Source: Fibrobacterota bacterium
Lineage (GTDB): Bacteria > Fibrobacterota > Fibrobacteria > UBA11236
Assembly (NCBI GenBank): GCA_028287505.1
Contig: JAQBPN010000103.1
Coordinates: 1-64,000 of the forward strand
Reading direction: 5' to 3'
Length of the DNA: 64,000 nt
Part shown: positions 1-64,000 of the stretch, in pieces
Numbering within the stretch: position 1 is the first letter of the stretch
Layout of the letters: the number at the start of each line of letters is the position of its first letter
Made by a program: the position numbers and the translations under genes
The notes under the pieces: model-generated
What the model was told of the DNA's origin: nothing
Database searches by the model: none
What the model saw: only the letters and a program-made list of their open reading frames with translations

Positions 1-757
1 ACCCGGATTTCAAGGCGGCTTGGAACTCGGCGAGCACGTCCTTGGTGCCGGGGGCTTTCCCGGTTCCATCGGCCGTTCCCGGTTCGCAATGGCTTCCATC
101 CGCGGAAGCGGATCCGTCGGATGAAGACGCATCCGATCCCGCATCGCCATTACCCGTGTCCCGCAACTGCTTCATGATGTTCAGCAAGGCCGTCGTGAAC
201 TCGGAGGCCGCCGCGCCGAATTTCAGGTCTTCGGCCGCCCGATGCTTGGCCGCGCCCGCATCCAACTCGGATGCGTTGACCTTCCCATCCTTGTCCGTGT
301 CCAGTTCCGACAGGACTTTGGAAACGTCTTGCCCGGTATGCTTTGCGATACCGCCGAGCTCGGATGCATCGAGGCTTCCGTCCCCGTTGGCATCCATCTT
401 GGCGAACATATCCCCTTCGCCTTCGGTTTCGACGCCCTTTTTCGAACCCTGGATTTGCCCCAGGATGTTCATCAGGGAGGTTGTGAACTGGGTGATTGCC
501 GAGCCCTGCGATTGGCCCGACTGCCCGCGCTTCCTGGCCATGCCCGCGTCCATTTCGCCGGAATCGACCTTGCCGTCTTTATTGGCATCAAGCCCCGCGA
601 GGATCGCGGAAGCATCTTTCCCGGAGCGTTTGGCCATGCCCGCCAATTCGCTCTCGTCCAGGCCTCCGTCTCCGTTCTTATCCATCTTATCGAATCTATG
701 GCGGTGCTTCTGGGCCGTTATCGGGCTCGAGCCACCGCTTTGGATGCTACCGATCAT
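1..757 (-). CDS. EF-hand calcium-binding protein (3' end cut by window edge)
   Basis: 252 codons are visible and the reading frame is still open at base 1. Four canonical 12-residue EF-hand loops are seen in two pairs: residues 26-37 (DKNGDGGLDESE), 57-68, 122-133 and 153-164, each with acidic residues at positions 1, 3 or 5, 9 and 12 and Gly at position 6. No signal peptide or membrane segment is seen, so a cytoplasmic or non-classically secreted calcium sensor or buffer is likely. The tail from about residue 200 is Gly/Ser/Asp-rich and low in complexity. The ATG at 757 follows AAAGGAAA. The long open frame on the plus strand over the same bases is a GC-codon shadow. Calcium binding is family knowledge; the partner is unknown. 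Confidence 0.88.
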   Translation of the reverse strand, partial: MIGSIQSGGSSPITAQKHRHRFDKMDKNGDGGLDESELAGMAKRSGKDASAILAGLDANKDGKVDSGEMDAGMARKRGQSGQSQGSAITQFTTSLMNILGQIQGSKKGVETEGEGDMFAKMDANGDGSLDASELGGIAKHTGQDVSKVLSELDTDKDGKVNASELDAGAAKHRAAEDLKFGAAASEFTTALLNIMKQLRDTGNGDAGSDASSSDGSASADGSHCEPGTADGTGKAPGTKDVLAEFQAALKSG

Positions 758-870
758 TTTTTTCCTTTCGAAAGGGACTTTCGGTCCCGCCGGGGTTTGG
801 TCCCGGTATACAAGTGTATCGGTTGGAAAAAGTTTCATGCACATCCATGAGCGCCTCATTTGAGGAAGCC

Positions 871-887
871 GGGGACGTTACGTCCCC
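871..887. other. Short perfect inverted repeat upstream of the EF-hand gene
   Basis: GGGGACG-TTA-CGTCCCC is a perfect 7-bp stem with a 3-base loop. It lies about 115 bp upstream of the EF-hand start. Immediately next to it, at 854-865, is a second dyad, CCTCA-TT-TGAGG. Either could be an operator or an mRNA hairpin; function is not shown. Confidence 0.4.
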
Positions 888-968
888 AACGTTTGCGGGG
901 AAGTTAAAGCGGAAGATGAACTTGAAGACGAGGTTTTTTTTGCGAACCCCTTACGGGGCGCGCGAGGC

Positions 969-988
969 TTCGCCGGGGGGCCGGCGAA
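969..988 (-). terminator. GC-rich hairpin just past the YCF48-like gene
   Basis: TTCGCCGG-GGGG-CCGGCGAA forms a perfect 8-bp stem with a 4-base loop, 11 bases beyond the stop codon of the leftward propeller gene. No U-run follows on the minus strand, so it is at best a weak intrinsic terminator or a 3'-end stabilising hairpin. Confidence 0.4.
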
Positions 989-998
989 AAGGCTTTCC

Positions 999-2222
999 TT
1001 AGTCGGCGAGGGCTTTTTGAACCCCATCGATCTTGAAATCCAGGAAGCCCTTGCCGGACCGTATGCTTTGCGGCAAGCCGAGTTCATGATCTCCGGCGGA
1101 TTGGATCCCGTCGAACAGGATGGACACCACTTTGCCCCGGGCATCCAGAATCCGCGCCTGGACGCGGGATGCGCTCGAGAGATGATAGACGGCCTTGCGG
1201 ATGGGCTGGCCGGATTTTCCGCGCATGGATTGCACTCGGAGGCCCGTCGTCGCATCGCCGCCATATTTCAGGATGGTGCCGGCATCCCCCGCGGCCCAGG
1301 CCGTTTTCGCATCCACGAATACGAAGGAGCGCAGTCCCTTGTCGGTTACCCGGTCCTGCACGGTCCATGTGGTCCCGCCATCGACGGAATACAGGATATA
1401 GCCGAAGCGGCCCATCGCCCAGCCGGTATCCTTGCCCGGGAAGGAAACGCAGTACAGGGTGCCGACAATGCTGCCGATGTCCCGGGGCGTCCAGGTCGTT
1501 CCGCCGTCGGTGGTGGCGAGTAGCAGGCCCACGGGAGAAGTGTTGCTGCTGTAGCCCGTGGCCCAGCCTCGTTTTCCGTCCGCGAAAAAGATGGAGCTCA
1601 TGGGATTGGTGGTTCCGCTGACCTGGGGGGTCCAATGGGCGCCGCCATCGACCGATTTCCGGATGCCGGTGGCGCCGCCCAGGGTCCAGCCCGTATCCGG
1701 ATTGATGAAGGAGACGGAAAGCGCAGGCGCATCCGGGCCTATTCCGAGCGGGTCCCAGGTGGCCCCGCCATTCGTGGTCCGGTAGCCGCCGATCCAACCG
1801 TGATCCGCGTCCAGGAAATATTCATAAGCGCCGATCAGCTTCGCATCCTGGGGAACCCAGTGGCTCCCGCCGTCCACGGTTTTGAACATTCCATTGACCG
1901 CGGGGTAACGCGCGCTGCCCAGGAGCCAGCCGGTATCCGGGGATGTGAAGCGTACCGCCGTGAAGGCCCGGACGGAATCCAGGGTGCTACGGGTCCAAGT
2001 GGTTCCGCCGTCCGCCGTCGAGAGGATCACGCCGGTGTCGTTGCCGTGGTTCACTCCCACCGCCCAGCCATGCTTGGCGTCCGGGAAGGAAATGCCGTAC
2101 AGATCATCGCGCAGGCCCGCCGAGACGGTGGTTTGCGGCGCCCAAACGCCTTGCGCGGCGGCGGCGCCGATGAACGCGGACAGCAAAGCCAGGCGAAGCA
2201 GGGGATGGGAGAGTGCGGGCAT
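999..2222 (-). CDS. Secreted YCF48/BNR-type beta-propeller protein with C-terminal sorting-like domain
   Basis: 407 residues. A Sec signal peptide ends near AAAQG (residues 1-24). The body is a run of propeller blades with the repeated signature 'D.GW.vG......T.DGG.tW', typical of the YCF48/HCF136 and BNR/sialidase-like superfamily. The last 80 residues form a different, beta-rich segment with 'ILDARGKVV' and a terminal basic stretch, resembling the sorting tails of FCB secreted proteins. The protein is probably outside the cytoplasm; no enzymatic residues can be assigned, and a structural or recognition role is as likely as catalysis. A second protein of the same design is encoded at 33369-34598. 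The start ATG is preceded by AAGAGG. Confidence 0.85.
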   Translation of the reverse strand: MPALSHPLLRLALLSAFIGAAAAQGVWAPQTTVSAGLRDDLYGISFPDAKHGWAVGVNHGNDTGVILSTADGGTTWTRSTLDSVRAFTAVRFTSPDTGWLLGSARYPAVNGMFKTVDGGSHWVPQDAKLIGAYEYFLDADHGWIGGYRTTNGGATWDPLGIGPDAPALSVSFINPDTGWTLGGATGIRKSVDGGAHWTPQVSGTTNPMSSIFFADGKRGWATGYSSNTSPVGLLLATTDGGTTWTPRDIGSIVGTLYCVSFPGKDTGWAMGRFGYILYSVDGGTTWTVQDRVTDKGLRSFVFVDAKTAWAAGDAGTILKYGGDATTGLRVQSMRGKSGQPIRKAVYHLSSASRVQARILDARGKVVSILFDGIQSAGDHELGLPQSIRSGKGFLDFKIDGVQKALAD

Positions 2223-2422
2223 ATGGCCTCTTGGGTAGGGGTAACGTGTTGGATCCGTATGGTACCGGGTCCATAGTACATCCTATCACCCACGGCTCCC
2301 ATGGACGAATCCGTCCCCGGTGGAGAAAAGTGACATGAATTGTAGAGGCGTTGTAAAAAGAGTTTACAGAGGGCCGGGATTCTTTCCATGCCCGGTTGGA
2401 GCGGGAGAAAACTTCACGGTAT

Positions 2423-2827
2423 CTACGGTAGAATTTGCCTGATGCCCCGCTGAGAGGCCAGCCAGGAAAGGGCTTCCGATTCCGTGCAGCAGACTTTGAC
2501 ATTCCAGGCCCGGTTCCTGGCCACGGTTTCCCCGAACTTGTCTTCCGCGTAGGTATCGCCGTTAAGGTATACGATGGCGATGGTGCTGGTCCGTTCGATA
2601 TTGAACTTTCCCGGATTCTCGAATATCTGGTATGATTCGAAAAAAGTCTTCTTCCCCGTCAGATCGAAGACTCCCATGACCCGGCAGGTATCATCCTTCT
2701 CGAACTCTTCCGACAATCGCATCCAACATTCTTTCGCATCCTCGACGACCTGGCCGGGAACCCTGGTTCCGGTGACATCCATTCTCAACAGGTTGTCCGT
2801 TTTTGAAACGGCGATATGATACGACAT
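2423..2827 (-). CDS. STAS/SpoIIAA-like small protein
   Basis: 134 residues, no signal peptide or membrane segment. The pattern of a conserved 'GVFDLTGKK' strand, a central 'TIAIVYLNGD' strand and a C-terminal 'ARNRAWNVKV...ESEALSWL' helix resembles SpoIIAA-like/STAS domains used as non-enzymatic regulatory partners in many bacteria. Similarity is by fold pattern only and function is unknown. The gene lies 13 bp downstream of the lipoprotein gene on the same strand, so the two are probably co-transcribed. A strong GGAGGAG sits 4 bases before the ATG. Confidence 0.7.
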   Translation of the reverse strand: MSYHIAVSKTDNLLRMDVTGTRVPGQVVEDAKECWMRLSEEFEKDDTCRVMGVFDLTGKKTFFESYQIFENPGKFNIERTSTIAIVYLNGDTYAEDKFGETVARNRAWNVKVCCTESEALSWLASQRGIRQILP

Positions 2828-2840
2828 CGATCTCCTCCGC

Positions 2841-4454
2841 CTATTTTTCTTTGGGTGGAAGCGCGAAAGACCATTCGGTCACCTCGGTGCCGGTTGCGCT
2901 GCTGCCTACGCAGGATGGATTGATCATTTTGCCCATGATCCCGCTGCCTCCGGACAAACCTTGGACGGGGGGCAGCCACTCGATGGTGACCGGCCCCGTT
3001 CCTGATGTCCCCTGGCAGGATTCCGTCCAGTCCACCTCGGCGCTCACGTCGCCCGATGCCAGATAATCGTAGCCGAATTGCTTGATGTAGGCGGCGTCAT
3101 AGAATATGAGGAGGGAGCCCGTCTTCGCCAGATCGCCCTTATAGGTTTCCTTGTAGACGCAGGTCCGGACGTTGCTGCTCGAAGTCTTGACGCTCTCGTA
3201 TTCGACGGCGCCTATGGAAAAGTACCGGCGGAAGGTGGCGTCCCATTCCCAGCCCACCGTGGAGACCGTATGCGTCTTGGTGACCACGGTTCCCGAGGAC
3301 GAGGTTTCCGTGCAGCTCCAGAGCACGTCGACGTTGCCGGTCAATTGGCCGGGCGGATCCCCGCAAGGCACCACGGCCAGACGCGCTTCCCGCATGATGG
3401 TGTTCTCGCTGAAATCGCCGAGGGAGGCATCGGCCCAGGCCGATCCGGCCTTCATGCCCACGGACATGGCCGCCGTTTGCGGGGTGATCCCGGCGGCGGT
3501 TTCGTTCATCTGGTTCAGGAAGCGGACGGAATTGACTTCCTTGATTTCACTGCGCGCCTGATCGACCTTGGCGGCGGCGTTGGAGGAGTAGTTGGGATCG
3601 CTTTTCGTGACGGGGTTGGTGGGGTTCTCGGCGCACTTTTTCAAGGCGTCCAGCTCCAGGAACCATTTGGCGTTCTGCTGGGAAAGTTCCAGCGCGCCGC
3701 CGATGGCGGAGGCCGCTGAGGCCAGGGAGTAGATGTTGGAGAGGGCTCCCGTCGGGAGTCCGCTTTCCTTGGCGGCATCGAGCAAGGCGCCGATGCTTAC
3801 GTCCGCGCCGTTCTTTCCCACTTCGCCCCAATTGACCGCGGCTCCTCCGGTTCCTCCGTCCGCGGCCTCGGCGGGACCGCTGCGCGCGCCCGCTTTCGGA
3901 AGCGCGATGCGGCGCATCTCTTCGGGGGTGAGGCTGGAGGATCCCAGCGCGGCGATCAGCTCCGGAGGGAGGCCGGCGGTGGGAACGAAATAACTGAGAT
4001 CGGCTTTGGATCCGCCGGCGATCGAATCATGGGAGAATTTGATGTCATACAGGGCCGGGCCGCCTTTGGCCACGCGGGTGGACTCATCCGCAGTGGGCGC
4101 ATAGGTTTGGCCGGGCGTGATCTTCAGGGTGATGTCGCGCGTGGCCCCGTTGGGAAACGTCTGCTTATAGGTGAAGGTGTTGGCATCCACGCGAACGGTA
4201 TCGAGCTTGGCCGCGGCCAGGAAGTCGGCGACGGCGGCGGGAAGGCCTTTGGCTTTGAGAGCCGCGGATTGGATTTGGTCGACGGGGAAGTCCTTGTCCG
4301 TATTCCCCGGCGGAGCTGAGTCATTATTTCCCGAGTTGCAGCCGGCAAGGAGCAACGCCAGCAGGGAGGCTCCCAGCGCGAGCCGCAGGGCCGCGAAGGA
4401 GCATGGGTGCTTGCGTTTATGGGGGTGGGCGGGGTTGCCAGGGAATCGCGTCAT
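2841..4454 (-). CDS. Hypothetical lipoprotein
   Basis: 537 residues. The N-terminus has a basic region, a hydrophobic stretch and the lipobox L36-A-G-C39, so the mature protein should be lipid-anchored. After the anchor comes a short Asn/Asp/Pro-rich linker, a region of alternating strands, and a Gly/Ala-rich middle. I do not recognise a catalytic domain. It probably forms an operon with the STAS-like gene 13 bp downstream. It is divergent from the esterase at 4652, and the intergenic region contains the palindrome at 4561-4576. Confidence 0.75.
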   Translation of the reverse strand: MTRFPGNPAHPHKRKHPCSFAALRLALGASLLALLLAGCNSGNNDSAPPGNTDKDFPVDQIQSAALKAKGLPAAVADFLAAAKLDTVRVDANTFTYKQTFPNGATRDITLKITPGQTYAPTADESTRVAKGGPALYDIKFSHDSIAGGSKADLSYFVPTAGLPPELIAALGSSSLTPEEMRRIALPKAGARSGPAEAADGGTGGAAVNWGEVGKNGADVSIGALLDAAKESGLPTGALSNIYSLASAASAIGGALELSQQNAKWFLELDALKKCAENPTNPVTKSDPNYSSNAAAKVDQARSEIKEVNSVRFLNQMNETAAGITPQTAAMSVGMKAGSAWADASLGDFSENTIMREARLAVVPCGDPPGQLTGNVDVLWSCTETSSSGTVVTKTHTVSTVGWEWDATFRRYFSIGAVEYESVKTSSSNVRTCVYKETYKGDLAKTGSLLIFYDAAYIKQFGYDYLASGDVSAEVDWTESCQGTSGTGPVTIEWLPPVQGLSGGSGIMGKMINPSCVGSSATGTEVTEWSFALPPKEK

Positions 4455-4560
4455 GGATGACCCGCCTTTTATGATTTGGAACCGCGTCCGGACAGGCAGG
4501 TAACCTGCAAGCGGGACGGTTGCCGGGAACGGGGGAAAGATAGCTTAATCGGGCATTCCC

Positions 4561-4576
4561 GTTCTCAATTGAAAAC
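4561..4576. promoter_or_regulatory. Palindrome GTTCTCAATTGAAAAC, candidate operator (copy 1)
   Basis: This 16-bp near-perfect dyad (half-sites GTTYTCA and TGAAAAC, 2-bp centre) lies between the divergent lipoprotein and esterase genes, 107 bp from the lipoprotein start and 75 bp from the esterase start. The same motif occurs at 28191-28206 and 42130-42145. A binding site for a dimeric regulator is inferred. Confidence 0.6.
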
Positions 4577-4651
4577 ATGAAGTAGAAAGCCTAATACGGG
4601 GTTCCGGGCCCCGGATTATATTCCCTGAAGCATATGATGGGGGAGTCGACT

Positions 4652-6253
4652 ATGCGCAAATTTCCATATTTCATTTCCGCCTGCGTTTTCGCCGGCGCGC
4701 TGCTGGCTCCGGCCGGAATGACGCAGGCCGCGGGTCCGCAAGGCACGGTCTATCAATTCACCGTGCCGAAGCAGGGCGGCATGTACGCCGATGCCACCTA
4801 CTATTGCTGGCTGCCCAATAACGTGGGCACGGTCCGGACCATCATCGTGCATCAGCACGGCTGCACGCGGGAAGGCGACGCCCAGCAGATGATGTCCGAC
4901 GTGCAATGGTTGTCCCTGGCCAAAAAATGGCACGCGGTCTTCATCGCGCCCAAGCTCATCACGGGCGGCCCCAGCGACGGCAGCACCAAGTGCAACAATT
5001 GGGACGATATCGCCAACGGCTCCGGGAACACTTACCTGGCCGCCCTCGACACTTTGGCGCGGCGCGCCAGCCATCCCGAAATCAAGACCGTACCCTGGGC
5101 GCTATGGGGGCATTCCGGAGGGGCGTTCTGGATCACGGCCATGACAGGAGCCCACCCGGAAAGGGTTGCGGTCGCGGTGGCCCAGGCCGGAAGCGCGGAT
5201 ATCTCGAACGTTCCCGGCGCTCTCAAGGTGCCGCTCCTGCATCACGACGGGAAGAAAGACATGGTTTACAACGGTGTGCCCTTCGCGGCCGGACGCAAGA
5301 AAGGCGCATTGTGGGCCTTCGCGGTCAATCCCTTCCCTCTGTGGGTGAACACCCCGTCCAATCCCGGCTGGTCCGACGAGGTATTCGGCCACGCGCCCCA
5401 TGACATGCGCATGATCGCCATTCCCTGGATCGAAGCGGGGCTGCAAGCGAGGCTTCCCGATCAGGCGGGCTCGGCCCAGCTCAAGGACATGGATACCACA
5501 AAGTTCTGGCTGGGAGACACCGTGACCTACGCCATCGGTTCGGCCGCGGACTTCACCGGCAACCGATCGATCGCAAGCTGGTTCCCGGACGAATCCTTCG
5601 CCAAGCGGTGGAAGGAGTATATGGTCATCGGCACCCAGAAAGACAGCACCCAGCCGCCCTCTCCCTACAACCTGGCCGGGAGCTATTCGAACAAGCAGCT
5701 CAAGCTGACCTGGGACAGCGATGCCGATCTGGAAACAGGCATCAAAACCTTCATCATCTACCGCAACGGGACCCCGCTCACCACCTTGCAGTACAACACC
5801 ACGACGCTCTTCACGAAAGCCACGGGCTTCCAACGTTGGAACGACGGCGACAACCCCGCGCCTGCCCCTGCCCCTACCATGACCTATACGGACAACAACC
5901 TGAGCGACGCGACGACCTACACCTACCAGATAAGCACGGTCAACTGGTCGGACGTGGCCGGGCCGAAAAGCCAGGTGCTCACCCTCCAAGGCGGCCAGGT
6001 GACGGTCGGGGTCCAAGCGCCGCTGCCGTCCGCCAACCCCGCCTCCCGGAAATCCTCGGTCTTCTGCTGGGGCTCCGGAGCCTGTAAGGTCAGCCTCGCC
6101 GCCGGTCCGGTGGATATCTGCGACGTCAGGGGAACTTTGCTCAAGAGCCTGGACTTGCCGCAAGCTTCGCTACTGGATGTAGGCAACCTGGCGGGCGCCG
6201 GCGCGCCCCGCATGCTGATTATCCGGTCCGGCCATTCCGTCCGCAACCGGTAA
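4652..6253 (+). CDS. Secreted alpha/beta-hydrolase (esterase/PHB-depolymerase-like) with fibronectin III-like domain
   Basis: 533 residues from the ATG at 4652, chosen because GGGGGAG lies 6 bases upstream; an ATG 18 bases earlier lacks such a site. A Sec signal peptide covers residues 1-27. The catalytic domain shows 'HQHGC' (68-71, oxyanion region) and the nucleophile elbow G153-H-S155-G-G, as in PHB depolymerase/feruloyl-esterase-like enzymes. A fibronectin type III-like module follows near residues 330-450 ('SPYNLAGSYSNKQLKLTW'), then a short C-terminal beta-rich tail. It likely cleaves ester bonds in polymers outside the cell; the substrate is not determinable. Palindrome copy 1 lies 75 bp upstream. 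Confidence 0.85.
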   Translation: MRKFPYFISACVFAGALLAPAGMTQAAGPQGTVYQFTVPKQGGMYADATYYCWLPNNVGTVRTIIVHQHGCTREGDAQQMMSDVQWLSLAKKWHAVFIAPKLITGGPSDGSTKCNNWDDIANGSGNTYLAALDTLARRASHPEIKTVPWALWGHSGGAFWITAMTGAHPERVAVAVAQAGSADISNVPGALKVPLLHHDGKKDMVYNGVPFAAGRKKGALWAFAVNPFPLWVNTPSNPGWSDEVFGHAPHDMRMIAIPWIEAGLQARLPDQAGSAQLKDMDTTKFWLGDTVTYAIGSAADFTGNRSIASWFPDESFAKRWKEYMVIGTQKDSTQPPSPYNLAGSYSNKQLKLTWDSDADLETGIKTFIIYRNGTPLTTLQYNTTTLFTKATGFQRWNDGDNPAPAPAPTMTYTDNNLSDATTYTYQISTVNWSDVAGPKSQVLTLQGGQVTVGVQAPLPSANPASRKSSVFCWGSGACKVSLAAGPVDICDVRGTLLKSLDLPQASLLDVGNLAGAGAPRMLIIRSGHSVRNR

Positions 6254-6301
6254 TTTCCCTCCTTCCCGTCCAGGTGGAATGGCTCCCGGGCGCGCGCCGG
6301 A

Positions 6302-8197
6302 CTACTTAGGCGATTGATCCCCCGGGGGAAGGGACGCCGCCTCGCGCATGCCTTCCCGCAGACTGGTATTGTCCCAGGCGGCATCCACTTCCGTGTTCAC
6401 CTGACCGCCGTTGCGGAGCAGGGTATCCGCCTCCTCGATTTTTCCGCGCAACAGGGTGAGGAAGTTCTTGCGATCGGACCAGTGACCGGCCAAATCCCGG
6501 AAGGCTCCGTTGTTGTGGATGCGGAATGCGTGCACGGCGCGGTTGGCGTGGTAGGCGCGCATTCCCATCATGCGGAGCGCATCGAAACCCATATCCATGG
6601 AGGTTCCCATGGTTTCCCGGTACACGTTCTTCACGCCCATGTTTATCAGGCCATAGCCGTCGTTGCGGTCCTTGGCGCGGCAGAGGAGTTCAAGATGGGG
6701 GAAATGCTCGCGGACCGTGGCCGCGATCTCGATCGTCTTTTCCTGGTCGTCGATGGCCAGGATGAATATCTTGGCGTTGGCGGCTCCCGCCGAATGCAAC
6801 AGGTCCAACCGCGAAGCGTCGCCGTACCAGGCCTTCAACCCCAGTTTGCGGACCACTTCCACCACCTCATGGTTGTTTTCGAGCACCGTGGTGCGGATGC
6901 CGTTGACCTGGAGCAGGCGGCCGATCATGTTTCCCATGCGCCCGAACCCGGCGATAAGGACGGGCGCGTCCTCTGATTCGATCTTGTCCGGCTCCCTGTT
7001 CGGTTCGGCCGCCTTGACGGTTCGGGGCAGGACCACCTTGACCAACAGGATGAGCAGGGGAGGGGTGGCGGCCATGGACAGGGCCACGCCCGCCACCAGC
7101 ATGCGCACGGAATCCGCATCCAGCACGCGCAATTGCTCGCTCAGGCCCAGCAATACGAATGCGAATTCGCCCACCTGGCACAGGGCCATGGCCAGCAGGA
7201 TTCCCTGTGAACGCTCCAATTTGAATGCCTTGGCAAGCCCCCATAGGACCGCGGCTTTTACGGCCATGATGAGGAGCACCAGGCCGCCCACCTTGAGCGG
7301 TTCGTTCAGGATATAGGGGAGGTCGACACCCGCGCCCACGGAGATGAAAAACAGCCCCAGGAACAGACCCTTGAAGGGTTCGATATCGCTTTCGAGCTCA
7401 TGGCGGTATTCGCTGTCCGCCAGCACCACTCCCGCCAGGAAGGCTCCCAGGGCCGGGCTCATGCCCACCTTTTCCATCAACAGGGTGATGCCCACCACCA
7501 GGAACAATGCGAAGGCGGTGAAGATCTCCCGCAAGCGGGACCCGGCTATGAAACGGAACACCGGCCGGGCCAGGAATCGTCCTGACGCGACCACGGCTAT
7601 CACGGCGCCCAATACGGCGAGGGCCTGCAGGCCGGGAGACAAGGCGGCGACCCCGCCATCCCCGGGCTTGCCCGCGCCCGGGGTGGCAGCGAGAAAAGGG
7701 AGCAGGGCCAGGATGGGGATGACGGCGATATCCTGGAACAGAAGCACCGAGAATGCGCTCTGGCCTCCCGCGGTCTTGTCCAGGCGCTTTTCCTGCAGGC
7801 TTTGCAGCACGATGGCGGTGGAGGACATGGCCAGCGTCAATCCGATGGCGAGGGCGGCTTTCCAGGGGACGCCCAAGGCCATGGCGCCCAGGGCCAGGGC
7901 CGCCGCCGAGGCAGTAACCTGCATGGTACCCAGGCCGAGGATCGGGACCCGCAGCTTCCAAAGCACCTTTGGCTGGAGCTCCAGGCCGATGAGGAAAAGC
8001 ATCATGATCACGCCGAACTCGGCGAACTGCTTGACGTCCTCGCCATGGCCCGCCCATCCCAGCAGATGCGGTCCGATGAGCACGCCGGCGACGAGATATC
8101 CAAGCACGGATCCGAATCCGGCCCGCTTGGAAATGGGCACCGCCACCACGGCCACCGCCAGGTAGATGAAGGCCTGGAGCAAGGGCGAGTGGTTCAT
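6302..8197 (-). CDS. CPA2-family monovalent cation:proton antiporter, KefB/KefC-like
   Basis: 631 residues. The first 380 or so are strongly hydrophobic, with a dozen membrane segments of the Na+/H+ exchanger fold (PF00999 type). A cytosolic RCK/TrkA-N domain follows, with the Rossmann signature GFGRMG near residue 415 and acidic Glu ending strand two (VLENN). A hydrophilic tail completes it. Family knowledge: Kef systems export K+ in exchange for H+ and protect against electrophiles. The start is the ATG at 8197, which overlaps the stop of the upstream flavodoxin-like gene as ATGA, so the two are translationally coupled. A much longer in-frame reading overlaps that gene and is not real. Confidence 0.92.
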   Translation of the reverse strand: MNHSPLLQAFIYLAVAVVAVPISKRAGFGSVLGYLVAGVLIGPHLLGWAGHGEDVKQFAEFGVIMMLFLIGLELQPKVLWKLRVPILGLGTMQVTASAAALALGAMALGVPWKAALAIGLTLAMSSTAIVLQSLQEKRLDKTAGGQSAFSVLLFQDIAVIPILALLPFLAATPGAGKPGDGGVAALSPGLQALAVLGAVIAVVASGRFLARPVFRFIAGSRLREIFTAFALFLVVGITLLMEKVGMSPALGAFLAGVVLADSEYRHELESDIEPFKGLFLGLFFISVGAGVDLPYILNEPLKVGGLVLLIMAVKAAVLWGLAKAFKLERSQGILLAMALCQVGEFAFVLLGLSEQLRVLDADSVRMLVAGVALSMAATPPLLILLVKVVLPRTVKAAEPNREPDKIESEDAPVLIAGFGRMGNMIGRLLQVNGIRTTVLENNHEVVEVVRKLGLKAWYGDASRLDLLHSAGAANAKIFILAIDDQEKTIEIAATVREHFPHLELLCRAKDRNDGYGLINMGVKNVYRETMGTSMDMGFDALRMMGMRAYHANRAVHAFRIHNNGAFRDLAGHWSDRKNFLTLLRGKIEEADTLLRNGGQVNTEVDAAWDNTSLREGMREAASLPPGDQSPK

Positions 8198-8814
8198 CGT
8201 TGTGCCAACCCGCTGACGGTGAATTTCGGGAAGAGATCGTTGATGCGTTCGGCCTTGCGGGCGGCCTCTATGTCCACTGTCCCGTCCCGCAGGGCTTCCA
8301 CCACCTTGCGGTATTCGGAGGCGAAAGGCTTGCAGGCCTCCTCGGTGGTGATGAACAGGCTGCGATGGATGACGAAGGGGGCCAGATAGGTCATGTTGCA
8401 AAGCTCCGCGGTCTGATCGAACGGGGCCAGGAATTGCCGGATGGTGTGGCGGTTGAGTCCCTCCGCCCGGTAGGCTTCCTGGGCGCCGCCGGTGGTGATG
8501 GCGTTCAGCATCAGCTTGCCCGCGAAAGCGGTTCCGCCCTTGCCGTACGCGTAGCCGTATTCGAGCACCAGATCCTGCCATTCCTTGAGGATGGCGGGCG
8601 AACTGTACCAATAGAAGGGATGCTGGAAGATGACGATATCATGTTCTTCCACCAGTTTCTGCTCCCGTTTCACGTCGATGTAGAGATCCGGGTAGGCTTC
8701 GTAGAGATCATGGAAAGTGACCCCGGGCAGGCCGCGGACCTCCCGCAGCAGTTGCAGATTGACCCGGGACTTTTCCAGGGCGGGATGGGCGAAAAGGATA
8801 AGGATTTTGTTCAT
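8194..8814 (-). CDS. KefF/KefG-type NAD(P)H quinone reductase, antiporter ancillary subunit
   Basis: 206 residues of the flavodoxin-like NAD(P)H dehydrogenase (quinone) family. It begins 'MNKILILFAHPALEKSRVN', the FMN-phosphate loop, and has 'HPFYWYSSPAILKEWQD' and a Gly-rich 'TTGGAQEAY' as in KefF/KefG/MdaB. In enterobacteria such subunits bind the Kef antiporter and are needed for full activity. The ATGA overlap with the antiporter gene supports the same role here. The start at 8814 has GAGG just upstream; a 26-codon upstream extension looks non-coding. Confidence 0.9.
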   Translation of the reverse strand: MNKILILFAHPALEKSRVNLQLLREVRGLPGVTFHDLYEAYPDLYIDVKREQKLVEEHDIVIFQHPFYWYSSPAILKEWQDLVLEYGYAYGKGGTAFAGKLMLNAITTGGAQEAYRAEGLNRHTIRQFLAPFDQTAELCNMTYLAPFVIHRSLFITTEEACKPFASEYRKVVEALRDGTVDIEAARKAERINDLFPKFTVSGLAQR

Positions 8815-8997
8815 GATCCTCGCATTAAGCGGTGCGCCGGCCTGGCGCGGCTTCCGGTAACCCTGAAATATAGGTTCAGTCCGGAAAGGCATCGGAAAAA
8901 CCCTTCCCTAAGCCGTTCCCAGCGCCGTTTTTATAGGGAGGGGCGCGCTCTTTCCCTTTGGAAAGCCGGGGAAAGGATCGATGGAAGGAGGCCTTGA

Positions 8998-9360
8998 ATG
9001 ACATCGGAAAGCGAAAAAGAATCCGTCGCCATGGCGTTGATGACCGTAGTGACCATGATCTTTTATTTTCTTCCCTTGCTGAACGGGCTCGCCGGGGGTC
9101 TTGCGGGCGGTTACAAAGTCGGAGATCTGAAAGGCGCGGCAATCGCGGCCATCATCCCGGTCATCCTGGTTTCGGCCTTCCTTGCGGGCCTTTTCATATT
9201 CACCGACCAACCCGTACTCGGCCTGTACGGGCGGGAAGCCGGCCTGCTGGTGATCGTCTTATCGGATATGGGCATTCTGGCCGGAGCGGTGCTGGGAGGC
9301 TGGCTCGCGGAGGCCGGCGAACAAAAGGGCAGCGTGTCCGGGCCCGATATGATCCGATGA
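8998..9360 (+). CDS. Small integral membrane protein
   Basis: 120 residues. Three or four hydrophobic segments (about 10-35, 45-68, 82-102) are separated by short loops rich in Gly. A perfect AAGGAGG lies 6 bases upstream of the ATG, so expression is well supported. The composition resembles DUF5518-type small membrane proteins, but I cannot assign a family with confidence and no function is proposed. It is transcribed alone, convergent with the outer-membrane barrel gene. Confidence 0.75.
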   Translation: MTSESEKESVAMALMTVVTMIFYFLPLLNGLAGGLAGGYKVGDLKGAAIAAIIPVILVSAFLAGLFIFTDQPVLGLYGREAGLLVIVLSDMGILAGAVLGGWLAEAGEQKGSVSGPDMIR

Positions 9361-9362
9361 AT

Positions 9363-9394
9363 GTCCGTAGATACGTTAGTCCGTGGATACGTTA
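9363..9394. repeat. Two tandem 16-bp repeats
   Basis: GTCCGTAGATACGTTA is followed directly by GTCCGTGGATACGTTA, one mismatch in 16. The pair fills most of the gap between two convergent genes and ends exactly where the stop codon of the leftward gene begins. Confidence 0.8.
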
Positions 9395-10048
9395 TCATCC
9401 CGATGGAAAACTGAAGAGCAATCCGGTGGAGACTTTCAGGTTCCGGATGTCCCACTCCTGGCCCGGTTCGGTATCCTCTACCAGGAATCCATCGAATCCA
9501 TGGGAGTATCTGACATCGCCGATCCATCTCACCCCGCGAAGCAATGCGATACCCGCGCCGCCGCCCAGGTCCAGGACCGCGTCCACGGGCTCGATGTCGT
9601 TGCCGGCCAGAATGGATTCCCCGTTGAGGTCGACGTTCGCATTGACCGCCAAATCCGGTCCCGCCATGCCGTAGACGCGGATGAATGGCCCGATGGGCAT
9701 GCTCAGCCGGAGCAAGAGCGGGAGTTCCAGGTACGCCAGATCGGCATGCCGGAACGATTTTCCGAGTTTGAATTCCGCCCCTTTGACGACATAGGTCGGC
9801 TCGAAGGAAATGCCCACGGGCCTGTTCGCGCCGACTACGAACATCAAACCGGCATTGAAGCCGAGACGTTCCCTCTCCGTTTCCGCCGGGTCCCTTTCCA
9901 GCTTGGCGGAATTGACGCCGCCTTTGAGGCCGATTCCCCAATCCGTGCCGGAGGAACCGCCCGCGTGGGCGCTTGTCCCGGCCTGCGGCGACCTTCCCAA
10001 CAAAGCCATGCCCATCGACAAGGCGGCAATTGATCGCATGGGTCCCAT
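9395..10048 (-). CDS. Outer-membrane beta-barrel protein (PorT/OmpX-like fold)
   Basis: 217 residues. The start at 10048 is chosen because AGGGAGG lies 6 bases upstream. A signal peptide is followed by alternating amphipathic strands, beginning 'WGIGLKGGVNSAKL' and with 'LELPLLLRLSMPIGPFIRVYGMAGP', typical of the outer-membrane beta-barrel (PF13568-like) proteins common in FCB bacteria. It ends on a strand with aromatic and hydrophobic alternation. Probably a small porin-like or structural barrel; no ligand can be inferred. Confidence 0.8.
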   Translation of the reverse strand: MGPMRSIAALSMGMALLGRSPQAGTSAHAGGSSGTDWGIGLKGGVNSAKLERDPAETERERLGFNAGLMFVVGANRPVGISFEPTYVVKGAEFKLGKSFRHADLAYLELPLLLRLSMPIGPFIRVYGMAGPDLAVNANVDLNGESILAGNDIEPVDAVLDLGGGAGIALLRGVRWIGDVRYSHGFDGFLVEDTEPGQEWDIRNLKVSTGLLFSFPSG

Positions 10049-10067
10049 GGTCTGCCTCCCTATATCG

Positions 10068-10108
10068 GATTCGCGGAGGCGACCTCGCGATTCGCGAGGC
10101 GACATCGC
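10068..10108. repeat. Direct repeat of about 20 bp in the leader of the barrel gene
   Basis: GATTCGCGGAGGCGACCTCGC at 10068-10088 is followed immediately by GATTCGCGAGGCGACATCGC at 10089-10108. The repeat lies just upstream of the ribosome-binding site of the leftward barrel gene and could be a slippage product or a tandem regulator site. Confidence 0.65.
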
Positions 10109-10185
10109 CCCAGTATTGAAACACCCTTATTCGCGACCGCGCAAACAAGTTGGTTTTTCAACGGGAAACATTTAAGCCGCGGCCA

Positions 10186-11118
10186 TCAGCCCTTGTTGCG
10201 CGGATGGAAGCTGCTGTGCACTTCCTTCAGGTATTCCTGATCCAAGTGGGTGTAAATCTGGGTGGTGCTGATATCGGCATGGCCCAGCATTTCCTGGACC
10301 GAACGCAAATCCGCGCCCGCCTCGATGAGGTGGGTGGCGAAGGAATGCCGGAAGGTATGCGGAGACGCCGCGATGCGGATGTCCGCGGCCGCGCAGATGC
10401 GCTGGACTATTTTCCAGGCCCCCATGCGCGAGAGGGGACGTCCGAAGCGATTGAGCAGCAGAGTATCCGTGCGCCCCTTGGCCTCCCAATCCTTCTCCAG
10501 GTATTGGCGGATGGAGTAGGCCACTTTCCGGCCCAGGGGGACCAGGCGCTGTTTGTTGCCCTTGCCCTGGACCAGCACCACTTCTTCCGGCAGGTTCACC
10601 TGATCCAGCTTGAGCCCGGTGGCTTCGGAAATGCGCAGTCCCAATCCGTACAGCAGTTCCACCAGGCACAGGTTCCGTCTGGCCCCGGTGTCCTCGCGCA
10701 GGACGGCCGCTTCCAGGGAATCGTATAAGGCGTCGATGTCGTGGCGCGACAGGCTTTGGGGCTTGTAACGCTGCTGGCGCGGACCCTGCAGTCCCTGGAT
10801 GGGGTCCTTGTCCAGGACGCCCTCGTCCGCCAGGTAGGCGGAGTAGCTTTTCAGGGTGGAGAGATAGCGGGAGATGCTGGAAGGGGCGAAACCCAACTCC
10901 ACCAGACCGCGGATGAAAGCGCGGAGTTTGGGAAGGGTCATGGCCTCCAATCCGGCCGGGGCGTCGGGCGTTCCAGCGGCCTGGCGGAAGAACAGGCGCA
11001 GGTCCGAAAGGTAGGCGGAGACCGTTTCCGGGCTAAGGCGCTTTTCCAGGCGGAGATGCGCCAAATACCCTTCCTCCCGGGGAAAGGACGGCGCGGGAAT
11101 GGGGCTGGCTTGAGTCAT
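10186..11118 (-). CDS. xerD: Tyrosine site-specific recombinase, XerD-like
   Basis: 310 residues from ATG 11118 (a TTG 39 bases upstream is possible but less likely). The N-terminal core-binding SAM-like domain begins 'EEGYLAHLRLEKRLSPETV'. The catalytic domain carries the full tyrosine-recombinase set: R162 (LGLRISE), K186 (GKGNK), H254-x-x-R257 (HTFR), H280 (LGHADISTTQ) and the nucleophile Y289. The C-terminus 'LKEVHSSFHPRNKG' resembles XerD more than XerC. Family role: chromosome dimer resolution at dif with XerC and FtsK. It sits next to tRNA-Lys and the accessory island, but its full length and core-like composition argue for a housekeeping gene rather than the island's integrase. Confidence 0.88.
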   Translation of the reverse strand: MTQASPIPAPSFPREEGYLAHLRLEKRLSPETVSAYLSDLRLFFRQAAGTPDAPAGLEAMTLPKLRAFIRGLVELGFAPSSISRYLSTLKSYSAYLADEGVLDKDPIQGLQGPRQQRYKPQSLSRHDIDALYDSLEAAVLREDTGARRNLCLVELLYGLGLRISEATGLKLDQVNLPEEVVLVQGKGNKQRLVPLGRKVAYSIRQYLEKDWEAKGRTDTLLLNRFGRPLSRMGAWKIVQRICAAADIRIAASPHTFRHSFATHLIEAGADLRSVQEMLGHADISTTQIYTHLDQEYLKEVHSSFHPRNKG

Positions 11119-11140
11119 GGAAAACTTGGTCCGGAATGGT

Positions 11141-11168
11141 TTGAAAAAATCGAACAATGGTTTATATT
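11141..11168 (+). promoter_or_regulatory. Sigma70-type promoter of tRNA-Lys
   Basis: TTGAAA at 11141-11146 and TATATT at 11163-11168, spaced by 16 bp, lie 10 bases before the first base of the tRNA. This is close to the consensus. Confidence 0.75.
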
Positions 11169-11178
11169 TATGCGCCTT

Positions 11179-11254
<76 letters not shown>

Positions 11255-11258
11255 CTTC

Positions 11259-11318
11259 CCCCCTCCAAACCGGTCTGGTTCGAAAGAAAAAGGCTAAGGC
11301 TTGGAGGGGGATTTTTCC
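11259..11318 (+). terminator. Intrinsic terminator of tRNA-Lys
   Basis: CCCCCTCCAA (11259-11268) pairs perfectly with TTGGAGGGGG (11301-11310), followed by ATTTTTCC. It begins 4 bases after the encoded CCA, so it is a likely Rho-independent terminator, with an unusually long loop of 32 bases. Confidence 0.75.
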
Positions 11319-12122
11319 TCATTTGGGTAAAGTTACCCATTTTGCCCCCCGTTGTGGACACTTCGCGGACACTCTCCTAAACCGGGCGTTGTGGGGAGGC
11401 ACTTCGATACCTCTTTTTCAGTTCCCGAACTTCAAATGTGCCCGGCGATCGCCTTGCCAAGTTTTTGGCACTTGACCCATATGCCGTATCTCTGCCCCGG
11501 CAGACTCCCAAGCTTGAAAAACGCACAGCCGAATCGAGAATGGGTTACGAATCAAAATCGGGTCTTAACCCCAACTGGAAATCGTCTTCTGGCTTGAGTC
11601 AGTTTCTCCATTCTATTCTCGACCGATCTCCGTGCGGAAGCTCTGCCCAATCCAGGGTACCCCATCCGATCGAATCGGACTCAGCCGAAAGATAATCGCG
11701 CCCGAAAAAAATCGCGTACAGAACGTGCGTATCTCAACTCAGTGTTTTTATGGCTTGTCCCTGCGATCCTGGGACTCTTTTGAGCGCGAAGTTTCCCCCG
11801 TTTTTCTTTCCAGTCAAATATGTATCGCAACCAGAATAGGCAATTCAATAAAACCATGATTTATAGCAAGATAGGATCCCCAAATCATCACGCTTGGATT
11901 TGATGGCGTGCATTTCGGTTCAGTCGCCCGCATCGAAGAAATAATGCCATGTAACCGAACTGTGACTCGATTGGATCATTCCCTCGTAAGGCAACGGTTG
12001 AACTTTTTCCGTCATCGGTGACCAATTTTTCTTGTGTTGGAGTAAATCACAATTCGGAGAAAAATCCGATTTGCTAGCATTTGCGATTAACAGTTGCTTC
12101 ACCCGCACAACGGAAAAACTCT
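11319..12122. other. AT-richer non-coding stretch at the left end of the island
   Basis: About 800 bases without a gene I can support. Short open frames exist, but none has a ribosome-binding site together with recognisable protein composition. The sequence is visibly poorer in G+C than the core genes on either side. It may be decayed remains of an integration module, which is inference only. Confidence 0.6.
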
Positions 12123-13259
12123 ATGAAATCGGCATGCCTTTCAAAAGCAGCAATTTTAACGGGCCTATCCATCATCGCCGGGTACTCGGGCACGTGGCCG
12201 GACTCCTTGGTCAACGCCATATTGAGCAACAATCATCCCCTGCAACGCCAGCTCGTGGAGTCACGGCCGGGCCAATGCGTCGCCGTCACGGGACTGAAAG
12301 CCGTTGCGATGATCCTACAAGCGAAACCATTAGACTCGCTGCCCATTCAATCCAGGCCGACGGACTCGCTGACCCTGCGATTGAGACCCGGGGCCAATTC
12401 GATGGGCCCATGGTCGGTTCCCGCATTCGAATGGGCCCTGAAACCGGATTTCGGAGATGCCTGTTATCCGACTTTCGAACAGTGCGCTCTCGATTCCACC
12501 GCGCCCGAAACCTTCCGGATGGCTGTTCTGAACGTCATGTCCGCGAGCAGCAAGAACCTTACGGTCGTGCAGTCCTCGGCAATGCATACCGCGATGAAAT
12601 CGATCCTTTCCAGCAGTGGAAATTCCACGGCGATGAGGGCGTTCATCTTGAGGACGGTCTGGAAAGCGGCCGAGTCCACCTATGAACAGGATTATTCCCC
12701 TTTCCTAACGACCAATGATTCGACCCTCAGGGAGGCGGCCTTCCAGGGCTTGATCCAGAAAATCAACGCCAATGGGATTGCGGGCAACAAGGAGGCGAAC
12801 AAAGCGATATTCGCCTCCTTCAAAAGTTTGGTTTCGCATCCAATCAGCCAGGGCCAGGTCCGCGTGATCGCGACGATACGCGAGGACTATTCCCGGGATT
12901 TCCTGTTGGAGAAGTGCGTGGGCGATCCGCAAAAACTGGCGATGATATTCATCAGGGACGGCGACATCCGCCATGCAGGATTGATCGCGGAAGCCGCGAA
13001 AGAAATCCGCGCCGCCACGGATGCGTCCGCACTGAAAAACGCCGTATCCCAAGGGATCAAGGATCCGGGGGGAACCATCGATCGGCTGCTGTTGGGAAGC
13101 TCCGGCGAATTGGAAGATGGCCTGACCCTATTAAGGGTATTTCCGAAAAATGCCGCGAGCCATGCCTCGCTCATCACCCAGACATCCGAGAGTTCCAATC
13201 CGGAATTGAAAGCGGCGGCGCAGGAAATCCTTCCGTACCTTCCAACGGCTTCGAACTAG
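12123..13259 (+). CDS. Exported HEAT-like repeat protein, partner of the RHS gene
   Basis: 378 residues from ATG 12123. An N-terminal signal peptide ('AAILTGLSIIAGYSG') suggests export. The remainder is mostly helical with repeated segments such as 'STLREAAFQGLIQKI' and 'NPELKAAAQEILPYL', a HEAT/Armadillo-like pattern without catalytic motifs. The stop lies 9 bases before the RHS start and overlaps its AGGAG ribosome-binding site, so the two genes are almost certainly co-transcribed and coupled. A role as scaffold or accessory factor for the RHS protein is inference; no family is firmly recognised. Confidence 0.7.
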   Translation: MKSACLSKAAILTGLSIIAGYSGTWPDSLVNAILSNNHPLQRQLVESRPGQCVAVTGLKAVAMILQAKPLDSLPIQSRPTDSLTLRLRPGANSMGPWSVPAFEWALKPDFGDACYPTFEQCALDSTAPETFRMAVLNVMSASSKNLTVVQSSAMHTAMKSILSSSGNSTAMRAFILRTVWKAAESTYEQDYSPFLTTNDSTLREAAFQGLIQKINANGIAGNKEANKAIFASFKSLVSHPISQGQVRVIATIREDYSRDFLLEKCVGDPQKLAMIFIRDGDIRHAGLIAEAAKEIRAATDASALKNAVSQGIKDPGGTIDRLLLGSSGELEDGLTLLRVFPKNAASHASLITQTSESSNPELKAAAQEILPYLPTASN

Positions 13260-13268
13260 GAGATGCCC

Positions 13269-16200
13269 ATGACGAAGCTGATAAAAATCGCTCCCGGCTT
13301 TCTTTTCCTCTTGGCCCTTTTCACGGCGACCCCCGCGCATGCAGCCAGCGTCCTGCTCGTGGTGGATGAAGCCGGAATGTGGCAAGGGGATTCGGTGATG
13401 AAGGTCCTGGCTGAAGAGCTCGGGCACACCGTGACCGTATCCACCCCTCCCGTAACCGTTTCCCAAGCCAGCGGGAAGGATCTGATCCTCGTATCTTCGA
13501 CATACAGTCCCGACCTCGACGATGGGTTCAGGACGGTGGCCATCCCGATTTTGAACTGGAGCGTGTACGAGTGGGAAGACATGGCCTTGGTCGAATCCGG
13601 CAATACCAGCAGTGACGCGAGCGCCAAAAGGATAAAGATTATCGATTCAACCCATGCCATGGCGGCGGGCCAGCACGGACTCGACACCATTGCCAGCTCC
13701 AACAACGATTTGGACTATGCGATCCCCACTTCCTCCGCCCAAATCGTGGCAACCAGGAATGGAAGCCCTGGGCTTGCGTCCATTTGGGGATACGAAGCCG
13801 GTGCGGCCATGGCGTATGGGTACAACGCTCCGGCCCGGCGCGCGGGAACTTTCGTTTACAATAACGGACCAACCAAGCTGAATACCGCTGGCCGTAATCT
13901 CATGAAAGCAGCCATGACTTGGTGCCTGGCGGGTTCGGTGGATACCACTCCGCCCGTGGTGCACATCACCTCTCCCGCCAACGGGAAGGGGTTCACCTCA
14001 TCGCCAATCAGTGTGGCTTGGACCGCGGATGGAGTCACCCAGACGAGCCAGCTCACCGAAACCTTGACCGAAGGAAGCAACAAGATTCTCCGGACCGCCA
14101 CGGATGGGTCCGGCAACACCGGAAAGGACAGTATTACGGTCGTGTTGGATACCCACGGCCCCACGGTGGTGATAACCAGTCCCGCCAATGGCTATGTGAC
14201 CAATCAAGCGTCCGCCACAATTGCGTGGACCGTCGATGGGGCGACCCAAACCATACAACTCACGGCTTCCCTTAGCGTCGGGTCCAACAACATAGTGCGC
14301 TCCGCAACGGACAGCCTTGGAAACCTTGGTAAAGACTCGATTACGATTGTGCGGGATACGGTAGCCCCGGTCGTCGTGATTACGAGCCCGGCGGCCGATC
14401 AATTATACAACGTATCTTCCATTTCGGTGGCCTGGACCGTGGACGGCGTGACCCAGACCGGCCAGACCACGGAAACGCTTTCCGCGGACGGAGCGCACAA
14501 TGTCATCCGATCCGCGACCGATGCGGCCGGAAACGTAGGGGCGGATACGGTTCGAGTATTCCGGGACATGACTGCACCGGTAGTGGCGATAACAAGTCCC
14601 GCGGATGGCGGTATTACGAACCAAACGTTCACCGTTGTGGCATGGACCGTGGACGGTATGAATCAGACGCTGTCGGGAACCTATGAAAATCTCGACGCAG
14701 GCGACAACTTCATCATCCGAACCGCGACCGACTCCGCCGGCAACGTAGGACGGGATACCATACGATTCGTCTGCGACAATGTTCCGCCGGTCATAGCCCT
14801 TATCTCGCCCAACCAATCGGCCGTAGTGGTGGACACCTCCGTGGACATCCATTGGTCGATTGACGGCGTATCTCAGACGCCGATCCATCATCACATGGAT
14901 TCCGGCGAGGTCAATATCATTACCTTGACTGCCGCGGATGCGGCCGATAATCACGATACGTTGAATGTGTCCGTGTACGCGGGTATATATATCCCCGATC
15001 TTATCGGGAGAACCTACTTCCAAGCGGATTCGCTTTTGCATCTCAGCGCCCTGGGCAAGGACAGTTCATGGGTGGACAACGATACGGTTCCCACCGGGCA
15101 GGTATTTGCTCAATCCCCTGTTGCAGGCGACAGTTTGCCATATCACTTCCTTGTCCATTACAAGATCTCGCGCGGGACCGATGCGAAGGATTTGACTCCC
15201 ACCTCCTTGGCTACCAAGGACATGACAGTAAACCCGGTCAGCCTGGAGTCCGGGGGATTCGTGCGGCTGGCCGTGGCCAATCTTGGCAGGACCGCGGTGG
15301 AAGACTCGTTCAGCCTTGTCGTGTTCGAGGACCGCAACCGCGATCTGCGCTTTTCCCCGGATACGGATCTGTACCTGGGACGGACGACGAACATCGATCC
15401 CATCGAGGCGGGGGATACCGCAGTGTTCGACATCGCCGTATCGGGTGGGTTGACGTTCAATGGAAACCGCATCAGCGCGGTGGCCGACTATGCGAATGCA
15501 ATCGCCGAGACCGATGAGGGCAACAACGCCATCCAGAGCATGGCCCAGTGCCGGAAACTGCCTTTGACAGTGAATTATACCCCGATCTTGAAATGGGAAT
15601 GGGTGGATTCCATAGGAGCGGGATCGGAAATAGCGATAAACACGCCATTGGTGGCCCATCTCACGGACGATAATGGAGACGGAAAATACGATTCGAAGGA
15701 TATCCCCGAGATCCTTGTGGCGACGATAGACAATGGCGATGGTGGGCACTTGATCGCTCTGAACGGCCGAGACGGACATGAGGTATGGAGAAAGGCCGGA
15801 CGCGTGAATTGGCCCTCCGTCGCCGCCACAGGCGATATCGACGGAGACGGCAGTCCCGAAGTTGTATTCATCGAGTCCCGGACCAATAGTTGGTATCGGC
15901 GATTGCTCATCTTGGACAACATGGGAAACAGGAAAGACTCCTGCGACTGGCAGTTTTTCGGGTCCATTGGCTTTGGGATCGATGAGTCCGTGACCATGAG
16001 CGATTTGGACGGAGATGGGAAAGCCGAACTCATTTGGGGCCAAAATATCTTCGACCACCGCGGCCGATTGATCTATCCCAAATCGTTTTACAAGGACTAC
16101 CACAGTCTGCAAGCTGCGGATCTCGATGGCGATGGCTACCAGGAGTTGGTCGGGTTGTTCACGCTGCCGACGAACATCAATCGGGAACTCTCGATTTTCG

Positions 16201-19200
16201 ATTACAGGAGCAAGACCCTGACCTTCAGGTCGACGGAAAGCGTCAGCGATGTTCCGCTCATCGGGCGGGTGGGAACTGATCCCAGGATTCTTTCTCCATT
16301 CGCGGAGGGACCGGACTCGATTGGAGGGGCCGCAATCTTCAATCCCTCCCTGGACAGTGTTAGTCATATTCCTTCCATCCAGTTTGTGCATCCAGGCTTC
16401 ATGATCCCCGATTATTTAACGGATCATTTTTTCTTTGGGAAGGATTCAGCGCGGATAATGTTCGCCGTAGGTTCGACGATAGGGGACCAGGGACGGCCCT
16501 ATTTTTCAAGGACGAACTTGCGAGACAGTTCCGTTTCCTATTGGCTGCATCCCCATGGAGTGGACGGCTCCGCTTTCTCGGCAAGAGGAACGGTTTTCGA
16601 TTTCGCCGATGATGACAACCCGAAAGTCGTGCTGGAAACCGATGATTCCATTTTCATCCAGGACTCGTCGGGAGCCATTCTGGGCAAGGTCCGGGCAAGC
16701 GGCCACAGATGGACGACCGGTATCACCATGGCGGATGCGGACAACGACGGCCACGCGGACATCGTGGCCGTTAGCGCCTTTCCGGACAGTTCGAGCTTAT
16801 CAAGGGTGGCGGTTTATTCCAATCCCACCTGGGTTGGGGCCCGGACCCTCTACAATCAAAACGGGTATACCGTCACCAACATCAACGACGACGGCACAAT
16901 CCCCCGTTTCCCCACTCCGAGCTGGCAGGCGAACAACACCGTCAACATCCAATGCACCGAGGGCCACTATGCTTGCGTGGACATGACGGCCTCTCTGCCG
17001 CAATTCGTTCAGGACACGGCGGGTCACGATACTCTTACCGCCCGCATCGGCAACGGCGGCGCCTTGACTTTGCCCGCCGGGATCCCCGTCACCTTGTATG
17101 CCGGCCATCTCGGGGCCGAAACCAAGCTTGTAACATTGAACAGCCCCCAGCGCCTGGAAGCGGGGGAGTATTACACCTTCCGATATCCCGTGGCCGACAG
17201 CGTGAAAGGCGCGTTCTCCTTTCGTTTCGCCGCCGATGACAGCGGGCACGGAAACGGCGGCCTGGACGAGATCGACGAGATCAACAATTCCGTGGTTCTG
17301 AGTATCATGGTCAACAACCTTGCTCCCGTTGTAACCGCCCCCGGGCACAGGTATGCCGAACCCGCCACCGCCTTCCTGGATACCTTACATGCCATCGATT
17401 CCGATGGCGACTCCGTCACTTTCCGGCTGGCCAAGGCTCCGTTGGGAATGACCCTCGACGCCCATACCGGCATCCTCTCCTGGATGCCTCCGGACAGCCT
17501 GCCCCGTTGCACGGTTACGGTGGCCGTTTCCGATCCGTATCAGGCGACCACCATGGCTTCCTTGCTCATCTATATCGGCAACGCGGCGAACCATCCTCCG
17601 CACATCGTTTCCACGCCGGACACGGTCGTCCTTCTGAACACGATTGACCTCCCCATTTCCCATGCTTACCGGTACATCATCCAGGCGTCGGATACGGACG
17701 GCGAGGCCCTGGAGTATGACGCGCGTTGCCTCAACTGCGAGGGCCATTCAGGCTCACGGCCGGAGCTGACGAACAACCGCATTTCGTGGATTCCCTTTCA
17801 ACCCATCTGGTCGGCGGAGGACTCGCTGATCATGCGGGTGACGGTCACTGATGCGCGGGGAGGCATCGACTCCCAGACCTTTACCCTCCGCCTGACGGAT
17901 CCGGAGGTTTCCGGCAATCATCCGCCGGGGTTCGTGTCCACGCCACCCACGACCGTGGTGGCAGGCGCGGATTACCGGTACGTTGTCAAAGCGGCGGACG
18001 CGGACGGGGATGCAATCACCTATTTCCTCAATGCTGCCCCCGACGATATGACCGTATCCGGGGGAGTGGTCCAATGGCACACGCCGCCGACCCCGGGAGC
18101 GACCGCGGACGTGGAACTCACCGTGTCCGACGTCCATTCGGCGCAGGCTCACCAATTCTGGCATATCGCCCTGGTACCGGATGTCATCCCGCCCGGTCTC
18201 AACGTAAGCTTCTCGCAAAATCCCGTCCAGCCCGGCCATTCGGTCACCGTGACCGTACATGCCCTGGACAATGTGGGCGTGGCTTCCATGGCGCTGAGTC
18301 AGGACGGAAGTCCCGTGACCCTGACCAGCGGGCAATACACCTTCACCCCCGCCGACAGCGGGGATTATGCCTTTGCGGCATCGGCCGATGACACCTCCGG
18401 GAATGTCGGCCATGCCACCAGCATCCTGCGCGTTACCGCTTCCGCCGACAATACACCGCCGACCGTGTCCGTATCGCATTCGCCCACCGATCCGGATGCG
18501 GGGGATCTGGTGACTTTCACCGTGGACGCCTCCGATGACGTGGCCCTGGATACCACCCGCATGTGGGTCAAGGTGGACGGCGTGAACCTGGTGGTCCATG
18601 ACGGCGAGGCCCAATACACTGCATTGCGTCCGGGAAGCTTCACGGCAAAGGTAGCGGCCTATGATCTGAGCGGAAACAGCGCGCTCGGTTCGGATGCATT
18701 TTACGTAAGCCCCCTGGGCGCAGACACCACGGCCCCCACCGCTGAATTGATAAGCCCCGCGGAAGATTCCGTAGTATACAGCCGCGTGAATGTGCTGGGC
18801 ACGGCCTATGACGCCCATTTGGCCTATTACACCTTGAGCTACCGCGAAGTAGGGACGACAACCTGGGTGGAGTTCTCCCGTTCCACAAGCGCGGTGCAAA
18901 ACAACAAATTAGGCTTGGTTGATGCGACGACGCTGGTCAACGGGGATTATGAAATCCTTCTGAGCGTGTATGATAGATCCGGGAATTCGAACTCGAAATC
19001 CACGCAAGTACACGTGACCGGGGAGAAGAAGGTCGGGAACTTCAGCCTATCCTTCCAGGATTTGTCCGTTCCCATGGCGGGAATGGACCTGAGCGTGACC
19101 CGCGCCTACGACAGCCGGGTCAAAACCCAGGGCGACTTCGGCATCGGCTGGAAAATGGGCCTGCGCTCGATAACCCTGAACGAAAACCGCAACCAGGGCA

Positions 19201-22200
19201 CGGAGTGGTCGGTGGATGTCTCCTTCGGGTTCATCCCGCATTTCGATATCAACCCGCAGAAGGCCCATACGGTATCCATTACGTTACCCGGGGGCCGGAA
19301 GCAGGAGTTCACCGCCGTGCCCCAATTCTTCAGCCAGTTCGATCCGTCCTACGGGACCATGACCTACCAGGCCAAGCCAGGCACCTACAGCAAACTGGAA
19401 GCGATGGATGTGGGTGATTTCATCGTCGTGGGCGGGGATTTGTACGATGTCGACGGGGACTTCGAATCATCGTTCAATCCGCAGCTCTACAAACTCACGT
19501 TATTGGACGGCAGCTATTTCGTCATTGACCAGGACGAAGGAGGCGTGACGGAATCCGGGGATGCCAATGGCAACAAGATCGAATGGGACAGCGCCTTCGT
19601 CAGCCATAGCGCCGGAAACTATATCGATTTCTCGCGCGACGACGAAGGACGCGTCACCGGCATAACCGACGGCGCGGGCCGCAGCGTGCAATATGTCTAC
19701 GACGTGCTCGGCAACCTGGGCAAGGTGGTGGATCCCAACGGCAACACCACCCTCTTCAAGTACGGCCCCGATAGCTACCTGACCGACATCGTCGACGCCC
19801 GGGGCGTACGGGCCAACCGCACCGAATACGATGACGACGGCCGCATCGTCCGGCAAATAAACGCCGAAGGCGACACCTTGCTCATGAATCATGACATCGA
19901 CCATAACCTGGAAGAGGTCCTGGACTTCAATGGCCATGTCACCTCGTACGGCTATGATCTGCATGGGAACGTGACCCGAAAGATGGACGATGCCGGCAAT
20001 TCTTGGTTCTACAGCTACGACTTGAGCGACAACCTCCTGTCCACGCTGTCCCCGGACGGGACCTTGAAAAACTCCACCTACGATGCCGACGGCAATGAAC
20101 TTTCCAGTACCGATGAAATGGGCCATTTGACCACGCGTTCCTACAATGCGCAGGGCAAACCGGAAACGGTCACGGACGCCTTGGGCCGTACCACCGAGTA
20201 CGTCTATGATGGCGCTGGCAACCTGGTCCAGGAAACGGGCCCGGATGGAACGGTCCAATCGCAGCGCACTTATGATGCCCATGGCAACGTCCTCACGGAG
20301 AAAGACGCCTTGGGCCACACCACCACCCACACTTACAATTCCCTAGGCTGGCTCCTGTCCGCCACCGATCCCCTAAGCCATACCCAACATTTCGGCCATG
20401 ACGGCGCCGGCAATGTTCTCTTCGAGGTTAATGCGGCCGGAGACACGACGCATTTCGCCTACGACAACAACGGCAACCGCGTGGCCGAGGTCAACGCCTT
20501 TGGTGACAGCGTGAAGACCGAATACAACGCTATCAACAAAGTGGTGAAGAGAATCGATGCGCTTGGCCATGTCACCCTCTCTGTCTACGACAATTTGGGC
20601 GACAAAATCGCGGATACCGCGGCGGATACCACGGTGACTTCCAGGACGTATGACGCTCAAGGTAACGTGGCCTCCATAACGGATGCCGTGGGTCGCACCA
20701 CGCACATGCAATACGATTTCGAAAACCGCCTGATCAAAACCACTTTTCCGGATATGAACTACACAACGACGACCTATGATGCCCTGGGCCGCAGGATTCG
20801 CGCCGTGGATGCCAACGGGAACGCCACCGAATACGGCTATGATGATGCCGGCCGAAATATCTCCGTGACCGATGCGCTGGGACATATCACCCAATACGAA
20901 TACGACGAGGCCGGACGCAAGACGTCCATGATCGATGCTCTGGGGCACCGCATCGACTATGCCTACGATGATTATGACCGCCTTACCGTGACCACCTATC
21001 CCGACGCCACAACCCGCAGTATTACCTATGATGATGTGGGACGGAAAACCGCCGAGACGGATCCCATGGGTTTCACTACCCACTTCTACTACGACAATGC
21101 TGGGAACCTGACGGCCGTCAAGGACGCGGCGGGAGACAGCACGAGCTATACCTACGACGAAAACAACAACAGACTCACCCAAAAAGACGCGAATAACCAT
21201 ACCACATCAATGGCTTACGATTTGCTAAATCGCATGGTCTCCCGGACTTATCCGAACGGGAATCAGGAGCGCTGGACTTACAACTCCAATGGAGCTATGC
21301 TTTCTCATGTGAAGGGTATGGACAGCACGGCCTATGCCTACGATGTGATGGACCGCGAGGTGTATCGCGAACATTTCAACAGCGGCCACACCGTCGCGAC
21401 CACCTATACTTTGGATGGAAAACGGGAAACCGTGGTTGACCATCGTGGCACCAGCACCTTCTCCTATGACAACCGCAGCCGTTTGGCCGGCGAGGGTCAT
21501 CCCAACGGGGATTCCCTGGAAAATCACTACGATGCTCAGGGAAACCGGACCTCAGTCGTCACTCCATTCGGCACGACCCACTATACCTATGATGTCCTGA
21601 ACCGTATGGCCAGCGTGGTGTCGCCGCAAAGCAAGACCACCACTTATCATTACGATGCTGTTGGCAATCGCGACTCCGTGGTGAGCCCTAATGGGACCAC
21701 CAGCGGGTATCAATACGACGCCCTGAACCGGCTCGCGCGGGTGCGGCACTATAAGGCGGGGACGATCTTGGCTCACTATGCCTACGCCCTGAACGCTGCC
21801 GGCATCCGTACGCAAGTCACCGAGAAGGACAGTAGCAAGGTCTTTTTCGCCTACGACAGCCTGTACCGCCTCAAGAGCGAGCGGCGGACCGGGAACCACA
21901 CCGACACGATGACGTACACCTATGATCCGGTGGGGAACCGCTCTACGAAGGGCCACCGTGGGGTAACGACCAACTACGCCTACAATAACCGGGACCAACT
22001 GCTCAGCGAGTGGGATGGAACCGATTCGACACTGTACGCGTACGACTCGGTCGGGCGGATGCTGACGAAGGCTGAAGCGGGCGGTACGACCCATTATCGG
22101 TGGCGCGATGAAGACCGGCTCGACTCCCTATATGGGCCAGGCGTGAGCGTGAAGTACCAATACGACGCCGATGGTCAGCGGGTGAAAGACTCCACGGGCT

Positions 22201-23255
22201 CGACCGTGAGGCAGTATTTGATCGATCCGCTTTTGCCGTACGGCCAGGTGATTGCTGAGACGGATGGAAGCAATAGCCTGGTGAGCGAATACGTGGCAGG
22301 ACTCGACAGGGTGAGTTTGCGGAGGAGCGGTGCGGTGCACTACTACCTGGCCGATGGGCAGGGTTCGACGCGGTTGTTGACCGACTCCACAGGTACGGTG
22401 ACGGATTCAACCGTATACACGGCCTTTGGTGAAACGCTGTTCTCGAGTGGATCTACGCCGAATAATTTCCTTTACACTGGTGAACAATTCGACGCAAGCG
22501 CTGGCCTCTACAATCTCAGGGCTCGGCTCATGGATCCGAGGGTGGGACGGTTCGCATCCGTGGATCCTTACGAAGGGGATCCTGAAGCGCCCATCAGCTT
22601 GCACCGCTATCTCTATGCGGGAGCCAGTCCATCGAATTTCGTTGACCCTACGGGAGAAGTTTTCATCGGTGAGTTACTTCTCTCGATCTCGGTTTCCTCA
22701 ATTCTCATTAATGTTGGTGCCACGATAAACCGATCGGCTGCTACAAAAATTCCTCTAAGCGCGTATTCTGCCGACAATGATGTGCAGCAAACAATTGGAA
22801 TTACTTTTGCTGAGTCTGGTACCGTAAGTAACGGCGGAGAATCGATCGACGAACAGGTAGCTATAGCCGCAACTGTTATTAATCGTGTTTGGTATTCAAC
22901 TTGGTCCAAGCAAAATCGCAGGGATTTCGGTGGAACGGTAGGCGCTGTTATCAGCAAAAAAGGCGAATATCTCGCTTATGGTGGCGATAGGTGGAATCTT
23001 GTCATGTCGGGATCTTCTTTGAAAACACCGGAGGTTCTGAGTTCGTTGCTAAAAACAAACGGGGATCGATTGCACTTTAATAATGTCGTGTCCGCTGTTC
23101 CGACGGATCTATCCTTGCCCATAGATGCGCTAGGAGGCTATCCCATTTGGTTTCAGAAAGGGAGCACGAGTCCAAGTAAGGACCGAGCAGAATATTTGGG
23201 AAAAATCGGGTTGCATAACTTCTGGGGGCTAGTTGATGGTCGCGAAGCTTACTAA
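13269..23255 (+). CDS. Giant Sec-exported RHS/YD-repeat polymorphic-toxin-like protein with SleB/CwlJ-like tip
   Basis: 3,328 residues from ATG 13269 (AGGAG 6 bases upstream). In order: signal peptide 1-25; ThuA/amidotransferase-like Rossmann region about 30-220; five tandem Ig-like repeats of about 69 residues (225-570, 'PPVV.ITSPA.G'); PASTA-like 575-635; CARDB-like 637-760; FG-GAP blades about 797-1165 ('DGDGSPEVVF'); second CARDB-like domain near 1227; several Ig/cadherin-like modules 1349-1920; then the RHS shell with dozens of YD repeats from about 2118; RHS-associated core 3024-3127 ending 'YLYAGASPSNFVDPTG'. The final 200 residues are a distinct, AT-richer tip with 'FAESG' (E3182), 'VAIAATVINRV' and a terminal 'IGLHNFWG', matching the pattern of SleB/CwlJ lytic transglycosylases. 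Known for the class: the shell encloses and releases a C-terminal toxin. A peptidoglycan-cutting toxin is inferred. Confidence 0.88.
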   Translation: MTKLIKIAPGFLFLLALFTATPAHAASVLLVVDEAGMWQGDSVMKVLAEELGHTVTVSTPPVTVSQASGKDLILVSSTYSPDLDDGFRTVAIPILNWSVYEWEDMALVESGNTSSDASAKRIKIIDSTHAMAAGQHGLDTIASSNNDLDYAIPTSSAQIVATRNGSPGLASIWGYEAGAAMAYGYNAPARRAGTFVYNNGPTKLNTAGRNLMKAAMTWCLAGSVDTTPPVVHITSPANGKGFTSSPISVAWTADGVTQTSQLTETLTEGSNKILRTATDGSGNTGKDSITVVLDTHGPTVVITSPANGYVTNQASATIAWTVDGATQTIQLTASLSVGSNNIVRSATDSLGNLGKDSITIVRDTVAPVVVITSPAADQLYNVSSISVAWTVDGVTQTGQTTETLSADGAHNVIRSATDAAGNVGADTVRVFRDMTAPVVAITSPADGGITNQTFTVVAWTVDGMNQTLSGTYENLDAGDNFIIRTATDSAGNVGRDTIRFVCDNVPPVIALISPNQSAVVVDTSVDIHWSIDGVSQTPIHHHMDSGEVNIITLTAADAADNHDTLNVSVYAGIYIPDLIGRTYFQADSLLHLSALGKDSSWVDNDTVPTGQVFAQSPVAGDSLPYHFLVHYKISRGTDAKDLTPTSLATKDMTVNPVSLESGGFVRLAVANLGRTAVEDSFSLVVFEDRNRDLRFSPDTDLYLGRTTNIDPIEAGDTAVFDIAVSGGLTFNGNRISAVADYANAIAETDEGNNAIQSMAQCRKLPLTVNYTPILKWEWVDSIGAGSEIAINTPLVAHLTDDNGDGKYDSKDIPEILVATIDNGDGGHLIALNGRDGHEVWRKAGRVNWPSVAATGDIDGDGSPEVVFIESRTNSWYRRLLILDNMGNRKDSCDWQFFGSIGFGIDESVTMSDLDGDGKAELIWGQNIFDHRGRLIYPKSFYKDYHSLQAADLDGDGYQELVGLFTLPTNINRELSIFDYRSKTLTFRSTESVSDVPLIGRVGTDPRILSPFAEGPDSIGGAAIFNPSLDSVSHIPSIQFVHPGFMIPDYLTDHFFFGKDSARIMFAVGSTIGDQGRPYFSRTNLRDSSVSYWLHPHGVDGSAFSARGTVFDFADDDNPKVVLETDDSIFIQDSSGAILGKVRASGHRWTTGITMADADNDGHADIVAVSAFPDSSSLSRVAVYSNPTWVGARTLYNQNGYTVTNINDDGTIPRFPTPSWQANNTVNIQCTEGHYACVDMTASLPQFVQDTAGHDTLTARIGNGGALTLPAGIPVTLYAGHLGAETKLVTLNSPQRLEAGEYYTFRYPVADSVKGAFSFRFAADDSGHGNGGLDEIDEINNSVVLSIMVNNLAPVVTAPGHRYAEPATAFLDTLHAIDSDGDSVTFRLAKAPLGMTLDAHTGILSWMPPDSLPRCTVTVAVSDPYQATTMASLLIYIGNAANHPPHIVSTPDTVVLLNTIDLPISHAYRYIIQASDTDGEALEYDARCLNCEGHSGSRPELTNNRISWIPFQPIWSAEDSLIMRVTVTDARGGIDSQTFTLRLTDPEVSGNHPPGFVSTPPTTVVAGADYRYVVKAADADGDAITYFLNAAPDDMTVSGGVVQWHTPPTPGATADVELTVSDVHSAQAHQFWHIALVPDVIPPGLNVSFSQNPVQPGHSVTVTVHALDNVGVASMALSQDGSPVTLTSGQYTFTPADSGDYAFAASADDTSGNVGHATSILRVTASADNTPPTVSVSHSPTDPDAGDLVTFTVDASDDVALDTTRMWVKVDGVNLVVHDGEAQYTALRPGSFTAKVAAYDLSGNSALGSDAFYVSPLGADTTAPTAELISPAEDSVVYSRVNVLGTAYDAHLAYYTLSYREVGTTTWVEFSRSTSAVQNNKLGLVDATTLVNGDYEILLSVYDRSGNSNSKSTQVHVTGEKKVGNFSLSFQDLSVPMAGMDLSVTRAYDSRVKTQGDFGIGWKMGLRSITLNENRNQGTEWSVDVSFGFIPHFDINPQKAHTVSITLPGGRKQEFTAVPQFFSQFDPSYGTMTYQAKPGTYSKLEAMDVGDFIVVGGDLYDVDGDFESSFNPQLYKLTLLDGSYFVIDQDEGGVTESGDANGNKIEWDSAFVSHSAGNYIDFSRDDEGRVTGITDGAGRSVQYVYDVLGNLGKVVDPNGNTTLFKYGPDSYLTDIVDARGVRANRTEYDDDGRIVRQINAEGDTLLMNHDIDHNLEEVLDFNGHVTSYGYDLHGNVTRKMDDAGNSWFYSYDLSDNLLSTLSPDGTLKNSTYDADGNELSSTDEMGHLTTRSYNAQGKPETVTDALGRTTEYVYDGAGNLVQETGPDGTVQSQRTYDAHGNVLTEKDALGHTTTHTYNSLGWLLSATDPLSHTQHFGHDGAGNVLFEVNAAGDTTHFAYDNNGNRVAEVNAFGDSVKTEYNAINKVVKRIDALGHVTLSVYDNLGDKIADTAADTTVTSRTYDAQGNVASITDAVGRTTHMQYDFENRLIKTTFPDMNYTTTTYDALGRRIRAVDANGNATEYGYDDAGRNISVTDALGHITQYEYDEAGRKTSMIDALGHRIDYAYDDYDRLTVTTYPDATTRSITYDDVGRKTAETDPMGFTTHFYYDNAGNLTAVKDAAGDSTSYTYDENNNRLTQKDANNHTTSMAYDLLNRMVSRTYPNGNQERWTYNSNGAMLSHVKGMDSTAYAYDVMDREVYREHFNSGHTVATTYTLDGKRETVVDHRGTSTFSYDNRSRLAGEGHPNGDSLENHYDAQGNRTSVVTPFGTTHYTYDVLNRMASVVSPQSKTTTYHYDAVGNRDSVVSPNGTTSGYQYDALNRLARVRHYKAGTILAHYAYALNAAGIRTQVTEKDSSKVFFAYDSLYRLKSERRTGNHTDTMTYTYDPVGNRSTKGHRGVTTNYAYNNRDQLLSEWDGTDSTLYAYDSVGRMLTKAEAGGTTHYRWRDEDRLDSLYGPGVSVKYQYDADGQRVKDSTGSTVRQYLIDPLLPYGQVIAETDGSNSLVSEYVAGLDRVSLRRSGAVHYYLADGQGSTRLLTDSTGTVTDSTVYTAFGETLFSSGSTPNNFLYTGEQFDASAGLYNLRARLMDPRVGRFASVDPYEGDPEAPISLHRYLYAGASPSNFVDPTGEVFIGELLLSISVSSILINVGATINRSAATKIPLSAYSADNDVQQTIGITFAESGTVSNGGESIDEQVAIAATVINRVWYSTWSKQNRRDFGGTVGAVISKKGEYLAYGGDRWNLVMSGSSLKTPEVLSSLLKTNGDRLHFNNVVSAVPTDLSLPIDALGGYPIWFQKGSTSPSKDRAEYLGKIGLHNFWGLVDGREAY

Positions 23256-23922
23256 AAAAATTGGTGTAGCCCTGCTTTTTATGGCTTCTGTCTTCGCTGA
23301 CGAACGCGAGGACAACATAAGCCTTGCGAATAAATACATTGTGCACGCTGCTGAAGTGATTCCGCTTTTTAATTATAAAACCAAAAAGAAATTTGCGTTC
23401 CCTGTTAAGATCATCAGTAAATATGCGGTTGATAATTACACTGCTGGGGATAGTGTTGTTGAAGTGTATTATCCTGAGCTGTTTATTAAAGGTTACGTGT
23501 TTAAGGATTCAGCGGTGGGTTTTTATGCTGCAGGGCTTGATTTCCAGACCAACATGCGTGGGAAGAAAGAAGAATTTGAACGCCTTATTCCAAAGGGCAA
23601 CGTGGAGTCGCAAACGGTAATTGGCCCTGAACATGACGGCGAGTTTTTTAAAACCGTCGATGCCAAAATCGCAAAGCTGCTCAATCAATGCGATGAGCCT
23701 GACAGCACCTTTCACGACACGTGGTTTATGGGGTGGGAAACGGGGGCGGTTGGCTATGTGTATTATGTCCACGCCAAGGAGCCGGACCAAGTCGGAGAAA
23801 TCATTTATCGAAAGAGCGATGCTTCTTCAATTCACTGCTCCTTTAAAAAATCCGCGAACGAGAAGGAGTACAGTCAGATTTTGAAAAGAGGGATCCGGAT
23901 GAAAAGCCAGACCAAAAAATAA
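23236..23922 (+). CDS. Candidate periplasmic immunity protein for the RHS tip
   Basis: 228 residues from ATG 23236, overlapping the end of the RHS gene by 20 bases. A clear Sec signal peptide (basic VAKLTKK, hydrophobic core, cleavage after ASVFA, residue 21) predicts a periplasmic location. The mature part is an alpha/beta mixture with aromatic-rich 'DTWFMGWETGAVGYVYYVH' and no recognised domain. Base composition is clearly AT-richer than the RHS shell and matches the RHS tip, as expected if tip and immunity gene were acquired together. Immunity function is inferred from position, coupling and compartment match with a cell-wall-cutting tip. It might instead be an unrelated exported protein. 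Confidence 0.65.
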   Translation: MVAKLTKKIGVALLFMASVFADEREDNISLANKYIVHAAEVIPLFNYKTKKKFAFPVKIISKYAVDNYTAGDSVVEVYYPELFIKGYVFKDSAVGFYAAGLDFQTNMRGKKEEFERLIPKGNVESQTVIGPEHDGEFFKTVDAKIAKLLNQCDEPDSTFHDTWFMGWETGAVGYVYYVHAKEPDQVGEIIYRKSDASSIHCSFKKSANEKEYSQILKRGIRMKSQTKK

Positions 23923-23961
23923 GGTTGGCTCGGTTTGTTTTTGGCGGCAACAATCCCTACA

Positions 23962-24246
23962 TCAGTGCTGCCCGATCAGCCCCTTGATCTGCCGAAGGAT
24001 CATCTTCTGCCCATCGGGCCTTAGCCGCCCGAACAACCCCTGCACCTTGGCTTCGAGCGTGTTGCGGTGCAGCCGCCGCGTCGGGGCCTCCACGCGCTTG
24101 CGCCCTTCGCCGCCGTAAAGCTCTTCTATCGAGGCGCCTAAGAGCTGCGCCAACTTGGGCACCAGCTCCACGTCCGGTTTCCGGGAACCGCGCTCATAGT
24201 TCGCGATAGCCACCTGGGTTAACCCCAACTGCTCGGCCAGCTCCAC
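23962..24246 (-). CDS. XRE-family helix-turn-helix regulator, apparently 5'-truncated
   Basis: 94 residues from GTG 24246. The HTH core 'LAEQLGLTQVAIANYERGSRKPDVELVPKLAQLLG' is a good XRE/Cro match, but helix 1 is incomplete. In-frame codons continue upstream only for 'NRKRKGFTQ' before a stop at 24274-24276, so about ten expected residues are missing. At that same point the sequence changes into an inverted-repeat-rich stretch. The gene may be truncated or use a non-standard start. It lies beside, and on the same strand as, the STAND-Mrr gene and could have controlled it. Confidence 0.6.
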   Translation of the reverse strand: MELAEQLGLTQVAIANYERGSRKPDVELVPKLAQLLGASIEELYGGEGRKRVEAPTRRLHRNTLEAKVQGLFGRLRPDGQKMILRQIKGLIGQH

Positions 24247-24271
24247 CTGGGTGAAGCCTTTGCGTTTCCGA

Positions 24272-24387
24272 TTTTACGCAAACTGCCTGCGGCAGTCCGG
24301 TTCTTCCAGACCTTCACGTAAAACACGTTATGCAAACCGACCGGCTCCGCATACGACCTCCGAAGGCGGCCTATGCCAGACCGGTCG
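24272..24387. repeat. Nested inverted repeats between the XRE and STAND-Mrr genes
   Basis: Three dyads are visible: TTTTACG (24272-24278) with CGTAAAA (24317-24323), enclosing CTGCC/GGCAG (24283-24295); and a larger imperfect hairpin, CGACCGG (24338-24344) with CCGGTCG (24381-24387), containing GCATA/TATGC. The segment starts where the XRE reading frame loses its N-terminus. It lies downstream of the leftward STAND-Mrr gene and may act as a terminator or mark an insertion. Confidence 0.55.
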
Positions 24388-24400
24388 CAGAACGCACTCT

Positions 24401-25534
24401 TTAACGACCGGACTTTTTATATCCCTGGATCCAGCGCGCAAGGTCGAAATAGTCACGAAGAGCCAGCTGGTATTGGTGCTTTTGCTGGAAGGCCTGGGCG
24501 TCTGCGCTGAACGAAGAAGTAGTCACCATCATCGCGCTGCTCGCCTGATAATCGCAAAGCGTTCCGTACAAGGAGCGCACCAGGTCCACTCCCACCTTTC
24601 GGTCTTCCCGGTATCGCTTCGCCTCGACCAGGCAGAGCAATCTCCCGAGCTCCGTCTTTTGGTACGCGAGGATATCTTTTCCGCCATCCCTCGTAGCCTT
24701 AGTCAGCTCGACCTCCCAACCCATGTCGGTCAGAATTTCCGCTAGCACCTCTTCGAACTTCCGAGGCGACAGATCGAATATGGCGTTGGGCTGCTTCTTG
24801 AGCTGGTGAAGGAGGGCCTCGTTGGCCATGACGATTGTGGGCTTAACGACGGAAACGATTTGATCCTGAGAGGCCTTTTCAGAAAGGTCATAAAGGTTGC
24901 CGAGGAGTATGCGCTCGAAGTTATCTTTTCCTCCCGACTCTAATAGGTCAGCCAATAAGGAAATCGCCAAGGGGTTTCCTTGGGTAAACTTCATCGCTTG
25001 CTCAAAATGCTTCTGAGAAAAATCGAAGGAGGAGAGAACCCTCTGCAAAAGTATCTCCGCGGCGTCGCTGTCTAAGGGCTCCAGCTCCAAAACTTTCGCT
25101 CGACGGATTTCCGGTCGACGCCGCATTGTGATGGCTAAAGACTTTACGCGCTTCCAATTGAAGATCTTGTCCGTTGCCTCGCTGAGCTGCTTGTCTGTTA
25201 AAGCATCCGCCCCATCAAGAACAACCATGGTCTCCTCGAATGGTCGATCTTCCCGTCGAGCTTCCTCAAAGTCGTGAACCAATTTGTCGATCGCTTTAGT
25301 CGCATCCTTTTCCGAGGACAAATCGAGCCAAAGCGGCTCCATGAAAAAATGATCATACGAATTCAAATAGCTCTGCAGCAGACTTGACTTGCCGACACCG
25401 GCGGGTCCCACCAGCACAACGGGTGAACCGTGATCGCCCCAACGCAGCCGCTCCCTAAGCCAGCTCAACTCTTTGCGTCGGCCGATGAAGAAGGGATTGA
25501 CTTTCAAGTTTCGAAAACGGCGGTCTCTGCCCAT
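24401..25534 (-). CDS. STAND-type ATPase fused to an Mrr-like restriction nuclease domain
   Basis: 377 residues from ATG 25534. The N-terminal NTPase has Walker A GPAGVGKS (43-50), Walker B MVVLDGAD (103-110) and a 'QGNPLAISLL' motif (185-194), as in STAND/NB-ARC-like ATPases. The C-terminal domain from about residue 253 ('DLSPRKFEEVLAEILTDMGW') is an Mrr_cat nuclease with D287 in GGKD and E304-x-K306 in VEAKRY, the PD-(D/E)xK active site, followed by 'MMVTTSSFSADA'. No sensor repeats lie between them, which makes it compact compared with Avs-type proteins. A DNA-cutting antiphage or plasmid-defence effector is inferred. Upstream in-frame codons are in a hairpin-bearing non-coding region and are not included. 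Confidence 0.8.
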   Translation of the reverse strand: MGRDRRFRNLKVNPFFIGRRKELSWLRERLRWGDHGSPVVLVGPAGVGKSSLLQSYLNSYDHFFMEPLWLDLSSEKDATKAIDKLVHDFEEARREDRPFEETMVVLDGADALTDKQLSEATDKIFNWKRVKSLAITMRRRPEIRRAKVLELEPLDSDAAEILLQRVLSSFDFSQKHFEQAMKFTQGNPLAISLLADLLESGGKDNFERILLGNLYDLSEKASQDQIVSVVKPTIVMANEALLHQLKKQPNAIFDLSPRKFEEVLAEILTDMGWEVELTKATRDGGKDILAYQKTELGRLLCLVEAKRYREDRKVGVDLVRSLYGTLCDYQASSAMMVTTSSFSADAQAFQQKHQYQLALRDYFDLARWIQGYKKSGR

Positions 25535-25676
25535 AATAGGTAAAGGATAAAAATGTTCGCGGGGAGTTGGCCGGGCGATGCTGGGGCATGGCCCATGGCC
25601 GGGCCCGCACCAGGGCAGTGCGGAGCGCACGCGGAGGGACGGCTGCGCCCGCATTGGCGCTTGTGCCTGCGCGCGG

Positions 25677-25705
25677 CTTTGGCTTTTTGGAACAAAAAGC
25701 CAAAG
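25677..25705. other. Perfect 13-bp hairpin in the STAND-Mrr leader
   Basis: CTTTGGCTTTTTG-GAA-CAAAAAGCCAAAG, a 13-bp perfect stem with a 3-base loop, lies in a GC-rich non-coding segment about 140 bp upstream of the STAND-Mrr start. It could be a terminator insulating that gene, or part of a dispersed palindromic element. Confidence 0.65.
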
Positions 25706-25830
25706 GGTGGGAGGAATGCCTTCCCTGGGCCCCGTTCCTGGTTGTAGGGAGTCAGCGGATCCCACCTCTGGGTTCTGCGCCCCGTAGCTTGCGCCGGTTA
25801 TGGCGGTACAGGAAGACCGAAGCGCCCATA

Positions 25831-26013
25831 TTCTTATGATTCTCTGAACCGCATGGTCTCACGGACTTATCCGAACGGCAACCAGGAACGCTGGAGCTAC
25901 ACCCCCAATGGACCTATGCTTTCCCATGTGAAGGGTATGGACAACCAGCTTATGCCTACGACGCGATGGACCGCGAGGTGTATCGTAAGCATTTCAACAG
26001 TGGCCATACCGCC
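25831..26013 (+). pseudogene. Frameshifted RHS/YD-repeat remnant
   Basis: About 183 bases align closely with 21212-21393 inside the RHS shell (for example 'CGCATGGTCTC', 'TATCCGAACGG', 'CATGTGAAGGGTATGGACA'), with scattered substitutions. One base is missing just after GGGTATGGACA relative to the full gene, which breaks the frame. The copy has neither start nor tip. It ends within 20 bases of the 3' end of the GDSL gene, so it marks the right edge of the accessory island. It is either the relic of a second RHS gene or a recombination by-product. Confidence 0.85.
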
Positions 26014-26030
26014 CGGGCTTCCAAGGTTTT

Positions 26031-26861
26031 TCAAATCCCTTTCAATTCCAGGCGCTGCCCGGAAGCATTCCTATCCACCCCGGTTCCCGCCGGGTCCGGA
26101 AATCGATCAACCCGATGGGAGAGCATGCGTCCGCTTTTCCCTTCCGGTGAAGCGAGCCGGCGGATTTCCGTGGGGGCCGCCGTCAGGGCGCGATAGAAAA
26201 CATGGCCGAGCGTATCTTCGCCCGCCTGGTTGGGATGCACGCCGTCGTCCATGAACAATTGGGCCTTCCCTTTCAGGGGAGTATTCGCATCGATGATCGG
26301 CAGATTTTTTTCCATCGCCACTTGCTTGAGAATCACGATGATTTTCTGGAGCGCGGTGTCGTTGATTCCATAGCTGGACTTGATCACCGGGACCGGCAGC
26401 ACGATCCAGATTTTCGGATGGGAGGCCATCGAGCCCAGGGTGTCGATCATGGCGAGGCAATCCTTTTTGAAATCCTGTTTGTGGGCGTCCCAATTCTGGG
26501 GCTTGGTGTCGTTGGTGCCGAGCTTCATGGTAATGATGTCGGGTTGGAAGGTGAATGCGTCCTTCAGCTTGCCCTTGGTCCAATAAGGAGTGTCCCCGCT
26601 CTTGAGCAGGGTGGTGGAAGAGACTCCGTCGTTCTGCACCAGGTATCCCGTTCCCAAAAGCTTCTGGAGAGCGGCCGGGTAGGCGTTCGCATTGCCGCCC
26701 ACCACGGTTCCTTCCGTGATGCTGTTCCCGATGCATGCAATCTTGATTTGAGCCGCGGCGGTATGGATAGCCAGGGCAAAGGCCGCCGGGGCAAGCGTGA
26801 GCGCCGCCAGCATCCCCGCCGTCATGTGGATGGCGAGGAGGTGGACTTTGGATTTCCGCAT
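26031..26861 (-). CDS. Secreted SGNH/GDSL-family hydrolase
   Basis: 276 residues from ATG 26861. The signal peptide is about residues 1-37. SGNH blocks are complete: block I GNSITEG with Ser47, Gly79 in 'NDGVSS', block III GTND with N117, and block V 'DDGVHPN' with D206 and H209. These are the catalytic triad and oxyanion residues of SGNH esterases such as acetylxylan and rhamnogalacturonan acetylesterases. It probably removes acyl groups from polysaccharides outside the cytoplasm; the exact substrate cannot be told. Its 3' end abuts the RHS remnant, so the last residues may have been altered by the island junction. Confidence 0.88.
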   Translation of the reverse strand: MRKSKVHLLAIHMTAGMLAALTLAPAAFALAIHTAAAQIKIACIGNSITEGTVVGGNANAYPAALQKLLGTGYLVQNDGVSSTTLLKSGDTPYWTKGKLKDAFTFQPDIITMKLGTNDTKPQNWDAHKQDFKKDCLAMIDTLGSMASHPKIWIVLPVPVIKSSYGINDTALQKIIVILKQVAMEKNLPIIDANTPLKGKAQLFMDDGVHPNQAGEDTLGHVFYRALTAAPTEIRRLASPEGKSGRMLSHRVDRFPDPAGTGVDRNASGQRLELKGI

Positions 26862-27005
26862 GCTTGACCGCTTTCCGGGACTTCCGCTGACTGGCAGGAT
26901 CCTCTTAAGATAGGCGCGCGGAAGGCCGGTCTCGCGTACAATTCCGGCATGATCCAGTACTTTCATGCTATTTTATCCGCTTAGAGAACCTTATCGGGAG
27001 CATGG

Positions 27006-27647
27006 GTGGCGAAGAAGAACTTTTACGCGGCGATATTCAAGGACGGGACGCATAGGATCTATTCCAACTGGCCGGACTGCCAGAGGGCCACTACCGGAGT
27101 CCCGGAAATCCAGTTCAAAGGCTTCGTCACCCGCAGCGAGGCGGTCGCCTGGGTCGCCTTGACCATACCCAGCGAGGCCTCGCTCACGCTGGAAGAAAAA
27201 TCCGCTTCCGGCTATGCCGCCGGGACCATCCTCATCTACGTGGACGGCTCCTATATCCATCAGCGGTGCAAGCGCGCGGGATGGGCGTGGATTGCCATCC
27301 GGGACGGTCAGGTCATCGCCAAGGAATCAGGCGTCACGGAAAAGGATGCTTTGTCGCGCAATATCGACGGCGAACTGGAAGCCGCGATCAAGGCGATGGA
27401 GTGGGCCCACCACCATGGCCATAAGGCGGTGATCCATCACGATTATTCGGGCATCTCCATGTGGGCCTCCGGAGCCTGGAAGGTGAAGGCGGAGGTTTCC
27501 AAGGACTACGTCGAGCGGATCCGGAATCTCAAGGCGGGAGTGACTTTCCAAAAGGTGGTGGGGCATTCCGGGGATGTATTCAACGACATGGTCGACAAAC
27601 TTGCCGGGGAGGCCATCGATGCCTTCCTGGGGAAGGCCTCCGATTAG
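27006..27647 (+). CDS. Ribonuclease H with N-terminal hybrid-binding (viroplasmin-like) domain
   Basis: 213 residues from GTG 27006; GGGAG lies 5 bases upstream. Residues 5-50 ('NFYAAIFKDGTHRIYSNWPD...FKGFVTRSEAVAWV') form the caulimovirus viroplasmin/RNase H1 hybrid-binding fold. The catalytic domain has D80 (YVDGSY), E123 (GELEAA), D146 (HHDYSG) and D197 (NDMVDKLA), the complete DEDD set. It should cleave the RNA strand of RNA/DNA hybrids such as R-loops and primers. This two-domain form is common in Bacteroidetes/FCB bacteria and Firmicutes. It stands alone between a divergent GDSL gene and a convergent SnoaL-like gene. Confidence 0.9.
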   Translation: MAKKNFYAAIFKDGTHRIYSNWPDCQRATTGVPEIQFKGFVTRSEAVAWVALTIPSEASLTLEEKSASGYAAGTILIYVDGSYIHQRCKRAGWAWIAIRDGQVIAKESGVTEKDALSRNIDGELEAAIKAMEWAHHHGHKAVIHHDYSGISMWASGAWKVKAEVSKDYVERIRNLKAGVTFQKVVGHSGDVFNDMVDKLAGEAIDAFLGKASD

Positions 27648-27673
27648 ACGAAGGCATCGTTTGGAGACCGGCC

Positions 27674-28081
27674 TCAGGCCGCGACGGCGTTGAAGTACGC
27701 GTCCACGGCCGGCGGGTCCGCGAAGAAGTGGCGGCCTTCCGTGATTTTCCCGTCCTTGAAAGTCCACAATACCGCGGCGTAATGATCGAGGTTCTTCCCG
27801 TCCGGGTTGTTCGTTTTCGTATGCACGCATTCGATCACGTAGGCCTCGTTCTCGGCCACGATCTGCTTTTGGATATCCGGTTTGGACTTTCCTATGATCG
27901 CTCCCATGGCGTCGAAGAAGGCGATGATCTCTCCGATGCCTTTCTTGACTCCGGCCAAAGGATGCCGTCCGATGAAATACCAGACGGCGTCTTCGGCCAT
28001 CACTTGTTTGATACCGGCGAAGTCACGCTTGCCATAGGCCGAGAAGAACCGGTCGATCTTGAGCTGATTGGGTTTCGTCAT
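27674..28081 (-). CDS. SnoaL/NTF2-like fold protein
   Basis: 135 residues, no signal peptide. The layout (N-terminal helices 'FFSAYGKRDFAGIKQVMAEDAVWYFIGRHPLAG', a 'KKGIGEIIAFFDAMG' helix and a curved sheet ending 'GKITEGRHFFADPPAVDAYF') is the SnoaL-like/ketosteroid-isomerase-like NTF2 fold. Members range from isomerases to non-catalytic binding proteins, so no reaction is assigned. Palindrome copy 2 lies 110 bp upstream of the start, in the region shared with the ThuA-like operon. Confidence 0.8.
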   Translation of the reverse strand: MTKPNQLKIDRFFSAYGKRDFAGIKQVMAEDAVWYFIGRHPLAGVKKGIGEIIAFFDAMGAIIGKSKPDIQKQIVAENEAYVIECVHTKTNNPDGKNLDHYAAVLWTFKDGKITEGRHFFADPPAVDAYFNAVAA

Positions 28082-28190
28082 GGGGATAAAGAAAAATTTA
28101 TCGGATGGGGAAGGTCCGGGAAATGCTTCTCGAATCCGGCAATCGGGGGGCGGATTGGCGATACTTCCGGGTATTTAGTGATTCTGTGCC

Positions 28191-28206
28191 GTTTTCATTT
28201 GAAAAC
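28191..28206. promoter_or_regulatory. Palindrome GTTTTCATTTGAAAAC, candidate operator (copy 2)
   Basis: A perfect dyad, GTTTTCA-TT-TGAAAAC, between the divergent SnoaL-like and ThuA-like genes. A left-half-only match, GTTCTCATTT, follows at 28289-28298. It is the best-conserved of the three copies in the window and lies in a 284-bp intergenic region that otherwise shows nothing I recognise. Confidence 0.65.
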
Positions 28207-28365
28207 ACTTTCTGACTAGGCCTGTTTTTTTCCACGAAACACGAGGTAGATTAGGTGGCGGAACCGCGCCGGCAAGCGTTTTTCAACGGTTCTCATTTTC
28301 GGGGGAAGTAATGCTGGGGAAAGTCAGGGGGCTTTTTACCAAGCCAAATAGCCCGAGGTATGAGA

Positions 28366-29490
28366 ATGAGCGACCTGTTCCAAAATCCGAAACCCGACCG
28401 AATGGCCAAAAGAGGCAGGATCCTGCTGCCTCTCCTCTCCCTGTTCGCTGCGGTATTTGTTTTACCCGGCCACTCGCAAGTGGCTCCCAAATTCAGTGTG
28501 CTCCTATATGATAAGGGTCCCGCGGGAGAAGGGTATGTGCATACCGCCGCCAAGCTGACCCTGAAGGATAGCGCCCAGGCCTGGGGCAGGCAATACGGCT
28601 TTACCGTGGACGTGGCCGAGGACCCGACCCTGATCAATACGACCAACCTGGCCAAATACCAGGTAGTGGTCTTCAACAACATCTCGGCGGAAGTGGTGGA
28701 CGCCTTGCCGCTGGCCGGTCAGAAAACCGCCCTGCTCGAGTACATGAAGACCGGCGGGTTCGTGGCGAACCATGCCGTGACCGAGGCCGGACGATGGCCG
28801 GAAATGGTGTCGCTGCTGGGCGCCAAAATGAGCAACCATACTTCAGAGGTCAATCTGGCGACGGCGACCTTGAACCTGGATACGGGTTCCGCCAACCATC
28901 CCATCATCACGGGCATGGCGGCCACCGGGACCAAACTCGCCCTTGTCGCCAAGATCTCCCTGGCGGATGAATGGTACACGTACACAAGCAATCCCCGCAG
29001 CGTTTCCGGAGTGAAAATCCTGTACACGCTTGACGAGAAGACCTTCACCCCCGCGGGCGCCATGGGGGCGGACCATCCCATCGCCTGGATCCGCACCCTG
29101 CCGACGGGCGGACGGATATTCTACAGCGGCATCGGACATGCCGGAGGCTTTCTGACTCCCGCCTTCACCAGGAGCCTGTTCATCAACGCGATTCTCTGGG
29201 CGGCCAAAATGGACGCCAACGTGGGGATCCGGAAGGACGCCGATCGTCCCTCCCAAATGGAACACCTTTTCGAGGCCCGGTCCACGGGGCCTTCCCAGCT
29301 TTCGGTTTCGGTGCGCCTGGAAGGCCGCTATCGCGTGGAGGTCCGTTCCATGGACGGGAAGCTGCTGGCGAGCCGGGCGGGCAAGGGCTTCAATACCTAT
29401 GCATTCAAGGGTTTAAGGCATGCAAGTCCCGTCAGCGTCGAGGTGGAATCGGCGGATAGGCGGGGATCACAAGTGGCGCGGATACGGTAG
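28366..29490 (+). CDS. Secreted ThuA-like protein with C-terminal sorting-like domain (1)
   Basis: 374 residues from ATG 28366 (GAGG 7 bases upstream; an ATG 6 bases earlier is also possible). A hydrophobic signal segment lies at about 18-36. The body matches ThuA/glutamine-amidotransferase-like fold proteins: 'KYQVVVFNNISAEVVDALPLAGQKTALLEYMKTGGFVANHAV' and 'DHPIAWIRTLPTGGRIFYSGIGHAGG', the latter being the characteristic ThuA ending. A beta-rich tail of about 80 residues follows. Family knowledge: ThuA proteins act in disaccharide metabolism linked to 3-keto sugars. First gene of an operon with the esterase (54-bp gap), sugar dehydrogenase and a second ThuA-like protein. Confidence 0.85.
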   Translation: MSDLFQNPKPDRMAKRGRILLPLLSLFAAVFVLPGHSQVAPKFSVLLYDKGPAGEGYVHTAAKLTLKDSAQAWGRQYGFTVDVAEDPTLINTTNLAKYQVVVFNNISAEVVDALPLAGQKTALLEYMKTGGFVANHAVTEAGRWPEMVSLLGAKMSNHTSEVNLATATLNLDTGSANHPIITGMAATGTKLALVAKISLADEWYTYTSNPRSVSGVKILYTLDEKTFTPAGAMGADHPIAWIRTLPTGGRIFYSGIGHAGGFLTPAFTRSLFINAILWAAKMDANVGIRKDADRPSQMEHLFEARSTGPSQLSVSVRLEGRYRVEVRSMDGKLLASRAGKGFNTYAFKGLRHASPVSVEVESADRRGSQVARIR

Positions 29491-29544
29491 CGCGGGCAAG
29501 TGTTCCGAATCGGTGGCTTTGAAATCGGAAAAAAGGGGATCTCG

Positions 29545-30708
29545 ATGATGAATAGGATCAATACGGGCTTGGCCGCGATCGCGGCAGGCAAGGTACGCAT
29601 GACGGCGGCCTGCATTTTGTTTCCGGCCATGTGGGCGGTGGCGCTTTCCTGCAACGATAAACCGGGCAGGTACGTGAACCAGAACGTTTTCACCTCGGTG
29701 AAGTCGACGACGAACATCCCGTTCGGTTCGGCCAAGAATCCCTTGCACAACAACGCCGTCGAGAACCTGGCCACGGACATTTTCCAACCCAACAACGATA
29801 CCTGCACCAAGCGCCCCCTGGTCATCTTCATGTGGGGCGGGGGATTCCAGACCGGTCAGCGCCAGGATGAAAACGGCGATTGCCAGAACTTCGCCAAACG
29901 CGGTTTCGTCTGCGCTACCAGCGATTACCGGAAGGGAAACGGCGGCGCCTACACCATTCCCAATTTCTGCGGGCCCGCCTTCATGTCTACCCAGGATACG
30001 CGGGCGGCCATCCGCTTCTACAAGAAAAACGGTGCGCAGTACGGCATCGACACCTCCCTTATTTTCGTCGGCGGCTGCTCCTCCGGAGCCTATGCCGCCA
30101 TGCATACCGGCTACCTGGACGAAACCTCCGAGATACCCAAATACCTGACCGCGGCCGTCACGGAAGGCGGGATCGAAGGCAATAGCGGGAACCCCGGCTA
30201 TAGCTCCCGTCCCGCCGGCGTGCTTGCGCTTTCCGGATCTTTGTTCGACAGCACCTGGATCACCAAAGGCAGCATCCCGGCCGCCATGGTTGGTTGCGCC
30301 GCCGATCCTATCGAAAGCCCCGATTCCCTGTCCAACAATGGCGCCCCCCCGAAGTTCATCTCCAATTTCGACATGACCCGCCTGACTCCGCGGTTCAAGC
30401 GCATGGAAGTGCCCAACGCCATCAAAGTCGTTCCTGGTAGCTGTCACTGCCCGCACAATACCGACAATATCGTCGGCGATCAGAGCATCGACTTCCTGGC
30501 CAAGTCGGCCTTTACGTTCATGAACCTGCCGCCGGTGACCCGGATATCCGCGGTCATCAATCCGCAGGTGCTCGGTGGAAACGCCGATGGCGCCTGGTTC
30601 GATTTGCGGGGGCATCGTGTGGAAGCATCGAGCGGGGCGTCCAAACCCTTGCTTCCGCCCGGCATCTATTTCCACAAGCCGGAATCGGCATTGGCGAGCC
30701 GCAAATAG
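29545..30708 (+). CDS. Exported alpha/beta-hydrolase (carboxylesterase-like), possible lipoprotein
   Basis: 387 residues from ATG 29545; AAGGGG lies 6 bases upstream. The N-terminal hydrophobic segment ends in 'VALSC' (C36), which could be a lipobox. The hydrolase domain has the oxyanion loop 'MWGGGF' (96-101) and nucleophile elbow G177-C-S179-S-G, with candidate acid and His residues later ('GSCHCPH'). It resembles carboxylesterase/acetyl-esterase enzymes acting on decorated glycans. A short C-terminal beta segment resembles the sorting tail of its neighbours. Second gene of the operon, 75 bp before the sugar dehydrogenase. Confidence 0.8.
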   Translation: MMNRINTGLAAIAAGKVRMTAACILFPAMWAVALSCNDKPGRYVNQNVFTSVKSTTNIPFGSAKNPLHNNAVENLATDIFQPNNDTCTKRPLVIFMWGGGFQTGQRQDENGDCQNFAKRGFVCATSDYRKGNGGAYTIPNFCGPAFMSTQDTRAAIRFYKKNGAQYGIDTSLIFVGGCSSGAYAAMHTGYLDETSEIPKYLTAAVTEGGIEGNSGNPGYSSRPAGVLALSGSLFDSTWITKGSIPAAMVGCAADPIESPDSLSNNGAPPKFISNFDMTRLTPRFKRMEVPNAIKVVPGSCHCPHNTDNIVGDQSIDFLAKSAFTFMNLPPVTRISAVINPQVLGGNADGAWFDLRGHRVEASSGASKPLLPPGIYFHKPESALASRK

Positions 30709-30783
30709 GCTCGTTGCAAAAGGGCATTTGAGACGGAAACGGTGGGACCGCCTGGCGGCCCGGGTATAACGAGGGAGGCTTCC

Positions 30784-32340
30784 ATGAAATTAGCTTTTGT
30801 AACATTGGTAATGATTGGTTTTAAATTGGTTTCCGCGGCGCCCTATCCGGGCTGCGCCAATCCCACGGATGCGGATTTCCGCATGGTCACCCTCACCACG
30901 CGGGCGGCATCCGCCCTTAACGAACCCCTCAAGATGTCCTTCGACATGACGGATGCCGGCAAGGTCGACATCTATTTCATCGAAAAGGGCGGCAACCTCA
31001 GGAAATTCGACGGCGCCACGCAGGCCGTCACCACCCTGGGCAAGATCAGCGTCCACGTCCAGGATGAATACGGACTGATGGGCATCGTCCTGGATCCCAA
31101 GTTCAAGACCAACAAGTTCCTGTACGTGCTTTACATGCCCAACCAGGCCAATATCGAATTGCGCATCTCGCGCTTCACCGTTGCGGCGAACACATTGGAC
31201 ATGGCTTCCGAAAAGATCATGTTCCATTTCACGGCGGCCACGGGGTGGCATGGCGGCGGAGGCATGGCCTTCGACCCGGCCGGTAATCTCTGGGTCGGCA
31301 TCGGGGATACCCGCGTAGGGCAGGGGGCGGCCCCCAATACCAACGACTTTCGAGGCAAGATCCTGCGTTTCCATCCGGAGGCGGACGGCTCCTACACCAT
31401 TCCCTCCGGGAACCTGTTCCCCCCGGGCACGGAAAAGACGAAACCGGAAATCTACATCATGGGCAACCGCGAACCTTATACCCTCGCCATCGACCCCAAG
31501 ACAAGCTGGGTGGTATGGGGAGAAGTGGGCCCGGACGGCTTCGGCGTGACCGAAGAATACGATTTGGCCACCAAGCCGTATAATGCCGGATTCCCTTACT
31601 TCGCCGGCAACAATAAGCTCATAACCCTGGGGGACGGCATCCACACCACTCCTTCCAATGAGGATCCGGCCCATCCCACCAATACCAGTCCGGACAACAC
31701 CGGTCTGAAGGATCTGCCTCCGGCCGTGCCGGGCACCTATAACTATCAGCAGGCCTGCGGCATCACCGGTCCCGTATTCCGCTATGACTATGTCCCGAAC
31801 ACGCCGGTCAAGTTCCCGCCCCAATTCGACGGGACCTGGTTCGTGGGCGACATCAACAAGAACGAGCTCGACACCATGGCCTTGGACGGTGCGGGCAAGC
31901 CCGGGCCCTTGGGCCGTCTGTTCGGGCAAATGCGCGTCTACAAACCCACGGACTTCAAGCTGGGTCCGGACGGGGCTATTTACATCATGAACTACGCCGG
32001 CAACTACGGTCCCAGCGATCAATCCAGCATCGTCCGTATCGAATACACGGGCACTTGCCGCCCTGACACCAAGCCGCTTCCCTCCGCGATCCAGCCCGGC
32101 CAGTTGGCGACGATGAATGGCTTCTCCCTTTCCGGGACCCGCGTCCAGATCGATCTCCCCGGCAAATCCGAAATGCGGGTATGGGACGCGGCGGGAAAGC
32201 TCAGTTTCTTCCGCCCGGTCAACGGCGGCGAGCGTTTCGATCTCGCCGGTCTCATGGGCAAGCGCCCCGGCGTCTATGTGGTGACCCTCTCCGCAGGTGG
32301 AACGGCCTCCGCGCCTAAACTGATGTTGATGGCGCCCTGA
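30784..32340 (+). CDS. Secreted PQQ-type sugar (glucose/sorbosone) dehydrogenase (1)
   Basis: 518 residues from ATG 30784 (GGGAGG 5 bases upstream). The signal peptide ends near 'VSAAPYPG'. The domain is the six-bladed soluble glucose/sorbosone dehydrogenase propeller: 'GLMGIVLDPKFKTNKFLYVLY', 'HGGGGMAFDPAGNLWVGIGD', 'RGKILRFHP', 'EIYIMGNREPYTLAIDP', 'WGEVGPDGFG'. Such enzymes oxidise aldoses using PQQ and pass electrons to a carrier such as cytochrome c. The last 80 residues are a sorting-like domain ('MRVWDAAGKLSFF...PGVYVVTL'). The stop overlaps the start of the second ThuA-like gene (TGATG), indicating coupling. Confidence 0.85.
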   Translation: MKLAFVTLVMIGFKLVSAAPYPGCANPTDADFRMVTLTTRAASALNEPLKMSFDMTDAGKVDIYFIEKGGNLRKFDGATQAVTTLGKISVHVQDEYGLMGIVLDPKFKTNKFLYVLYMPNQANIELRISRFTVAANTLDMASEKIMFHFTAATGWHGGGGMAFDPAGNLWVGIGDTRVGQGAAPNTNDFRGKILRFHPEADGSYTIPSGNLFPPGTEKTKPEIYIMGNREPYTLAIDPKTSWVVWGEVGPDGFGVTEEYDLATKPYNAGFPYFAGNNKLITLGDGIHTTPSNEDPAHPTNTSPDNTGLKDLPPAVPGTYNYQQACGITGPVFRYDYVPNTPVKFPPQFDGTWFVGDINKNELDTMALDGAGKPGPLGRLFGQMRVYKPTDFKLGPDGAIYIMNYAGNYGPSDQSSIVRIEYTGTCRPDTKPLPSAIQPGQLATMNGFSLSGTRVQIDLPGKSEMRVWDAAGKLSFFRPVNGGERFDLAGLMGKRPGVYVVTLSAGGTASAPKLMLMAP

Positions 32341-33341
32341 TGAAGACAAACAAGCATGTCCTGTTGCTGGCGGTCCTGGGAGCGGCGGCTTTCGGCCTGG
32401 AAGGGCTCCCGTGCGCCCAAGCCCCGATGAAAGTGCTTGGCGTATATGATGCGAGCGATGGCGGGCACAGTCCCATGAGCATCGCCGGAAAGCCGGTCCT
32501 GGTAAAAATGGGCACGACCGACAATTTCACCCTGGACTATACCTCGGACAAAACGGTCCTCAATGACGCCAACCTTGCGAAGTACGATCTCCTGATTGTG
32601 ATGAACCAATTTCCTTTCAACCTGTCGGCTCCCCAGCAGGCGGCGATCCAGAAATACGTCGAAGGAGGGAAGGGATTCATCCCCGTCCATACCACTGGAT
32701 GCGAGGGTGGGGGATGGGCGTGGTTCGGCAAACAGATCATGGGGGGGGTCACCTGGCAAGGCCATCACAACCTCCGGCAAGGCACCCTCCTTTTCGAGGA
32801 TCACACGCATGCCATCACCAAAAATCTCCCCGCCTCCACCAGCATCAAGGAGGAGTGGTATAACTTCAACGGAAATCCCCGCGCCAATGTGCGCGTGCTG
32901 GCCAAAGCCGGCCCGACGGGCGACGCCGACTACGACAAGACCGATCATCCCATGGTCTGGTGCAGCCTGGGCTTTCCCAAAGCGGTCTACATCAGTCCCG
33001 GCCATGATGCCTCGGATTGGACCAATCCGGATTTCGTAGCGCTTTTCCATTACGCCATCCTGTTCGCGTCCCCGGGCTCGACGCAGCTAAAACTCAAGCA
33101 AGCCTACCTCGGGGCGCCTCTTGACGGCCGGGCCTGGACCCGGGACGGGGTGCTGCATGTGGAATCGGAAGCCGCCGCCGATCTGCCCGGGATGGGCGTC
33201 TTGTCGGATGCATCCGGACGCCGGCTGGAAATCGTGAATGCCGGCAATGCTTCCTTCCGGATCCGGAATGTTCCGCAAGGGCCGCTTTTCTATCTGCCCG
33301 CCGGCCATGCCGCTGCGATTCGGGTGTCCCGGGATCCTTGA
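32340..33341 (+). CDS. Secreted ThuA-like protein with C-terminal sorting-like domain (2)
   Basis: 333 residues; the start overlaps the stop of the sugar dehydrogenase. A signal peptide covers about 1-27. The ThuA signatures are clear: 'KYDLLIVMNQFPFNLSAPQQAAIQKYVEGGKGFIPVHTTGC', 'GHHNLRQGTLLFEDHTHAITKNLP', 'KEEWYNF' and 'DHPMVWCSLGFPKAVYISPGHD'. This is a better ThuA match than the paralogue at 28366. The C-terminal beta tail is shorter. Its tight linkage to a PQQ-type dehydrogenase fits a periplasmic 3-keto-sugar step, which is inference from family and context. Confidence 0.88.
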   Translation: MKTNKHVLLLAVLGAAAFGLEGLPCAQAPMKVLGVYDASDGGHSPMSIAGKPVLVKMGTTDNFTLDYTSDKTVLNDANLAKYDLLIVMNQFPFNLSAPQQAAIQKYVEGGKGFIPVHTTGCEGGGWAWFGKQIMGGVTWQGHHNLRQGTLLFEDHTHAITKNLPASTSIKEEWYNFNGNPRANVRVLAKAGPTGDADYDKTDHPMVWCSLGFPKAVYISPGHDASDWTNPDFVALFHYAILFASPGSTQLKLKQAYLGAPLDGRAWTRDGVLHVESEAAADLPGMGVLSDASGRRLEIVNAGNASFRIRNVPQGPLFYLPAGHAAAIRVSRDP

Positions 33342-33368
33342 ATCCCGCGGGGTCTCTGAATCCCGAGG

Positions 33369-34598
33369 CTAGGGAATGAAAACGATCCGCGTTCGTCGGA
33401 GGATGTGACCGCCGGTAAACTCCAGCAGATAGATCCCGCTTGGAGCGTTCAACGCGGATAAATCCAGGGTATGCTCCCCGGGTCCCTGGACGCCGTCGAA
33501 TATTCGCCGCTTCATTTTTCCATCCGTTCCATAAAGCACGGCCTTGATCCGGGCGAGCCGGGGCAGGGAATAGCGGATAACACCGTGCTCCAGGGAAAAT
33601 CGGGACCCGGTGAATCCTGCCGGCGCGGCAATCGGAAGGGCGCCTTGATGGATTGTCAACAGGGTGTTGGAGTCACCGGCAATCATCCCCGTATTCGGGT
33701 TCAAAAGGAATACGGATCTGAGATTGTTCCCGGTGATGCCCGGTTGCGGGATCCAATGGGCGCCGCCATCGCCGGTTTTGAGAATGGTTCCGGAATCGCC
33801 TACCGCCCAGCCGATGCGGGTCCCCTGGAAGCACACTGAGCGCAAATTGTTGAAGGTTCCGCCTGACTGCCCTACCCAATCCTTGCCCCCATTGTCGGTA
33901 TGCAGGATGAGGCCGGAATCGCCTACGGCCCAGCCGGTGTCCGCGTTTCCGAAGGAAACGGAATTCAGGGTATTGGCGATTCCGTTGATCTGCGAATGCC
34001 AGGTGGCGCCTGCATCCGTGGTTTTGAGGATCAATCCCGCGGGTGGCCGGTAATACCCCCAATCGATTCCGATGTAGCTGCTGCCCACCGCATATCCCGT
34101 GTCCGCGCCTGTGAAACGGATCGAATTCAGGGTATAGCCGCTATCGCAGCAATCCGCGATGGGCTGCGCGTTCCAGGATCCGCCCCCGTCTCCGGTTTTC
34201 ATCAGGGTATTGTTGCCGACCACCCAACCCGTATCGGCATTGAGGAAGAACACCGAGTAATAGAACTCGCCGGTCCCCGGAGCCACCGGGATCCAATGGG
34301 AGCCCCCGTCGACGGTTTTGAAGATTGGGTTCCAACCGACGGCCCATCCGGTATCAGGGTTGATGAAGTAAAGGGAGTGGATGGAGTTGTGCGCCCCGCT
34401 GGTTTGCGGGGACCAGGTGAGGCCGGCATCGGCCGTTTTGAGGATGGTAGTTCCCGGGGATTCGCTATTGAAGCCGGTTCCGCCTCCGACATAACCGACG
34501 TCCGGGTCCACCAGGAAAACGGACAGATTATCCTGCGCCCGGGAATCCTTCGCTATCAGCGCAAAAACCAAAAGGGCCAAAGCCGCCCGACCATTCAT
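33369..34598 (-). CDS. Secreted YCF48/BNR-type beta-propeller protein (2)
   Basis: 409 residues. The signal peptide ends at about SRAQD (residue 22). Repeated blades carry 'DTGWAVG', 'TILKTGDGGAHWIPQ' and 'LRSVCFQGTRIGWAVGDSG', as in the protein at 999-2222. The last 85 residues are the sorting-like tail ('AVLYGTDGKMKRR', 'SGIYLLEFTGGHILRRTRIV'). It is convergent with the ThuA-like operon and divergent from the cytochrome operon at 34802. Probably extracellular; no catalytic residues are assigned. Confidence 0.86.
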   Translation of the reverse strand: MNGRAALALLVFALIAKDSRAQDNLSVFLVDPDVGYVGGGTGFNSESPGTTILKTADAGLTWSPQTSGAHNSIHSLYFINPDTGWAVGWNPIFKTVDGGSHWIPVAPGTGEFYYSVFFLNADTGWVVGNNTLMKTGDGGGSWNAQPIADCCDSGYTLNSIRFTGADTGYAVGSSYIGIDWGYYRPPAGLILKTTDAGATWHSQINGIANTLNSVSFGNADTGWAVGDSGLILHTDNGGKDWVGQSGGTFNNLRSVCFQGTRIGWAVGDSGTILKTGDGGAHWIPQPGITGNNLRSVFLLNPNTGMIAGDSNTLLTIHQGALPIAAPAGFTGSRFSLEHGVIRYSLPRLARIKAVLYGTDGKMKRRIFDGVQGPGEHTLDLSALNAPSGIYLLEFTGGHILRRTRIVFIP

Positions 34599-34801
34599 GA
34601 TGTACCCGCCGGCTTTGCCGTCTTGATCGCAAAGGGGAAAAATGTGAACATCTCTAATCTACCCCATTGTAAGTACAGGCCCTTGGCGATTTGACCTCAA
34701 AATATGCACGAAAAAGCCCCTATTCCGATTTTATACACGCAATTGCTTAATAATTACACACCCAAATTGGCGTTTTCCGCTATTAAAAGAAGGGGAGATT
34801 T

Positions 34802-36589
34802 ATGTTAAACAAGCGAATACTGTGCCTTTGGGCTGGCCTGCTGTCAGCCCCCACGCTTTCATTGAGCGTCCCCTTCCATTACTTCAATCCTCTGGACACG
34901 GCCAACGTGCCCAAATTGCTGTCGCAAACCGGCGCCTACAACAATACCCAGACCAAGACCGTGGACACGGCGGCGAAGTATTTCGAAGTCAACGCCGCCT
35001 TGTGGTCCGACGAGGCCGCCAAAAGCCGTTGGGTCATCCTGCGTCCGGGGAAGCACATCCCTTACAATGACGCCACGGATTTCTTCGACTATCCCGACAG
35101 CACCGTATTCATGAAGACGTTCAAGCTCGATAAGATCCAGGGGGATTCCACCCCCAATACGTCCCGGGTTTATTGGGAAACCCGCCTGTTGGTGAGGAAG
35201 GCGGATCCGACGACCCACATCGACTGGTACGGGTTTTCCTATCGCTGGCGGGCGGATCAAAGCGATGCGGACCTGGTTTCCATAGCAAACGGTCTGGACA
35301 CGGTTTTCTATTACACCACCACGGAAAACAAGCTCAGCTACAAGAAGTGGCATTTCCCTTCCCAGAAGAATTGCTCGCGGTGCCACGTTCCCGGCGCCGG
35401 GAACAGCCCTTTCGGAGACACTCTGCCCTTCCTGGCCCGCGGGGTTTTGGGCCTCTATCCCGCCCAATTGAAGCGTCCTTCCACTTTGGTCGCCAACACC
35501 AACCAGGTGATCGACCTGTTCAACAAGGGCGTATTCTCGGGGACCAAGCCGGACGCGGCTGCTTTGGCCAGGCGCTTCAAGGGCGTCCATGAGCCCATCT
35601 CCGGGACTCTGACCGCCGACCAGCGTTTCGCCACCATCGACAGCATGGCCCGATCCTACATCGCCGCCAACTGTTCCGGATGCCATGGGTTCCGGGGCAT
35701 GGCCGGAAGCGCATCGGGCCAGGCCATCATCAATTTCGATTGGTACGATCTGAAACCGCATATGGAGTTCAGCAACCGTCCCGTCAACGTGGTCGGATTG
35801 AACAACATCGCTCCTCTCGACACTACGGGATTCATCCCGCCCGCGGGCCGCAATCTGATGACTCTGGCGGCCAACCAATGGGGTTTCAAGACCGGTGCCG
35901 GGCAGTTCATGGACATGTCCCTGCCGGCGGGCGACCCCGCCGCTTTCCCTTCCGTGATGATTTATCCGGGATACCCGGCCCTTTCGGAAATCCTCTATCG
36001 CCAATGGGCCCGCAACTCTCCCGCGATGGATTCCGGAACCGTGGCGCGGGCTCTCAAGTACAACATCCTTTACGGCGATTCGGTCCATGCCAAGGAGCGC
36101 CAAGCCTGGATCTTTTCCAAGCCCTGGGGTTCCCAGGCTTGGGTGACCATGGTTACTCAGCACGGACTCACCGTCGACAAGATATTGAGACCCGTCGACA
36201 CCAGCGCCTCGGATGCCGTCTATGATCTGTACGCCGAGCATGGGGATCAGATGCCCATCATAGCCACCTTCGTTCCGGACACCTCGGCGCTGAAGATCCT
36301 GGTGGAGTGGGTCAAGAACTACAAGATCCTGGTGCCCGTCGCCGGCGTGGCGAATCCGAAATCCGCCCGGGCCCTGGCCCTGGCCGCATCCAATCGTCCC
36401 GTCATCCGCGATCGCGTCCTGTTCGTTCCCAGCGGATGGGCAGGGACCGCGGTCATGATGGATCTCAGCGGAAGGGCCCATACCTTGGCCGCCACGGGGA
36501 AAGGTTCCTACGTCCTGCCGGCCGGAATTCCCAATGGGGTGTATGTATTCAGGGTCGGCGTCCACACTTTCTTCACCTCGGTGCTCTGA
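34802..36589 (+). CDS. Diheme c-type cytochrome, SO_2930-like
   Basis: 595 residues with a signal peptide of about 20. Two CxxCH haem-binding motifs are seen: C191-S-R-C194-H195 and C291-S-G-C294-H295. The N-terminal region 'FEVNAALWSDEAAKSRWVILRPGKHIPY' and 'VFMKTFKLD' matches the SO_2930 family of periplasmic diheme cytochromes. A sorting-like beta tail ends the protein. It is the first gene of an operon with a PQQ-type sugar dehydrogenase (58-bp gap) and a lipoprotein. It is a natural electron acceptor for the two sugar dehydrogenases of this region, which is inference from context. Confidence 0.87.
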   Translation: MLNKRILCLWAGLLSAPTLSLSVPFHYFNPLDTANVPKLLSQTGAYNNTQTKTVDTAAKYFEVNAALWSDEAAKSRWVILRPGKHIPYNDATDFFDYPDSTVFMKTFKLDKIQGDSTPNTSRVYWETRLLVRKADPTTHIDWYGFSYRWRADQSDADLVSIANGLDTVFYYTTTENKLSYKKWHFPSQKNCSRCHVPGAGNSPFGDTLPFLARGVLGLYPAQLKRPSTLVANTNQVIDLFNKGVFSGTKPDAAALARRFKGVHEPISGTLTADQRFATIDSMARSYIAANCSGCHGFRGMAGSASGQAIINFDWYDLKPHMEFSNRPVNVVGLNNIAPLDTTGFIPPAGRNLMTLAANQWGFKTGAGQFMDMSLPAGDPAAFPSVMIYPGYPALSEILYRQWARNSPAMDSGTVARALKYNILYGDSVHAKERQAWIFSKPWGSQAWVTMVTQHGLTVDKILRPVDTSASDAVYDLYAEHGDQMPIIATFVPDTSALKILVEWVKNYKILVPVAGVANPKSARALALAASNRPVIRDRVLFVPSGWAGTAVMMDLSGRAHTLAATGKGSYVLPAGIPNGVYVFRVGVHTFFTSVL

Positions 36590-36647
36590 ACGGGGCGTCC
36601 GTATGGTCATTTTCGATCTCATTCGGTAGTACTCAAAAGGGGGATTT

Positions 36648-38423
36648 ATGCGTCTAGGCGCTCAAACGGCATTTTTCGGGTTGATGATGGGGCTGGCCTC
36701 ATCGGGTTGGTCTGTGGATCTGGGGACCTACAAGGGTTGCGCGGCCACGGACAATGATTTTGCGATGACGAAGATATTCCAGGGTCCGGTTCCCTCTTCC
36801 GGCGGGGACAACTCCGCCAACTCGGTGCTCAAGGTGTCGTTCGACGCCCAGCCGAACAACGTCGTCGACGTCTACTTCATCCAGAAGTGGGGCGCCATCA
36901 GCCGCTACAACGGCGCGGCCAAGACCGTCGACGTGCTGGGCACCCTGAACGCCAACCATAAGGGCGAACAGGGGCTGATCGGCATCGCCCTGGATCCGAA
37001 TTTCAAGACCAACCGTTACATCTACGTGAACTACTCCTTCGTGGAAGCCGGAAACACCTACGCCTTCCGCATCTCCCGGTTCACCCTGGGCGCGGGAGCC
37101 GCGGGCAAAATCGACATGGCTTCGGAAAAGATCCTGATCAAGATCCCCTGCCAGAACAATGACTGGCATACCGCCGGGGCCATGCTGTTCGACGCCTACG
37201 GCGATCTGTTCTGCAACATCGGCGACAACCAGCAATCCGAAGGGACCGCGGGGAATACGGCGGATCTCCGCGGCGGCATCATTCGCATCCACCCGGACGA
37301 TTCCCCCAAAGGCTATTCCATTCCCAAGGGCAATTTCGGCGAAGTGATGGCCGCGTCCTTCAAGACGGCGGGCAACACCACCGTGGCCGCGCAGTACGCG
37401 GATACGAGCATGGTCAAGGCGGAGATCTTCGTGAAGGGCACGCGCAACGCCTATACGTTGGGCATGGATCCGGTCCGCCGCTGGATCGCCTGGGGCGAAG
37501 TGGGACCCGATCAGGGCAAGGTTTCCGAGGAATACAACATGGTCAAGGCGCCCGTATTCGGCGGATGGCCCTACTTCGCGGGCGCGGAAAACATGGGCGC
37601 GGGCTCTCCCTCCGGAGGCCCGGCCGGCGGTCCCTACGGCACCGCGGTACCGTTGATGCCTAACCCGAATGCGATCATGAACAACTTCGCGGGCATCAAA
37701 GGCGTCAAGACTCTGCCCCCCAACCACAACCCCATCTTCGTGAAAAACCAGTCCTGCGCCATGGGCGGGCCGATTTTCGTCTATGACGGCGCCAATACTT
37801 CATCCACCCAATTCCCTCCCCAATTCAACCATAAGTGGATCCTCAGCGATTGCAATGGTTCCGGTTATGGTTACCGCCTCTTGTCTTTCGACGCCGCGGG
37901 CGATACGGTCGTGGGCGGGGACGCCCTCAAGATCTTCGCCGGCGCCAATGCCCCCAAAACCGTGGGCCTGGTGGACATGAAACAAGGTCCGGATGGATCG
38001 CTTTACATCGTGGACTGGGGCGGGGGCGCAATCTACAGGATGGATTACACCGGTACCTGCAAGGATGCGACCCTGCTGAAGGATAAGACCGGATGCGCGG
38101 ATGCCACCGCCAAGAATTACGACGCTTCGATTCCCGCGGCCTACAATGATCCCAGGCTCTGCCAGTTCGGGACCTCGCTGGTACCGGGCCGCATCTTCAC
38201 CGAGAATCCCATTCTGGTCAGCGGCCGCACCGTTACGGTTTCCCTTCAGGGTGGATATGAACTCCGCGTGCTGGATGTTTCCGGACGGGTGGCGTATTCC
38301 ATGAGCGGCGAAGGCAACAAGACCTACGCGCTGCCCGGGCTCAAGCAATCCGGCGTCTATCATGTGGAAGTCAAGGGAAGCGAAGGCGTGTTCACGAGCC
38401 GATTGTTGAACGTGACCCCGTGA
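36648..38423 (+). CDS. Secreted PQQ-type sugar (glucose/sorbosone) dehydrogenase (2)
   Basis: 591 residues; signal peptide about 1-22. It is a paralogue of the enzyme at 30784, with 'GEQGLIGIALDPNFKTNRYIYVNYSF', 'WHTAGAMLFDAYGDLFCNIGDNQQ', 'FVKGTRNAYTLGMDP' and 'WGEVGPDQGKVSEEYN'. Compared with the first copy it has longer inter-blade loops and a Gly/Pro-rich insertion near residue 320. A Cys-containing segment ('CKDATLLKDKTGCADATAKNYD') precedes the sorting-like tail. Located directly after the diheme cytochrome gene, supporting a dehydrogenase-cytochrome electron path. Confidence 0.85.
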   Translation: MRLGAQTAFFGLMMGLASSGWSVDLGTYKGCAATDNDFAMTKIFQGPVPSSGGDNSANSVLKVSFDAQPNNVVDVYFIQKWGAISRYNGAAKTVDVLGTLNANHKGEQGLIGIALDPNFKTNRYIYVNYSFVEAGNTYAFRISRFTLGAGAAGKIDMASEKILIKIPCQNNDWHTAGAMLFDAYGDLFCNIGDNQQSEGTAGNTADLRGGIIRIHPDDSPKGYSIPKGNFGEVMAASFKTAGNTTVAAQYADTSMVKAEIFVKGTRNAYTLGMDPVRRWIAWGEVGPDQGKVSEEYNMVKAPVFGGWPYFAGAENMGAGSPSGGPAGGPYGTAVPLMPNPNAIMNNFAGIKGVKTLPPNHNPIFVKNQSCAMGGPIFVYDGANTSSTQFPPQFNHKWILSDCNGSGYGYRLLSFDAAGDTVVGGDALKIFAGANAPKTVGLVDMKQGPDGSLYIVDWGGGAIYRMDYTGTCKDATLLKDKTGCADATAKNYDASIPAAYNDPRLCQFGTSLVPGRIFTENPILVSGRTVTVSLQGGYELRVLDVSGRVAYSMSGEGNKTYALPGLKQSGVYHVEVKGSEGVFTSRLLNVTP

Positions 38424-38424
38424 T

Positions 38425-39204
38425 TTGATTTCCCCCGGACTGGATCCTGCCCTGCTTTCGAGGCGCTTTGCAAAGGCCTCGAAGCGCCTTCCCTCGGCGG
38501 CGGCAGGGTTATTATGGCTCGGCTTTCTGCTGTCCGCCTGCTCCCTCTTCACCGGTGAAAATGACCGCGACGATCCGCCTCCCGCCGACGGGAGTCCGAT
38601 CGCATTCGGAAATTTCCGGGAAGGGACGACCTGGAAGTATGCCATCCATTGGGTTCGATCGGGAAATTGCACCGGCGACAGGATCCGGACCATCCAACTC
38701 CAGAAGGTCGTCCCGGAAAACGGCTCCCGCCTGCTCGTCTACAAATGGTCCGATGTCGCAGGGGTTCCGGATTCGGCGGAGGGCTCGCGTCCCAATTGCG
38801 ATAGCGTCGGCCTGGGCGATAGATACGATTCAGTCCGCCTTGATTCACTATCCAGGTATGAAATCCCGGACACGGTCGGCGATGCCAAGGGCTACGGAGA
38901 CCTGAGGCAGATGTCGTTTTTCCAAATCAAGCGCATCCCCACGGACACGATTGCCATGGCCCTCTGCGGAGGCGCGGAAGGCAGACTGGTAGGGAAGGTT
39001 TTCGTCGAGAGCCGGGACCGGGTCGCCATCATCGATACCACGGCCTGCCTGAACGGATCGGAGGACAGCCTTTCCTATTCACGCTACGTGCAGGATATCG
39101 GCTTGCTCAGGAAACGCTGGGGCTATCGCGATGAGGGAGTCCTCATCGATTACACCGATATCAGGCTGCTGGAGTTCGACGGGAGACCCGTCACCGGCGG
39201 GTAG
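38425..39204 (+). CDS. Hypothetical lipoprotein
   Basis: 259 residues if translation begins at TTG 38425, one base after the sugar-dehydrogenase stop; no ATG precedes the hydrophobic segment. The lipobox L36-S-A-C39 follows a basic, hydrophobic leader. The mature part begins with an Asp/Pro-rich linker and then beta-rich sequence with paired Cys residues; no family is recognised. The one-base gap suggests translational coupling with the dehydrogenase. The start is the least certain point. Confidence 0.65.
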   Translation: MISPGLDPALLSRRFAKASKRLPSAAAGLLWLGFLLSACSLFTGENDRDDPPPADGSPIAFGNFREGTTWKYAIHWVRSGNCTGDRIRTIQLQKVVPENGSRLLVYKWSDVAGVPDSAEGSRPNCDSVGLGDRYDSVRLDSLSRYEIPDTVGDAKGYGDLRQMSFFQIKRIPTDTIAMALCGGAEGRLVGKVFVESRDRVAIIDTTACLNGSEDSLSYSRYVQDIGLLRKRWGYRDEGVLIDYTDIRLLEFDGRPVTGG

Positions 39205-39246
39205 TTTATGCGGCCGGGCTTCCATGACGGAAGCGAAGCGGGCCCG

Positions 39247-41199
39247 TCAGGGCTGGACCAGCACCCGGTTCAGCGAGAATGCTCCCTTGCGGCTGTCGAT
39301 CCGTATGGTGTGCACTCCCGCCTCCAGGTGCACGGTGATCGTGGCGGTGTTCCAGGCGGCTCCAGGGGCCATGTCCATGGGGCTGACCAGCCCTCCCGGA
39401 AGGACGGAAATCCCGAGCTGGGAAGCCGCATCGCTCTGGTAGCGGATCTCCAGTTTGTAATCCGCGGTTGAATCCATTTGCACCTGGTAATCCGCCCAGC
39501 TCCCGGGCCCGTTCCAGGTCGTCACCTCATCCAGTTCGGTCCGGTTGGAATCGACCTTCACGTTGAACGAAGCGCTGTAGGCTTCCGCTTCAAAGCCTCC
39601 CGCCAGAGCCCAGGGATGGTAGGCCGTGGAGTTGGCCACGGTGGCGTAGAATTCCTCTTCCATGGCATGCCAGTTATTGGCGGAGGCGGGAATGTCCACG
39701 AAATCATACGGGGCGGGAACCGACAGATCGGCCACCATGGGCGGGGCCTTGAGATTGGCGGAGCGGGCGTCGGACCATATCTTCGGGTTGAAAAGGAAGG
39801 TAGCGGGTCCGAAGTCGCCGTATGAGGAGTAGGCCCAACGGGGGGTGCCCGCGACCTTGCTGAATTGCGATCGCAATGCCTCGCCCAGGCGATGGGTCGG
39901 GAAAAGGGCGGGGGATTTCCCGGCGAAAGCCGTGTCCCAGAAGTAATCCCTGGCCCATTCGATGAAACGCGCTTTCTTGGATACCACTGCAAGCGCCAGG
40001 GAATCATCCCTATTGAGGTTGCCGTTGTTCGCGCCGAAAATGACCATGCGGTCGGCGATGGTGGGATCCAGCAACAGGGCTTCCGCCGCCGTGGTCAGAT
40101 TGGCGCCGCTGATCAGGACGAGCGGTTTGGCCGCGGTGGCTTTATGGGCTTCCCGGATCAGGAGCTGGCTGCCCGCGCTGCCGACGGGAACGATGTCCTG
40201 GAGGTTTCCCGACCTGGGCCGGGCCAGTTTCCGGGCCGCTCCCGCCACGGGCACCGTGGTCACGCGCATTCCGCTGTTGCGGGCCAGTTTGATCAAATGT
40301 TCGCAATTGGCCATGTTCCATTGGATGGCCGCGTCCCCTGTGTCCTTGGCATAGCTCACTATGGTCCCGCGCAGGTCCAGATGGCCCATGCTCGCCTTGG
40401 CCCACAGGTAGGCTCCATCCACCACGCTGAGGAAGGTGCCGTTCTCGACGATGACGGGATTGGTGGAGTCCACGCCGGGAATTTCCAGCACGCCGGCGGT
40501 GACTTTGAAGGACTGTTTCAATCCCCGCTGCAGCACGGTCTCCCCGGCGTTGGTGCCGGAACCGGCCGTGAAGGTCACGCCGGATTTCTCCTCCGTGGAG
40601 ACCAGGGGCTCCAGGCCTTCGAAATACAGGGTATAGGTGCCCGGCGGAATGTTGCCGAACGTGTAGACGCCGGTGGCCGCGTCCGCCAGCACGGCCCGTT
40701 CCAGGCCGCGGATGCGCACCAGGGCGGGACCGGGCACGTCGTCGGAAAACCGCACCCGGCCGGTGATGGACCCGACCGGTCTTACCGTCGCGACGGGAAG
40801 TTTGAGAATCTTCTCGGCCTTCTCGAACTTGATCAGGACGGCATGGATTTCCTGATCCCGGGACTCGAGATAATAATCGCCTACGGCCACGGAATCGAAC
40901 GAAAACCGGCCCAGGGAATCGCAGACCGTGTCCATCATCGATCCGCCGGCCAGGGTGACTCCCAGCGTGTCCATGGTGGTGGGATCCCGGCCCAGGTAAT
41001 CGCTGGGCCGCAATTGGATCAGGGCGCCGACCGCCGGCTGGCCGTCTTCGCGCTTGATGACTCCGCTGACCTTCTTACCCGTTTCAGTGTCGATCCACCC
41101 GCCGGCGACCTTCGGGTCTCCGCAAGAGGCCAACGCCAGGATACAGGCCGCCAGCAAAGCGGCCCACGCGGCCATCCGTATCGGAAGCAGGGGGTTCAT
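39247..41199 (-). CDS. Lipoprotein with carboxypeptidase-regulatory-like, nucleoside-hydrolase-like and CBM6-like regions
   Basis: 650 residues. Lipobox 'LALASC' with C26. Residues 35-110 and 145-205 look like carboxypeptidase-regulatory beta-sandwiches ('GSITGRVRFSDD', 'FGNIPPGTYTLYFEG'). The central part (about 235-430) resembles the inosine/uridine nucleoside-hydrolase fold ('AGSQLLIREAHKATAAKPLVLISGANLTTAAEALLLDP'), but the DxDxxxDD metal site typical of active enzymes is not seen. The end (about 530-650) resembles a CBM6/35 sugar-binding module ('EAEAYSASFNV', 'SWADYQVQMDSTADYKLEIRY'). A cell-surface glycan-binding or hydrolytic protein is inferred. Its start overlaps the stop of the regulator gene (ATGA). 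Confidence 0.7.
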   Translation of the reverse strand: MNPLLPIRMAAWAALLAACILALASCGDPKVAGGWIDTETGKKVSGVIKREDGQPAVGALIQLRPSDYLGRDPTTMDTLGVTLAGGSMMDTVCDSLGRFSFDSVAVGDYYLESRDQEIHAVLIKFEKAEKILKLPVATVRPVGSITGRVRFSDDVPGPALVRIRGLERAVLADAATGVYTFGNIPPGTYTLYFEGLEPLVSTEEKSGVTFTAGSGTNAGETVLQRGLKQSFKVTAGVLEIPGVDSTNPVIVENGTFLSVVDGAYLWAKASMGHLDLRGTIVSYAKDTGDAAIQWNMANCEHLIKLARNSGMRVTTVPVAGAARKLARPRSGNLQDIVPVGSAGSQLLIREAHKATAAKPLVLISGANLTTAAEALLLDPTIADRMVIFGANNGNLNRDDSLALAVVSKKARFIEWARDYFWDTAFAGKSPALFPTHRLGEALRSQFSKVAGTPRWAYSSYGDFGPATFLFNPKIWSDARSANLKAPPMVADLSVPAPYDFVDIPASANNWHAMEEEFYATVANSTAYHPWALAGGFEAEAYSASFNVKVDSNRTELDEVTTWNGPGSWADYQVQMDSTADYKLEIRYQSDAASQLGISVLPGGLVSPMDMAPGAAWNTATITVHLEAGVHTIRIDSRKGAFSLNRVLVQP

Positions 41200-42026
41200 A
41201 GTTTCCCCCCCTGGAGGTCGCTCAAGGGAATGGCGGCGATGGTCAGTTGGTAAACCCTGTCCGGATTCTCGTCGCGGCTGACCACTTCCATCAGATGGGC
41301 GCGGAAGTCGCGGATCTTGTTGACGACCAGTTCGAAGGTGGCCCGGGAGACCCCCATGGTGGAGGAGGAAATGGTCCGCTCCTCGGCCCGGCTCCGTTCG
41401 AAGGTTTCGATTGCCAATTGCATCATGCGGATCTGCCAGCGGATGACCTGGAAATCCTGCACCGCAGGCCCGGTGCTGAGCACGGGATCCACCTGCAGGT
41501 ATTTTCCGTTCTGCCGATCCAGGAAACCCAGTTCCAGCAGGAGCTTCACGGAAGCCTCCGCCTTCGCGGCCGTGATGGGAGGAGTCACCATTTTGCCGAG
41601 GCGCGCGAAATCATCGCCGAAATCGCGCATGGTCACCAGCTCGCGGACCACGCAATGGTGGAACTCCTGGAAGAACTCGAGCTGGTTCTTCTTGATATGC
41701 GGCACGTTCCGGTATTTTTGCAAGGCGAGCATTTTTTCGAAAAAGATGCTCTTCTCGGCCGGAGTCCTGCCCTGGTTGAAGAATACCAGGCTTTCGAAAT
41801 ACTCCGCTTCCTTTTCCTTGAGCCTGAGCGCCTGGCAAATCTTGATCAAGGTCTTCTGGCTCAGGTTGCGCTTGCCGTCGATGACGAACTTGAAATAGGA
41901 AGAGGAATTGATGCCCGCGCGCTCCGCCAGCAGGCGATAGGAAAAGCCAGGGTGGGTGGCTTTGTTCCTTTCGTAGTAGTCCTTGAGGAATTGCCGGTAA
42001 TCGGAGTAGGAGTAGATATCGTTCAT
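41196..42026 (-). CDS. TIGR02147/DUF4423-family predicted transcriptional regulator
   Basis: 276 residues beginning 'MNDIYSYSDYRQFLKDYYE' with 'FSYRLLAERAGINSSSYFKFVIDGKRNLSQKTLIKICQAL', an HTH-like N-terminus, then 'YFESLVFFNQ' and a helical C-terminal domain with 'GVSRATFELVVNKIRDFRAHLM'. These are hallmarks of the TIGR02147 family, abundant in Fibrobacter and Bdellovibrio relatives and predicted to be regulators. It is the first gene of a two-gene operon with the sugar-binding lipoprotein. Palindrome copy 3 lies 104 bp upstream of its start, which makes it a candidate for recognising that motif (inference). Confidence 0.88.
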   Translation of the reverse strand: MNDIYSYSDYRQFLKDYYERNKATHPGFSYRLLAERAGINSSSYFKFVIDGKRNLSQKTLIKICQALRLKEKEAEYFESLVFFNQGRTPAEKSIFFEKMLALQKYRNVPHIKKNQLEFFQEFHHCVVRELVTMRDFGDDFARLGKMVTPPITAAKAEASVKLLLELGFLDRQNGKYLQVDPVLSTGPAVQDFQVIRWQIRMMQLAIETFERSRAEERTISSSTMGVSRATFELVVNKIRDFRAHLMEVVSRDENPDRVYQLTIAAIPLSDLQGGKL

Positions 42027-42403
42027 TGCTGATTCTGTGTCGGTTCTGAATCTAACTCCTGGTCGTTTTCCGGGCTGTCAGATTTCACGAAAATCGTTCA
42101 CCCAAAGCAACCCCAAACCTACAAATTCCGTTCTCATTTGAAAACAAAATCGTATCGTGCACGGATTATGCCGGAGCTTTGGCGGTATATTGCGAAAGGG
42201 AAGGATGCGCGCCTAAAAAGGCCATCTGGACCAAGCCTGCATTGAAGAAATGGGAGTTTTCGCTTCGAAAACCTCCTGCCCGGGAAGACGGAATCGACGC
42301 CGGTCCTGCCGGCGCAACCGCCCTCGGGTTTGGGCTCTTTGATGGCGGTTTTGAGAACAGTGGAAACCGGTATCCAGACGGTCCGGAACCCAGAGGAGAG
42401 CGC
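42027..42403. other. 377-bp divergent intergenic region
   Basis: Lies between the regulator gene and the FG-GAP propeller operon. It holds the palindrome at 42130-42145. An open frame reaches back to about 42179 in the frame of the downstream gene, but it lacks a ribosome-binding site and its composition is not that of a signal peptide, so it is treated as non-coding leader. Confidence 0.6.
42130..42145. promoter_or_regulatory. Palindrome GTTCTCATTTGAAAAC, candidate operator (copy 3)
   Basis: Same 16-bp dyad as at 4561 and 28191, here between the TIGR02147 regulator (104 bp away) and the FG-GAP/DUF1080/GH operon. It differs from copy 2 at one base. Spacing to the leftward start codon is nearly constant across the three copies (104-110 bp). 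Confidence 0.65.
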
Positions 42404-43915
42404 ATGACCCGCATGGACCTGAAGACGATGGGTTTCGCCCTGTCGATTTCCGCCGCGGTCACCCTCTCGGCCGGCCAGACGACCTTCAAGAAGATCCACA
42501 TCACCTCCAGCTACATCGGGGAAGGCCCCAGCGTGGCCGACTTCAACAAGGACGGCAAGCCGGATCTCGCCGCGGGCAACTCCTGGTTCGAGGGGCCGGG
42601 CTTCACGGTCAAGCATAAATTTTCCACCGGCGCCGATACCTACGATCCCGGCAATTCATACGGGTTCAATTACATGGCTTTGAAGAGCCAGGATCTGAAC
42701 AAGGACGGATGGCCCGATCTGATCTTCACCCAGGGCGCCGGCTACTCGGCCGTAACCTACTATGAGAATCCCAAGAACGCGGCCGGGAACTGGAAGTCCG
42801 TCACCCTGGAGACGGGAGTGGTCCACGAGACCGCGCAGATGGCGGATATCTTCAAGGACGGGAAATACGAGTTCGTGCACACCATGAAGGTGGGAACCGG
42901 ATTGCGCATCGGGTACAGCACGCCTTCCGACACGACCGACGCCACCAAGACCTGGACCTTCCATCCCATCAGCGACCCTTCCGTCACCTGGACCAATGAG
43001 TTCGAACATGGTCTGGGTGTGGGCGATATCAATTCGGACGGCCGGAATGATATCGTCATGCAGGATGCATGGTATGAGCAACCGGCTTCCGTGGCCGGAT
43101 ACCCGCTCTGGATCCGCCACGCTTACGATTTCAGCATGCGGAAGGCCGCCGGGGGGTCGCACATGTTCGTCTCGGACGTGGACGGCGACGGCGACAGCGA
43201 TGTGGTGGGCGCCCTGGACGGCCATGGCTGGGGCCTGGCCTGGTTCGAAAACGTCAAGGGGACCGACGGACAGATCACTTTCACGCCCCACAAGATCATG
43301 GGCACCCGCGCCGAGGAAGCCACCTACGGCGCCGCTTTCTCCCAACTGCATTCCCTGGCCTATTTCGACGTGGACGGGGACGGCCTCAAGGATATCGTTT
43401 CCGGCAAGCGCTGGTGGGCGCATATCCATCCCTACAACAATGATCCGGAGGACAGCGCCACGCCGGTGCTGTACTGGTTCAAATGCACGCGCGGCGCGAC
43501 GGGAACCACATTCAAGCCCATCCTGATCGATACCGCTTCCGGTTCCGGCTGCAACCTGGAGACCGTGGACATGAACGGGGACGGCGTCCAGGACATCGAG
43601 GTCAGTTCCAAGGCCGGCACCAACGTCTTTCTGGTGCAACGCAGCGGCAGCGGCATCCTGGCCGCGCGCGCTCCCAACCTCCGTCCTCTCTTCCTGGAAG
43701 TGCAGCCCGACGCCGGGCAGCTTCTGATCGCCATCCGCAGCCTGCAACCCCGGGCCGGGTCCGGAACCGCTCTGGTGCTGGACAGCAGGGGGAAGGAGGT
43801 CGTCCGGCTCAGGGTGGAGAACCGTCCGGGCCAGCTTTCCGACAAGGCCTTCTGGAACGGCCGGGATGCCGCCGGCAAACCGGTGGGCAATGGAACCTAT
43901 TTCTTTTCGAATTGA
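42404..43915 (+). CDS. Secreted FG-GAP/VCBS-repeat propeller protein with FlgD-like C-terminal domain
   Basis: 503 residues from ATG 42404 (GAGGAGAG upstream). A signal peptide covers about 1-25. At least five calcium-binding FG-GAP/VCBS loops are visible: 'ADFNKDGKPDLAAG', 'QDLNKDGWPDLIF', 'GDINSDGRNDIVM', 'SDVDGDGDSDVVG', 'FDVDGDGLKDIVSG', 'VDMNGDGVQDIEV'. The C-terminus 'LSDKAFWNGRDAAGKPVGNGTYFF' is a FlgD/Ig-like sorting-type module. Such propellers mediate carbohydrate or surface binding. First gene of an operon with the DUF1080 and GH71/99-like genes. Confidence 0.86.
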   Translation: MTRMDLKTMGFALSISAAVTLSAGQTTFKKIHITSSYIGEGPSVADFNKDGKPDLAAGNSWFEGPGFTVKHKFSTGADTYDPGNSYGFNYMALKSQDLNKDGWPDLIFTQGAGYSAVTYYENPKNAAGNWKSVTLETGVVHETAQMADIFKDGKYEFVHTMKVGTGLRIGYSTPSDTTDATKTWTFHPISDPSVTWTNEFEHGLGVGDINSDGRNDIVMQDAWYEQPASVAGYPLWIRHAYDFSMRKAAGGSHMFVSDVDGDGDSDVVGALDGHGWGLAWFENVKGTDGQITFTPHKIMGTRAEEATYGAAFSQLHSLAYFDVDGDGLKDIVSGKRWWAHIHPYNNDPEDSATPVLYWFKCTRGATGTTFKPILIDTASGSGCNLETVDMNGDGVQDIEVSSKAGTNVFLVQRSGSGILAARAPNLRPLFLEVQPDAGQLLIAIRSLQPRAGSGTALVLDSRGKEVVRLRVENRPGQLSDKAFWNGRDAAGKPVGNGTYFFSN

Positions 43916-43926
43916 TGGGAGCGGCT

Positions 43927-44640
43927 ATGTTACCTAGGCTCATACTCGGACTCGCCCTGGGCGTTCTCGCGCAACAGGCGGGAGCGCAGACCTATCAGCG
44001 CATCTTCGACGGCGTTTCCCTGAAAGGCTGGCACCAGACCGGAAAGGGATCCTGGACGGTCGTGGACAGCGTTCTGATCGGGACCATGGCCACGGGAAAC
44101 CCCGAGGGCTATCTCATCAGCGATCTCACCGCCAAGGATTTCTCCCTGCGTCTCAAGTTCATGTGGGCCAAGGGAAACAGCGGCATCAATTTCCGCAATG
44201 AGCAGAAGGGTGACCTGGCCATGGGAATCCAGGTGGATCTCGAAGGCGGCGGGACTTCCGGTTGCCTTTACGACAACGTGAAGGGAGCCTATGTGGCCAA
44301 GAGCGACAGCATCGCCAAATGGTACAAGGCAAACGAGTGGAACGATTTGCTCCTCGACGCCAAGGGGACCAAGATCATGGTGAGCCTCAACGGCAAGAAG
44401 ACGGTTGAGTATACGGACGTAGGAGGCCGCAGCGAAGGCGTATTCGCATTCCAGTTCCATGTAGGCCAGGTCATGGACGTCAGATTCAAGGATATCGAAA
44501 TGCTCGACTATACGAAACCGGTCTCCCTGGCGGATCCGGCCAGGCCCAGGTCCCGGCGCATAAGCTCCGGGCGCGCCGGATACGGACATGTCGTCCTGCC
44601 GGCGGAAGATCGGGAAGTCAACGGAAAGAGAGTCCGGTAA
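43927..44640 (+). CDS. Secreted DUF1080 protein (3-keto-disaccharide hydrolase-like)
   Basis: 237 residues from ATG 43927, chosen because GGGAG lies 5 bases upstream; an ATG at 43914 overlapping the previous stop is possible. A signal peptide covers about 1-20. The family signature is plain: 'RIFDGVSLKGWHQTGKGSWTVVDSVLIG', 'DFSLRLKFMWAKGNSGINFRNEQ', 'EWNDLLLDAKGTKIMVSLNGKKTVEYTD', 'GVFAFQFHVGQVMDVRFKDIEM'. Members include 3-keto-disaccharide hydrolases with a concanavalin-like fold. Together with the ThuA-like proteins and sugar dehydrogenases nearby it supports a 3-keto-glycoside pathway (inference). Confidence 0.9.
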   Translation: MLPRLILGLALGVLAQQAGAQTYQRIFDGVSLKGWHQTGKGSWTVVDSVLIGTMATGNPEGYLISDLTAKDFSLRLKFMWAKGNSGINFRNEQKGDLAMGIQVDLEGGGTSGCLYDNVKGAYVAKSDSIAKWYKANEWNDLLLDAKGTKIMVSLNGKKTVEYTDVGGRSEGVFAFQFHVGQVMDVRFKDIEMLDYTKPVSLADPARPRSRRISSGRAGYGHVVLPAEDREVNGKRVR

Positions 44641-44643
44641 TCC

Positions 44644-46281
44644 ATGTTCCACCGCCTTCCCAATTTGCAGAGATCGAGACTTCAGATGGCAATCCAATCA
44701 CGGCTTTCCATTCCGGCGGCAATCGGCGCGCGCTTGCTGTTCGCCTGCGCGGCGTTGTCCTTCCTGATGGGCCCGCCCGCGTCGGCGGCGGTGGATCCGT
44801 CCACCTTGGAAGGCAAGGTTCTTTTCGGGTACCAGGGATGGTTCGGATGTCCCGGGACCTGGGGCGGCAGCTGGAGCCATTGGGGCGGGGGACCTCCCAC
44901 GGCGGGCAATGTCGCGGTGGATATGTATCCGGACCTGAGCGATTTCAACAAGGCGGATCTGTGCACGGCGCCGGGGTTCACCGTAGGGGCCTCGCCGTCA
45001 TATTTCTTTTCTGCTAGGAACCCGAAAGTCGTCGACATGCATTTCAAGTGGATGCAGGATTACGGTCTGGACGGCGTGCTGATCCAACGGTTCGTCGGCG
45101 ATATCCCCGGCCTCAAATCCCAAGGGGACCTGGTCCTGAAGAACATCCTGGCTTCTTCGGCCAAATACGGCCGGGTGGTGGCGATTGAATACGATGTCAC
45201 CGGTTCCAATTTCAGCACCTGGAGCAAGAACATCCAGGACGATTGGAAATACCTGGTGGATCAGATCAAGATCACCAATCAGGCGAACTATCTGCACCAT
45301 AAAGGAAAGCCGCTGGTTTCGGTTTGGGGCGTCGGCCTGAATGAATCCCGCAATCCTCCCACCAACCCCGCCGAGGCCCTGGCCCTGGTCGACTGGTTCC
45401 ACACCGGGGCGACCGCTCCTTATCAAGCCAGTATCATGGGAGGCGTGCCGCGGGGTTTCCGCACCTTGAACGGGGATGCCCGCACCGACCCCGCCTGGCT
45501 CAACGTGTACAAGGCCATGGACGCGGTGCAACCCTGGAATATCGGCCGTTACAGCGCCGTCTCCCAGATAAAAACCACCTTCAAGACCACAGCCGCCGCG
45601 GATCAGAAATGGCTCAACGACGCGGGCGTGCTCTACATGCCTTCCATCTTCCCGGGTTATTCCCAATCCAACGCCATTCGCCCCACCAAAAAGCCGAACG
45701 AGATCCCGCGCATGGGCGGCGATTTCATCTGGCAGCAGGCGATGGCGGCCAAGAGCGCCGGAGCGGGGGCCGTCAAAATCGCCATGTTCGACGAGGTCAA
45801 TGAGGCCACGGCCATGTTCAAGGTGGTTTCCAAGCGCAGCGAGGCGCCTTCCCAGGGGTATTGGCTCGCTCTCGATGGCGACGGGAAGGACCTTCCCAGC
45901 GATTGGTATCTGAGGCTGTCTTCGGAAATCACCCAGATCACCCATGGCGCGAAAACGGCTTCCGATGTCATCCCCATCAAGCCCGAGGATCCGTTTACCC
46001 TGGCAATCCAGCGCGGGAATGTCCAGGCTGCGGGCAAAAGGCTGCAATGGAACCGGGTCGCGGATGGAATCCGTTTCCAGCTGGGCGGATACACGGGGAC
46101 GGTGACGATCAGCGATATGCGCGGATCCCGCGTGCGGACGCTGAACGTGGTCGCGGGATCCGCAACCTGGGATTCGCGCGACGCGGGCCAGGCCATGGTT
46201 CCCGCCGGACTCTATCTGGCGCGAGTCGAGGGCGGAGCGGACGCCGCGATTGAGAATGCGATGATTCCCGTTTCCAGGTAG
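44644..46281 (+). CDS. Secreted glycoside hydrolase family 71/99-like protein
   Basis: 545 residues from ATG 44644, 3 bases after the previous stop; an internal ATG at 44686 is an alternative that shortens the N-terminus before the signal peptide ('RLLFACAALSFLMGPPASAA'). The TIM-barrel domain shows 'GKVLFGYQGWFGCPG', 'VDMYPDLSDF', 'MQDYGLDGVLIQRFVGDI', 'KYGRVVAIEYDVTG' and 'KIAMFDEVNEATAMFK', as in the bacterial GH71/99-like group whose members cut alpha- or beta-linked glucans and mannans from within. The C-terminal module ends 'DSRDAGQAMVPAGLYLARVEGG', a FlgD/sorting-like fold. Last gene of its operon. Confidence 0.85.
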   Translation: MFHRLPNLQRSRLQMAIQSRLSIPAAIGARLLFACAALSFLMGPPASAAVDPSTLEGKVLFGYQGWFGCPGTWGGSWSHWGGGPPTAGNVAVDMYPDLSDFNKADLCTAPGFTVGASPSYFFSARNPKVVDMHFKWMQDYGLDGVLIQRFVGDIPGLKSQGDLVLKNILASSAKYGRVVAIEYDVTGSNFSTWSKNIQDDWKYLVDQIKITNQANYLHHKGKPLVSVWGVGLNESRNPPTNPAEALALVDWFHTGATAPYQASIMGGVPRGFRTLNGDARTDPAWLNVYKAMDAVQPWNIGRYSAVSQIKTTFKTTAAADQKWLNDAGVLYMPSIFPGYSQSNAIRPTKKPNEIPRMGGDFIWQQAMAAKSAGAGAVKIAMFDEVNEATAMFKVVSKRSEAPSQGYWLALDGDGKDLPSDWYLRLSSEITQITHGAKTASDVIPIKPEDPFTLAIQRGNVQAAGKRLQWNRVADGIRFQLGGYTGTVTISDMRGSRVRTLNVVAGSATWDSRDAGQAMVPAGLYLARVEGGADAAIENAMIPVSR

Positions 46282-46286
46282 ATCGA

Positions 46287-46868
46287 TCAGGAGCCGGAAA
46301 GGGATTGCAGCATTGCAAGTCCTTCCGGCCAGTCCCCCAAACCGCTTTCCGAATTGATGTGGCCAATCGCGCCCGCTTCTTCCAGGCGGCTGCCCCAGGC
46401 TTGGGAGCAGGCCCGTGAGAATTCCGGTCCCGCATAAGGATCATCGCTGCTGGCCACGACCAGGGTGGGGAAGGGTAAGGCTGCCATGGGAGCGGGGGCG
46501 AAACCAATCGCGCCTGTCGGGAATACCGGGCCCGACGGATCCACGGGCGCCACCAGGAAGGCGGCGCGTATGCGGGACAGGGAACGGGGCGGCGCGATCG
46601 CCGCCCAATGGGCCACAACCAGGCAAGCCAGGCTGTGCGCGATCAAAACGATTGCGGGACCGGATCCATCCACCGCTTTTTCCAGGGTCTCCACCCAGAT
46701 TTCCCGGATCGGATGTTCCCATTCGCTTTGCTGCACGCGCCGGAATGCGGGATGGTTCGCCTCCCACCGGGTCTGCCAATGCCCCGGGCCCGAGTTTCCG
46801 TAGCCGGGAAGGATCAGGTATTCCAATCCGGGAATTGAGGCGTTTTTTTTCGTGGCATCGGTTCGCAT
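46287..46868 (-). CDS. RBBP9/YdeN-type serine hydrolase
   Basis: 193 residues from ATG 46868, matching the family's usual length; an upstream ATG at 46913 is possible. 'LILPGYGNSGPGHWQTRWE' is the family signature. The nucleophile Ser79 lies in 'IAHSLACLV', where the last Gly of GxSxG is Ala. Asp in 'SSDDPYA' and His in 'IGHINSESGLGDWPEG' complete the triad. The native substrates of this family are poorly known. No signal peptide, so it is cytoplasmic. Confidence 0.87.
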   Translation of the reverse strand: MRTDATKKNASIPGLEYLILPGYGNSGPGHWQTRWEANHPAFRRVQQSEWEHPIREIWVETLEKAVDGSGPAIVLIAHSLACLVVAHWAAIAPPRSLSRIRAAFLVAPVDPSGPVFPTGAIGFAPAPMAALPFPTLVVASSDDPYAGPEFSRACSQAWGSRLEEAGAIGHINSESGLGDWPEGLAMLQSLSGS

Positions 46869-47135
46869 TCCCTCCAAGATATTTTCATGGAACTCCGCTG
46901 CCAATCCCTCCATGGATGCCTTTTCCCCAAAGCCCGGCGATTTTTCAACCGACCAGTCAGGATGAGGTCCGGATTGAGTCAAAGCCGGTTTGCAAAGCTT
47001 CCCGGTTTCCAGGTCAAAAATGCGGCAAATCGTAACCGGCCGGGAACGAACCTGGTATCTTCGCATCATCCCGGCTGTCTAATCTTTGCAGCGCGCAGCC
47101 CCCGTCGCATAGGCGGGATGGATTCTGAGGACAAG

Positions 47136-47663
47136 ATGATGCGTAAAACCTTTGCAGTAGCCGTCTGGATGCTTTCCGTGGCGGCCGCCCTTTGGGGCGA
47201 TGCGCTGTTCAGCCACCTGATCCCGTTCCATGCCCTGTTGGTGGTTCCCGTCCTGCTGGCCGCGCGCTACTCCGGGCGGATATGGGGCTTTTCCCTGGCC
47301 GTGCTTCTGCCGATGGCGCATGCCGCGATCCTGGTGTCCGAAGGGCGGTTCGTCTTGCCGCCAATCCACTTGATCCTGGGTCTGGTGATGCATGGGCTTA
47401 CCCTGATTCTCGTGGTGGAATTGGTCCATCGATTGCAGGTCAAGAACAAGGAAGCCATGCGCCAGATCAAAATCCTGACCGGCATGTTGCCGATATGCGC
47501 CAACTGCAAGGACATCAGGGACGATAGGGGATACTGGAAGAGAATCGAGGAGTATCTGTCCCTGCATACGGAAGTGGAGTTCAGCCACGGAGTCTGCCCC
47601 GATTGCATGGCCAAGCTCTATCCGGAATATGCGGACGTGGCGAAGACTCCTGATCCGGTCTAG
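47136..47663 (+). CDS. Membrane protein with C-terminal CxxC/CxxC tail
   Basis: 175 residues from ATG 47136 (GAGG 5 bases upstream). Four hydrophobic segments span about 5-105, then a short coiled stretch ('RLQVKNKEAMRQIKILTGM'). The tail 'LPICANCKDIRDDRGYW..IEEYLSLH....FSHGVCPDCMAKLYPEY' is the zinc-ribbon-like motif usually found at the C-terminus of response-regulator or histidine-kinase-linked proteins. Here it is attached to a bare membrane domain. It is convergent with the next gene and the stops overlap in CTAG. Possibly a sensor without kinase; function unknown. Confidence 0.8.
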   Translation: MMRKTFAVAVWMLSVAAALWGDALFSHLIPFHALLVVPVLLAARYSGRIWGFSLAVLLPMAHAAILVSEGRFVLPPIHLILGLVMHGLTLILVVELVHRLQVKNKEAMRQIKILTGMLPICANCKDIRDDRGYWKRIEEYLSLHTEVEFSHGVCPDCMAKLYPEYADVAKTPDPV

Positions 47664-48328
47664 TCCGGTCCCGCGACCAGTTTTTTGAGCGCCTTGTTTT
47701 CCAGGAGCATCCTGTCCGAGCCGTTGCGGGCCAGGCGCAGCATGGCTTTGGCGAGAACCACCGAGGAAATCATGGCTCCGGGCGCGAAGAACCGGATGAT
47801 TGGATAAAAGGGGATGATCAGCTTTTCGAAAAAGGCCGCATTCTCCTTTTTGTGGACGGGAATGATGCCTCCCGGCCTCGCGATGAACAGCTTCTTGAAG
47901 GGAAGCCGCTTCAGATTGTTTTCCGCCTTGCCCTTGATGCGGGCGAAAAGCGTGCGGCTCTTCTCCTGGGAATCGGCCCCCATGCCGCTCAGGAAGACGA
48001 AGGTAATGGCCGGATTGGCGTTCAACATGGCCTGGGCCGCCGTGACCACGTAGTCGTAAGTGATCTTGATGTACTCATCCTGCCTCACCTGGGTCTGGGA
48101 AATTCCCAGGCACCAGATGCACGCGTCGTGCGCGGCGAAGATTCCCGCCAGGCCGGAATAGTCCCGGTAGTTTTCGTGCAGGACGAATTTCACTTTGGAA
48201 TGCTGAATGGGAAGGGGGCGCCGGACGACGGCGGTAACCTCATCGATACCCTGGTCGAGAATGGCTTGGCGGATCACTTCCGAACCCGCCAGGCCGGTTG
48301 CGCCGAAGACGATGATTTTCAGACCCAT
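47660..48328 (-). CDS. Atypical short-chain dehydrogenase (NAD(P)-binding, HTATIP2/NmrA-like)
   Basis: 222 residues beginning 'MGLKIIVFGATGLAGSEVI', the GxxGxxG Rossmann motif, with 'VTAVVRRPLP' for the cofactor ribose and 'FVFLSGMGADSQEKSRTLFARIKGKAENNLKRL', where the S-x(n)-K active-site pattern of atypical SDRs is seen. 'FIARPGGIIPVH' follows. The nearest family is HTATIP2/YbjT-like NAD(P)H-binding proteins. The substrate is unknown. It overlaps the preceding convergent gene by 4 bases. Confidence 0.83.
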   Translation of the reverse strand: MGLKIIVFGATGLAGSEVIRQAILDQGIDEVTAVVRRPLPIQHSKVKFVLHENYRDYSGLAGIFAAHDACIWCLGISQTQVRQDEYIKITYDYVVTAAQAMLNANPAITFVFLSGMGADSQEKSRTLFARIKGKAENNLKRLPFKKLFIARPGGIIPVHKKENAAFFEKLIIPFYPIIRFFAPGAMISSVVLAKAMLRLARNGSDRMLLENKALKKLVAGPD

Positions 48329-48366
48329 AACGGATAATGGTAGCTATTACGCGCTTGTTCCCGGAC

Positions 48367-48885
48367 CTAATGTATGAACGAGCCTATCACGGACAGGACG
48401 ACCCAGCCTCCGCCCACGATCATGATGACGAATTCCCACCAGATAGGCTGCGAGGGGGGCCTGTCCGGTCCCAGTTCCGCCTCCGCGATTTTCCGGCCCA
48501 ACCCGATGGACGGAATCAGCGGCACCACGTTCAGGAAGCCGACAAGTTCCCAAGGCGCAGGCAGCCTGAAGGAGAAGCAGAGCAGGGCATAGCATACCGC
48601 CGTAGCGCCGGGACTGACGTCCTCTTCGATATTGTGGGTGAGAGCCTCGCGCTTCAATTCCGCAAGCAGCGGATACAGGAAGAAAATCGAGAGCACGGCC
48701 CTCCAAAAAGGCGAGAGGTCTCCGTTATGCTTGGACTTGAGAAACTTCCATTGCTGGTAGTTCCAGATGCCGATGTAGATGCCGAAGGTGCAGGTGGATA
48801 GCGTGATGAATTTCCAGACCGGCATCGGCCGGGGGATATAGTATTTCGCGGCCGGCAAAGCCGGTTCTGTTATGCTTGCTTCCAT
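48367..48885 (-). CDS. DUF4234-like membrane protein
   Basis: 172 residues from ATG 48885 (GAGG 8 bases upstream). Features are 'PVWKFITLSTCTFGIYIGIWNYQQWKFLK', a typical DUF4234 opening, then hydrophobic segments near 62-80, 95-125 and 150-170. No catalytic motif and unknown function. The small membrane protein gene lies upstream on the same strand, 84 bp away. Confidence 0.78.
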   Translation of the reverse strand: MEASITEPALPAAKYYIPRPMPVWKFITLSTCTFGIYIGIWNYQQWKFLKSKHNGDLSPFWRAVLSIFFLYPLLAELKREALTHNIEEDVSPGATAVCYALLCFSFRLPAPWELVGFLNVVPLIPSIGLGRKIAEAELGPDRPPSQPIWWEFVIMIVGGGWVVLSVIGSFIH

Positions 48886-48969
48886 GGAGGGACCTCGATT
48901 CCATGGACAAAGGTAACATCGGGGGTTCGTTCCCCGGATCACCAATGGAAATGGTGATCCGGGGAACGG

Positions 48970-49149
48970 CTATTCGGCGGGGACGCTGTTGGCCTGGATC
49001 TCATTTTTGGCCGAGGCGGACTTGGCCATGTATTTGCCGATTTCCGCGGGAACTCTGGCCATGATGGCCAGACCCAGGAAGAAGAGGATCAAAACGAGCA
49101 ATTCCCACAATGGGCGCTTTTGCCGTGAATGATCGGGTTGGTATCCCAT
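48970..49149 (-). CDS. Small single-pass membrane protein (59 aa)
   Basis: 59 residues beginning 'MGYQPDHSRQKRPLWELLVL'. A basic N-terminus precedes one hydrophobic helix ('ELLVLILFFLGLAIMARV', about 16-33), followed by a Lys/Ala-rich tail. The ribosome-binding site AGGAGGAG, 5 bases before the ATG, is excellent, which makes translation credible in spite of the small size. Function unknown; it may be co-transcribed with the DUF4234-like gene downstream. Confidence 0.7.
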   Translation of the reverse strand: MGYQPDHSRQKRPLWELLVLILFFLGLAIMARVPAEIGKYMAKSASAKNEIQANSVPAE

Positions 49150-49368
49150 GCGGACTCCTCCTGGGTGGTTTGAATCTTTGCAAAAGTACGGTCAAGACCC
49201 CGAATTCACCTAGGGATATTTTTGACCCCGGGCCGGAAGGGGTCCGAAACCGGGCCATATCGCCTCGATTCCGGGAAAACCCGGCCGGACTTATATTTCA
49301 GGGACCCCAGGATATGGGGACGAGACCACTTCAGGCCGGTTCCAGGCCGGAAAGCAGGATGCGCGGCC

Positions 49369-50727
49369 ATGACGGTAAATATCGGGAAGGATCGATTCCC
49401 GGAAGGATTTGTATGGGGTTCCGCCACGGCTTCTTTCCAAGTGGAAGGCGCGGCGTGGACGGACGGCCGGGGCGAAAGCATATGGGACAGGTTTTGCCGC
49501 ACGCCCGGCAAGGTGGCGGCCGGCCACACCGGCGATATCGCATGCGATCACTACCATCTGTGGAAGCAGGACATCAGCCTGATGAAGGACCTGGGAATGC
49601 AGGCCTACCGCTTCAGCACGGCCTGGCCTAGGGTGATTCCCGGCGGGCGCGGCCCGGTCAACAAGGCCGGTCTCGATTTCTACGATCGTCTGGTCGACGG
49701 CCTCCTGGAAGCCGGCATCGTACCCTTCACCACCTTGTTCCATTGGGATCTGCCCCAAGCCCTCCAGGACGAGGGCGGCTGGGTGAACCGGAACATAGTG
49801 GAGGCTTTCGGCGTCTACGCGGAACAGGTGGTCAAGCGCCTGGGCGATCGGGTCAAACATTGGATGACGCACAATGAAATTCCCTGCTTCATAGGCCTGG
49901 GATACGGGAACGGCCCGCACGCGCCCGGTCTCGACGTCTCCCGCAAGGATTTGAACCGGGCCTACCACAACGCATTCCTCAGCCACGGCCTGGCGGTCCG
50001 CATCGTGCGCGAGTTCGCCCGCAAGGACGCGGAGGTGGGATTGGTGAACAACCCTCTCATTCCGGTGCCTTTGGCGGAAACGCCCGCTCATCTGGATGCC
50101 GCCCGGAAGGCTTTCATCCGCATCGGCGCGAACCTGAACGAGCCCATCTTCAAGGGGGCATACGCGCCCTGGTGGCTGGAGGAGCAGGGCGCGGACGCTC
50201 CGGACATCCGCGACGGGGACATGGAAATCATATCCTCGCCCACGGACTTTCTGGGCATCAACGTCTACTCGGGCGTATTCGTGGAGCCTTCGGAAGACCC
50301 CGCCGGATACCGCGTGCTGCCGTTCCCCAAGGGATATCCCAACCTGGCCCTGCCCTGGCTCAAGCCCGTGCCCCAGGCCCTTTACTGGTGCTGCCGCTAT
50401 TATCGCGAAGCCTACGGGATCCGGAAATCCTACATTACCGAGGCCGGCTGCGCCTGCGAGGACGAGCGCGACGAAAGCGGCCGCATCATCGATCTGGCGC
50501 GCGTGCAATGGCTGCGGGACCACGTCCGGGAAGCCCACCGCGCGGTGCGCGACGGGCTGGGGCTCGCGGGTTTCTTCCAATGGAGCCTGCTGGACAACTT
50601 CGAATGGGCCGAAGGCTATCTCAAGCGGTTCGGCATGGTGTACGTGGACTACGGGACCCAGGAACGCATTCCCAAGGAGAGCGCATACCTATACAAGGAG
50701 ATCATCAGGACGGGGATGATAGTCTAG
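49369..50727 (+). CDS. Glycoside hydrolase family 1 beta-glycosidase
   Basis: 452 residues, the usual GH1 length, from ATG 49369. The opening 'RFPEGFVWGSATASFQVEGA' is the GH1 N-terminal signature. Further motifs are 'YRFSTAWPRVIPGG', 'LFHWDLPQAL' and the acid/base E170 in 'MTHNEIP' (usually NEP). The nucleophile E358 is in 'YITEAGCA', where the usual TENG is TEAG. 'GFFQWSLLDNFEWAEGY' completes the aglycone end. No signal peptide, so it acts in the cytoplasm on imported beta-glucosides or galactosides. The stop overlaps the convergent next gene in CTAG. Confidence 0.93.
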   Translation: MTVNIGKDRFPEGFVWGSATASFQVEGAAWTDGRGESIWDRFCRTPGKVAAGHTGDIACDHYHLWKQDISLMKDLGMQAYRFSTAWPRVIPGGRGPVNKAGLDFYDRLVDGLLEAGIVPFTTLFHWDLPQALQDEGGWVNRNIVEAFGVYAEQVVKRLGDRVKHWMTHNEIPCFIGLGYGNGPHAPGLDVSRKDLNRAYHNAFLSHGLAVRIVREFARKDAEVGLVNNPLIPVPLAETPAHLDAARKAFIRIGANLNEPIFKGAYAPWWLEEQGADAPDIRDGDMEIISSPTDFLGINVYSGVFVEPSEDPAGYRVLPFPKGYPNLALPWLKPVPQALYWCCRYYREAYGIRKSYITEAGCACEDERDESGRIIDLARVQWLRDHVREAHRAVRDGLGLAGFFQWSLLDNFEWAEGYLKRFGMVYVDYGTQERIPKESAYLYKEIIRTGMIV

Positions 50728-51740
50728 GGCCACTGCACCTGGCAGGAGAGCTGGTACAGGGACGTCCCCAATTCATGGTAGCGGAATGCGTAGTGCACGG
50801 ACACCCATCGCCAGGCCATGGAAGCCCCCGCGCTGATGAAGTCCTGATCCATTCCCGCCCGCAGGAAAAGCATTTCCTTCAAGTCCCATTCCACGCCTAC
50901 GCCGGGATAGCTGCCGCCTTCGGATTTCTGCGAGAAGCCGGCGGAAACGGTGCTGGCCAGTTCCGGAAAGCCTTCTTCCCAGTTCGCCGACATGCGCCAG
51001 CGGTAGTCCATCTTCTCGTACACCTGCACGCCTCCGAACTCGCTCTCCTGGCTGGTGGGCAGGATTTCGAAACCGGAAAACTGGATTTTGATGTTCCGGT
51101 CCGAACTCTTGTCGATGGGATTGTAGCCCCATAGGAATTTCATGCAGAGGCCCGCGTCCAGGTTCATGTTCTGGGAGATGTAGTCCCCGCCTTCCAGCTC
51201 CTCGTAATAATATTTGGCCGTGATGCCGGCGCTCAATTGGATGGGGATGAGGCGGCCGTAGGCGTCCATGCGGGGGAACTCCATATCGTATTTGCGCATG
51301 AAGTTGAGGCTTACCAGATAGACCATGTCCCGCATCTGTTCGCAGCCGTCGCAGGCGACCGGACGGAAGCCCGGATCGTTGAGGCGATCCTGATAGGAGC
51401 CCTGCAGCAGGGGCAGGATGGGAATGTCCGGCGTGCTGACCATCTGCCCGAATACGCTCACATGGGTTTTCGAATCCAGGGCATAGCCCAGGGCGCCGTC
51501 CCAGGTCTGGCTCAGATCCCCGAACATGGGAAGATTGGCCAACTCCAGGCGGAAGGTATTCGCATCCCCGAAATCCCCGGGGAAGTCCAGGAACTGGGTG
51601 GCTGTGTAAAGACGGGAAGGCAGGGTTCCGGAGCTTCCGTTGTCGGCCACGCTAGAACCAAGGAGATAGGGCTCTCCGGAGAAATCTTCGCTCCTGGCCT
51701 CAGAGAGGGCGAGAAGAACGATCACGATCAACCATGGCAC
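50724..51740 (-). CDS. Outer-membrane protein, PorV/UPF0164-like barrel
   Basis: 338 residues from GTG 51740, the only plausible start after the upstream peptidase stop (GGAG 8 bases before it). A short signal peptide ('WLIVIVLLALSEARS') precedes alternating strands. The end 'FISAGASMAWRWVSVHYAFRYHELGTSLYQLSCQVQW' resembles the terminal strands of PorV/PorQ/UPF0164 outer-membrane proteins of FCB bacteria. If correct it may take part in surface export of the proteins with sorting-like tails found in this window (inference). Downstream of and co-directional with the M23 peptidase gene. Confidence 0.68.
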   Translation of the reverse strand: MPWLIVIVLLALSEARSEDFSGEPYLLGSSVADNGSSGTLPSRLYTATQFLDFPGDFGDANTFRLELANLPMFGDLSQTWDGALGYALDSKTHVSVFGQMVSTPDIPILPLLQGSYQDRLNDPGFRPVACDGCEQMRDMVYLVSLNFMRKYDMEFPRMDAYGRLIPIQLSAGITAKYYYEELEGGDYISQNMNLDAGLCMKFLWGYNPIDKSSDRNIKIQFSGFEILPTSQESEFGGVQVYEKMDYRWRMSANWEEGFPELASTVSAGFSQKSEGGSYPGVGVEWDLKEMLFLRAGMDQDFISAGASMAWRWVSVHYAFRYHELGTSLYQLSCQVQWP

Positions 51741-51802
51741 CAGCAGGGCTCCGTGGGGAAGCGCCGCAAGCTTAAGCGGCGGGACTAGGCTCTGCTGAGA
51801 TT

Positions 51803-52795
51803 TTAATCTACGAGGATGCCCGAAGGCAAAATGTATTTTTCGGGGTTTTGCGGGGCCCCGTCGCGGTGGACTTCGTAATGGAGATGGATTCCGGTCACCC
51901 GGCCGGTATCGCCCATGTACCCGATCAGGCCGTAGCGCTTCACCAACTGGCCCTTTTCCACCATGATTTTGGTCAGATGCCCGAACTTGGTGCTGTACCC
52001 GTTTCCATGGTCCAGCACCACCAGGTTTCCGAAGGTGCCGCTCTGGCCGGCGGAGACGACTATGCCGTCCGCGGTCGCGAAGATGGGCGTCCAACGATTG
52101 TTGGCGATGTCCAACCCCTCGTGCATCACGTTTTTTTCGCCCGTCACGGGGTGGAGCCGATAGCCAAACCCGCTGGTAATCTGCCCCTTGGCGGGCAGCA
52201 CGAAGGGCGTGTGTTCCCAGAGGTTGTGCCGGTAGCGGACGAACTCCTCGATTTGCTTGAAGCTGGAACTGGTGTAGGAAATCTTGCTTTGCAATTGGCG
52301 GTTCTTGATGCTGGAGTTCAGGATCTGCTCGGAGACGGCGTTCCCGTAAGGCTGGCCGGAAATGTCCGGGCGGCGTCCGCCCACGCCGAAGGCGAGGAAG
52401 GCTTTATCGTGGCCGTTCATTCCGTAGAGGGCGCGGATTTTTTCTTCCAGCTTGCTCAGGCTGTCCAGGCTGGATTCCACCGAGCCCTGCACCTCGACCA
52501 CGGTATTCAGCTCCGTCTTGAGGGATGCGTTTTCCTTGCTGTGATACTGCAGGGAGACTTCCCGATACATCCAGGTGCCGCACTCCCCGAGCAGGCACAG
52601 GATTCCCAGACAGAAGATGCCGGCGCCGAAGAGGAGCGAGTTCTTGAGATTGCTGTTCAGGGTATAGAACCGGGAACCATAGCGGGCGTCCCATTGCACC
52701 GAGACGAGGTAATCCTTACCTGCCACGATATTGAAGAGCTTGGCAAAAATGGTTTCGCCGATTCCGGGTTTCTTGATCATTAGGTCCAATGACAA
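51803..52795 (-). CDS. Membrane-anchored M23 (LytM/gametolysin-like) metallopeptidase
   Basis: 330 residues. A single membrane anchor at about 52-72 follows a cytoplasmic N-terminus, then a coiled-coil-prone region (85-125). The M23 domain has 'GFGYRLHPVTGEKNVMHEGLDI' with zinc ligands H225 and D229, H273 in 'FGHL', and H304-L-H306 in 'IHLHYEV', so all catalytic residues are present. It cuts peptidoglycan cross-bridges in the periplasm or activates amidases. The architecture resembles the cell-shape and division peptidases of Gram-negative bacteria. Confidence 0.9.
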   Translation of the reverse strand: MSLDLMIKKPGIGETIFAKLFNIVAGKDYLVSVQWDARYGSRFYTLNSNLKNSLLFGAGIFCLGILCLLGECGTWMYREVSLQYHSKENASLKTELNTVVEVQGSVESSLDSLSKLEEKIRALYGMNGHDKAFLAFGVGGRRPDISGQPYGNAVSEQILNSSIKNRQLQSKISYTSSSFKQIEEFVRYRHNLWEHTPFVLPAKGQITSGFGYRLHPVTGEKNVMHEGLDIANNRWTPIFATADGIVVSAGQSGTFGNLVVLDHGNGYSTKFGHLTKIMVEKGQLVKRYGLIGYMGDTGRVTGIHLHYEVHRDGAPQNPEKYILPSGILVD

Positions 52796-52930
52796 AAGCC
52801 TCTAAAGTTTAATGACCGGGGGATTTCTAGTCAAGGAACAATGTTCATCGTAAGTGACGAAATGCCCGAGGATTAGAAAAAAGACCCTTTCCATGGGAAA
52901 CCTTGCTCCCGCCTGGAGGTTTTTGGTACC

Positions 52931-53863
52931 ATGGGCATGCCTATGCGAATGCGGAACTCACTGGTGCTGGGATGGTGGCTGTTCCTGTTCACCTGCCTGC
53001 AGCTCTCCACCCTCGTCCTGGACAGGTCCCACCATCTTGAGTGGGGACGGCTTGGCATCCATCTGATCAAAACCGGTTACCTGGCCTTCGCCTGCGTCCT
53101 CTTCATCCGCTATCTGTCTTTCCGCTCCCAGCGAAACTTCGAAAGCCTGGTCGAGTCCTATAACCGGGTGGCCAAGAAGGTTTTCGAGACCGGGAAAGCA
53201 CGTAAGGACTCCTGGGTTAACCCCTTTCTGAACCTGGTGTTAGTCGTCCTTGCCTCAATCGATTTCACGCTGGTTTTCCAGTGGAATGAAGCGGTGTTCA
53301 AAACCTCGGTCTGGCTCGACCTCATCATCTGGGCCCTGATCATCCGGTGGCTGGGCAGGACCTTTTGGCTCAAGACCAAGGGGACGCGGGAGCGCCTGAA
53401 GGAGGTTCTGGATGACGCGCGCAGCCGGATGCGGGACCCGGCCTCCGAACCTCAGGAGGTGGAAAAGGCCATCTCCAAGACCCCGTTTACGGTCCTGTCC
53501 CTGGTGTCCCTGGCCATCGCCTCCGGGATCGGTTTCCAACGCTGGGACGGGGTCCGGAATGTGTTCCGTATCGACGACTTGAAAGCCTGTATGGAGGGGT
53601 GCATGCGCAAAGCCTCCGTCCGGTTTTATCGGCATGGGGAGCTGCAAATCGACGTGACCGGGAACCCATGCGTGCTGGAGCGGAAGGGCAAGGTGAACAT
53701 GGCCATGGAGTTCCACGAGGGAGACTTGCGCCTGCGCGCCATGGAGAGCGATACCAGCGACTATTTCGGCAATGAAAAGCGCGGAGACGAAGGGTTGGTC
53801 CTGGATGCCACCGGGCGCTTCCACAAGGCCTTATCGCCAGGCTTCCAAAGCAAGGCACAGTAA
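52931..53863 (+). CDS. Hypothetical membrane protein
   Basis: 310 residues. Hydrophobic segments lie near 12-32, 45-62, 98-118, 125-145 and 185-203, with charged loops ('RSQRNFESLVESYNRVAKKVFETG', 'GTRERLKEVLDDARSRM'). The C-terminal 100 residues are soluble and beta-rich. I do not recognise the family. Several ATGs lie within the first 21 bases and GGAGG is 12 bases upstream of the first, so the exact start is uncertain. Transcribed rightward, divergent from the M23 peptidase. Confidence 0.65.
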   Translation: MGMPMRMRNSLVLGWWLFLFTCLQLSTLVLDRSHHLEWGRLGIHLIKTGYLAFACVLFIRYLSFRSQRNFESLVESYNRVAKKVFETGKARKDSWVNPFLNLVLVVLASIDFTLVFQWNEAVFKTSVWLDLIIWALIIRWLGRTFWLKTKGTRERLKEVLDDARSRMRDPASEPQEVEKAISKTPFTVLSLVSLAIASGIGFQRWDGVRNVFRIDDLKACMEGCMRKASVRFYRHGELQIDVTGNPCVLERKGKVNMAMEFHEGDLRLRAMESDTSDYFGNEKRGDEGLVLDATGRFHKALSPGFQSKAQ

Positions 53864-53925
53864 GGGGTTAGGAGCGGGAGTTGGACCGGGAAGACAGGCG
53901 CACCGCAGGGCGGACGCGGCCTGGC

Positions 53926-54810
53926 TTAAAGCGCCTTGGTCCCCTTGGCTTCCTTCATCATGCTAAGCACTTTGTAGGGAATCCTGAGGCTGCCGGGGCA
54001 GTTGCGGCCATCGTAGCGCTTCACATGGAAGTCGGCTCCGCCGGTGCAGACGAGATTGTGCTTCTGGGCGAAGGTCTTGTACTTCTGATACGATGCGTTG
54101 GTCTGGCCGTGACAGTAGGTCTCGATGCCCATCAGTCCGCAATCCACCAGCATGTCCAGCAGATCGTCCCGATTGGTCTTGGAGGGGTGGGCCATGACGG
54201 GAATGCCGCCGGCCTCGCGGATCAACCCGATGGCTTCGGCGGGGGAGAGTTTGACGGTATCCAGGTCCGCCATGAGATCGGAATCGTTGCCCAGGTATTT
54301 GGTGAAAGCATCCTGGAAGGTGGCCACGAATTCCTCTTCCATCAATTGCGCGGCGATGTGGGCGCGGCCGACGCTGCCGCCATGGGCCCGGGCCACCACC
54401 TTATCGTAGTTCAGGGACACGCCCTTTTCTTCCAGGCGGTCCACGATTTGACGGGCCCGATCGACCCGCCTCACCCGCAGTTCCACCAGGGTCTTGTTCA
54501 GCTTGAGATGGGTGGGGTCGAAAAGGTATCCGAGAATGTGGATGTCGCTGCCGCCCACGGAGGAACTGATCTCCACGCCCGGAATATATTCGATGCCTTG
54601 GGCCTGGGCGTAATCCTTGCCTTCTTCGTACGAGTCGATATTGTCATGGTCCGTGATGGCGATGGCGGAAAGGCCTTGCACGCGGCAAAGGTCGATGAGG
54701 TCCTTGACCTGGAGGGCGCCGTCGGAAAAGGTGGAATGCATATGCAAATCCACAAACTCCTTGGCTGCTGCCTGGTCCTTTACCTCACTGGCGAATTTGC
54801 TGGATTTCAT
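53926..54810 (-). CDS. PHP-domain phosphoesterase (RnmA/YciV-like)
   Basis: 294 residues from ATG 54810. 'DLHMHSTFSDG' (21-31) is PHP motif I. It is followed by 'GLSAIAITDHDNIDSY', 'YIPGVEIS', 'IHILGYLFD', 'GGIPVMAHPSKT' and 'GGADFHV', the metal-binding set of the PHP phosphoesterases. Family members include 3',5'-nucleoside-bisphosphate phosphatase and oligoribonuclease-like RnmA. A cytoplasmic enzyme. A TTG-initiated extension upstream would overlap the likely promoter and is not used. Confidence 0.9.
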   Translation of the reverse strand: MKSSKFASEVKDQAAAKEFVDLHMHSTFSDGALQVKDLIDLCRVQGLSAIAITDHDNIDSYEEGKDYAQAQGIEYIPGVEISSSVGGSDIHILGYLFDPTHLKLNKTLVELRVRRVDRARQIVDRLEEKGVSLNYDKVVARAHGGSVGRAHIAAQLMEEEFVATFQDAFTKYLGNDSDLMADLDTVKLSPAEAIGLIREAGGIPVMAHPSKTNRDDLLDMLVDCGLMGIETYCHGQTNASYQKYKTFAQKHNLVCTGGADFHVKRYDGRNCPGSLRIPYKVLSMMKEAKGTKAL

Positions 54811-54858
54811 CCCTTTTTGCCTGAATCCGCCCGAAAACACGACTTTCGGACATGTCTT

Positions 54859-54864
54859 ATTATA
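54859..54864 (-). promoter_or_regulatory. Likely -10 box of the PHP gene
   Basis: A perfect TATAAT on the minus strand, about 50 bases upstream of the PHP start codon. No good -35 match is seen at standard spacing, so the promoter may rely on an activator or an extended -10. Confidence 0.5.
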
Positions 54865-54987
54865 ATACAATCACCCCTGCAATACTACGCGTCCTTTCTC
54901 GCCCGGTTGGGCGCCCAAGGGTTGGATTTACCCCGCGGGGGCAGTAAATTGTAGGCCCTTTCACACCTTTTTGGATAGAAGACCCCA

Positions 54988-56067
54988 ATGATACACCCCA
55001 TCGTGATGGCCGGCGGCAAAGGCGAGCGTTTTTGGCCTTATAGCAATTCCGAGCACCCCAAACAGCTCCTGCCCCTGGTCACCGGAAAGACCATGCTCGA
55101 GGACACCCTGGATAACCTCCGCAAGTTCAAAAAAGGGGTGAAAGTACGCCTTGTCATCGGCAAGAACCTGGAGAAGCCGGTCAAGAAGCTTTTGGGCAAA
55201 AAGCCGGGGGTGGAAGTGGTGGCCGAACCCATGGGGCGGAATACGGCGGCGGCGGTGGCGTTGGCCTGCCGCCTTATCCAGCGCGAAGATCCCCAAGGCG
55301 TCATGCTGGTCCTCACCGCCGATCACGCCATCGCGCCTCCGGAGAAATTCGCCCAGGCCATGCGCGCCGCCTCCGCGGTGGCCCAGGAGGGTAACTCCCT
55401 GGTTACTTTCGGCATCCGGCCGGACCGCCCCGAAGTGGGCTTCGGGTATATCGAAACGGACGGGGACGGCCGCAAGGTGGAAGGGTTGGACAGTTTCGCC
55501 GTCAAGCGGTTCGTGGAAAAACCCGATCGCGCCACCGCCCAGGCCTACGTGGAATCGGGCCGTTTTTTCTGGAACAGCGGCATGTTCGCCTGGCGGGTCG
55601 ATTACCTGTGGGAGCAGTTCCGCAAACACCAGCCGGAAATCGCGCGCGTCTTCGAGGCCGCCGGGGATCTCAATCCCAAAAGCCCCTCGTTCGCGAAGAA
55701 GCTGCAGAAAATCTATAAGACGGTCCCGGAAATCTCCATCGACAACGGCATCATGGAAAAGGCCGATCGCATCCGCGTGGTCATCCCACAGTTCAGCTGG
55801 GACGACATCGGATCCTGGTCGGCCCTGGATCGCTTGCACAAGCCCGATGCCCAAGGCAACCGGGCGGTGGGCCAATGCTTGGCGTTGGAGGCTTCCGACA
55901 ACACCCTGTTTTCCGAGAACGGCCTGGTGGCCGCATTCGGCGTTTCAAACCTTCTGATCGTCCAGACCGGCGGAGTCACCCTGGTGCTGCCCAAGGATAT
56001 GGCGCCTCGATTGAAGGAAATGGTGAAGCTGGCGCAGAAGAACGCCAAGTTGAAGAAGTTCCTGTAA
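54988..56067 (+). CDS. manC: Mannose-1-phosphate guanylyltransferase
   Basis: 359 residues, the single-domain (non-bifunctional) length. The nucleotidyltransferase signature 'MAGGKGERFWPYSNSEHPKQLLPL' (7-30), 'EPMGRNTAAAVALA', 'LTADHAI', 'RFVEKPDRAT' (VEKP about 177-180), 'WNSGMFAWRVDYLW' and 'FSWDDIGSWSAL' identify GDP-mannose pyrophosphorylase. It makes GDP-mannose from GTP and mannose-1-phosphate for polysaccharide or glycoprotein synthesis. It is followed by a terminator hairpin inside repeat copy A. Confidence 0.94.
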   Translation: MIHPIVMAGGKGERFWPYSNSEHPKQLLPLVTGKTMLEDTLDNLRKFKKGVKVRLVIGKNLEKPVKKLLGKKPGVEVVAEPMGRNTAAAVALACRLIQREDPQGVMLVLTADHAIAPPEKFAQAMRAASAVAQEGNSLVTFGIRPDRPEVGFGYIETDGDGRKVEGLDSFAVKRFVEKPDRATAQAYVESGRFFWNSGMFAWRVDYLWEQFRKHQPEIARVFEAAGDLNPKSPSFAKKLQKIYKTVPEISIDNGIMEKADRIRVVIPQFSWDDIGSWSALDRLHKPDAQGNRAVGQCLALEASDNTLFSENGLVAAFGVSNLLIVQTGGVTLVLPKDMAPRLKEMVKLAQKNAKLKKFL

Positions 56068-56120
56068 GACCAAGGTTGCGGGTCTGAGTGCGGAGGTGGA
56101 TTGACGCTGCGGTGGGTGTC

Positions 56121-56281
56121 GTGTGCATCCCGTCGGGCGTGGGGCGACGGGCGTCGGGCGCAAAACCAAGAGACCCCGATAAACAGGGATCTTGGTTTTT
56201 CTTCTTTCTCTTTTCTTAACGCCCGACGCCCGACGCCTAGGCGCGAAGCGACCGAAGGCGGAGATGCCGTACGCCCGACGG
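56121..56281 (+). repeat. Inverted-repeat element, copy A
   Basis: It starts GTGTGCATC and contains a framework of CGTCGGGCG-type direct repeats on the left and TTAACGCCCGACGCCCGACG on the right, closing with GTACGCCCGACG. The two arms are complementary, so the whole element can fold on itself. Copy B at 59762-59913 is the same element in opposite orientation. The inner hairpin differs between copies. Confidence 0.85.
56162..56203 (+). terminator. Intrinsic terminator within repeat copy A
   Basis: AAAACCAAGA (56162-56171) pairs perfectly with TCTTGGTTTT (56190-56199), with an inner CCC/GGG pairing and T-rich sequence after it. It would end manC transcripts, and the A-rich left arm allows it to act in both directions. 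Confidence 0.8.
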
Positions 56282-56288
56282 AATGAAC

Positions 56289-57401
56289 CTACGGAGCTCC
56301 CTGAGTCAAATCCCTCTGCCCATTATCCAGCGGCTTTTCATAGATGACTCGCAGCCGCGGATTAAGGAACGAGGTGTCCCAGACCGCGTCCTCTTCCGTG
56401 AAGTGACCGACCACGTCCGTATCCGCGATGCCGGCCAAGTGCAGGAGCGGACCGTGGGTGCCGATGCTGCGGGCCGTCTGGGCGAACAGGCCCAGCAGCA
56501 ACCCGGTGGATTCCACTTCCAAGGCGGGCAGTCCCAGCAACAGGTCCGGAGGCGGAGGTGGAGAGGCCCACAAGGGTCCGGCTCCGTTGACGACCACCAA
56601 AGCCTGCGCGGCCCCCTGGGAGGATCGTTCCCGCACCGTGGCCTGGAACAGGTCCCGTTCCCGGATGGGGGAGAGGCCTTGCCATAGAAAGAGGCGCGTG
56701 CTCTCCGGCCGCAATCCCTTGGACGTCAAGCGGGCGGCCGCCCCCTTGATGTTTTCCGGACTAACGCCCAGCCGGCTCCACTTGGGAACGATGGGTCTTT
56801 CGGAGAAGTCCCAGAGCCGGACCGCCTGAAGGAACCGTCTCAGGTGGTTGGGAGGGTCGGAAGGAGTCAGAATGATATTGGCGAACGGCCGGGGAGCCTC
56901 CCCGGAAACCTGCACCCGGATGGGGGCCCCGGAAGAGCGGATCAGGAAATGCATCAGGGGCGAGGTCTCGGCGCCCAGGTTTATGGAAAGCTCCGGCCGG
57001 AAGGCGGCCACGGTGCGGATCAGTTCCAGGAAATGGGGTTCCCCCCAGCGGAAATCCTCAGATCTCACCCCCAAGACCCTGTCCGGACCGAAGAGCGCGG
57101 AAAGGAATCCGGTCAAATGCTGCCGGGTCAGCAGCAGGAACTCCGAGTCCGTAAGGCCCTGGATCAGGCTTTGGATTACCGGAAAGGCGACCAGAATCTC
57201 CTGGAAATCATCCGGGAGCAGGATCAGAAGCCTGAGCCGGCCGGAAAGGGTTTTTCCCAACTGAAAGGGCGGATCGCCGAGCTGTCCGCCGGATTTCCAT
57301 GTCAGAAACTTCCAAAGCTGATTGGAAGAAAGATAGTTGAGGGCTTTGTATGGCCACCGTTTCCCGATTTCGGGTTCGCGGCCTAGATTTCGGCGGGCCA
57401 T
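56289..57401 (-). CDS. GT9 (heptosyltransferase)-like protein
   Basis: 370 residues. 'GRLRLLILLPDDFQEILVAFPVIQSLIQG' corresponds to the first Rossmann strand of GT-B family 9, and 'LLLGLFAQTARSIGTHGPLLHLAGIADTDVVGHF' matches its nucleotide-sugar site (usually 'GNDSGPMHLA'). The typical 'D' and 'N' of that loop are changed, so the donor or activity may differ. Probably a cytoplasmic enzyme of envelope glycan assembly. No clear ribosome-binding site precedes the ATG, and a TATAAG lies close upstream, so it may have a very short or no leader. Divergent from the GGDEF gene. Confidence 0.65.
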   Translation of the reverse strand: MARRNLGREPEIGKRWPYKALNYLSSNQLWKFLTWKSGGQLGDPPFQLGKTLSGRLRLLILLPDDFQEILVAFPVIQSLIQGLTDSEFLLLTRQHLTGFLSALFGPDRVLGVRSEDFRWGEPHFLELIRTVAAFRPELSINLGAETSPLMHFLIRSSGAPIRVQVSGEAPRPFANIILTPSDPPNHLRRFLQAVRLWDFSERPIVPKWSRLGVSPENIKGAAARLTSKGLRPESTRLFLWQGLSPIRERDLFQATVRERSSQGAAQALVVVNGAGPLWASPPPPPDLLLGLPALEVESTGLLLGLFAQTARSIGTHGPLLHLAGIADTDVVGHFTEEDAVWDTSFLNPRLRVIYEKPLDNGQRDLTQGAP

Positions 57402-57483
57402 ATGTCTTATACTAGCTAAAGATAATTCGAGAAGGATTGAAAATTATCCACGCCATCCTCAATATGGAATCCGGCACCCGTCC

Positions 57484-59682
57484 ATGATGGCATTTTTAAC
57501 CGCAATGCAAATCGTTCCGGCCCTGCTGCTCTGCCTGGTAGGCGCGCCCATGCTGCCGGTTCCGGCCATTTCCCATTACGAGGCGACCCTGATGGGGGTC
57601 CTATTGGCCGAAGCCCTGTTTTTCCTTTTCCTGACCCGGTCGGCCTCCAGCCAGTACCGGATCGCCAGTTTCACCCAGGCCGTCTGGCTTTTCACCTTTG
57701 CCTGGCTGTCCATCCACCTGCTGGGCGGGGTCCAATTCCGCCTGAACCTGGCCATCGCCCTGGCCACGGCGGCCCTGATCGGGACCCAGGCCCATCCGGT
57801 GCATTCGGTCTATATCATTCTGCTGACCATCGGCGGGGCCGTCGCGGTGGTTACCAATCGTTTGTATGGCTTCCTGCCCCACACGCCGCCTTCCACCGTA
57901 CAGAACATTCCCGACTATGTCTTCTCCATCTTTTTCCCCGTGGTCAGCGTGATGCTGTTCCAGGCGGTGCTGCTGGGGTTCAAACGGGGAAATGCCGTGA
58001 CGCCCAAACCGGCGCCCGCGCCCGAAGCGCCTCCGGTCCCGGTTCCGGGAGGCGCCAACGACAGGCCCACGCCCAAGGGCTCCGTGATCATGTCCGGGGA
58101 CGGCGACCTGGTGGACACCTCCCAGGCCACCCAGTTCTTCAACCGCGTGTACCTGGAGAACCAGGGGGACCAGGCCCTCAAGGACATGAAGGACATCCTG
58201 AACACTGTCGTGTACTTCATGAGCCGCAACTTCAAGGCCTATACATCCCTGGGTTTCCTGGTTTCCGAACTCGGCGACAAGCTCACCTTGAACGCCGTGG
58301 TGACCAAAAGCCGCAACCTCAACTACGAATGCACAATCGAATTCGGCAAGGGCGTGATCGGGTCCGCCGTGAACAAACCCGCCGGGTTCATTACGGGAAA
58401 CCTGCGCTCCTACACGGGGGAACTGGAGTATTACAGCGAGCAGGAGAACATCAACTCCATGATGATCATGCGAGTGATGGACAACCAGAGCAAGCGCATC
58501 CAGGGCCTGCTGCTGGTCGATTCCGAGAACATGCGCGCCTTTACGGATGAGCATAAAGAGCTGATGTACCGGTTCACGCAGATCGCTTCGGCCATGATCA
58601 CGAGCGCCAAGCTCACCTACCAGATGAACAAGGTGGCCATCCAGGCCGATCTGCAATACGAAATCGCCAAAAAGCTGTCCGAAGCCCTGAAGGTGGAAGA
58701 AGTCATCGATGTGCTGACGCAGTCCCTGATGCGCACTTTCGAACACGATCGGCTGGTCATCATCGCCTACAACTCGGCCACCGCCAAGGGCGCGGTCTGG
58801 CGCATCATAGGCGATCCGGGCACCATCGCGGAAGGCATGGAGTTCGACATCCACGACAACCGCAGCCTCTACGGAAGCGTCTTCCGCAACCGCCGCTCGG
58901 TGGTGAGCCAGGGCTTCCGTCTGGAGCAGCGCTTCGTGCGCTTCGACCGCGACGAACCCGCGGAGGTCAAGCCCCAGGACATCCTCATCGCCCCCATCCA
59001 CGACGACCGCCAATCGGTCTGGGCCGTGATCGGGCTCGAATCCAACCGCGCCGGGGTCTACTCCCAGACGGAACTGCAGCTGCTCAAGACCATCATGGCC
59101 AACGTGACCACGGCCCTGACCAAGGCCCGCATGTATACGGAGATGGAGAAGCTGGCGACCATCGACGGCCTGACCCAGATCGCCAACCACCGCAAGTTCC
59201 AGGACATCATGACCATGGAACTGGAACGCTCCGGGCGCTACAACACGCCGCTGACCCTCTTGCTGATGGACATCGACCATTTCAAGAAGTTCAACGACAC
59301 CTACGGCCATCCGGTGGGGGATCTGGTTCTGCAGATGGTCGCCAAGGCCTTGCAGGGCTCCATCCGCAATACCGATTACTGTGCCCGCTACGGCGGCGAG
59401 GAGTTCGTGGTGGTCCTCATCCAGGCCGACGAGGCCCAGTCCCGGATCCTGGCGGAGCGCATCCGCAAAGCCGTGGAGTCCGTGCAAATCCAGAACGACG
59501 ACAAAATCCTGCGTGTCACCGTCAGCATCGGCAGCGCCACCTATCCCTTCGACGCGGCCAACAAGCAGGAACTGATAGACAACTCGGACAAGGCCATGTA
59601 TTCCTCCAAGCAGAACGGACGCAACCGAGTGTCTTTTTTCTCCGAGGTGAAACTCATGCCTTCGACTGCGCAGTCTCATTGA
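57484..59682 (+). CDS. Membrane-bound GAF-GAF-GGDEF diguanylate cyclase
   Basis: 732 residues from ATG 57484. Five or six membrane helices (1-165), a Pro-rich linker (170-200), two GAF-like domains (about 230-390 and 410-560), then the GGDEF domain ('LATIDGLTQIANHRKFQDIM'). The active site is intact: 'LLLMDIDHFKKFNDTYGH' and GGEEF at 637-641. An I-site R628-x-x-D631 lies five residues before GGEEF, predicting product inhibition. It converts two GTP to c-di-GMP under control of a signal sensed by the membrane or GAF parts. No EAL domain. Confidence 0.93.
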   Translation: MMAFLTAMQIVPALLLCLVGAPMLPVPAISHYEATLMGVLLAEALFFLFLTRSASSQYRIASFTQAVWLFTFAWLSIHLLGGVQFRLNLAIALATAALIGTQAHPVHSVYIILLTIGGAVAVVTNRLYGFLPHTPPSTVQNIPDYVFSIFFPVVSVMLFQAVLLGFKRGNAVTPKPAPAPEAPPVPVPGGANDRPTPKGSVIMSGDGDLVDTSQATQFFNRVYLENQGDQALKDMKDILNTVVYFMSRNFKAYTSLGFLVSELGDKLTLNAVVTKSRNLNYECTIEFGKGVIGSAVNKPAGFITGNLRSYTGELEYYSEQENINSMMIMRVMDNQSKRIQGLLLVDSENMRAFTDEHKELMYRFTQIASAMITSAKLTYQMNKVAIQADLQYEIAKKLSEALKVEEVIDVLTQSLMRTFEHDRLVIIAYNSATAKGAVWRIIGDPGTIAEGMEFDIHDNRSLYGSVFRNRRSVVSQGFRLEQRFVRFDRDEPAEVKPQDILIAPIHDDRQSVWAVIGLESNRAGVYSQTELQLLKTIMANVTTALTKARMYTEMEKLATIDGLTQIANHRKFQDIMTMELERSGRYNTPLTLLLMDIDHFKKFNDTYGHPVGDLVLQMVAKALQGSIRNTDYCARYGGEEFVVVLIQADEAQSRILAERIRKAVESVQIQNDDKILRVTVSIGSATYPFDAANKQELIDNSDKAMYSSKQNGRNRVSFFSEVKLMPSTAQSH

Positions 59683-59761
59683 CTGCATAGTCTGTTCTGC
59701 GACTCCAAGAGCGATAGGGAAACTCCTTTCGATTTTGACATGAACAGCATGGGGCAACGTC

Positions 59762-59913
59762 TCGTCGGGCGTACAGGCCGCCCTCCTGGGGCCGGTGCTA
59801 CGCCCTTTGGCGTCGGGCGTCGGGCGTTAAGAAAAGAGAAAACCTGGCTCTGAAGCTTTTCAGAGCAATCTTCGGTTTTCGCGCCCGACGCCCGTCGCCC
59901 GACGAGATGCACA
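59762..59913 (-). repeat. Inverted-repeat element, copy B
   Basis: Reverse-complement counterpart of copy A at 56121-56281. Read on the minus strand it starts GTGTGCATC and has the same GGGCGTCGGGCG and TTAACGCCCGACGCCCGACG framework and the closing GTACGCCCGACG. It lies in the 341-bp gap after the GGDEF gene. Confidence 0.85.
59836..59879 (+). terminator. Intrinsic terminator within repeat copy B
   Basis: AAAACC/GGTTTT outer pairing encloses a perfect GCTCTGAA/TTCAGAGC stem with a GCTT-type loop. It occupies the same place in the element as the copy A terminator but has a different sequence. It would end the GGDEF transcript and can also work leftward. Confidence 0.7.
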
Positions 59914-60023
59914 CTACAACCCTCCGAACTGTCTTCCAACTTTAACCCCAATTAAAGCTCTCTCCCTACATCCTCCGCCGCCCATCCTTGGCCTCCGTCC
60001 ATTCCCTTCCTACCTTCTTCCCC

Positions 60024-60971
60024 ATGTCCCGCATCCTCGTCGTCGGTTTGAACCCCGCTTGGCAAAAGGTCCTGGGGTTCCGGGATTTCCGCCCCGGAGA
60101 GGTCAACCGCGCGCAAAGCGTCTCCGCGTTGGCTTCCGGCAAGGGCATCAATACCGCCAAGGTCCTGCGCCGCCTGGGCCACGAGGTTTCCCTCTTGCAG
60201 ATCCTGGGCGGAGAGAACGGGCGTAAGTGTCTGGAAAGCTGCGAGGCCATGGGCATCCGCAGCCTGCACGCCTGGGTGAAGGCGGATACGCGGCAATGCC
60301 TGACCTTGCTCCATCCCGGCGCAGCGCCCCGCGATGATGCATCGGTTCCCGGAGGCGCCGCTTCCGGGGCCGCGCCATGGGAAGCCACGGAAATCATCGA
60401 GCCGTTCCGGGTTGAGGAAGCCGGGATTTCCCGGACGCTATTGGACCTGCTTCCCGAGAGCGCCGATTCGTTCGATGCCTTGGCCATCTGCGGCACCGTT
60501 CCCGCCGGAGTGGATGGGGAAATCTATGCCGGACTTCTGGAGCGATTCCGGCCCGCGGTTTCCGTCGTCGACGCCTGGCAGGGTCTGGGTCCCGAATCCC
60601 TGGGCAAGGCCACCTGTCTGAAAATGAACCGATGGGAGTATCAATCCCTTATGGAATCCTTGGGACCGCAAGCGGCCGGGGACGCCATGTTCCTGGTGAC
60701 CTCGGGGGGAGGGGAAGCCTCGGTGTTACGGGCCGCCGGGGAGATCGCCCGCCTGGAGCCGCCGCGGCTGGGCGCCGTCGTGAATCCCATCGGGGCGGGG
60801 GACACGGTGACCGCCGGAGTGGTCCATCATCTGCTCCTGGGCCTGGATGCCGTCGAAGCCTTCCGCCAGGGAATGGCCATGGGTTCCGCCAGCTGTCTGG
60901 AGCGCTTGCCGGCGGAATACAAGGACGAAGAGGCGCGGCGCCTGCTTCCTCTGGTGCGGGCGCCGTCATGA
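60024..60971 (+). CDS. PfkB-family sugar kinase (1-phosphofructokinase/tagatose-6-phosphate kinase-like)
   Basis: 315 residues from ATG 60024. It opens 'MSRILVVGLNPAWQKVL', then 'SGKGINTAKVLRRLGHEV' (GKG motif of the phosphofructokinase subfamily), and has 'VNPIGAGDTVTAG' with catalytic D260. An Ala/Gly-rich insertion near residues 95-115 is unusual. It phosphorylates a phosphorylated hexose with ATP. Its stop overlaps the mqnB start (ATGA), an unexpected partnership with menaquinone genes. Confidence 0.87.
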   Translation: MSRILVVGLNPAWQKVLGFRDFRPGEVNRAQSVSALASGKGINTAKVLRRLGHEVSLLQILGGENGRKCLESCEAMGIRSLHAWVKADTRQCLTLLHPGAAPRDDASVPGGAASGAAPWEATEIIEPFRVEEAGISRTLLDLLPESADSFDALAICGTVPAGVDGEIYAGLLERFRPAVSVVDAWQGLGPESLGKATCLKMNRWEYQSLMESLGPQAAGDAMFLVTSGGGEASVLRAAGEIARLEPPRLGAVVNPIGAGDTVTAGVVHHLLLGLDAVEAFRQGMAMGSASCLERLPAEYKDEEARRLLPLVRAPS

Positions 60972-61675
60972 GACTGATCTGCGCCGCCACCGAGCGGGAA
61001 ATGGATGCCTGTCTGCTGTCCGCCGGGGTCCGCTTCCGGGACCTGCCGCCGGGAACGGACTTCCCCTGGGCCCGCATGCGCGGCGGGATTCTTTTCGCCG
61101 TGACCGGGGTGGGAATCCCCATGACCCTGGCCCGGCTGATCCCCTTGGCCGCCAGAATCCGGCCGGAGTGGATCCTCAATACGGGCATCGCGGGCGCCTA
61201 TCCCGGCTCGGGACTTTCCATTGGAGATTTGGTAGCGGGCGAATCGGAAGTATTCGGGGACTTGGGCATGGAAACCCCGGGACCGGAAGCGTTCCTGCCC
61301 CTGGCCACCTTTCCCTGGGCGGACGAAGAGTATCGCCTTCCCATGCCGCTTGCCTTGGATCCACTGGGCCTGGGCGCGGGAACCGCGGCTACCGGCGGAT
61401 TTGGGGGCCTCCACATCGCGCGCGGCTGCACCGTGAATGCCTGCACGGGCCGGGAGGAAACCGGCGCGCGCCGCCGATCGCTGTTCGGGGCCGGATTCGA
61501 GACCATGGAAGGCGCGGCCGCCGCCCTGGCGGGCCGGGAGTCGGGCATTCCCGTTTCCGAAGTCCGCGCCATCAGCAATATCGCTTCCACCCGGGACTTC
61601 CGCCAAACGGACGCGGAGACCGCCATGGGTAACCTGGGTGTTTACATGGGCCGCTGGCTCGGGGGGAATGCATGA
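60968..61675 (+). CDS. mqnB: Futalosine hydrolase
   Basis: 235 residues of the purine nucleoside phosphorylase/MTAN-like fold: 'MRLICAATEREMDACLL', 'VTGVGIPMTLARLI', 'LNTGIAGAYPGSGLSIGDLV', 'FETMEGAAAALAGRESGIPVSEVRAISNIAS'. In the futalosine route MqnB releases hypoxanthine from futalosine. Identification is strengthened by the 4-base overlap with mqnD. Cytoplasmic. Confidence 0.9.
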   Translation: MRLICAATEREMDACLLSAGVRFRDLPPGTDFPWARMRGGILFAVTGVGIPMTLARLIPLAARIRPEWILNTGIAGAYPGSGLSIGDLVAGESEVFGDLGMETPGPEAFLPLATFPWADEEYRLPMPLALDPLGLGAGTAATGGFGGLHIARGCTVNACTGREETGARRRSLFGAGFETMEGAAAALAGRESGIPVSEVRAISNIASTRDFRQTDAETAMGNLGVYMGRWLGGNA

Positions 61676-62502
61676 AACTCCGCGCGGCCATTTCCCCCTG
61701 TCCCAACGATGTGTTCATCTTCGCCGGCCTGATCGGAGGCGGAACCTCCGCTCCGGGGTTGGAATTCGAATTCGCATTCCACGATTTGGAAACCCTGAAC
61801 CGGGACGCACAGGCGGGCGCATGGGACCTGGCCAAGATCAGCTATGCCAACCATGCCTATTGCGCGGAAGAGTATCGCCTGCTTGGCTGCGGCGGGGCCC
61901 TGGGGCGGGGTTGCGGGCCTTTGCTGCTTTCCAATCGCAAGGGCGCGGAGGCCGCCCGGTGGAATCCGGAAGAGGCCGTGCTGGTGCCGGGCAAACATAC
62001 CACCGCGAATTTCCTTTTGGACTTTTATGCGCGGGAAGGGTCCGCAGCCCCGCTCCGCAAGATCTTCCTTCCCTTCGACGAACTGTATCGCCGCCTGCTG
62101 GGCCCCGAGCCTTGCCAGGGCGTGGTCATCCATGAAATGCGTTTTACCTTCGCCGCCGACGGACTCCATCTGGTGCGGGACCTTGGCGAGTTCTGGGAAA
62201 AGGCCACCGGCTATCCCATCCCCCTGGGGGCCGTGGCGCTGCGGAAGGGATTGGAAACCGCGCGGCCCGGGTTGGGGGAGACGGTGGAAGCGGCCATCCG
62301 GGACAGCCTGGCATGGTCCTATGCCTATCCGGAAGCGGCCTTGGAGTTGTGCCGGTTCCATTCGCAGTCCATGGCGGACGAGGTGCTCAAGGCGCATATC
62401 GATCTGTACGTGAATTCCTTCACCCGCGACATCGGTCCCGAAGGCCAATCGGCCGTGGACTTTTTCCTCGCGCAACAGCGACGCTTTGAAAGCAATTTCT
62501 AA
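61672..62502 (+). CDS. mqnD: 1,4-dihydroxy-6-naphthoate synthase
   Basis: 276 residues. 'AAISPCPNDVFIFAGL' is the MqnD signature (SPCPNDTF in most), followed by 'DLAKISYANHAYCAEEYRLLGCGGALGRGCGPLLLS', 'VLVPGKHTTANFLLDFY' and 'GVVIHEMRFTF'. The periplasmic-binding-protein-like fold converts cyclic dehypoxanthine futalosine to 1,4-dihydroxy-6-naphthoate for menaquinone. Translationally coupled to mqnB (ATGA). Other futalosine genes (mqnA, mqnC, mqnE) are not in this window. Confidence 0.93.
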   Translation: MKLRAAISPCPNDVFIFAGLIGGGTSAPGLEFEFAFHDLETLNRDAQAGAWDLAKISYANHAYCAEEYRLLGCGGALGRGCGPLLLSNRKGAEAARWNPEEAVLVPGKHTTANFLLDFYAREGSAAPLRKIFLPFDELYRRLLGPEPCQGVVIHEMRFTFAADGLHLVRDLGEFWEKATGYPIPLGAVALRKGLETARPGLGETVEAAIRDSLAWSYAYPEAALELCRFHSQSMADEVLKAHIDLYVNSFTRDIGPEGQSAVDFFLAQQRRFESNF

Positions 62503-62665
62503 AGTGGAACTTCCAGGGAAGTTTTTTCCCAACTACCCCAAATTCGGGCATTAATTGCCAGCCCCCAAGCGGGGATCCCTTTTCTCCCTTCATAAACCGC
62601 CTGCTTCTTCCCTTTGGCGTTTGGTCTGGTTCTTGCTTTCCCTATGCAGGACGGAGGCAGAATCC

Positions 62666-63403
62666 ATGGTTAACGGACTATATACCGCATCTCGGGGAAT
62701 GACCAACATCCTGGCCAAACAGGATGTCCATGCCCAGAACCTGGCCAATTCCAGCACCAACGGATTCAAGATGGCCCGCCTGGTGAACAAGACGGAAGTG
62801 AACATCGGCCGCAACGAAGACGGCGAATTGAAGCAGAAGGAAATGCAGAACCTGAGCGAGGTCTTTACCAGCTTCACCCAGGGCCCCATGGTCCGCACGG
62901 GCAACAACTACGACCTGGCGCTGTCCAATAATGGATTCTTCACGGTGGAAGCGGCCGATGGCACCACCCGCTATACCCGCAACGGCGGCATGAGCCTGAA
63001 TTCATACGGCGAACTGGTCACCCTTTCCGGCAAACGCGTGCTCGACGATGGCGGCGCCCCCATCACCCTGAAAGGGGATTCCGTGCAGTTCCTGCAGGAC
63101 GGCGGCATTTTCGTGGACGGCAAGAAGACCGCCACCCTGGGAGTGGTCGATTTCCCCGACTCCCGCAAGCTCCGATACGGCCAGGACGGTCTGTTCGGCA
63201 ATACGGACCCGGAGAACAATCCGGCCATGCCCCCGAAGGCCGTCGGTGTCATGCAGGGATTCCTGGAAGGTTCCAATGCGGACCCGGTATCCATCATGGT
63301 GAACATGATCGCGGATTTCCGGAATTACGAAGCGGACCAGAAGGCCTTGAAGGCCGTGGATGATACGCTTCACCAGGCAGTAACCGACGTGGGCAGGGTT
63401 TAG
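62666..63403 (+). CDS. flgF: Flagellar basal-body rod protein FlgF
   Basis: 245 residues from ATG 62666 (GGAGG 8 bases upstream). The N-terminus 'NGLYTASRGMTNILAKQDVHAQNLANSSTNGFK' is the rod-protein signature, and 'VSIMVNMIADFRNYEADQKALKAVDDTL' is the matching C-terminal helix. 'DLALSNNGFFTVEAADGTTRYTRNG' is the conserved central motif. Its length and position before flgG indicate FlgF, the proximal rod protein. This implies a flagellated organism. Confidence 0.9.
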   Translation: MVNGLYTASRGMTNILAKQDVHAQNLANSSTNGFKMARLVNKTEVNIGRNEDGELKQKEMQNLSEVFTSFTQGPMVRTGNNYDLALSNNGFFTVEAADGTTRYTRNGGMSLNSYGELVTLSGKRVLDDGGAPITLKGDSVQFLQDGGIFVDGKKTATLGVVDFPDSRKLRYGQDGLFGNTDPENNPAMPPKAVGVMQGFLEGSNADPVSIMVNMIADFRNYEADQKALKAVDDTLHQAVTDVGRV

Positions 63404-63440
63404 GATCGAAGGACGCCCCGCGAGGGACGAGAGGTAAGCA

Positions 63441-64000
63441 ATGATACGCAGCTTGTATACATCGGCGACGGGGATGAAGGCCAACCAGCTTTACATCGAC
63501 AATATTTCCAACAATCTCGCCAACGTGAACACCACCGGCTTCAAGAAATCGAAGCTGGAATTCCAGGAACTGCTTTACCAGACCATCGTCGATCCCGGGT
63601 CCGGCGCCGCCGACGGAGCCAAGTCGCCCGCCGGCCTCCAGTTGGGATTGGGCGTGCGCAGCGTGGCCAACCAGAAGATTTTCGGACAAGGCAATCTCCA
63701 GGAAACCAAGAATGCCTTCGACATGGCCATCACCGGAGCCGGCTTCCTGCAGGTGCAGATGCCCAGCGGCGAGATCGCCTACACCCGCGACGGCTCTTTC
63801 AAGATTTCCAACGACGGCACCCTGGTCACTTCCCAGGGCTTCGCCATGGAACCGCAAATCACCGTCCCCGACGGCGCCCAGAACATCCAAATCGATGCCC
63901 AGGGCAAGGTCTCGGTGCAGATGAACGACACCGGCACCAACGAGGAAATCGGACAGATCGAATTGGTGAAGTTCCTCAACGAGGGCGGCCTCAAGTCCAT
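63441..64000 (+). CDS. flgG: Flagellar distal rod protein FlgG (3' end cut by window edge)
   Basis: 186 codons are visible from ATG 63441 (GAGG 6 bases upstream). 'IRSLYTSATGMKANQLYIDNISNNLANVNTTGFKKSKLEFQELLYQT' is the FlgG signature, with the longer hydrophobic 'LGLGVRSVANQKIFGQGNLQETKNAFDMAITGAGFLQV' typical of FlgG rather than FlgF. The frame remains open at base 64000. Forms the distal flagellar rod. Co-transcribed with flgF (37-bp gap). Confidence 0.95.
   Translation, partial: MIRSLYTSATGMKANQLYIDNISNNLANVNTTGFKKSKLEFQELLYQTIVDPGSGAADGAKSPAGLQLGLGVRSVANQKIFGQGNLQETKNAFDMAITGAGFLQVQMPSGEIAYTRDGSFKISNDGTLVTSQGFAMEPQITVPDGAQNIQIDAQGKVSVQMNDTGTNEEIGQIELVKFLNEGGLKS

Follow-up and report, generated by a model that had tools for sequence, protein, structure and literature searches.

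A Fibrobacterota RHS polymorphic toxin with a putative SleB/CwlJ-like tip and a candidate periplasmic immunity protein

RHS proteins end in C-terminal tips, and the locus considered here raises the question of what the tip of one such giant from a Fibrobacterota bacterium attacks, and whether the small gene whose frame overlaps its stop codon shields the producer from it. The window, i.e., the whole stretch of 64,000 nucleotides that was analysed, places both genes on the forward strand. We consider it probable that they code for a Sec-exported RHS toxin carrying a recombinant SleB/CwlJ-like peptidoglycan-lytic cassette with its own immunity gene directly behind it.

An RHS carrier with an exchangeable tip

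The features of the locus are the following:

12123..13259, plus strand: upstream ORF (378 aa), ending 9 bases 5′ of the RHS start
13269..23255, plus strand: RHS polymorphic toxin (3328 aa; from ORF calling with Pfam and NCBIfam scans), comprising in order a Sec signal (residues 1–25), an N-terminal domain, a stalk of Ig-like and FG-GAP/PASTA/CARDB-like domains, RHS repeats, the core (3050–3129), the pre-tip segment and the tip
22416..22655, plus strand: RHS-associated core (residues 3050–3129, ending in NFVDPTG), just after the GC3 change point at residue 3046
22656..22736, plus strand: hydrophobic pre-tip segment (residues 3130–3156), similar in relatives with different tips
22737..23252, plus strand: putative SleB/CwlJ (Hydrolase_2)-like toxin tip (residues 3157–3328), with predicted catalytic Glu 3182 and C-terminal GLHNFW
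23236..23922, plus strand: candidate periplasmic immunity protein (228 aa, Sec signal), overlapping the toxin gene by 20 bases

The RHS frame is open from 13263/13269 to 23255, with an ATG at 13269 and an AGGAG six bases 5′ of it; its stop codon occupies 23253–23255, while the ATG of the small gene lies at 23236. Re-reading of the ORFs bears out the initial annotation in its coordinates for both genes and in the 20-base overlap, and the tip motifs that it had picked out (E3182 in FAESG, VAIAATVINRV and IGLHNFWG) lie at the positions it gave. The upstream ORF is probably co-transcribed with the RHS gene; it has no family match in Pfam or NCBIfam and no counterpart at the RHS loci of relatives, and is not clearly a component of the toxin.

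The large protein is an RHS polymorphic toxin, combining RHS repeats (RHS_repeat, E 2.1e-99) with an RHS-associated core of the DPxG-ending type (Rhs_assc_core, E 2.5e-16, up to residue 3129) in the Pfam and NCBIfam scans, and family scans place Ig-like, FG-GAP, PASTA-like and CARDB-like domains in its stalk. Its N-terminus, MTKLIKIAPGFLFLLALFTATPAHA/A, is a Sec-type signal; signal peptides were called throughout by eye and hydropathy rather than by SignalP. The Pfam and NCBIfam scans found no PAAR, VgrG or T9SS C-terminal domain, in agreement with the initial annotation, which had described a Sec-signal protein devoid of PAAR and VgrG-like parts. By the same scans it has neither the PAAR, VgrG or Hcp fusion that defines T6SS effectors nor the C-terminal sorting domain that defines T9SS substrates. 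The genome itself codes for the T6SS sheath protein VipB at another locus (E 6e-128) and for the T9SS protein SprA (E 4e-150), but the RHS protein carries no recognised signal for either system. These two libraries, which may or may not include a TANFOR model, also gave no match to TANFOR.

The closest relative of the RHS protein is a 3621-residue protein from a genome of the same genus (locus L041, genome G158), which aligns with residues 348–3157 at 42–57% identity and continues beyond residue 3157 into an unrelated tip. Other members of the phylum have similar cores, yet different tips, one of them an AHH nuclease (E 1.2e-5). Thus, the tip is exchanged between otherwise homologous RHS proteins, and the window's version was not found in five other genomes of the genus. 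The nucleotide composition changes at the same end of the gene: GC3 is 0.72 before and 0.46 after the best change point, with values of 0.42 for the tip and 0.50 for the small gene as against 0.76–0.82 across eleven further large ORFs in the window. Taken together with the tip swap, this break indicates that the core end, the tip and the neighbouring gene were probably acquired jointly through recombination.

A Sec signal and an adhesin-like stalk of Ig and FG-GAP domains might also be expected if the RHS protein were no weapon but served, once exported, in structure or autolysis, its SleB-like end remodelling the wall of the producer. However, a tip that relatives replace with unrelated domains, including a nuclease, that is foreign in composition together with its neighbour, and that is missing from the five congeneric genomes, makes this very improbable, and the toxin reading is the one developed below.

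Several observations concern the carrier and its cassettes more generally. Some 27 residues, mostly hydrophobic, separate the DPxG motif from unrelated tips in the window and in L041, L042, L043, L044, L046 and L047; since this segment is similar ahead of unrelated tips it belongs to the carrier, and it might signal processing or insertion into the membrane. L041 has an additional orphan cassette consisting of a core end and another tip, and in L048 (G005:C3:5000-17000) four RHS core ends, each bearing a different tip, stand in a row that looks like an array of such orphans. On the minus strand of L042, at about 200–840 of the locus, the RHS frame runs into sequence resembling the alpha-amylase family, possibly an assembly chimera.

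Resemblance of the tip to SleB/CwlJ hydrolases

The initial annotation had assigned the tip to the SleB/CwlJ family and named a Hydrolase_2 profile search as the check. Hydrolase_2 (PF07486) is indeed the sole Pfam match of the tip (E=0.0062 with the entire Pfam library searched), but at 17.6 bits it falls below the curated cut-off of 27 bits. Neither the tip nor the neighbour matched anything in PHROGs, PADLOC or NCBIfam. Across 168 genomes of the phylum, and in 84,980 species genomes scanned by pattern, the tip has a single homologue, the C-terminus of a 519-residue protein (L004:7443-9002) from a host of the same class as the window genome. It shares 36% identity over 162 residues and conserves the catalytic-type Glu; viral contigs, plasmids and phages yielded no relatives.

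Profile comparison with hhalign of a two-sequence tip profile against eight true Hydrolase_2 proteins, which themselves match the SleB structures 4f55/4fet at 5e-17, gave a score of 35.4, as compared to 24.0 for the best of 300 column shuffles and 13.7 for the reversed profile, with an alignment that covers the N-terminal third of the domain only. As single sequences the window tip scored 32.6 and the 519-residue homologue 16.8, the latter on its own falling short of the SleB profile (E=0.072). Among 177,635 PDB sequences, the best hit of the two-sequence profile was SleB 4f55, albeit a weak one (E=0.41). The alignment with 4f55 sets FAES/YCES of the two tips on VYGES, placing their Glu at the position of the SleB glutamate, and AIAA..NRV on AVAAVILNRV. 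We take the Glu of VYGES to be the essential catalytic residue of SleB. The C-terminal GxHxF of Hydrolase_2 proteins (e.g., IGNHLFY and YGAHNFYKL) recurs in the tip as IGLHNFWGL. A four-sequence MAFFT alignment put the Glu of a further SleB-like protein (L052, see below) at the wrong place and was excluded from the conclusions.

The assignment of the tip to SleB/CwlJ is thus weak on any single score, with partly independent lines in agreement: what stands of it is the hhalign score above shuffles, the first rank of 4f55, the motifs, and the Glu kept in the homologue, itself the end of a PAAR-linked protein with a putative peptidoglycan-binding domain, and what does not is a Pfam match at the level of the family's own cut-off. 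With the spore cortex-lytic enzymes (4f55, 4fet), of which SleB depends on its catalytic Glu (PMC12331253), the tip shares the Glu motif, the AxAAxVxNRV helix and the C-terminal GxHxF. It differs from them in having five extra residues inserted past the Glu motif, an enlarged middle and the sub-cut-off Pfam score, and their context is spore germination.

Sub-threshold scores, a motif match lying mainly in one third of the domain and an AlphaFold2 model, built from the two-sequence alignment, that is too low in confidence to be used (pLDDT 36.9, pTM 0.33) would also suit a toxin outside the SleB class, with coincidental or ancient motifs and some other periplasmic action (e.g., on lipid II or the membrane), the neighbour still conferring immunity. 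Yet Pfam, the profile comparison and the PDB sequence search all name one family, the C-terminal GxHxF is common to true Hydrolase_2 proteins, and the homologue occurs in one protein with a PG_binding_1 match (below the cut-off, E 0.0014). Hence, we regard a non-SleB toxin as distinctly unlikely and retain the SleB/CwlJ-like reading.

The 519-residue homologue further contains a stretch that looks by eye like an M15 zinc peptidase, which Pfam did not confirm. Some 0.7 kb upstream of it is the gene of a PAAR-type protein (L004:5636-6733; recognised in the sequence by reading). The stop of the homologue is overlapped (ATGA) by the start of the next gene, which codes for a 403-residue protein bearing an N-terminal signal. 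A protein from a congener of the window genome, L052:3080-4972, combines PG_binding_1 and OmpA-like domains with Hydrolase_2 at 21.0 bits and TIGR02869 (spore_SleB) at 2.4e-6. This 630-aa SleB-like protein on the minus strand of L052 is followed by a lipoprotein-like ORF (2503–3138), constituting a second SleB-type toxin–immunity candidate.

The exported neighbour as candidate immunity protein

The 228-residue product of the ORF starting at ATG 23236 begins with MVAKLTKKIGVALLFMASVFA/DE, by eye and hydropathy a Sec-type signal, as proposed in the initial annotation. Searches of the 168 genomes of the phylum, of plasmids and viral contigs, and of the PDB gave no homologue, and Pfam, PHROGs and PADLOC gave no family match. 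It is also unrelated to the 403-residue protein that follows the 519-residue homologue, and its AlphaFold2 model from the single sequence, with a pLDDT of 40.1, was likewise unusable. Given this lack of homologues, the case for immunity to the tip draws on position, overlap, composition and signal. Its place directly behind the tip and the overlapping frames fit a cognate immunity gene, and it may neutralise the tip.

The protein might instead be exported for some other purpose, or assist the tip as a chaperone or accessory, with protection coming from elsewhere, and the absence of any homologue or family match in the searches made leaves room for this. Against it speak the frame overlap directly behind the tip together with a shared foreign composition, an export signal that fits the compartment of the toxin, and small ORFs that likewise trail differing tips within this RHS family. 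We therefore judge such a role unlikely and prefer immunity. Each of the three SleB-like tips found in the phylum (window, L004 and L052) has an exported neighbour behind it; in L041, L043 and L046, by contrast, the small ORF after the tip lacks a signal (3/3), a pattern which in this small sample is consistent with the compartment of the neighbour matching the type of tip. The candidate immunity protein behind the L041 tip (at about 12004–12483) matches DUF7684 (E 2e-12), which may be an immunity family.

Proposed mechanism, known systems and flanking genes

We posit that the RHS protein, to judge from its signal, crosses the inner membrane via Sec and would then be displayed or released past the outer membrane, with the tip held in the RHS shell. 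Upon contact or release, the tip might reach a neighbouring Gram-negative cell and be freed into its periplasm, where it would act as a lytic-transglycosylase-like toxin, Glu3182 serving as the general acid/base in cutting the glycan strand. As the toxin would pass through the producer's own periplasm during export, immunity would be needed there, and the 228-residue exported protein may provide it by binding and blocking the tip.

The initial annotation knew of no described pair of this kind, a claim that does not hold. In T6EC3/T6IC3, a T6SS pair of Acinetobacter rudis, the SleB-like effector is rendered non-toxic by E108Q (Geller et al. 2024, PMC11148199), and the immunity protein T6IC3 carries a periplasmic signal (PMC11148199). 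Compared by description only, this pair resembles ours in the C-terminal SleB-like toxin, the catalytic Glu and the adjacent immunity protein with a periplasmic signal; T6EC3 differs in its N-terminal PAAR domain and T6SS delivery, with RHS repeats going unmentioned (PMC11148199). The Acinetobacter T6SS effector group Tpe29 also lists a Hydrolase 2 domain (PMC6833914). RHS toxins exported by Sec/T2SS, including ones with peptidoglycan-cutting L,D-peptidase tips, have likewise been described (Zhang et al. 2012, PMC3482391). They share with the window protein the signal peptide, RHS stalk, exchangeable tip, immunity gene behind and peptidoglycan target, but their tips are of another enzyme class, and neither CwlJ nor cell wall hydrolase occurs in that text. 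TANFOR toxins of T9SS-bearing Bacteroidetes have peptidoglycan hydrolase tips (PMC7073777) and are comparable in their signal peptide, exchangeable C-terminal toxins that include such hydrolases, and T9SS-bearing hosts. They belong to another phylum, and the window protein has RHS repeats in place of a detected TANFOR domain.

Since SleB-like pairs and Sec-exported or peptidoglycan-cutting RHS toxins are already on record, what is new about the locus is how known elements are combined, while the kind of system is not new. In the open-licence literature we found described neither an RHS protein with a SleB or cell wall hydrolase domain nor RHS toxins in Fibrobacterota; nor did we find described a Sec-exported RHS protein that ends in a SleB-like tip and is paired with an immunity candidate devoid of detectable relatives. 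The locus would place SleB-type wall cutters, hitherto linked to spore germination and to a single tested T6SS effector, on Sec-exported RHS toxins as well, and this in a phylum where little seems to have been described on weapons against other bacteria, our literature search on them having returned nothing. Beyond this, it offers an immunity candidate that is new and an instance of the neighbour's compartment following the target of the tip, and it poses a question amenable to testing, namely by what way RHS giants exported by Sec exit the Gram-negative cell. A more far-reaching reading, in which such a giant delivers a SleB-class lytic transglycosylase independently of T6SS by an undescribed route, possibly the large SprA pore of the T9SS even though no C-terminal sorting domain is present, and is paired with a new immunity family, is conceivable though on balance doubtful.

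Behind the immunity candidate, a minus-strand fragment at 23960–24276 of the window resembles an XRE-type regulator, with a stop near its start. Further on, the minus-strand gene at 24401–25765 codes for an ATPase-like protein with an end that by eye resembles Mrr-type restriction endonucleases; its GC3 is intermediate (0.63), and it is possibly a defence gene beside the toxin.
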